Shown: piece after piece, positions 1 through 33,911 of the stretch | How positions within the stretch are numbered: the stretch's first letter is position 1 | Layout: the number at the start of each line of letters is the position of its first letter | Assembly: GCA_002878135.1 (NCBI GenBank) | Contig: PNIT01000112.1 | Location: forward strand, 1 to 33,911 | Reading direction: 5' to 3' | From: Candidatus Aciduliprofundum sp. | GTDB lineage: Archaea; Thermoplasmatota; Thermoplasmata; Thermoplasmatales; ARK-15 | Length of the DNA: 33,911 nt | The notes under the pieces: model-generated | What the model saw: only the letters and a program-made list of their open reading frames with translations | What the model was told of the DNA's origin: nothing | The model's database searches: none | Made by a program: the position numbers and the translations under genes

Positions 1-69
1 TTATCACTGGAATAATTTTATCATGCAAAAATCGAAGAATTTATTAGTTAAAAGAATATATAAAAAAAC

Positions 70-1380
70 ATGCCTTTACTTGGTAGAAGAGGTCCATCAG
101 CTACCTTCATTCCAATGCTGAAGGATCTGTTGGAACAGGGCAGAAATGAGGCAAAGACGAACCCTGGAAATGCAAAGATTACCCTGAGGAAGATACACAG
201 GCTCATCAGTGATGCGGATCAAAGTGAAAAGATGGCCATAGAGGAGAATAAGGATGATGTAATTAGGATACTTCTTGAGGCTGGCCAATTATTATTCGAA
301 CTCAGTGATAAGGATAAAAGCATTGATTATTTTGAAAAGGTAAAGGAGCTTGATCCAAAGAATGTCAATGCATGGTATGAGGTGGGGAGGATTCTTGTAA
401 GCCAGAATATACAGATACCCTATGCGATAGTTAATCTTAAAAAGGCCATAGAGCTTGATCCCAAAAATTACAAGGCCATGATACTCCTGGGTGATCTTCA
501 CAGGATAAGGCATGAGGACTCTGAGGCCATAAAGTGGTACAGAGAGGCAATGAAATATACAGATAATAAGATTGAGATTCTGGACAAGATACTCTCAGTT
601 AATCCCAACGATCTCGAGGCACTTGAGGAAAAATTAAGATTCTATACAGCCAATGGTATGAAGGAGGAGGCTGCAAAGATCTACCTTCAGCTTGCCCTGG
701 CCAAGAACAGCATAGACCTGGTGGATGAGGGTCTCAAGCTTCTACCAAACGACACAAACCTCCTCAAGGCAAAGGCAAGGATGCTTATCTCCCAGGGTAA
801 AAAATCTGAGGCACAGCAGTTCGTTGAAAAGGTGGAGAAACTATCACCTGAAGATCCTGAACTCATACTCCTAAAGGCACAGATGGAGGAAAAGCCACAG
901 GTCGAAGAGGAGCTATTCGGTGAGATGGGTGAAGAGGAAAATGAGCCTGAGGAGAGTGAGCTCCTCATATCACTTTATGATCCAATCACACTGAGAAGGT
1001 ACCTGAGAAAATTTGGAAATAGTGAAACATTCAAGGAGAAGCTGGAGAGATTGATATCATCCTCTGGAAGGCTTTTGAATCTACTACCTTCCATAGAGGA
1101 GATTCTTAGATTTAACCTTGATCTAAAATCCGTTAGGGAATTATTCCCTGAGGTGGATGGAATCAAGAGCTACATCCTTGGTGACAAAGATTCTTCTGAA
1201 AAATTCTTTAATAATCTTGTGCAGAAGGATCAGAAAAATCCAGTTGCCTGGTATTACAAGGCAAGGATAGCATATGAGAAGGGGAATAAAAATGCTGCGA
1301 AGAATTTCCTCGCATTTGCACTCAGGCTGGGTTATCCAAGGGATATAATAGATCCTTCACTCTCAGAGCTGGTGTCCTGA
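70..1380 (+). CDS. TPR-repeat protein
   Basis: Provided ORF; repeated motifs such as AWYEVGRILVSQN..YAIVNLKKAIELDPKNYKAMILLGDLHR and a C-terminal AWYYKARIAYEKGNKNAAKNFLAFALRLG. The start may be the internal ATG at 115, because an ATATATAA box at about 56-63 lies too close to ATG 70. Confidence 0.8.
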   Translation: MPLLGRRGPSATFIPMLKDLLEQGRNEAKTNPGNAKITLRKIHRLISDADQSEKMAIEENKDDVIRILLEAGQLLFELSDKDKSIDYFEKVKELDPKNVNAWYEVGRILVSQNIQIPYAIVNLKKAIELDPKNYKAMILLGDLHRIRHEDSEAIKWYREAMKYTDNKIEILDKILSVNPNDLEALEEKLRFYTANGMKEEAAKIYLQLALAKNSIDLVDEGLKLLPNDTNLLKAKARMLISQGKKSEAQQFVEKVEKLSPEDPELILLKAQMEEKPQVEEELFGEMGEEENEPEESELLISLYDPITLRRYLRKFGNSETFKEKLERLISSSGRLLNLLPSIEEILRFNLDLKSVRELFPEVDGIKSYILGDKDSSEKFFNNLVQKDQKNPVAWYYKARIAYEKGNKNAAKNFLAFALRLGYPRDIIDPSLSELVS

Positions 1381-2124
1381 ATGTACATAGTGAAGATCGG
1401 GGGGAGTGTAATAACAGAAAAAAGTAGATATAGAAAAATGAGGGAGAATGTGATATCAAGGCTTGCAGATGAATTCATACCTGAGGATTCAATTCTAATA
1501 CATGGGGCAGGTTCTTTTGGACATTATATCGCAGATAAATTTAATCTGAACGATGGTCTTGGTGATTCAAACAGGATAGAGTATGCCAGGGTAGCCCTTG
1601 ATCTTCAGGAACTCAATTCAGCCATAATAAGGGCCCTAATTGAAAGGGAAAAGCCGGCAATTACCATTCCTGTCCACTCATTCCATATGGTGGGTGAGGA
1701 GTTCCCTCACAGGAGGTTCAAGGATTATATGGAAAGGGGTATTGTTCCTGTAACGTACGGTGATGTTGTCCTTGATCCAAGGAAGGGTATGGGTATATGT
1801 TCTGGGGATCAGATAGCATTCCATCTTTCAAAGGCACTTAGACCTGATAAGGTTATATTTGTCACAGACGTTGATGGTATCTATGACAGGAATCCAAAGA
1901 TCTATGGCGATGCAAAACTTCTTGGGGAGGTTTCGGGTAAGGAAAAACTTAACTTTTCAGGAACAGTTCCAGATGTTACAGGATCCATGGAGGGTAAGCT
2001 GAGAGTTATGAGGGCCATAGCTAAACTCGGTATTGAGGTAATGGTCATAAATGGCCTTGTAAGGGGGAGGCTAAGGAGGGCTATGAGGGGTGAAGATGTT
2101 AAGGGAACGAGGGTGTTGGCATGA
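1381..2124 (+). CDS. Isopentenyl phosphate kinase (amino acid kinase fold)
   Basis: MYIVKIGGSVITEK, HGAGSFGHYIADKF and VIFVTDVDGIYDRNPK motifs; followed directly by a type 2 IPP isomerase gene. Confidence 0.9.
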   Translation: MYIVKIGGSVITEKSRYRKMRENVISRLADEFIPEDSILIHGAGSFGHYIADKFNLNDGLGDSNRIEYARVALDLQELNSAIIRALIEREKPAITIPVHSFHMVGEEFPHRRFKDYMERGIVPVTYGDVVLDPRKGMGICSGDQIAFHLSKALRPDKVIFVTDVDGIYDRNPKIYGDAKLLGEVSGKEKLNFSGTVPDVTGSMEGKLRVMRAIAKLGIEVMVINGLVRGRLRRAMRGEDVKGTRVLA

Positions 2125-3173
2125 TTGAGAATAGGAAATCCGACCATGTGGCTATAGCTTCAGAAAGGGATGTAAATTCCCATTACAACTACTGGGATGA
2201 CATACAGCTCATTCACAATGCAATGCCTGAGATAAACTACGATGAAATTTCCACTGAGACCTATTTCTACAGGAGGAATTTGAAATATCCAATCATAATA
2301 GAATCAATGACAGGTGGCTTTTCACAGGGTAAGGTAATAAATGAAAATATAGCAAAGGTGGCCTCGGAGCTACAGATAGGCATGGGTGTGGGGAGCCAGA
2401 GGATCCTACTTAAGAAGAAGGAGCTCACAGATACTTTCTCGGTGATAAAGGAATATGACATACCACTCAGGATAGCAAATATAGGTGCACCACAGCTAAT
2501 AGAGCAGCACCGTGAAAAGGCTGTAACTGATGATGATCTATATTACATAATGAATGTTCTTGATGCACATTTCATAGATATACATTTCAACTTCCTACAG
2601 GAGGTGGTACAGCCAGAGGGTGACAAGAAGGCCAAGGGAATTGAGATGAGGCTGAAGGAGATATGCTCCAAATTTCCTGTTATTGCGAAGGAGACTGGTG
2701 CTGGCTTCGATTATAACACCGGGATGAGGCTTAAAAGGGCGGGTGTGATGGCAATAGATGTATCCGGGGTCTCAGGCACTTCCTTCGCCGCAGTAGAACA
2801 TTACAGGGCCAAGGAATTGAACGACAGGGTGAGGGAGAGGCTTGGTCTTACCTACTGGGATTGGGGCATTCCCTCCCCATACTCTGTAATGACACTCAAC
2901 AACATAGGCCTTAAGATAATATCATCAGGTGGTATAAGGAATGGCCTTGATGTTGCAAAATCCATTGTCATAGGGGCAGATCTGGCAGGAATCGCAGGTC
3001 ATGCTCTGAGATTTGCGAGGGAGGGTTATAGGCCCCTCCTCGAGGAGATGCAGACAATTGTTGAAGAACTCAAGGCTGCCATGTTCCTTACGGGTTCAAA
3101 GTCCATTGAATCACTCAGGACAAAAAAATACCTCGTTTCTGGAAGGCTTAAGGATTGGCTTGAGTACAAATGA
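2121..3173 (+). CDS. fni: Type 2 isopentenyl-diphosphate delta-isomerase (FMN-dependent)
   Basis: IIIESMTGGFSQG, GVGSQR, IDIHFNFLQEVVQPEGD, KETGAGF, SSGGIRNGLDVAKSIVIGADLAGIAGHALRFA; ATGA overlap with the upstream kinase gene. Confidence 0.92.
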   Translation: MIENRKSDHVAIASERDVNSHYNYWDDIQLIHNAMPEINYDEISTETYFYRRNLKYPIIIESMTGGFSQGKVINENIAKVASELQIGMGVGSQRILLKKKELTDTFSVIKEYDIPLRIANIGAPQLIEQHREKAVTDDDLYYIMNVLDAHFIDIHFNFLQEVVQPEGDKKAKGIEMRLKEICSKFPVIAKETGAGFDYNTGMRLKRAGVMAIDVSGVSGTSFAAVEHYRAKELNDRVRERLGLTYWDWGIPSPYSVMTLNNIGLKIISSGGIRNGLDVAKSIVIGADLAGIAGHALRFAREGYRPLLEEMQTIVEELKAAMFLTGSKSIESLRTKKYLVSGRLKDWLEYK

Positions 3174-3682
3174 GAGAGAAATGTCCTGTATGTGGGAATG
3201 ATACGCTTGAAACAAACATAAGGGAAGAGGATGTTCAATACTTCGGCAGAATGCTAATAATGAGCACCTTTTGTACCAGCTGTGGTTACAGGCATAACGA
3301 TGTTATACTTGTTGACCAGAAGGATCCGGTGAAGATAACATTTGTTGCATCAGGTGAAGAGGACCTGAAGGTGAGGGTGATAAGGTCATCATATGCAAGC
3401 ATAAGGATACCAGAGATAGGTGTTTCCATAGATCCTGTAACATCTGGGGAATCATTCGTATCAAACGTTGAAGGTCTCCTGTTCAGGGTAATAAACATAA
3501 TGTCACAGCTCCTGAGGGATTCACCTGAAAATAGGGAGGAGATACTTGAGAGGCTTAAGATGATAGGTAGGATGAGGAACGGTCTTGAGAGAATAACCAT
3601 AATCATAGAGGATCCAACAGGTAACAGTGCAATAGTGAGCGAAAGGGCAAGGGTGGAGAGGGGAAAGTTTAATACCAGATAA
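3170..3682 (+). CDS. ZPR1-type zinc finger domain protein
   Basis: CPVCGNDTLETN...FCTSCGYRHNDV C4 zinc ribbon followed by IPEIGVSIDPVTSGESFVSNVEGLL, typical of ZPR1 domains. Confidence 0.85.
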   Translation: MREKCPVCGNDTLETNIREEDVQYFGRMLIMSTFCTSCGYRHNDVILVDQKDPVKITFVASGEEDLKVRVIRSSYASIRIPEIGVSIDPVTSGESFVSNVEGLLFRVINIMSQLLRDSPENREEILERLKMIGRMRNGLERITIIIEDPTGNSAIVSERARVERGKFNTR

Positions 3683-3699
3683 ATTATAACAAAATCATC

Positions 3700-4035
3700 A
3701 TGGATGTGAACGAGATAATTAAGATGGTTGAAAAATCGCTCCCTGATGAGACACTTTTTTCAGAGGTGCTTAAGGATATTGTAAAGGATGAGCTCAAGGA
3801 TTACCTGAAGACAGTGCTTGATAAGAATCCATCAATAAAGAAACAGATAAAGGATGCCATCAGAAAGTACACGGATGCAAAGATGCAGGAGATAGCTGCA
3901 ACGACTGAATTTTCAAAGGCCTTTATATCACTCATCATAGCATCTATGCCTGAGGAGATGAAGAGGGAACTGATGGAGGATTTCATATCAATATTCCAGC
4001 GTGAGATAACAAAAACGGTTGAAAAAACACTATAG
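3700..4035 (+). CDS. Hypothetical helical protein, 111 aa
   Basis: Intact ORF between co-directional genes; no family recognised. Confidence 0.6.
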   Translation: MDVNEIIKMVEKSLPDETLFSEVLKDIVKDELKDYLKTVLDKNPSIKKQIKDAIRKYTDAKMQEIAATTEFSKAFISLIIASMPEEMKRELMEDFISIFQREITKTVEKTL

Positions 4036-4683
4036 TTTCCTGTAGAATTTTCCCGCCTTTGCTACCTTCCCCTTCTTCATGAGTATTGAGAGTGTTTCAT
4101 TTAGCTGCGATCTCTTTGGCCTTATCTGGAAGTATTCAACGAATATCCTCTGCAGTGATTCAATTGTTACCTCTCCCTCCTCAAGTATCCTTAGAGTAAT
4201 GTTTGTTAGATCCTCATAAACATTCCAGGGGAATATGAACCAGGTCCATTTATCCTCAGGAACCTCATCAGCGTAATAATCAGGCCTGTACTTTGAATGG
4301 AGTATGTGCAATAAGGTGGCTGACCTGAGCTCGCTTGGACCCATTCCCCTAACGTGTTCCACTGCAAGGCTGAGACTCTGTCCGGTATCCGTAATATCAT
4401 CAACCACAAGCACCCTTTTTCCTGATATATTTATGGGCAAGGTCTGGGTGATCCTTGCCTGTCCATCAGGTGTTGCAGTTATACCCCAGTGCTCAGTCTT
4501 TACAGCATAGAGATCCTTTAACTGCATTCTGTCAGATATGAGCCTTGCAGGCACTAGACCCCCCCTTGCAAGACCAACTATTATCTCAGGTTTGTACCCA
4601 TCGGATTCAATCTTTTCTATGACAGTGCTCACCCAATCCTCAATATTCCTCCATGAAACAAGCATGCACCTGAAACCCTTCAT
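4030..4683 (-). CDS. Phosphoribosyltransferase with C-terminal winged-helix-like extension
   Basis: PRPP-binding loop VLVVDDITDTGQSL, PEIIVGLARGGLVPARLISD; a TATA-like TTTTATAA on the minus strand about 26 nt upstream supports the start at 4683. Confidence 0.85.
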   Translation of the reverse strand: MKGFRCMLVSWRNIEDWVSTVIEKIESDGYKPEIIVGLARGGLVPARLISDRMQLKDLYAVKTEHWGITATPDGQARITQTLPINISGKRVLVVDDITDTGQSLSLAVEHVRGMGPSELRSATLLHILHSKYRPDYYADEVPEDKWTWFIFPWNVYEDLTNITLRILEEGEVTIESLQRIFVEYFQIRPKRSQLNETLSILMKKGKVAKAGKFYRKL

Positions 4684-4804
4684 GATTACCTGTAGGAAAA
4701 TTACCTTATAAAATTTTCAGAATTTAAGCTAAAAATCAAGGATAATGTCCGTGAAGATAATAAAGGGAAAAGTTTTTTATTATGAATAGGAATACTTAAT
4801 CTGA

Positions 4805-4981
4805 ATGAACCAGGATGAAAAAACCGTCCACCTTAGGCTCAAGGATAATCCGGATATAACAGTTGAAGAGGTCTATAATCTCATGGAGGACCTCAGGAAA
4901 AAATATCCAGACAGGGAGATTTTCTATGACGGTGATCTCCAGGCAATATGCAGCAGGCCAAAAAGGCAAAGACCGAAATAA
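4805..4981 (+). CDS. Small hypothetical protein, 58 aa (MNQDEKTVHLRLKDNPDITVEEVYNLMEDLRKKYPDREIFYDGDLQAICSRPKRQRPK)
   Basis: Hand translation; below the length cutoff of the supplied ORF track. T/A-rich TATA-like TTTTTTATTA centred about 26 nt upstream of the ATG, the spacing seen at other leaderless starts in this window. Confidence 0.6.
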   Translation: MNQDEKTVHLRLKDNPDITVEEVYNLMEDLRKKYPDREIFYDGDLQAICSRPKRQRPK

Positions 4982-4993
4982 TTAATGGAAATG

Positions 4994-5001
4994 TTTAAAT
5001 A
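4994..5001 (+). promoter_or_regulatory. TATA box (TTTAAATA) of the SSB gene
   Basis: Predicted TSS at about 5022-5024 using the ~26-nt spacing seen at leaderless starts elsewhere in the window. Confidence 0.5.
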
Positions 5002-5021
5002 GTACATTAGATTCTTCTATC

Positions 5022-5066
5022 TGAACGGAATCACTCTTTTCCGACAGGCGAGGAGTAAACCGTTCA
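5022..5066 (+). promoter_or_regulatory. Stem-loop leader of the SSB gene
   Basis: TGAACGG (5022-5028) pairs perfectly with CCGTTCA (5060-5066); inner stem ACTC(TTT) (5033-5039) pairs with (GAG)GAGT (5050-5056) using two G-U pairs. Confidence 0.55.
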
Positions 5067-5089
5067 AAGAAAAAAAGAAGGAAGAAAGT

Positions 5090-5512
5090 ATGGAAAACGT
5101 AACGAAAATAAAAGACCTTAGCCCTGAATCAAAAAGGGTTAATGTTTTGGGAAAAGTGACAAGTGTTGGAGAGACCAAGGAGATACAGACAAGATATGGA
5201 GAAAGCAGGAAGCTTACAGAGGTAGTCATAGGAGACGAGACGGGACTAATAACTTTGACACTCTGGGGGGACCAGTCAAACGATATATCCCAGGGAGATA
5301 CACTCTACATAGACAATGGATACGTAACTCTTGTGAGGGGCCATATGAGGCTCAACGTGGGCAAGTACGGCTCTATTAAGAAGAGCGATTCTGCAATAGA
5401 GAGCGTGAACACTGAGAACGATCTCAGTGCCCAGGAACACCAGCAGGAGTTTAGGTCAGAAAGAAGGTCATTCAATCGTGGTGGAAGAAGGGACTTTAAG
5501 AGAAGGTTTTAA
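5090..5512 (+). CDS. OB-fold single-stranded DNA-binding protein with Arg-rich C-terminal tail
   Basis: VNVLGKVTSVGETKEIQTRYGESRKLTEVVIGDETGLITLTLWGDQS is an RPA/SSB OB fold; tail RSERRSFNRGGRRDFKRRF. Confidence 0.85.
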   Translation: MENVTKIKDLSPESKRVNVLGKVTSVGETKEIQTRYGESRKLTEVVIGDETGLITLTLWGDQSNDISQGDTLYIDNGYVTLVRGHMRLNVGKYGSIKKSDSAIESVNTENDLSAQEHQQEFRSERRSFNRGGRRDFKRRF

Positions 5513-5514
5513 AA

Positions 5515-5769
5515 TTAAATTGTTTTTATTAATCTGGCTATCTCCCTGAGGAGATGGCCCTTGTTTTTTTCTGTTTCTATATAAAATCTTACCTTATCAT
5601 CATACCAGTTCTTTGGATACCTTTTTTCCTGGACCTCATATTTGAGGTTCAATTTTTTTAGGGCCTGTTCCACCTTTTCAGGTGTGGCATCGGAGGCAAG
5701 GTTCCTTGGTACCTTCCTACCCATCTTCCTAGAAAGTGATCTCTTAAAATAGGATGTATATATTATCAT
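5515..5769 (-). CDS. Signal recognition particle 19 kDa protein
   Basis: YTSYFKRSLSRKMGRKVPRNLASDATPEKVEQALKKL...KNKGHLLREIARLI; downstream of S8e. Confidence 0.85.
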   Translation of the reverse strand: MIIYTSYFKRSLSRKMGRKVPRNLASDATPEKVEQALKKLNLKYEVQEKRYPKNWYDDKVRFYIETEKNKGHLLREIARLIKTI

Positions 5770-6149
5770 TTTCCTACTAGAACGCCATTCAGAACCCCGT
5801 GCTGTCCGGGCCTGGATGTTATCCTTACAAGACCGAGCTCAGTGAGTACCAATGCACCCTTGTTTATTATGTTCCTCTGAACATAGTGGGGATCAGCATT
5901 ATTTTCCTTAACTGTTATGATCTTTACCTTCTTCATTGTTTTTGTTTCCGGATCATAGACATTTACCATGTTCGTGGATAGAATCTTTATCTTGTAGTGG
6001 CCACCGAATGTTCTCTCCACCTTCTTCCTCTCCTCTCCGAGCCTGGTAAGTACTGGATCACTTCCCAGTTCATATCTCCTCTTATGCCTGAACTGCCTGT
6101 ACTTACCTCCCGTCATTTTCCTGTTGGATCTACCCTGCCAGAATGTCAT
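5766..6149 (-). CDS. rps8e: 30S ribosomal protein S8e
   Basis: WQGRSNRKMTGGKYRQFRHKRRYELGSDP...ITSRPGQHGVLNGVLV; SD-like AGGTG upstream and a TTTATAAT box at about 6203-6210. Confidence 0.93.
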   Translation of the reverse strand: MTFWQGRSNRKMTGGKYRQFRHKRRYELGSDPVLTRLGEERKKVERTFGGHYKIKILSTNMVNVYDPETKTMKKVKIITVKENNADPHYVQRNIINKGALVLTELGLVRITSRPGQHGVLNGVLVGK

Positions 6150-6225
6150 TATTTACACCTTCTCAAACATTAAACCTTTACTTCCTGCATATTTTCATAC
6201 ATTATAAATATTTTTCCTCCATGAG

Positions 6226-6298
6226 AGCCACCGGAGGGTCTCGAACCCCCGACCTGCTGATTACGAATCAGCCGCTCTACCCACTGAGCTACGGTGGC
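6226..6298 (-). tRNA. tRNA-Thr(CGT), 73 nt, no encoded CCA
   Basis: Manual cloverleaf: acceptor GCCACCG/CGGTGGC + U73, D arm GCTC-AGTGGGTA-GAGC, anticodon arm GCTGA-TTCGTAA-TCAGC, T arm GGGGG-TTCGAGA-CCCTC. Confidence 0.95.
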
Positions 6299-7041
6299 TA
6301 ATACTTTGAAAGTATTTCTGGTAGCAGTTCTTCATATGTCCTATCAATCTCCGCCCTACGAAGATCCCCTGGTGGTTCATAAATTTTTTCAGGTTTCCTG
6401 CCCCTTATGGTACCATCCCTCTCAATGTTTATTCTTTCAAGCATCTCACCAAGTGGAATATTGAGTGATGCATATCTTTTTAGCTCTGAAATAAATATAT
6501 CCATGTACTGTGGATCCAGAACGGCATATTCCACCTCAAGACCAAGTTCCCTGAACCTTCTTACCACGGATCCCATGAATACGTGATCCCTTCTCACATA
6601 ATTTACAGTGGAAACATTCGGACCCCAGGCAACAGTACCATTGTATATAAAAAGTAGATTCCAGCCCTGCCATGGAAGGTCCAGGGGCATGAAAACCCCC
6701 GGGGAGAAATAGTATGCATACCTGAGGATGAGAAGCTTCGGTTTTTCATTAAGGTCTATCAATATCCTGGGGGGTCCGAAGGGGGCTATGTATCCGCTAT
6801 AACAGTTCTCACATAGCTTTGCAGAGATGGTATCCTTGCCTGGCGTTCCTCTCTCCGTTGGAAATGAGCCATATATTACACCTGCAACCATCAGAATTAT
6901 ACCAACGATCAGCCCAGGCATAAAATTGAGTGATATTACTATAAGTAATACTCCAAAGATATAAAAAACCAATGTGAATATTATCTTTATCCAGTACATT
7001 GGACCTATGTTCCATGTGGCAAGTATCCTCCCTGTTCTCAT
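6298..7041 (-). CDS. Hypothetical membrane protein with two N-terminal TM segments
   Basis: Hydrophobic IKIIFTLVFYIFGVLLIVISLNFMPGLIVGIILMVAGVIYGSF followed by a soluble domain; family not recognised. Confidence 0.7.
   Translation of the reverse strand: MRTGRILATWNIGPMYWIKIIFTLVFYIFGVLLIVISLNFMPGLIVGIILMVAGVIYGSFPTERGTPGKDTISAKLCENCYSGYIAPFGPPRILIDLNEKPKLLILRYAYYFSPGVFMPLDLPWQGWNLLFIYNGTVAWGPNVSTVNYVRRDHVFMGSVVRRFRELGLEVEYAVLDPQYMDIFISELKRYASLNIPLGEMLERINIERDGTIRGRKPEKIYEPPGDLRRAEIDRTYEELLPEILSKY
6301..6315. promoter_or_regulatory. Inverted repeat ATACTTT-G-AAAGTAT 5' of tRNA-Thr(CGT)
   Basis: Read directly; 2 nt upstream of the tRNA 5' base and within the last codons (I-L-S-K-Y) of the upstream CDS. 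Confidence 0.55.
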
Positions 7042-7113
7042 GATATATGATAATTACTACTCATTGAAAAACTTAATTAGGGATGTTGAGATTTTCAATA
7101 AAAGGTGAAACAC

Positions 7114-8034
7114 ATGCACCATACGCTTCTTGCATATATGGATGAGAATATGCTTAAGAATGTTTCAAAGCAGGGATCGGAGACGGATATTAGATATTAC
7201 AACAGGAAGGCGGGGGAGGATGTATTCACATTCCTCCTTCCCATAAGATTCCCCGAGAGGATAGTTCCACTTGCACTTGCAGCCTCAGTGGCGGATGCTG
7301 CCATAGTGGATGTTGGAAACATAGACAGAAACCTGGGTGAGGTACTCGTGGCCCTTGAATCATTCAACATTGATAAGGGCCTTTTCATAGGAGATGATGA
7401 AAACCTGAGAAAGATAAGGATGTTTGTGAGGAACACACCTATGGAGAACTATAAATTCTCCGGTAGGAACATTGAGAGCATACTGGATTTCCTGGGGAAC
7501 CTGGGGGAGAGGAGTGCCGATGGTGAGGGATACGTTGTTGTGGATCAGTCCTTCAGTGTAAAGGGTGTGGGCACCGTGGCACTTGGTTTTGTGAAGTCAG
7601 GGAATATTAAGAAACACCAGGAACTAAGGATATTCCCAGGTCAGAAAAGTACTGAGATAAAGAGCATACAGATGCAGGATGTTGATGTTGAAAGTGCACC
7701 CGTTGGCGCCAGGGTAGGTCTTGCGCTGAGGGGAGTTGAACCCGAGGATGTGGAGAGGGGATCAATACTTGCATCCCACGAAAGGTTCACCACATCCTCA
7801 TCAATTAGGGTAAGGGTGAAGAAGAGCCAGGCTGTAAAGGATGATCTTTACCCTGGTGCGAAGGTCCAGGTGTATTCCAATATGGGTAAATATCCTGCAA
7901 ATGTATCCGATATATCCTCCAGCATTATACTCCTAGATTTTGAACAGGATATAGCAGTTACAGAGGACTACTATGTCATTGGCCAACAGGAGAAGATGCC
8001 AAGGATCTATGGGGGAGGAAAAATCTTCAGATGA
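7114..8034 (+). CDS. SelB/EF-Tu-like protein with degenerate GTPase domain and intact domain 2 (pseudo-GTPase)
   Basis: Domain 2 signature FSVKGVGTVALGFVKSGNIKKHQELRIFPGQKSTEIKSIQMQDVDVESAPVGARVGLALRGVEPEDVERG; the N-terminal region lacks G1/G3/G4 motifs. ATG at 7114 follows an AGGTGA Shine-Dalgarno (track start 7105 is GTG). Confidence 0.75.
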   Translation: MHHTLLAYMDENMLKNVSKQGSETDIRYYNRKAGEDVFTFLLPIRFPERIVPLALAASVADAAIVDVGNIDRNLGEVLVALESFNIDKGLFIGDDENLRKIRMFVRNTPMENYKFSGRNIESILDFLGNLGERSADGEGYVVVDQSFSVKGVGTVALGFVKSGNIKKHQELRIFPGQKSTEIKSIQMQDVDVESAPVGARVGLALRGVEPEDVERGSILASHERFTTSSSIRVRVKKSQAVKDDLYPGAKVQVYSNMGKYPANVSDISSSIILLDFEQDIAVTEDYYVIGQQEKMPRIYGGGKIFR

Positions 8035-8708
8035 AGGATGAAAGGTGGAGGGATCTTGAGGAGAGCCTTGAAAGGCTCATGCCCTACTATGAAAGAATGA
8101 ACAGGATAATGAGTCTAGGTAATGATACTGAGATAAGGAATGAAGGCATAGAAAATCTGAAAGACTGTTCATACTACCTTGATGCTGGAACAGGTCCTGG
8201 AAATATGGCAAAGATGGTGACAGGCAGGATAAGGGCTGAAAAGGTATTCCTCATGGATCCCTCATTATCCCTGCTGAAAATTAATTCATCGAATGGTGAA
8301 AGGATACTTGGGAAATTTGAGGATATGCCCTTCGGCGATTCCACATTCGATCTCATAACATGTGCATTCTCATTCAGAGATGCAATATCACATGAGAAGG
8401 CCGCAAGGGAGATATCAAGGGTGCTGAAGAAGGGTGGCATTTTCCTCCTTGTTGATATAGGGAAACCTGACAATGCAATACTTAAATTCTTTTTTTATCT
8501 ATATATATTAATATTTCCAATATTTTCCTCAATCATTGTCACCAGGGGAAGGCTCATACACGAATATTTCACACTTTTTTACACATACATAGAATATCCG
8601 AGCACAGGTGAAATTAAAAAAATATTCAATGAGAGTGGACTAAAACTTAAAAAATTTGGAAGCAGGTATGGGGGTTCGCTAATCTACCAGCTATGGGTAA
8701 AGGAATGA
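8031..8708 (+). CDS. SAM-dependent methyltransferase (UbiE/MenG-like)
   Basis: YLDAGTGPGNMAKMV motif I, FGDSTFDLITCAFSFRDAISHEKAAREISRVLKKGGIFLLVDIGKP. Confidence 0.85.
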   Translation: MKDERWRDLEESLERLMPYYERMNRIMSLGNDTEIRNEGIENLKDCSYYLDAGTGPGNMAKMVTGRIRAEKVFLMDPSLSLLKINSSNGERILGKFEDMPFGDSTFDLITCAFSFRDAISHEKAAREISRVLKKGGIFLLVDIGKPDNAILKFFFYLYILIFPIFSSIIVTRGRLIHEYFTLFYTYIEYPSTGEIKKIFNESGLKLKKFGSRYGGSLIYQLWVKE

Positions 8709-8778
8709 ATACAAAAAAAGAATTCAGAAATCAATAAATATTAATACTATATTTAAATACACTTTTAAGGTGAAGTTT

Positions 8779-9330
8779 ATGGGTGATGATAGGGTTACCA
8801 TTGAAAACATAGTTGCATCAACAACCATTGCAGATAAATTAGATCTAAGTAGGATTGCCATAGTTCTGGATGGATCTGAGTATGAACCTGACCAGTTCCC
8901 AGGACTCATATACAGGCTGCATATTCCAAAAACTGCTGTACTCATATTCAGAAGCGGAAAGGTAAACTGCACTGGTGCAAAGGATATTGGAGCTGTGCAC
9001 CAGACCATAGATACAATTCTCCAGAAGCTAAGGAAGGCTGGCATAGATGTTTATGAAAATCCTGAGATAATAGTTCAGAATATAGTGGCTGTCTATGACC
9101 TGGGCGTGGACCTTAACCTCACGGACATAGCCATGAGCCTTGGACTGGAGAATGTTGAGTATGAACCTGAGCAATTCCCGGGTCTTGTATACAGGGTGGA
9201 GGAACCAAAGGTGGTTCTTCTACTCTTCGGTTCTGGAAAGGTAGTATGCACGGGCGCTAAGAAGGAAGAGGAGATACTCGAGGCAGTGAACAAGCTTAAG
9301 GAAGAGCTGAGGAAGATAGGTTACCTCTGA
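8779..9330 (+). CDS. tbp: TATA-box binding protein
   Basis: Two TBP repeats (VTIENIVASTTIADKLDL...YEPDQFPGLIYRL...SGKVNCTGAK; IVQNIVAVYDLGVDLNL...YEPEQFPGLVYRV...SGKVVCTGAK). ATG 8779 follows AAGGTGA; track start 8770 is GTG. Confidence 0.97.
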   Translation: MGDDRVTIENIVASTTIADKLDLSRIAIVLDGSEYEPDQFPGLIYRLHIPKTAVLIFRSGKVNCTGAKDIGAVHQTIDTILQKLRKAGIDVYENPEIIVQNIVAVYDLGVDLNLTDIAMSLGLENVEYEPEQFPGLVYRVEEPKVVLLLFGSGKVVCTGAKKEEEILEAVNKLKEELRKIGYL

Positions 9331-9332
9331 TC

Positions 9333-10835
9333 ATGCCCTGGCTTACAATAATACTTTTAATTTTTTTGTTCTGGTCCATAATTGTACTCTTTATAGCAAG
9401 GAGGAATTATAAGAGGATAAGACCGTACGGACCTGCCATTATGCTGAGCACAACAAGGGGCAGGGAGATAATAGAGAAATGGGGCAAGAGATCATTCTGG
9501 AGGTTCTATGGAGATATTTCCATTGCAATCACCATTGTTTTCATGATTTTTACCCTGGGAATACTTCTCTGGGAAGCCGTACTGGTTCTTGGTATACCAA
9601 AATCACTTGCACCCTCTCCCCTGGCTGCCCTTGGGCTTCCAGGTATAAACCCCTTCATCCCCATCACATACGGCATAGTGGCAATAGTTTTTGCTGTAAT
9701 CATACATGAGCTTTCACATGGCATACAGAGTGCAAACAATGGCATAGGCATAAGGTCCATGGGGGTACTCCTCTTCATAATACCTGTTGGCGCATTCGTT
9801 GAACCGGATGAGGAGAAGCTCTCCCAGAGTAAGAAGTCTGTCAGGATGAGGGTCTTTTCCTCTGGTCCATCAACAAACATAATTGCCGCCTTTGCATTCC
9901 TTGCGGTATTCCTTCTGATGCTTTCAACAGTTTCATCACCATCATCCGGGGCACTGGTTACATACTCGGATAATCAATCCATCAGACAAGGGGATCTGAT
10001 ACTATCAATAGATGGTGTAAACGTATCCGCAGGCATGATAAACTACATGAGGATTAATCCTGGAAAAAATGTAAGCGTGGAAATCATAAGGGATTCATCA
10101 TATATGACCGTTCAGACAATCTCAGGTCTCTGGGTAAACAGTGTTTTCAGCGGCAGCCCTGCATACATTTCTGGAATCAGGCCAGGGGAGATATTGATAT
10201 CAGTGAACAACATCATTATGAGGAACTACTCATTCTTCAACTCATTCATGGAGAACACATCAGCTGGACAGAAAATATTCCTCCATTTTCTGAAGGATGG
10301 AAAGAACTATTATTACAACGTTACACTAATGGATAAATACAAATTCTACCAGAGTTATGCACCAAATTACAACAGCGAATCCTATAAGGGGAAGGGGTTC
10401 CTGGGTGTTTCAATGGTATATATGAATATGACAGTTTCGGATCCTAAGGCCATGATATCAATGGTCTCCTACCCATTCTCATATGGTCTCTTCCAGGGAT
10501 TCATATTCCTCATAACTCTCCCATTCATAGGGCTTTCACCATTTCCAGCATATTTCCAGAGCGTATACTCTGTACCATTTTCACCCCTCATATTCTGGCC
10601 CCTTGCAAACATATTTTACTGGATATTCTGGATAAACCTGATGCTGGGCCTTACCAATGCACTACCATTACTACCCCTTGATGGTGGCTATGTACTCAGG
10701 GATCTCCTATCCAGCATATTTGAGAGATATAAGATGTTAAAGCCTGAGAGAATTGCCTCAATAATCACCATATCACTTTCATTGATAGTCCTATTCCTAA
10801 TACTCTGGCAGTTCATCTATCCAAGAATTTCTTAA
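9333..10835 (+). CDS. Site-2 protease (M50) family membrane metalloprotease with PDZ-like region
   Basis: IIHELSHGIQ HExxH motif, PLLPLDGGY second metal motif, multiple TM segments, PDZ-like ISGIRPGEILISVNN. Confidence 0.9.
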   Translation: MPWLTIILLIFLFWSIIVLFIARRNYKRIRPYGPAIMLSTTRGREIIEKWGKRSFWRFYGDISIAITIVFMIFTLGILLWEAVLVLGIPKSLAPSPLAALGLPGINPFIPITYGIVAIVFAVIIHELSHGIQSANNGIGIRSMGVLLFIIPVGAFVEPDEEKLSQSKKSVRMRVFSSGPSTNIIAAFAFLAVFLLMLSTVSSPSSGALVTYSDNQSIRQGDLILSIDGVNVSAGMINYMRINPGKNVSVEIIRDSSYMTVQTISGLWVNSVFSGSPAYISGIRPGEILISVNNIIMRNYSFFNSFMENTSAGQKIFLHFLKDGKNYYYNVTLMDKYKFYQSYAPNYNSESYKGKGFLGVSMVYMNMTVSDPKAMISMVSYPFSYGLFQGFIFLITLPFIGLSPFPAYFQSVYSVPFSPLIFWPLANIFYWIFWINLMLGLTNALPLLPLDGGYVLRDLLSSIFERYKMLKPERIASIITISLSLIVLFLILWQFIYPRIS

Positions 10836-11074
10836 AATCCAAGGGTTGTCTGTACCCTGTCCCCCTCCTCGGGGAAAAGGGCCCTGAATGTTTTATCCTC
10901 CTTTATTATGTCATAAAGTGTAACATACTCCTTTGAAATCCTGTACTTTGACCTTACCTTTGGTTCAAATGATACGAAGTTAAAGCATAGCCTGCATTTG
11001 CTTGGCTTGGAAACAATGAAATAGCATTTTCCCTCCCTGTGGTAGATGCAATAATTCTCAAGGGGTTTTTCCAT
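10832..11074 (-). CDS. Small Cys-rich hypothetical protein, 80 aa
   Basis: CIYHREGKC...CRLC tetracysteine pattern suggesting a metal site; intact ORF. Confidence 0.65.
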   Translation of the reverse strand: MEKPLENYCIYHREGKCYFIVSKPSKCRLCFNFVSFEPKVRSKYRISKEYVTLYDIIKEDKTFRALFPEEGDRVQTTLGF

Positions 11075-11132
11075 GTGTATTGCAATGTCTTCAAATTTAA
11101 AAAAATTTTCTATGAAATATTATATCCATAGA

Positions 11133-11579
11133 ATGCTTATCAGTGAAAGGATGATAAGGGAAGGAACAATAAAGGACTTCGATATAATCAAGAGGATTGA
11201 GAAGAGGTTATTCGGTAGATTTTCATATATGGATGAGGAGATCAGGGAGATGCTGAACAGTTCCATCACTCTAATATTCGATGATAAGGGATACATATCA
11301 TTCTTCTTCGAGGATGATTCCTGCCATGTTGAATCGATAGGCGTGCTACCTGGAGAAAAGGGTAAGGGTATAGGGAGGGCACTCATGGAATCCATGGAAA
11401 AAATTTGCAGGGAAAGTGGGAAGAAAAAGGTGGTGCTTGAGGTGAGGGAGAAAAATTTCAGGGCGATAGCATTCTATGAAAAGCTCGGATACAGGAGGGT
11501 GAGGCTCATTGAAAATTACTACATTATCAAATACAGGGGCTCCAGGAATGCATATCTGATGGAGAAATATTTGAGCTGA
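11133..11579 (+). CDS. GNAT-family N-acetyltransferase
   Basis: VESIGVLPGEKGKGIGRALMESMEKI...LEVREKNFRAIAFYEKLGYRRV; start chosen over track start 11073 because of a TATA-like A/T tract just upstream. Confidence 0.8.
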   Translation: MLISERMIREGTIKDFDIIKRIEKRLFGRFSYMDEEIREMLNSSITLIFDDKGYISFFFEDDSCHVESIGVLPGEKGKGIGRALMESMEKICRESGKKKVVLEVREKNFRAIAFYEKLGYRRVRLIENYYIIKYRGSRNAYLMEKYLS

Positions 11580-11645
11580 TTCCTAAACACAACATTCTAT
11601 CAGGGCATACTGAATGTATACAATCATTTAAATGATGGGAGGAGG

Positions 11646-12386
11646 TCATGGCCTGAACCATGTGATTGAAAAATAGAGAAAGTCAGGCCCTGGCAATGCC
11701 AGGAGCAGAACCTTTTTAACACCGTGAGCCACCCTTGCAAGCCCTGCTATCTCTATCCACTCCATGCCGCTCCTCAGTATCTTCACCATGTACCTTGAAT
11801 GAACCTCATCCCTTTTCACATAGGCGATGAATTCTGTACCAAATTTAAGACCTGACTTTACCCTGCATCCCCTTTTCACAAGATCATCATGGAGATTCTT
11901 TTTCTCCTGATCACTAAACTCTCCAACACCCTCGCCGAAATAGTCATCAAATCCATTGAATTCCCCCGAAACATCAACGCACTTTACCATAAAATATGTG
12001 CAGTCAAGGTCATCATCCACTATGGCAGCAAGAAAATCTGAAAGTTTTACATTATCAAGTTTATCCCTCGGTGAAAAAATCTTAACAGCAACATTCTCTC
12101 TCCTCAGGTAAAGATCAGGTCCAATGGAATAGCCCCTTTTCCTCAGATCCCTGTAAACTGCATATTTCCTTCTATCAACACCCAGGATCCTATCCAGTTC
12201 CGAAGATGGTAATTCTGTCCCCTCATAAACTAGAACCGCACCCCTCTCCCTAACAAGGTATAGTGCCTCCAGTGGGTCCAGATAGAAATCCTTTTTTCCT
12301 GTTACACTGTATCCTTCATTTATGAGTGAATTTCTCAGGGATCTGTCCCTAAAAAATATCCTTCCATTCTTAAGGTTGAATCTCAT
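11646..12386 (-). CDS. endA: tRNA-splicing endonuclease
   Basis: YAVYRDLRKRGYSIGPDLYLRR; C-terminal catalytic region KSGLKFGTEFIAYVKRDEVHSRYMVKIL...GLARVAHGVKKVLLLAL; internal ATG at 12386 gives a 4-nt overlap with the upstream GTPase gene. Confidence 0.88.
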   Translation of the reverse strand: MRFNLKNGRIFFRDRSLRNSLINEGYSVTGKKDFYLDPLEALYLVRERGAVLVYEGTELPSSELDRILGVDRRKYAVYRDLRKRGYSIGPDLYLRRENVAVKIFSPRDKLDNVKLSDFLAAIVDDDLDCTYFMVKCVDVSGEFNGFDDYFGEGVGEFSDQEKKNLHDDLVKRGCRVKSGLKFGTEFIAYVKRDEVHSRYMVKILRSGMEWIEIAGLARVAHGVKKVLLLALPGPDFLYFSITWFRP

Positions 12387-12901
12387 ATTAATGTGGTACC
12401 TTTCACTATCTTCCTGCACATATATGTAAAGCCTTCCTCAACATTTTCTCCAGTTTTGGCGCTCACGACACCATAAAGTAGTGCATTCAAATCCTCTGAA
12501 ACACATTTTATCTCCTCCATCCAGAATTCAGCCATGTATTTCAGATCAGATTTGTTACCCACAATTACAACGTTTATCCTGGGATTAATATCCAGAACCT
12601 TTTTTCCAAGCCTCTCCACGGCATCAAGTGAAGCCATCCTTGTTACGTCGCTCACAAGTATAACGGCCTTTGAATTCTCTATCTTCTTTGGTGAAAGGTT
12701 AGAAGGATCCATCTCCTGCAGAAGTACCTCAAGGTTTTTCTGTGTACAGTTCACCTTCTTCCTGACCAGCTGAAGGGATAGGTCCTCATTTTCATTGGGT
12801 GGGAATACTCCAAAAACAAATCTACTTATAAGGGACGTCTTTCCAACTCCCCTTTCACCGATGATCCCCACTTTCCACAGGGTCGTGTTTTTATCCATCA
12901 C
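12383..12901 (-). CDS. Ras/Rab-like small GTPase, atypical (no recognisable DxxG)
   Basis: GERGVGKTSLISRFVFG P-loop, VVIVGNKSDL (NKxD), VVSAKTGENVEEGF (SAK). Confidence 0.8.
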   Translation of the reverse strand: MMDKNTTLWKVGIIGERGVGKTSLISRFVFGVFPPNENEDLSLQLVRKKVNCTQKNLEVLLQEMDPSNLSPKKIENSKAVILVSDVTRMASLDAVERLGKKVLDINPRINVVIVGNKSDLKYMAEFWMEEIKCVSEDLNALLYGVVSAKTGENVEEGFTYMCRKIVKGTTLI

Positions 12902-12905
12902 TTTG

Positions 12906-14945
12906 TTATAACATTCTGTATTTAAATATTTTTTTCCTGGACCTCAATAAATTTGCCTCTTCCACTATGGATAATGAGATCTTTTCACCTATACCAGGTA
13001 TTTTTGCAATCTTTTCAGGATCTGCATTCGCTATATCCTCAATCGTTCTATATCCAAAATTGTAGAGTCTTCTCGCGCGTACCCTTCCCACGCCCCTCAG
13101 CTCTATGAGGTCAAGGAGCTCAGGTCTTACACCGTACTTCACCCTTTTCCAAAGTATCTCAATCTTTGGAGCGTGTGGAGAATTAAGCATATAGGCAATC
13201 CTTGAATATGAATAGAGGAGCCAGTCGGCTATCTCCACCCTCATATGAACATCCCCCGGCCCTATGCCATACTTTGTAATTATATCGTTTATGTCCTCCT
13301 CATCAGCCCAGTCGCTGAGCATTAGTGCTGTTTTGTAAGCATCACCATCCATCTCCTGAAATCCAGGATGATCAGGTACTGGAAAATCCTCATCCCTTGA
13401 ACTGAGCGGTATCATCTCGCTTGAGGAGGATATCACATAGAGCGCATAGAGATCACTGTATGGTAGTGAGAATGAATTCCTGAAGGATATACCTGTAAGT
13501 GGATCAAGATAAAGATCAGAAACCATCTTTCCAAACTTAGTGGTTCTCAGCTTCCTGAAGGTAGTAACGAGCTCCTCATCCTCAAGGAATGATAGAGTGT
13601 CCTTTACAAGGTATTTAAGATCAGCGTACCCCCTGTGATAAAGGAAGGTATTTTCAAAGAATTTTAAAAGACCCTCCTCATCATCAACGATCTCCGAGGC
13701 AATTATACCCAGCATATGTATCCTGAATGCATTCATATTGTCAAGCCTGGATGTTATGTCATCTATCTCAAGGAGTTCATCAAAATCAACATATCCCTTC
13801 CTCGATACAACTATGCCCTCGCCATAAACATCATATCTTGGCCTGCCTGCCCTTCCCAGCATCTGCTTTATCTCGAATGCTGGTATTGGTACACTCCCTT
13901 CCTCAGAATACCTTGTTATATCCCTAACGATCACCGTCCTTGCTGGTAGGTTAACACCTGCAGCAAGTGTTGGTGTTGCAACGAGACATTTTATCTTCCT
14001 CTCCTTGAATTTTGTCTCAACAAACCTTCTCTGCGCATTTGATAGACCCGCATGGTGAAAGCATACACCATGCCTTGCATTCTCTATGATCTTATCATCG
14101 TATATGTTCTTCTCCTCATCTATGGACCGGGGTAATTCAAATTCCTCTGTGTAATCCATGGTGATGTCCCTCAGTTTTTCAGCAAGTGATTCGGCATAGC
14201 TCCTCCTGTTAACGAATATGAGGACCTGACCCCCATTCTCCAGGGATCTCCTCACGAGATTTCCAATCCTCAGCTTATCCTCCTTCACGAACTCCATGTC
14301 CCCATCCTGGAATTCAAGCATACCATCGTGGTATATGCCTATCCTAAGTGGTACTGGCCTGAATTCGCTGTATACAAAGTCTGCATCAAGCCATTCCGCA
14401 ATCTCCCTGTAATTTTTGATGGTTGCGGATAGAGCTACCAGCTGAAGGCTATTCTTTATGAACTTCATCCTTGTGAGTACCATCTCAAGGGTGGGTCCCC
14501 TCTCCACATCCTGTAACATGTGTATCTCATCAACAACCATGACACCAACAGAATATAGGTAATCTGGGTCATGCCTAAGTATGGAATCAATCTTTTCGTA
14601 AACAGCAACAACAACATCCGCCTCCTTCAATTCCTTTGCTGGTGAATCATAATCACCCATTGAGAGCATGATCTTGTATTCATCTCCTAAAAGATCCTGG
14701 AGCTCATCATACTTTTCAACTGCCAGGGCCCTCAATGGAACAACATAGATTGCCCTCATATTGAGGGAAAGGGCCCTGAGTATTGCAGCATAGGCGATCA
14801 AGGTCTTTCCACTTGCGGTGGGTATGGATACCACCAGGCTCCTCCCCTGCATTATCTTCTCAATGGATTCCTTCTGGGGAGGATAGAGCTTTTCCACGCC
14901 CATCCTTTCCAGCATCTCCCTGAATTTTTTCTCAAATTCCATCAT
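12906..14945 (-). CDS. hel308: Hel308-type Ski2-like DNA helicase
   Basis: PTASGKT, DEIH, VALSATI, FHHAGL, QMLGRAGRP motifs and C-terminal helix-hairpin-helix GVGRVRARRLYNFGYRTIEDIANADPEKIAKIPGIGEK. Confidence 0.95.
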   Translation of the reverse strand: MMEFEKKFREMLERMGVEKLYPPQKESIEKIMQGRSLVVSIPTASGKTLIAYAAILRALSLNMRAIYVVPLRALAVEKYDELQDLLGDEYKIMLSMGDYDSPAKELKEADVVVAVYEKIDSILRHDPDYLYSVGVMVVDEIHMLQDVERGPTLEMVLTRMKFIKNSLQLVALSATIKNYREIAEWLDADFVYSEFRPVPLRIGIYHDGMLEFQDGDMEFVKEDKLRIGNLVRRSLENGGQVLIFVNRRSYAESLAEKLRDITMDYTEEFELPRSIDEEKNIYDDKIIENARHGVCFHHAGLSNAQRRFVETKFKERKIKCLVATPTLAAGVNLPARTVIVRDITRYSEEGSVPIPAFEIKQMLGRAGRPRYDVYGEGIVVSRKGYVDFDELLEIDDITSRLDNMNAFRIHMLGIIASEIVDDEEGLLKFFENTFLYHRGYADLKYLVKDTLSFLEDEELVTTFRKLRTTKFGKMVSDLYLDPLTGISFRNSFSLPYSDLYALYVISSSSEMIPLSSRDEDFPVPDHPGFQEMDGDAYKTALMLSDWADEEDINDIITKYGIGPGDVHMRVEIADWLLYSYSRIAYMLNSPHAPKIEILWKRVKYGVRPELLDLIELRGVGRVRARRLYNFGYRTIEDIANADPEKIAKIPGIGEKISLSIVEEANLLRSRKKIFKYRML

Positions 14946-14994
14946 ATGGTATTATGTGAAAAGGTTTATGAACTTTCATATAATCACAAAAGCA

Positions 14995-17588
14995 ATGAAC
15001 AAAGATCCCTTAGACCTCGATGCATTCCACAGGAACGGATTTGAAAGAAGGGTCTGTAAGAAATGCGGTGCAAGGTTCTGGTCAAGGCGGGAGAGGGAAA
15101 CCTGCGGCGAATTCCCATGCGATCCATACACATTCATGGACAGACCTGTTATGAACAGAAGCCTCAGCTTTTATGAGATGATGGATCACTTCCTCAGGTT
15201 TTTTGAGGAGAGGGGACACACCGTGATAAACAGGTACCCTGTTGTTGCAAGGTGGAGGAAGGATGTATTCCTTGTAAATGCATCAATATATGATTTCCAG
15301 CCACATGTCACATCAGGGCAGGTGCCACCCCCTGCAAATCCCCTCGTGGTCCCGCAGCCCTGCATAAGGATGGTGGATATTGATGATGTTGGGAAAACTG
15401 GAAGGCATCTTACAAGCTTCATCATGCTCGGGCATCATGCATTCAACTACCCGGATGATTACAAGTACTGGAAGGATGAAACTGTGGAATATTCACTTGA
15501 ATTCCTCAAGTCCCTTGGTGTTGACCCAGATCTGGTAACATTCAAGGAGAAGCCATGGATAGGGGGTGGAAATGGTGGTTATGCTGTGGAGGTGATAGTT
15601 GCAGGTCTAGAGCTTGCAACACTCGTCTTCATGGAGTTCAAGGAGGATCCTTCAGGTGATATTGAAATAGAGGGTAAAAGGTTCGTACCAATGCCCCTCA
15701 AGGTGGTTGACACGGGCTATGGCCTGGAAAGGTTTGTCTGGTCATCCATGGCATTGCCATCCGTCTTTGATTCCATATATGGTGATACCATCGATCTTAT
15801 ATTTTCAATGAAGGGTATTAAAAAGCCTGAAAACTACAATGAAATAGTAAAGGGATTTGTTTCCATAGAGAACAAGGAAAATCTTGAGGATGAACTGAGA
15901 AGGTTATTCGATAGGGAAACTGTCTCTTTCATAGAGATTCTAAGGAAGGTACACGTGATTGCTGATCATACAAGGACATTAATATTTATGCTGAACGATG
16001 GCATTGTCCCATCAAATTCAAAGGCAGGGTACCTCGCAAGGATGATAATAAGGAGATTCTTCAGGGTGCTCGAGGACCTTGGCATACAGGATAGGATGGA
16101 CGAGATAATAAGATTCCAGTTCAACAAATTCTCAAGGCAGCTAGACCCGCAGATGCTACCCATAATATTGGATATAATGAAGGTAGAGCATGAAAGGTAC
16201 AGGGAGACCATGGAAAAGGGTATGGCGATAGTGGACAGGCTGCTGAAGGAGAGGAAGATAGGTGTGGAGGATCTCATTGAGCTTTACGATACGCACGGTA
16301 TACAGCCCGAGCTCGTGGCCGAGAGGGCCATGTCCAAGGGTATTGAAATCAAAATACCAGATAACTTCAGGTCTCTTGTTGCATCAAGGCACGAGAGGCA
16401 GGAGCTGGAGAAGGAGGAGAATGTTGCCCTAAATTTCCCACCCACGGAGGCACTTTACTACAGGGATCCCTACATGAAGGAGTTCGATGCAAATGTTATA
16501 CACTCTGAGGAAGGGATTGTTATTCTGGACAGGACATGCTTTTATCCAGAGGGTGGAGGACAGCCGGGTGATACGGGCTATCTGATATGCGGTGATAAGA
16601 GGATCAGGGTAAAGGGTGTAAAAAAGTATGGGGAGGTTATAGTGCACAGCATAGATGGAAGGATAGATTGTAAAGAAGTACACGGGATCATTGACTGGGA
16701 GAGGAGGTACAGTCTGATGAAGAACCATACTGCAACGCATATACTCCTCTACAGCTGCAGGAAGGTACTTGGCAAGCATGTATGGCAGGCAGGAGCCCAG
16801 AAGGATGAATTTCTATCAAGGCTGGATATAACACACTATAAGAAGATAAGCAGGGAGGAGATAATGGAGATTGAGAGAGAGGCACTCAGGGTTATTACTG
16901 AAAATGTACAGGTAGAGAGCTCATGGATGGACAGGAACGATGCTGAGAAGATCTACGGATTCAAGCTATACGAGGGTGGTATACCCCCTGGGAAGGTAAT
17001 CAGGGTGGTAAAGATAGGTGACTATGATGCCGAGGGATGCGGTGGAACACATGTGGCCAGGACAGGTGAGATAGGATTCATAAAGATACTGAAGGAAGAG
17101 AGGATACAGGATGGTGTATCAAGGCTGGTCTTTTCATCGGGTGAGGGTGCACTGAGGATAGTTCATGAGAATGAGAACATACTCCATGAGGCATCATCCA
17201 TACTCAGGGTATCCCCAGAAGAACTGCCCAGGGCCTCAAAGAGGTTCTTCGAGGAATGGAAATACCTGAATAAGATAAAGGAGAGGTATGAGGAAACAAT
17301 CATCTCACTTGAGATTGACAGGATAATATCCAGGCCAATCGTTAAAAATAATGTAAAGTTGTATTACGGTGAGATGGATGATTCCCTTGTGATGAAATCA
17401 CTGAGGAAACTGAAGGAAAAGGAATCGATATTCTTCATATATGGAAAGAATATTGGGGTAATAGTTGATAACACATCACTCAGGATACTGGAAAGATTAA
17501 ATTTAAGTGGAAAAATTAATAAAAATATACTTATACTGGAGAACTCCGATCCAAAGGAGATATTGAAGGCCATAGAGAGTGTTCTGGG

Positions 17589-17592
<4 letters not shown>
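14995..17592 (+). CDS. alaS: Alanyl-tRNA synthetase
   Basis: Archaeal AlaRS N-terminus, editing-domain HTATHIL and CGGTH; ATG 14995 preferred to GTG 14956. Confidence 0.96.
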
Positions 17593-20361
<2,769 letters not shown>

Positions 20362-20386
20362 TAAAAAATTTTGATATGGATATCCA

Positions 20387-21985
20387 ATGATGATTCTTGA
20401 CAGGAAGGGTCTTGAGGAAAAATTTCTTGAGATTGAGGATAAATCAACGATTGCAATAGCAGGTTTTAATAATTCCGTGACACCCCTTCTCCTAATGTAT
20501 TCTCTCTACGAGACCTATAAGAAATTTGGAAGACCAAGGGAGCTCTTCATTGAGATTGAATCATTCCCTGGAGTTCCGGGAACAGGCCTGGATGTCATTG
20601 CAAGGGATATGTATGAAAATGGTGATAGTGGATTCATATCAGGGATGCTCCTGCCATACCTCTACAGATCAGAATACCTTCAGAGAATGGTTTATGAGGA
20701 ATTCTTTGAGGCATATTCATTCAGCATAGGTATAGCAACATCCATTTTCAGGGAGATGGCAGCTGGAAGGCCAGGAGTAATGACAAGGATTGGTCTAGGA
20801 ACATTCCATGATCCGAGAAATTCAGGTTCATTCCTTAATGAGAAGGCAAGGAGGGAGAAGAGGTGCAGGGTGGATATACTTTACATCGATGGAGAGGAAT
20901 ACCTTTTTTACAGGGCACCTAAGCCAAGATATTCCTTCATAAGGGGTTCATATGCGGATACCATTGGAAACATTACCATGAGGAGGGAGGCCATATACGG
21001 TGCCACACTCCCTGTTGCCATGTCCGCCAAGGCCATGCCAGATCAGGGGAAGGTGTTTGCACAGGTGGAGGCCATAGTGAAGACAGGTACAATACCACCA
21101 AAGGAGGTTCATGTGCCCGGGCCCATAGTTGATTATGTTGTTATCTCAGAAGAAGGTACGCATCCCCAGGCTGCCACATTTTATTACGATCCCAGGGTAT
21201 CCGGGGAAATAATACCTGAAAGACTTGAAACAAAGAGAACTTCTGGAAAACTTGATGGGAGAGAGATCATAAGGAGGAGGCTTTCCATGGAATTAAACTC
21301 CCTTATAAAGGAATTAGGGAGACCAATAATAGTGAACCTCGGTACAGGGATACCTTCGGAGATAGGACCAATCCTTGAGAGGCTTGGTATAAATGGGAGT
21401 GTTTATACAACTGTTGAATCCGGTCCATGGGGAGGAATTGCACTTGCTGGAAATGACTTTGGTGCAGCAATATCACCATTTGCAGTAATACCGCAGGCTG
21501 ACCAGTTTTCAATCTATGAGGGTGGCATAGCGGATGCCGCCTCACTTGGATTCCTCCAGGTTGATTCCGAAGGCAATGTTAACCCTTCAGTTCTTGATTG
21601 GAGGATACCAGGCCCTGGAGGTTTCACGGATATATCAAATGGCATTTCAAGGATATATTTTGCAGGTGGCTTCACAGGGGGGAAGAGTGATATAACTGTG
21701 AGGGAAGGTAATATTGTAATAGAGAGGGAAGGGGATGTTAAAAAGTTTGTAAACAGGGTAAAGGAGATATTCTTCAATGGTAAGGTTGCTCTGATGGAGA
21801 AAAAGAAAATAAAATATATAACGGAAAGGGCAGTATTCTCACTAACAAATGATGGTATTATGCTTGAAGAGATCGCCCCGGGTATAGATATTGACAGGGA
21901 TATACTCCCGATGATGGATTTCACTCCTATCATAAGGGATGTTAGAACAATGGACAAAAACATATTCAGGGATTCATTCCCCTAG
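20387..21985 (+). CDS. Family I CoA-transferase (YdiF / propionate CoA-transferase-like)
   Basis: Fused alpha/beta architecture; NLGTGIPSEIGPILERLG and TVESGPWGG with likely catalytic Glu. Confidence 0.85.
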   Translation: MMILDRKGLEEKFLEIEDKSTIAIAGFNNSVTPLLLMYSLYETYKKFGRPRELFIEIESFPGVPGTGLDVIARDMYENGDSGFISGMLLPYLYRSEYLQRMVYEEFFEAYSFSIGIATSIFREMAAGRPGVMTRIGLGTFHDPRNSGSFLNEKARREKRCRVDILYIDGEEYLFYRAPKPRYSFIRGSYADTIGNITMRREAIYGATLPVAMSAKAMPDQGKVFAQVEAIVKTGTIPPKEVHVPGPIVDYVVISEEGTHPQAATFYYDPRVSGEIIPERLETKRTSGKLDGREIIRRRLSMELNSLIKELGRPIIVNLGTGIPSEIGPILERLGINGSVYTTVESGPWGGIALAGNDFGAAISPFAVIPQADQFSIYEGGIADAASLGFLQVDSEGNVNPSVLDWRIPGPGGFTDISNGISRIYFAGGFTGGKSDITVREGNIVIEREGDVKKFVNRVKEIFFNGKVALMEKKKIKYITERAVFSLTNDGIMLEEIAPGIDIDRDILPMMDFTPIIRDVRTMDKNIFRDSFP

Positions 21986-21991
21986 TTAAAG

Positions 21992-22064
21992 AGCCACCGG
22001 AGGGAATCGGACCCCCGACCTGCTGATTACAAGTCAGCCGCTCTACCTACTGAGCTACGGTGGC
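21992..22064 (-). tRNA. tRNA-Thr(TGT), 73 nt, no encoded CCA
   Basis: Manual cloverleaf: GCCACCG/CGGTGGC + U73, anticodon arm GCTGA-CTTGTAA-TCAGC, T arm GGGGG-TCCGATT-CCCTC (C at position 55). Confidence 0.94.
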
Positions 22065-22068
22065 TTTC

Positions 22069-22084
22069 ATCACTTTAAAGTGAT
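22069..22084. promoter_or_regulatory. Perfect 16-bp palindrome ATCACTTTAAAGTGAT 5' of tRNA-Thr(TGT)
   Basis: Read directly; spans -5 to -20 relative to the tRNA 5' end, between a TTTATTAAAAAA box (22086-22097) and the tRNA. Confidence 0.6.
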
Positions 22085-22410
22085 CTTTATTAAAAAATTT
22101 TTCCTGGAAAGCTCAGTGGTAATCCTTTTAGAAAAATTAATTTTTTAATTTCAGGAAGACCTTTAGGTATGTCATCAACAGGAATAGAGCATGGAAGAAA
22201 TATTCACTGCGGTCTTAAAATATGCAAGTGTCTTAAAGGTGCATATAACACATAAGAAAATTAATTTATCAAGACCTATGAAGGGGTGAAAGGGCAATCA
22301 TGTGAAGACAAGTCAAAAGATGGTAAGTAGGATTCCTGAATAAAGGATATCTAAATACCCTCATGTAAAGATCGATAATGTTAATACCATAAAATCTTTT
22401 AAAGGTGATA

Positions 22411-22977
22411 ATGATAAAACTAGCAATCCTGGTAAGGCATGGAGAGAGTTATTCAAATACTCTGAATATAGTGTCGGATGACCTCGATAAATATCCACTG
22501 ACAGATAAGGGAAGAATACAGGTAAATAAGGCTGCAGAAGAGCTTAGGAAGATAAGGATAGATAGTATCCTTTCAAGCCCCATTAGGAGGGCAAGGGAAA
22601 CGGCTGAGATAATATCAGAATCCCTGGGTAATGGATATGCCATAGATGAGAGGCTAAGGGAGATAGGTTTTGGAAAATTAAATGGTCAGCCATTGGAAAA
22701 TGTGCCTGATTTCACATACCTTTCCCCTGAGATTGAACCCTGGGAAAGAATTGAGAAAAGGATGCTATCTGTAATTGAAGAGTATGAAGGTAATGTTCTC
22801 CTTATTTCACACGCATTCCCAATCAGGGTACTAATTGCTCATTTTCTATCACTGGGCGAGAATGAGAGCTACGGTATATTCATAAAATATGCAACAATAA
22901 GCATGATCAATGTAAAAAATGGAAAAGTTATAGCCATTGGTTCACCAGTGGTAACTGAGGATATGAGAAAAGTCTAG
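22411..22977 (+). CDS. Histidine phosphatase (phosphoglycerate mutase-like) family protein
   Basis: LAILVRHGES RHG motif, LLISHAFPIR; ATG 22411 preceded by SD AAAGGTGAT (track start 22405 is GTG). Confidence 0.9.
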   Translation: MIKLAILVRHGESYSNTLNIVSDDLDKYPLTDKGRIQVNKAAEELRKIRIDSILSSPIRRARETAEIISESLGNGYAIDERLREIGFGKLNGQPLENVPDFTYLSPEIEPWERIEKRMLSVIEEYEGNVLLISHAFPIRVLIAHFLSLGENESYGIFIKYATISMINVKNGKVIAIGSPVVTEDMRKV

Positions 22978-22991
22978 GAGGTAAATATAAG

Positions 22992-24131
22992 ATGCGTGGA
23001 AGATCATTCAACATAATCTCAATAATTTTCTCGAGGGCCATTTACGCCATAAACTGGTACAATATATCACCATTGTTCCTGATGATCTCAGCCACCCTGG
23101 GCATTCAGCTCTCTGTGCTGGGGCTTGTCCCCGCATTCTTCCTCCTGGGGGCAGGCATATTCCAGATACCCGCTGGAATAATATCCGCTAGTATAGGTCC
23201 TAAGAGGACAGCAATGGCAGGAATGTATCTTTTATCAATATCAACAATCCTTTCTGGGCTTTCATGGAACCTATATTCTTTACTTTTGTTCAGGTTTATG
23301 GTAGGTGCAGGTGCAGCATTCTATTTCTCACCCGCCATAGGCATACTTAAGAACCTCTTCTCAGAAAGGAACAGGGGTTTATCAATGGGTCTGTACAATG
23401 CAGCATTCAACCTAGGTGCAGGTCTTTCCGTAGCCACCTTCGGAATATTCGCAGGTATGGTTGGATGGAGGGAATCACTCATAATATCCGGGATAATTGG
23501 TATAATTATTACAATAGAAAACCATCTCACACTTCCAGATGCAAGGGGAGGTGAAAGGAGCGACCTTCTAAAGATTTTACTGAACAGGAACATAATATTT
23601 CTTGGTCTTTCACTCGCTGGTTTCTGGGGTACATATTTTGCAACCGCACAACTTCTTGATCCATATCTCATAAAGGAGAAGGGAATACCCCAGGTATTCG
23701 CCGGCTATATATCATCCATGATACTTTTCACAGGTGTAATTGGGGGTCCTCTTGGTGGGCATTTCCTTGACAGATTCGGCCGTGGAAGGCTCCTACTTTC
23801 AATAATGGCAATATCATCGTCCATAATAATCTCAACAATTCCATTCCAAAATGCCTATTTAATAATGTTCTCAACAATTTTCCTTGGAATATTTGCTGTG
23901 GGGATATTCTCAATACTCTATGCCATACCCTCCCTTTACAAGGAGATACCTGAGAACATGATACCACTCTCCATAGGTCTTATCAACTCAATACAGATAT
24001 CGGTGGGTTCTGTGGCACCCTTTGCCTTCACATTCATCTCGGAGAAATTCTCCTATACTCTGGGCTGGTTTTTCCTTGGAATCTTTGTACTTGCATTCCT
24101 GCCATTAATATTCCTCGTAAGGGAAAGATGA
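22992..24131 (+). CDS. MFS transporter
   Basis: About 12 hydrophobic segments; G-x-x-x-DRFGRGR loop; AGGAGGT SD upstream. Confidence 0.88.
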   Translation: MRGRSFNIISIIFSRAIYAINWYNISPLFLMISATLGIQLSVLGLVPAFFLLGAGIFQIPAGIISASIGPKRTAMAGMYLLSISTILSGLSWNLYSLLLFRFMVGAGAAFYFSPAIGILKNLFSERNRGLSMGLYNAAFNLGAGLSVATFGIFAGMVGWRESLIISGIIGIIITIENHLTLPDARGGERSDLLKILLNRNIIFLGLSLAGFWGTYFATAQLLDPYLIKEKGIPQVFAGYISSMILFTGVIGGPLGGHFLDRFGRGRLLLSIMAISSSIIISTIPFQNAYLIMFSTIFLGIFAVGIFSILYAIPSLYKEIPENMIPLSIGLINSIQISVGSVAPFAFTFISEKFSYTLGWFFLGIFVLAFLPLIFLVRER

Positions 24132-24132
24132 T

Positions 24133-24161
24133 AATTCTTTTAAAAAGAGAATTTTTTTTTT
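24133..24161 (+). terminator. Hairpin plus T-tract
   Basis: AATTCT (24133-24138) / AGAATT (24148-24153) inverted repeat running into a 10-T stretch immediately after the MFS gene. Confidence 0.5.
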
Positions 24162-24231
24162 GGAAGAAATCCATGCATAAAGTGAACTTACAAAACTAAA
24201 ATTTTTATAATTGAAACATTTCTGCAACCGC

Positions 24232-25920
24232 ATGCAATATAAGTATACTGTACTCACAAATACCATGTTTGGTGCACTTATGGCATCCATAAACATGAAC
24301 ATAGTAATGGTAACTCTTCCCACAATATTCAGGGGTCTAGGTATAGATCCATTCGCTCCTGGTGAGTTCACATACCTCCTGTGGATACTCATGGGTTATT
24401 CAATAGTCCTAGCCACCATACTCGTTACATTCGGAAGGATAAGCGATATGCTTGGAAGGGTAAGAATGTACACCTGGGGCTTTATAATATTCACGATAGC
24501 ATCAATACTATTGTCCATAGTACCAGGGAACACTGGAAACACAGGTGCCCTTTTATTGATAGTATTCAGGATGGTCCAGGCGGTGGGGGGAGGATTTCTG
24601 ATGGTGAATAGCACAGCACTCATAACAGATGCCTTCCCTGTGAATGAGAGGGGAAGGGCCCTTGGTATAAACCAGGTGGCATTCATAGTTGGATCACTTC
24701 TGGGTTTAATTCTGGGAGGAGTTCTCGCTGGCTTTGACTGGCATCTTGTTTTTGTTGTTAACATACCCTTTGCGCTTGCAGGTACACTGTGGTCAATATT
24801 CAAGCTGAAGGATAATACTGAGAGGCAGAAGGTACCAATGGATATATGGGGTAATGTTACGCTTGCACTCTCTCTCATACTTGTTTCACTTGGATTCACC
24901 TATGCCCTGGAACCCTACGGTAATTCACAGATGGGTTGGGAAAATCCATGGGTGATATCATCATTCATTCTTGGGATAGTTTTCATAATACTCTTCATAT
25001 ATTTTGAGAGGAGAACTGAATATCCTCTCTTCAATCTATCATTATTTAAGATAAGGCCATTCGCTTTCGGGAACCTGAGCCTTTTCCTTTCTGGACTGGG
25101 CAGGGGTGCAGTTATGTTCCTTGTGGTCATATGGTTGCAGGGGATATACCTCCCATTGCATGGATACTCATATACGGAAACCCCATTCTGGGCAGGTGTA
25201 TATATGCTTCCAATGATGCTGGGGATGGTGATATTCGGCCCAATAGGCGGTGCACTGACCGATAAATACGGTGCAAGGATCTTTGCAACCGCTGGAATGG
25301 TGATAATTGCATTGAGTCTTTTCCTTCTAACACTTCTACCCTACAACTTTAATCTCCTGGAATTTGAGCTCATAATGTTCCTAAACGGTGTTGGAGGTGG
25401 ACTATTTGCATCACCAAATACAACGGCCATAATGAATGCTGTTTCCTCAAGGGACAGGGCATCTGCAAACGGTATGAGGATGACAATAAATAACATATCC
25501 TCCACAATAAGCATGGCCATATTCTTCTCCCTAGCCATAACTATATTCTCACAGGATCTGCCAGGTGCCATGGCTGAAAAGCTATCCTCCCTCAATGCAC
25601 CACCACAATTAATATCAATGCTATCCTCCATACCAGCCTCAGGCATACTTTTTGGTGCATTCCTCGGCATGAATCCACTCAGCGGTCTTCCTCCATCAAT
25701 AATCTCCTCATTGCCACTATCACTGAAGGATGCACTTGAATCTAACACATTCCTGCCCAATGTTATAGGTCCTTCCTTCATGCAGGGACTTACATACTCA
25801 ATATATATAGCACTCATACTTACCGTTTTAGGGGCAATATTCTCTGCCCTTATGGGAGGGAGGTATGTCTATGAGGAGCATTATATGCAGGAGGGGATGA
25901 AGAAGAATGAAGACAGATGA
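24232..25920 (+). CDS. MFS transporter, DHA2-like (14 TM) drug exporter family
   Basis: LGRVRMYTWGFIIFTIASIL..., long hydrophobic ORF; ATG 24232 lies about 26 nt after an ATTTTTATAA box (track start 24211 is TTG). Confidence 0.88.
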   Translation: MQYKYTVLTNTMFGALMASINMNIVMVTLPTIFRGLGIDPFAPGEFTYLLWILMGYSIVLATILVTFGRISDMLGRVRMYTWGFIIFTIASILLSIVPGNTGNTGALLLIVFRMVQAVGGGFLMVNSTALITDAFPVNERGRALGINQVAFIVGSLLGLILGGVLAGFDWHLVFVVNIPFALAGTLWSIFKLKDNTERQKVPMDIWGNVTLALSLILVSLGFTYALEPYGNSQMGWENPWVISSFILGIVFIILFIYFERRTEYPLFNLSLFKIRPFAFGNLSLFLSGLGRGAVMFLVVIWLQGIYLPLHGYSYTETPFWAGVYMLPMMLGMVIFGPIGGALTDKYGARIFATAGMVIIALSLFLLTLLPYNFNLLEFELIMFLNGVGGGLFASPNTTAIMNAVSSRDRASANGMRMTINNISSTISMAIFFSLAITIFSQDLPGAMAEKLSSLNAPPQLISMLSSIPASGILFGAFLGMNPLSGLPPSIISSLPLSLKDALESNTFLPNVIGPSFMQGLTYSIYIALILTVLGAIFSALMGGRYVYEEHYMQEGMKKNEDR

Positions 25921-26365
25921 GATAGTTACAAAATTTTTTAATCTTAAGAGGACCATGGGCGATTTACTCAGGTTGGTTGAAACCGACAGGGATCTTGGTC
26001 TTACGGAGATGTACATACTCCTAAAGATACAGGATGAAAAAAGCATTACTCTGACGAAGCTTTCGGAGATCACAGGTTACTCAAACTCATTGATCACATT
26101 TGCCATTGATGACCTGGAGGGAAGGGGTCTTGTGAAGAGGGTAAAGGGAAGGGACAGGAGGGCATTCTACGTAGAGCTCACAGAGGATGGTAGGATTAAA
26201 TGCAATGAATTAAAAAAATTGATGAACGAGAGGATAATGCAGATCTTTTCATCACTTGAAGAGAGCGAAATAATTGAGCTTGTGGAATCCATGGAAAAAA
26301 TTCTTGGAATCCTGAAGAAGCTTGAATCAAAGGCCAAAGATGAACTTAAGGGTAAGGAAACCTGA
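25907..26365 (+). CDS. MarR-family transcriptional regulator
   Basis: TLTKLSEITGYSNSLITFAIDDLEGRGLVKRVKGRDRRAFYVELTEDGR winged-helix signature; overlaps the upstream MFS gene by 14 nt. Confidence 0.88.
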   Translation: MKTDEIVTKFFNLKRTMGDLLRLVETDRDLGLTEMYILLKIQDEKSITLTKLSEITGYSNSLITFAIDDLEGRGLVKRVKGRDRRAFYVELTEDGRIKCNELKKLMNERIMQIFSSLEESEIIELVESMEKILGILKKLESKAKDELKGKET

Positions 26366-26917
26366 TGTAGCCAGAAGAATTATGTAAACCGGTATGTTCC
26401 ATGTGATCACCTTTGATCCATCCAGTGGAGGTATTGGCCATAGGTTAAAGAATGCAAGCCATACGTTTATTGTCCCTATGAAAAGGAATATGCCAGAGAA
26501 GGGAAAACCCAGGTAATAGAATGATATGAATATTGATCCAAGAATAAGATTGTAAAGGGGTCCACTGGCAGCAATCTTACCGTTAGTTTTCCTGTCAAGA
26601 TAGCCGTAGATATTCGTTGCCCCAGGTGCAGCAAAAACAATACCCAAAAAGCTGGTGGAGAGGGCAATGATGAGACCAAGGTTCCATCTTCTAAATTCAG
26701 CGAAATAATTGTACCTGAAAGCCGCATATTTGTGGAGCATTTCATGGCCAACAAAACCTGTTAAAACAGCAATGATTGATACACCATAAAGGAATATGAA
26801 GTTTGTCAATGTATTCTTAAAACCGAAGAATGCAATTTCAAAGGCCAGGCCAAGAACAAGGGTGGCAATAATTATGTCCTCTATCTCCACCCTTCTGAAG
26901 ATCATCCTCAATTTCAA
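26327..26917 (-). CDS. Site-2 protease (M50)-like small membrane protein
   Basis: VGHEMLHKYAAFRY (HExxH) and LWPIPPLDGSKV motifs, about 5-6 hydrophobic segments. Confidence 0.82.
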   Translation of the reverse strand: MKLRMIFRRVEIEDIIIATLVLGLAFEIAFFGFKNTLTNFIFLYGVSIIAVLTGFVGHEMLHKYAAFRYNYFAEFRRWNLGLIIALSTSFLGIVFAAPGATNIYGYLDRKTNGKIAASGPLYNLILGSIFISFYYLGFPFSGIFLFIGTINVWLAFFNLWPIPPLDGSKVITWNIPVYIILLATSGFLTLKFIFGL

Positions 26918-27264
26918 TCACCCAGTATAAGCTTTGCAGCCTTTATTGGTACCACGCATATGATCTTCATTCCATCCTCAGATCTTATCCTGTGGAATAT
27001 ATTTGGTGGAATAAATATAAAATCGCCCTCCCTCAGGGGAAGCTCTCTATCCCCCAGCCTCACATTACCCTTTCCCTCAACTATGAATATCTCATGCTCA
27101 TAATCGTGCGAATGTGAGGGTGTCTCACCCCTTGGGGGTATGTTTATAAGTCTCATTGAAAAATTCTGTGCACCATTCTTGTGAGTTATTAGCCATCTAA
27201 TCCTTGCTCCCCCCTCCATCTCAATCTCTTCTACCTCATCGAAGTGTTTCACAAAACCTTCCAT
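26914..27264 (-). CDS. Cupin-domain protein
   Basis: PSHSHDYEHEIFIVEGKGNVRLG...LREGDFIFIPPNIFHRIRS. Confidence 0.88.
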   Translation of the reverse strand: MEGFVKHFDEVEEIEMEGGARIRWLITHKNGAQNFSMRLINIPPRGETPSHSHDYEHEIFIVEGKGNVRLGDRELPLREGDFIFIPPNIFHRIRSEDGMKIICVVPIKAAKLILGD

Positions 27265-27287
27265 GTGGATAGGAATGCAGAATCATT

Positions 27288-27974
27288 TTAAATATTTTCC
27301 CTCATGCTAATTATTTTTTTCACAAGTTTCCTGGGAAAAATATTATTTTCATGTATTTTTTTAACTATTTCCTCTTTATCATGTGAGGAGGCAACTATCA
27401 CCATGTTATTTTCAATAATTGTAGGACCAACCCTGTATACCTTAAAATTCCTCCGCAATGTTTCAATAAAATTCTTCAATTTCAACCTATCCTGCAATGT
27501 TAGTGCATAATTAGTGATGAAAAAACCATCCGGGTAAAGTATATTCTTCACAGAACACACAAAATCCTCCTTGAGAAAATGTTCAGGTATGCCATACCTG
27601 TCGTACGCATCCAGTATTACCACATGGAATCTATCATTGCATGAGATCACAAAATCCTTTCCATCTGTTATGTGAACAATCTCTTTATTCATGTCTAAAA
27701 ATTTTGATGCCATCTCCATTGACCTTTTATCAATGTCCACTGCCTCTATATGCACATCCTTAAAGAGTGACCTTACCTGGAAGATGGTGGTTCCACCCCC
27801 GAGGCCTATGATCAATACCTTTGGATCCTTGAAGAATGATATAAAGGGTAGGAAAACATCCCAGTATGAGCCCGTGTATATCCTCCTTGGATCTATTACT
27901 GAAAAGACCCTGTCATTGCATTTAAGATAGTATCTTCCAAGGAACCTCTTCCAGGTCCATCTGCATTCATCCAT
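27288..27974 (-). CDS. Spermidine synthase-like (SpeE superfamily) protein
   Basis: VLIIGLGGGTTIFQVRSLFKDVHIEAVDIDKRSMEMA, VVILDAYDRYGIPEHF; short N-terminal region, so substrate uncertain. Confidence 0.7.
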   Translation of the reverse strand: MDECRWTWKRFLGRYYLKCNDRVFSVIDPRRIYTGSYWDVFLPFISFFKDPKVLIIGLGGGTTIFQVRSLFKDVHIEAVDIDKRSMEMASKFLDMNKEIVHITDGKDFVISCNDRFHVVILDAYDRYGIPEHFLKEDFVCSVKNILYPDGFFITNYALTLQDRLKLKNFIETLRRNFKVYRVGPTIIENNMVIVASSHDKEEIVKKIHENNIFPRKLVKKIISMRENI

Positions 27975-28050
27975 GGTCCTTTGTATTGTTTCTCAAAATT
28001 ATATTTTTTTCCCAAGAAAAATATTTAACACCGAGTTAATTCTACATCCA

Positions 28051-29262
28051 ATGCTTATCACAGGACTTGCAATATTCCTGATCACATACGCCCTTATCTC
28101 AATAAGGAGGAGAAAAGGAAGCAGGATAACAAGACCAACTGCGGCATTATTCGGTGCTTCCCTAATGATCATATTCGGTGTTGTAAGTGTTGAGCAGGCT
28201 CTTTCTTCAATTGACCTCAACATAATTTTTCTCCTGATAGGCATGATGGCCATGGTATCAATATTCCAGTTTTCTGGATTCTTTGAGTGGATAATATCAA
28301 GGATAGTACTGATAAGCAGGACCTCCGGAAGGCTTTTTCTTTTTGTTTCCATATCCACAGCATTTCTATCTGCCCTGTTTGTAAACGATGCCGTTGTTCT
28401 ATTCTTTACTCCAATAATATTGAGCATAACAAAGGAGAATGGTCTTGATCCTGTACCATTCCTCATATCCGAGATATTCTCTGCAAACATAGGAAGTGTT
28501 GCAACGGAGATAGGAAATCCCCAGAACGCCTATATAGCCATTAAAAGCTCCATACCCTTCTTCCATTATCTCCTTCTTATGCTCCCCGTATCCATAGTAT
28601 CCCTTGCAATCTCATTACTCATAATATACTATTTCTACAGGGGTGAGATGAAAAGGGAACTTAAAACGGACATTGAGAAAAAAATGATAAGGAATAATAA
28701 ACTATTCTATTCTGCATCCATTACAATGATTCTTATATTATTTTCTTTCTTTTTCTCCAGGAATATAGCCATAATACCCTTCATAGGGGCATCAATACTC
28801 CTTTTTCTCTCACCCTTCATATCCGAGGTTGATCCAAGGAGGATAATAAAGGATATTGACTGGGGAATCATACTATTCTTTGTTGGTCTTTTTATAGTTC
28901 TCGAGGGTGTAATTCTTTCTGGCATACTATCATCAATGATGTATGCATTCGATTCCCTTGGTCTTCAGATCACCTCACCATTATGGTACGTTACATTCGT
29001 TGCCATAGTTTCAAACCTTGTGAGCAATGTTCCAGCTGTACTTTTAATATCGCCAATCACAGGTGGTAAATTCTGGCTGCTTCTTGCAATGTCATCCACA
29101 CTCGCGGGCAATGCCACCATAATAGGTGCCGTTGCAAACATAATTGTTCTTGAAATAGCGTCCTTATGGGGTGTTGAGATATCATGGACAACATTTTCAA
29201 AGGTAGGTCTTCCAGTAACCATACTTACAATTATCTCAGGAACCCTGATTCTCCTCATCTAG
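28051..29262 (+). CDS. Ion transporter superfamily (ArsB/NhaD/SLC13-like) membrane protein
   Basis: SALFVNDAVVLFFTPIILSI...GSVATEIGNPQNAYIA; ATG 28051 is about 26 nt downstream of ATATTTAA (track start 27973). Confidence 0.8.
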   Translation: MLITGLAIFLITYALISIRRRKGSRITRPTAALFGASLMIIFGVVSVEQALSSIDLNIIFLLIGMMAMVSIFQFSGFFEWIISRIVLISRTSGRLFLFVSISTAFLSALFVNDAVVLFFTPIILSITKENGLDPVPFLISEIFSANIGSVATEIGNPQNAYIAIKSSIPFFHYLLLMLPVSIVSLAISLLIIYYFYRGEMKRELKTDIEKKMIRNNKLFYSASITMILILFSFFFSRNIAIIPFIGASILLFLSPFISEVDPRRIIKDIDWGIILFFVGLFIVLEGVILSGILSSMMYAFDSLGLQITSPLWYVTFVAIVSNLVSNVPAVLLISPITGGKFWLLLAMSSTLAGNATIIGAVANIIVLEIASLWGVEISWTTFSKVGLPVTILTIISGTLILLI

Positions 29263-30603
29263 ACCAGGCATCTCTTTGCCGAACTGTTTTTTCAGTAACC
29301 TCATCATCTTCCTGTTTCCCTTCATATTCTTCATGGCATTCACCATATTGTTGAACTCCTTGAGAAGCTCCCTTACATCCTCAGGTCTTGTACCGGAACC
29401 CCTGGCTATCCTGTCTATCCTCGTCCCCTTTATTATGCCTGGATTCTCAAGCTCCTCGTAGGTCATTGAATCGAGTATTACCCTGTATTTCTTCAGCTTC
29501 TCCTCAGATTTCTCCATGAAGGAATCATCAAGTTTTTCCCCTCCAGGTAGGGAGAAGGTGGGTATTGAGCTGAAAATCTTCTGGAGTATTCCGGGTTTTG
29601 ATACCTGTTCCCATATCTCGTACATGTCCTTCAGGTTAAATTTTCCAGAGAGTAGTTTTTCAGCTGTCTTCTCAGCCTCCTTTTCATCTATCTCAAGTTC
29701 CTTCGCTGTCTCCAGCAGTGTCTGAAGATCCCCCAGACCGAGCAGCCTTGAAATGAACCTCTTTGGGTCAAATATCTCTATGTCATCCAGGTGTTCCCCA
29801 GTTCCTATGAATGCTATTGGAGCACCAGTTTCTGCAACTGCACTGAGTGCACCACCACCCTTTGCCGTACCATCCATCTTTGTGAGGATTACACCCGTTA
29901 TTCCAACAGCCTCATTGAAGGCCTTTGCCTGTCTACCTGCCATCTGGCCTATGGTTGCATCCAGAACGAGGAATATCTCATCCGGTTTTATTATCTCCTT
30001 GAGAATCTTAAGTTCCTGTATCAGTGAATCCTCAAGGTCATGCCTTCCTGATGTATCAAATATTGCCACCTCATTCCCCCTGTGTATCTTTAGATATTCC
30101 TTTGCTATCCTTGTGGCATCATTCTCACCCCTCATTGAGAAAACGGGTACATTGAGCTGAGCTCCAATCTGTTCCAGCTGCTCCATTGCCGCTGGCCTGT
30201 GTACATCGCATGCCACAAGGTGTACTGCCAGACCCTTCCTCATAAAGAACCTTGCAATCTTGCCAGCGGTGGTAGTCTTACCATGACCGTAGAGTCCAAC
30301 GAGCATTATCTTCTGGGGGACAAGCTTTATCTCCTTGCCCTTTCCAAGTATGGAGACAAGTTCCTCATATATTATCCTTATTATATAATTTCTGGGGCTC
30401 ATTCCCTCGGGAGGTTTTTCATTCAGTGCCCTGTCCTGCACCTTTTTACTTATCCTCAGGGCCAGCTGAACATTAACGTCACTCTTTAAAAGTGCCCTCT
30501 GTATATCCCTCACAACATCATCCACTATCTCCCTGTCCACATAGGAGGCCCTGGTAATCTTCCTTATCGTTTCCCTGAGAGACTGCCCTAGTCCTTCAAG
30601 CAT
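29236..30603 (-). CDS. srp54: Signal recognition particle 54 kDa protein
   Basis: LVGLYGHGKTTTAGKIARFF, VACDVHRPAAMEQL, FDTSGRHDLEDSL, TKMDGTAKGGGALS, M domain. Confidence 0.96.
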   Translation of the reverse strand: MLEGLGQSLRETIRKITRASYVDREIVDDVVRDIQRALLKSDVNVQLALRISKKVQDRALNEKPPEGMSPRNYIIRIIYEELVSILGKGKEIKLVPQKIMLVGLYGHGKTTTAGKIARFFMRKGLAVHLVACDVHRPAAMEQLEQIGAQLNVPVFSMRGENDATRIAKEYLKIHRGNEVAIFDTSGRHDLEDSLIQELKILKEIIKPDEIFLVLDATIGQMAGRQAKAFNEAVGITGVILTKMDGTAKGGGALSAVAETGAPIAFIGTGEHLDDIEIFDPKRFISRLLGLGDLQTLLETAKELEIDEKEAEKTAEKLLSGKFNLKDMYEIWEQVSKPGILQKIFSSIPTFSLPGGEKLDDSFMEKSEEKLKKYRVILDSMTYEELENPGIIKGTRIDRIARGSGTRPEDVRELLKEFNNMVNAMKNMKGNRKMMRLLKKQFGKEMPGLDEENQGS

Positions 30604-30627
30604 AGATTTAAAAATGTGAATTGTTAA

Positions 30628-31380
30628 TTAAATTTTTCCGAAGAATCTCCTTGCATTCTCGAAGGAGATTTTCCTTATTATATCTCCCCTGACGCCATTT
30701 GCTCTCAGATATTTTACGGTCTTTGGCACAGAGAGTGCATCGCTTGGACCCGTGTTTATGAGATCGCTGTTCAGCATTCCCTCCTCAAAGATTTCAATAT
30801 TTTTATAGACATCCTCAGGTTTCAATCTACCCTCCCTTACAGTGAGTCCGTAGTGCAATCCCTTTCCCCTTACCATGTCTATTACATCCATATTGATGTG
30901 ATCTATGACAACAAGATCGGGGGAGATGCCAACACCTTCAATCACATCAATCTCCTTCTTCACAATCACCTTCCTATCTGTAAATGGTGTGTGAACTATC
31001 ACGGGTTTATCATAGCTCTTTGCCAACTTGAGCATCTCCCTGAAAACATCCACCTCTATGGACCTCTCTGAGTTAATGCCCACCTCTCCTATTGCAACAA
31101 CATTCTCCATGGAAAGGAACTCCTCTATGATACGAATACCTTCCTTCCAGTCTGCTGGTATATTCAATGGATGCATACCAACAGCGGCGTAGAGCTCTAT
31201 GCCATTGGCCTTTGCATTCTTTCTGTAAACGTTTAGAATGCTGTTTGCCTCATCAAAAAGGCCCTTCACTGTTGTGGGTGAACCCACCGTACAGGACACA
31301 AGCTTCTCTATTCCTGCTATGGCCATATTTTCAAGATCCATATAACTTGCGAGATGAACATGCGTATGTGAATCTATCAT
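30628..31380 (-). CDS. TatD-related metal-dependent hydrolase
   Basis: MIDSHTHVHL, YAAVGMHPLNIP, VAIGEVGIN, PVIVHTPF, VVIDHIN. Confidence 0.85.
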   Translation of the reverse strand: MIDSHTHVHLASYMDLENMAIAGIEKLVSCTVGSPTTVKGLFDEANSILNVYRKNAKANGIELYAAVGMHPLNIPADWKEGIRIIEEFLSMENVVAIGEVGINSERSIEVDVFREMLKLAKSYDKPVIVHTPFTDRKVIVKKEIDVIEGVGISPDLVVIDHINMDVIDMVRGKGLHYGLTVREGRLKPEDVYKNIEIFEEGMLNSDLINTGPSDALSVPKTVKYLRANGVRGDIIRKISFENARRFFGKI

Positions 31381-31453
31381 GGATTTACATTGAAAAGGAT
31401 TTTAATAAATTTTACCGGCAAGCTTAAAATATTCATAGAATTCTGAGAGGAGG

Positions 31454-32845
31454 ATGAACAGGAGGCTCATACTTCTAACAACCTCAATCGCATCATTTAT
31501 AACACCATTCACATCCACTGTAATAACATTCGCCGTTCCAAGAATAGGAAGTGAGTTCAGTGCAAGCTTCAATCTTGTTACAATTGTACCAGTTTCATTT
31601 CTCATATCCCTCACCTCACTGATGATTACACTAGGTAGATTATCCGACATCTATGGAAGGCCCACGTTTCTGAGGCTGGGCTTTTTGTTATTTATCATAT
31701 CATCCATATTGATCTATATTTCACAGAATATCTACCAGCTAATTCTTTTCATATTTATAGGGGGCGTGGGTGGAGCGCTCTTGGGCACGAATTCCACTGC
31801 CATAATAACACATGTATATGATAAAAATAGGGGAGGTGCCCTTGGAATAAACGCGATGTCTGTATATCTGGGACTTACACTTGCCCCATTCCTCGGGGGC
31901 ATCATAATACAGCTCTATGGATGGAGGTCAATATTCCTTTTAAATATCCTAATTGCCACTTCAGCATTTATAATCTCAATGTTCACACTGAAGGAGATTG
32001 AAAATGTGAGGGGTTCAAATCCAGATTTTTCGGGTATGTTTTTATTCTCCGGATCTCTATTATCCATAACATCATTCCTTACAACATTCGAGATCTTCGG
32101 TCTCTTTAAGACATTACCATTGATATTTTTTGGTATATTGCTATTCATGATATTCATAATGGTGGAGAGGAGGAAAGATCATCCCCTGATTGATATTAAT
32201 ATATTCAGGAACAATAGAACATTTACATTTTCCAACATATCAGCATTCCTCAACTATCTCAGCACATTCTCGATAGTCTTCATATTTTCCATATATTTGC
32301 AGATAGTGCTTGGCATAGGTCCCTTCTATTCTGGCATCATACTTTCCATTGAACCAATCCTGATGGTGGCAATATCACCCCTGTCCGGGAGGCTCTCCGA
32401 TTTTTATGGTTCAAGGGAGATAGCCGCCATTGGAACTTGCATCATAGGAGTGGGATTCATACTTCTTTATGCCCTTGATCTCTCAAACGTATGGAATATT
32501 ATCATCTCCCTTGCTGTGATTGGAACCGGTTTTGGGCTTTTCACTGCCCCAAACACAAACTCCGTCATGGGGTCAGCTGGAAAAAAGGAGCTTTCCCTTG
32601 CATCAGGCATACTGGGTACCATGAGGTTCACAGGCCAGATTCTTAGCATAGTACTCTCAAGCTTTATCATTTCAAGTGCACTTCCAAGGAGTGCCCTTTA
32701 CCTCATGTTCACGGGTTATATGAAGGGTATAGGTTTCATAAACTCTGCAGAGTATGTTTCAGCAATCAAAACCGCTGTAATCATCTCCGCTGTTCTGAGT
32801 TTCCTTGCTTCATTCACCTCACTTATGAAGAGCAGGGGGGAATAA
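31454..32845 (+). CDS. MFS transporter, DHA2-like
   Basis: ITLGRLSDIYGRPTFLRLGFLLFIISSIL, long hydrophobic ORF; GAGAGGAGG before the ATG. Confidence 0.88.
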   Translation: MNRRLILLTTSIASFITPFTSTVITFAVPRIGSEFSASFNLVTIVPVSFLISLTSLMITLGRLSDIYGRPTFLRLGFLLFIISSILIYISQNIYQLILFIFIGGVGGALLGTNSTAIITHVYDKNRGGALGINAMSVYLGLTLAPFLGGIIIQLYGWRSIFLLNILIATSAFIISMFTLKEIENVRGSNPDFSGMFLFSGSLLSITSFLTTFEIFGLFKTLPLIFFGILLFMIFIMVERRKDHPLIDINIFRNNRTFTFSNISAFLNYLSTFSIVFIFSIYLQIVLGIGPFYSGIILSIEPILMVAISPLSGRLSDFYGSREIAAIGTCIIGVGFILLYALDLSNVWNIIISLAVIGTGFGLFTAPNTNSVMGSAGKKELSLASGILGTMRFTGQILSIVLSSFIISSALPRSALYLMFTGYMKGIGFINSAEYVSAIKTAVIISAVLSFLASFTSLMKSRGE

Positions 32846-32876
32846 TTTTTATGATCAGACACATGGAGGTATAGTT

Positions 32877-33770
32877 ATGGAGATAATAGCAAGGAATCTT
32901 TCCAAGAATTACGAGGGTAAAACTCTTGCCCTGGATAATATTAACTTCAATATCTCCATGAATGGCATAGTGGCGATCATTGGTAAGAATGGTGCAGGTA
33001 AGACTACCCTTGTGAGGATTCTGGCAACGCAGCTCCTCCCCACCCGGGGTAGTGCATTCATAAATGGGTTCAATGTTGTGGATGAGGCGGATAGGGTGAG
33101 GGAGATCATAGCGGCTGTACCCCAGGAGGCCAGGGCAGTTCCATGGCTGACGCCACTTCAGACAGTTTCCTCATACCTAATGTGGAGGGGTCTTTCATAC
33201 AGGGAATCAAGGGAAAGAGCTAAGGATGTCCTAAGAACACTCGGTCTAGAGAGTGTTGAAAATGAAAAGAATAGGAAACTTTCCGGGGGAATGAAGAGGA
33301 AGGTACTTGTTGCAACTGTTATATCAAGCGATGCTCCCGTGATATTCCTGGATGAACCCACCACGGGTCTTGATTACATATCAAGAAAGGAACTCTGGGG
33401 GATTCTTCAGTCCATGAAGTATAACAGGTTAATCATACTCACCACCCACTACCTTGAAGAGGCTGAGGTGCTGGGTGATAGGGTGGGCATACTGGACAGG
33501 GGTAAACTCCTTGCATTTGGATCCATGGATGATCTCAGAAGGATTGTCAAATACCCATTCAGCATAAAGATATCAGGCGATGTTAAGCTGAATTCCATAA
33601 ACGGTTACCTCAAAAGGCTCTTAAATGGTGAAATACAGATATTTTCAACACAGGAGGAGATATTTGAGATGGCAAGCGATCTCCTTGAAAGGGGTATAAA
33701 GTTCACCGTCCAGGAGGTATCACTGAACAATATATTCGAATTCCTTGTTGAAGGGGGTGTTGAGGATTAG
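32877..33770 (+). CDS. ABC transporter ATP-binding protein
   Basis: GKNGAGKTTLVRI Walker A, LSGGMKRKVLVA signature, VIFLDEPTTGLD Walker B; SD GGAGGT. Confidence 0.93.
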   Translation: MEIIARNLSKNYEGKTLALDNINFNISMNGIVAIIGKNGAGKTTLVRILATQLLPTRGSAFINGFNVVDEADRVREIIAAVPQEARAVPWLTPLQTVSSYLMWRGLSYRESRERAKDVLRTLGLESVENEKNRKLSGGMKRKVLVATVISSDAPVIFLDEPTTGLDYISRKELWGILQSMKYNRLIILTTHYLEEAEVLGDRVGILDRGKLLAFGSMDDLRRIVKYPFSIKISGDVKLNSINGYLKRLLNGEIQIFSTQEEIFEMASDLLERGIKFTVQEVSLNNIFEFLVEGGVED

Positions 33771-33911
33771 GAAAATAATAAATCAGGTAATTGCCTCAAT
33801 ACTTGTGAATTCAATCTACGCCATGGTGAACTATCCCGTCGTAATGATCAATACAATTCTGGCCCCGCTTTCCATACTTGCAGTTGTCACGTTCGCAAGC
33901 CATGGGGCGCT
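33757..33911 (+). CDS. ABC transporter permease, partial (truncated by window end)
   Basis: Open frame from GTG 33757 / TTG 33760: LRIRKIINQVIASILVNSIYAMVNYPVVMINTILAPLSILAVVTFASHGA; overlaps the ATPase 3' end by 14 nt. Confidence 0.6.
   Translation, partial: MLRIRKIINQVIASILVNSIYAMVNYPVVMINTILAPLSILAVVTFASHGA

Follow-up and report, generated by a model that had tools for sequence, protein, structure and literature searches.

Many genes of these archaea appear leaderless, so a leader kept class-wide before one gene is a notable exception. The window analysed here, an entire contig of 33,911 nt (PNIT01000112.1) from a Candidatus Aciduliprofundum genome of 1.37 Mb, contains such a gene, ssb. 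A sequence-only reading had proposed that the ssb mRNA starts at a two-part stem-loop followed by a purine-rich tract, and that this leader might be autoregulatory or stabilising. The layout of hairpin and bare purine tract is repeated before ssb across the large class Thermoplasmata, which makes a genuine control function probable, and the leader is most likely a cis-acting element of the ssb mRNA.

The SSB protein is assigned by Pfam to Ssb-like_OB. Among structural matches of its 140 residues, a Sulfolobus-type SSB (1o7i) is the best (E 1e-16), and SOSS-B1 is more remote. The tails of its orthologues are mostly R-rich, often contain G as well, and in many cases terminate in RRF or RRY. The product is an OB protein for single-stranded nucleic acid, as in operators of the T4 gene 32 type. 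The nearest named carriers of the same ssb are MAGs labelled Euryarchaeota and Thermoplasmata archaeon. Upstream, a small ORF of 58 aa (window 4805-4981, + strand), for which no Pfam match was found, ends 12 nt 5' of the ssb TATA box.

Table 1. Features of the ssb gene and its leader, in window coordinates
Feature	Position	Strand	Remarks
TATA box TTTAAATA	4994..5001	+	purine-rich GGAAAT (BRE-like) just 5'
Predicted transcription start	5022..5024	+	TATA+28; coincides with hairpin base 1
Outer stem, 5' arm UGAACGG	5022..5028	+	fold prediction, genus comparison
Inner stem, 5' arm ACUCUUUUCC	5033..5042	+	CUNUUUUCC invariant across the genus
Inner stem, 3' arm GGCGAGGAGU	5047..5056	+	fold prediction, genus comparison
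Outer stem, 3' arm CCGUUCA	5060..5066	+	fold prediction, genus comparison
Purine tract	5067..5089	+	96% purine, largely unpaired; AAGGAAG 5078-5084, a weak non-canonical RBS conserved in ssb leaders
ssb	5090..5512	+	140 aa; single OB fold, SsoSSB/SOSS-B type; R-rich tail, last residues RRDFKRRF

The TATA box and the ATG lie where the sequence-only reading had placed them (Table 1). The distance from the TATA-like box to the hairpin is also 28 nt in both genus mates and is 31 nt in the sister genus. The papers available to us contained no start-site map for Thermoplasma, no earlier account of the ssb leader and no biochemical results on leaders of this kind.

The hairpin itself is present as described, with an outer stem of 7 bp (TGAACGG with CCGTTCA) enclosing an inner stem. 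In the latter, ACTCTTT (5033-5039) forms 7 pairs, including two U-G, with GAGGAGT (5050-5056), and CC (5041-5042) with GG (5047-5048) extends this to 7+2 bp. The predicted fold has an energy of -19.7 kcal/mol (z -3.97; equalled by 1 of 200 shuffles). When 341 upstream regions of this and related genomes are ranked, the 75-nt leader is among the top 0.6%. The z values are equally extreme in the genus mates (-3.9 and -4.2) and the sister genus (-4.5). A perfect 7-bp repeat turns up in about 3% of shuffles at the predicted start and in 26% anywhere in 100 nt; by itself the repeat is unimpressive, and the weight rests on the whole fold and its recurrence. In three genus members the outer stem is found once per genome, at ssb, which speaks against a mobile or repeated hairpin. 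None of the Rfam 15 covariance models matches the leader at gathering score, or at E up to 1.

Within the genus, 95.8% of alignment cells pair in the register given here, compared with no more than 51% in shifted registers. Since the outer stem never varies, it is silent on covariation. In the inner stem, one change affects both sides (C-G to G-U) and two affect a single side; in the shuffle control for the pair count, 172 of 500 shuffles did as well, with three sequences being too few for significance. Of the two inner-stem arms, the 5' one is the more conserved within the genus. Across genera, the loops of short hairpins are misaligned by MAFFT, so formal pair counts are usable only in the window's genus; the pair count for f4g12 gave no excess over shuffles.

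Placement of the hairpin is informative over a much wider range. Orthologues were sought in 61 relatives and then in 200 members of the class and 117 of the order, and each leader was scored by its best hairpin beginning 26-31 nt past the first base of the best TATA-like box, a range set after inspection of the first leader set. Significance was taken as p<=0.05 against dinucleotide shuffles, of which there were 60, giving a floor of p 0.016. The test took only leaders with a clear TATA box (f15, f27, f28, f30 and others were omitted), the background came from sampled contigs, and TATA boxes and start codons were chosen automatically. By this measure, 57% of 60 ssb leaders have a significant hairpin; among 173 other genes whose TATA-like box lies at a comparable distance, the share is 4.6% (Mann-Whitney 5e-14). 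Related species in this comparison are not independent of each other; with 25 genus or family means set against the background, the value is 2e-7. Applied unchanged to 36 leaders fetched later, the test gave 64% at p<=0.05 (1.5e-8 versus the same background); all 36 are from family f6 and related to species already seen, making this replication within a family rather than in a fully independent lineage.

Over all ssb leaders, hairpin onset peaks at TATA+28. The sequence and size of the hairpin vary, and it starts at the predicted +1 irrespective of its size, its sequence or the length of the leader. Several of the misses arise from the choice of a wrong TATA-like box, several genera have short hairpins that are not significant individually, and in f6g8 the hairpin is apparently absent. 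This comparison of orthologous leaders, which the sequence-only reading had itself suggested, favours structure, with the outer stem uninformative on covariation within the genus.

Strand and sequence comparisons indicate the level at which the hairpin works. From the start site to -12, the sense strand folds better than the antisense by a mean of 2.5 kcal/mol, while other genes have no such bias, indicating that selection acts on the RNA. Among the better supported cases there are 23 distinct outer stems, and stem sequences differ by genus, a divergence that argues against a DNA operator.

The purine-rich tract between hairpin and ATG is equally unusual. Its 96% purine over the last 23 nt 5' of the ATG is matched by 0 of 495 intergenic controls, and in the window it is predicted to be about 80% unpaired (mean unpaired probability 0.8). 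Among 55 ssb leaders from the order, 84% have AAGGA and 51% have AGGAAG within 20 nt of the start, and none has a canonical Shine-Dalgarno sequence (GGAGG, GAGGT or GGTGA). For operon-internal genes of the same genomes, the values are 35% for GGAG/GAGG and 4% for AGGAAG. The 16S gene was not found in this assembly. Several families outside the order also have AAGGAAGNAU. The tract may simply be a ribosome-binding site.

Together, these comparisons support a two-part leader that is conserved in position, structure and tract, is specific to ssb and acts as RNA. The idea of a structured 5' UTR beginning at the predicted start is borne out by its class-wide placement, RNA-level action and ssb specificity.

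What such a leader might do is suggested by two lines of work. The T4 single-strand-binding protein, gp32, is a repressor of its own mRNA, acting at a folded 5' element and at the unstructured tract beside it, in which the ribosome site lies (PMC535899). SsoSSB has similar affinities for RNA and DNA; its RNA binding is positively cooperative, each monomer covering 6-7 nt, and it melts an RNA hairpin (PMC5346138). By analogy with gp32, and given the RNA binding of the Sulfolobus protein, SSB may repress translation of its own message through the leader, a reading to which we give slightly less than even chances. When SSB is in excess over the available single-stranded DNA, free protein would turn to its own mRNA. 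Three or four monomers, at the site size of the Sulfolobus homologue, would cover the exposed purines and keep ribosomes from entering, and the hairpin would serve as the 5' boundary or assembly site for the SSB cluster. Held somewhat more tentatively still is the wider version, a class-wide archaeal autogenous leader like that of gp32, with structure at mRNA base 1, free sequence and the purine tract as the putative SSB site. If SSB does control itself in this way, the leader would be a cellular archaeal counterpart of the phage gp32 paradigm, and a physiological function would be found for the RNA binding reported of archaeal SSB.

The likeness to the gene 32 operator of T4 and RB69 (PMC535899) lies in the arrangement: in both, the leader belongs to the mRNA that encodes a single-strand-binding protein, and a 5' folded element is followed by an unstructured tract over the ribosome-binding site, here by prediction. 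However, the T4 element is a pseudoknot of ~28 nt, whereas the ssb leaders have simple hairpins of varying size, and complementarity between loop and ribosome site is not above shuffles across genera. The T4 tract has UUAAA/UAAA repeats, whereas the ssb tract is purine with AAGGAAG; the two proteins belong to different families; and regulation is proven for gene 32 and proposed by analogy for ssb. Lacking the pseudoknot and the UUAAA repeats, the leader is not a member of the T4 operator family, though it may work alike. The archaeal S15, eL15 and L4 leaders (PMC7247131) are likewise structured, were also deduced from comparisons and are presumed to be autogenous, but they belong to other genes, ribosomal protein genes only, and have other structures. 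The STAXI motif, in the part of its description available to us (PMC2864571), is also a structured element linked to ssb and other DNA-handling genes; there it consists of tandem pseudoknots suggested to function as single-stranded DNA and is not given as a leader at an mRNA start.

The main rival to autogenous repression, though on balance an unlikely one, is a constitutive stabiliser of the 5' end. The hairpin would leave no unpaired 5' end and so shield the ssb mRNA from 5'-end-dependent decay, with no SSB feedback, and the purines would keep the ribosome site open in a much-needed mRNA that is not leaderless. Stem-loops of the ompA type, with the hairpin at the extreme 5' end, stabilise mRNA. 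With its hairpin predicted to sit right at the 5' terminus, the ssb leader offers a simple case in which such placement can be tested. The indifference of this placement to hairpin size, sequence and leader length fits a pure position-and-pairing requirement, and the predicted pairing at base 1 is exactly what a stabiliser needs, which makes this the main rival. Unlike the ompA type, however, the ssb hairpin is confined to ssb and comes with an unusual ribosome site that is itself conserved, which stabilisation leaves unexplained. Moreover, there is no enrichment among 42 leadered genes that combine a canonical Shine-Dalgarno sequence with a TATA box at leader distance (mean z 0.09; 3, or 7%, significant), and among 110 leadered genes without a near TATA box 4.5% have a significant hairpin. 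A general need for a stabiliser is thus not supported by the leadered genes of these genomes outside ssb; ssb alone would have to require one. With 3/42, and 4.6% of the 173 background genes, the hairpin as a generic trait of leadered mRNAs is not supported either.

It is improbable that the leader is read by something other than SSB, such as another RNA-binding protein, temperature or a small RNA. A GUCU/AGAC part of the stem recurs across many f6 genera, hinting at sequence recognition, but the stem sequence is unrelated among families, and no other gene was found consistently carrying the layout. At 18 loci of the RPA paralogue, judged by inspection, none was seen, several of the RPA starts being poorly placed. 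A regulon sharing the AAGGAAGU..AUGGA tract was considered and rejected: the remaining matches are scattered, and those that recur in f4g6 sit within an open frame.

Sequestration of the ribosome site by the pyrimidine-rich inner arm, as a hairpin switch or pseudoknot, is very improbable. In the window's genus, ACUNUUUUCC can form 9 of 10 pairs with GGAAGAAAGU just 5' of the AUG (in the window, 5033-5042 with 5080-5089), and the duplex has a p of 0.02-0.11 with the hairpin shuffled. This is suggestive, but over 24 genera the mean z is about -0.15, which is no signal, the rival hairpin is far more stable, and the tract is largely unpaired. Equally remote is a chance structure or a DNA-level operator: the 7-bp repeat alone is not rare, but the fixed distance from the TATA box recurs in the second sample, folding is strand-asymmetric, and the stems, which differ in sequence, share no operator sequence.

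A few further observations concern individual loci. The strongest single match outside ssb is a CAGACAAAATCTTTTTGTCTG hairpin at TATA+30 before L070:5461-6556 (- strand), a gene for what we take, from its sequence by eye, to be an Ada/MGMT-like alkyltransferase, probably for DNA repair. Also among the best non-ssb matches is a long hairpin, GUGCACUCCUCUAU...AUAG..GGAGUG, at TATA+26..28 in L061 and L047 (f4 g6), 5' of a gene for a solute-binding-protein-like product of ~1430 aa. There a canonical Shine-Dalgarno sequence, GGGAGGAU, follows the hairpin, whose CUCCU could pair with GGGAGGAU. In f6 g11 ssb leaders (e.g. L078 and L073), UCUAGAGAC is present in two tandem copies, and the GUCUUU 5' arm could pair with either.
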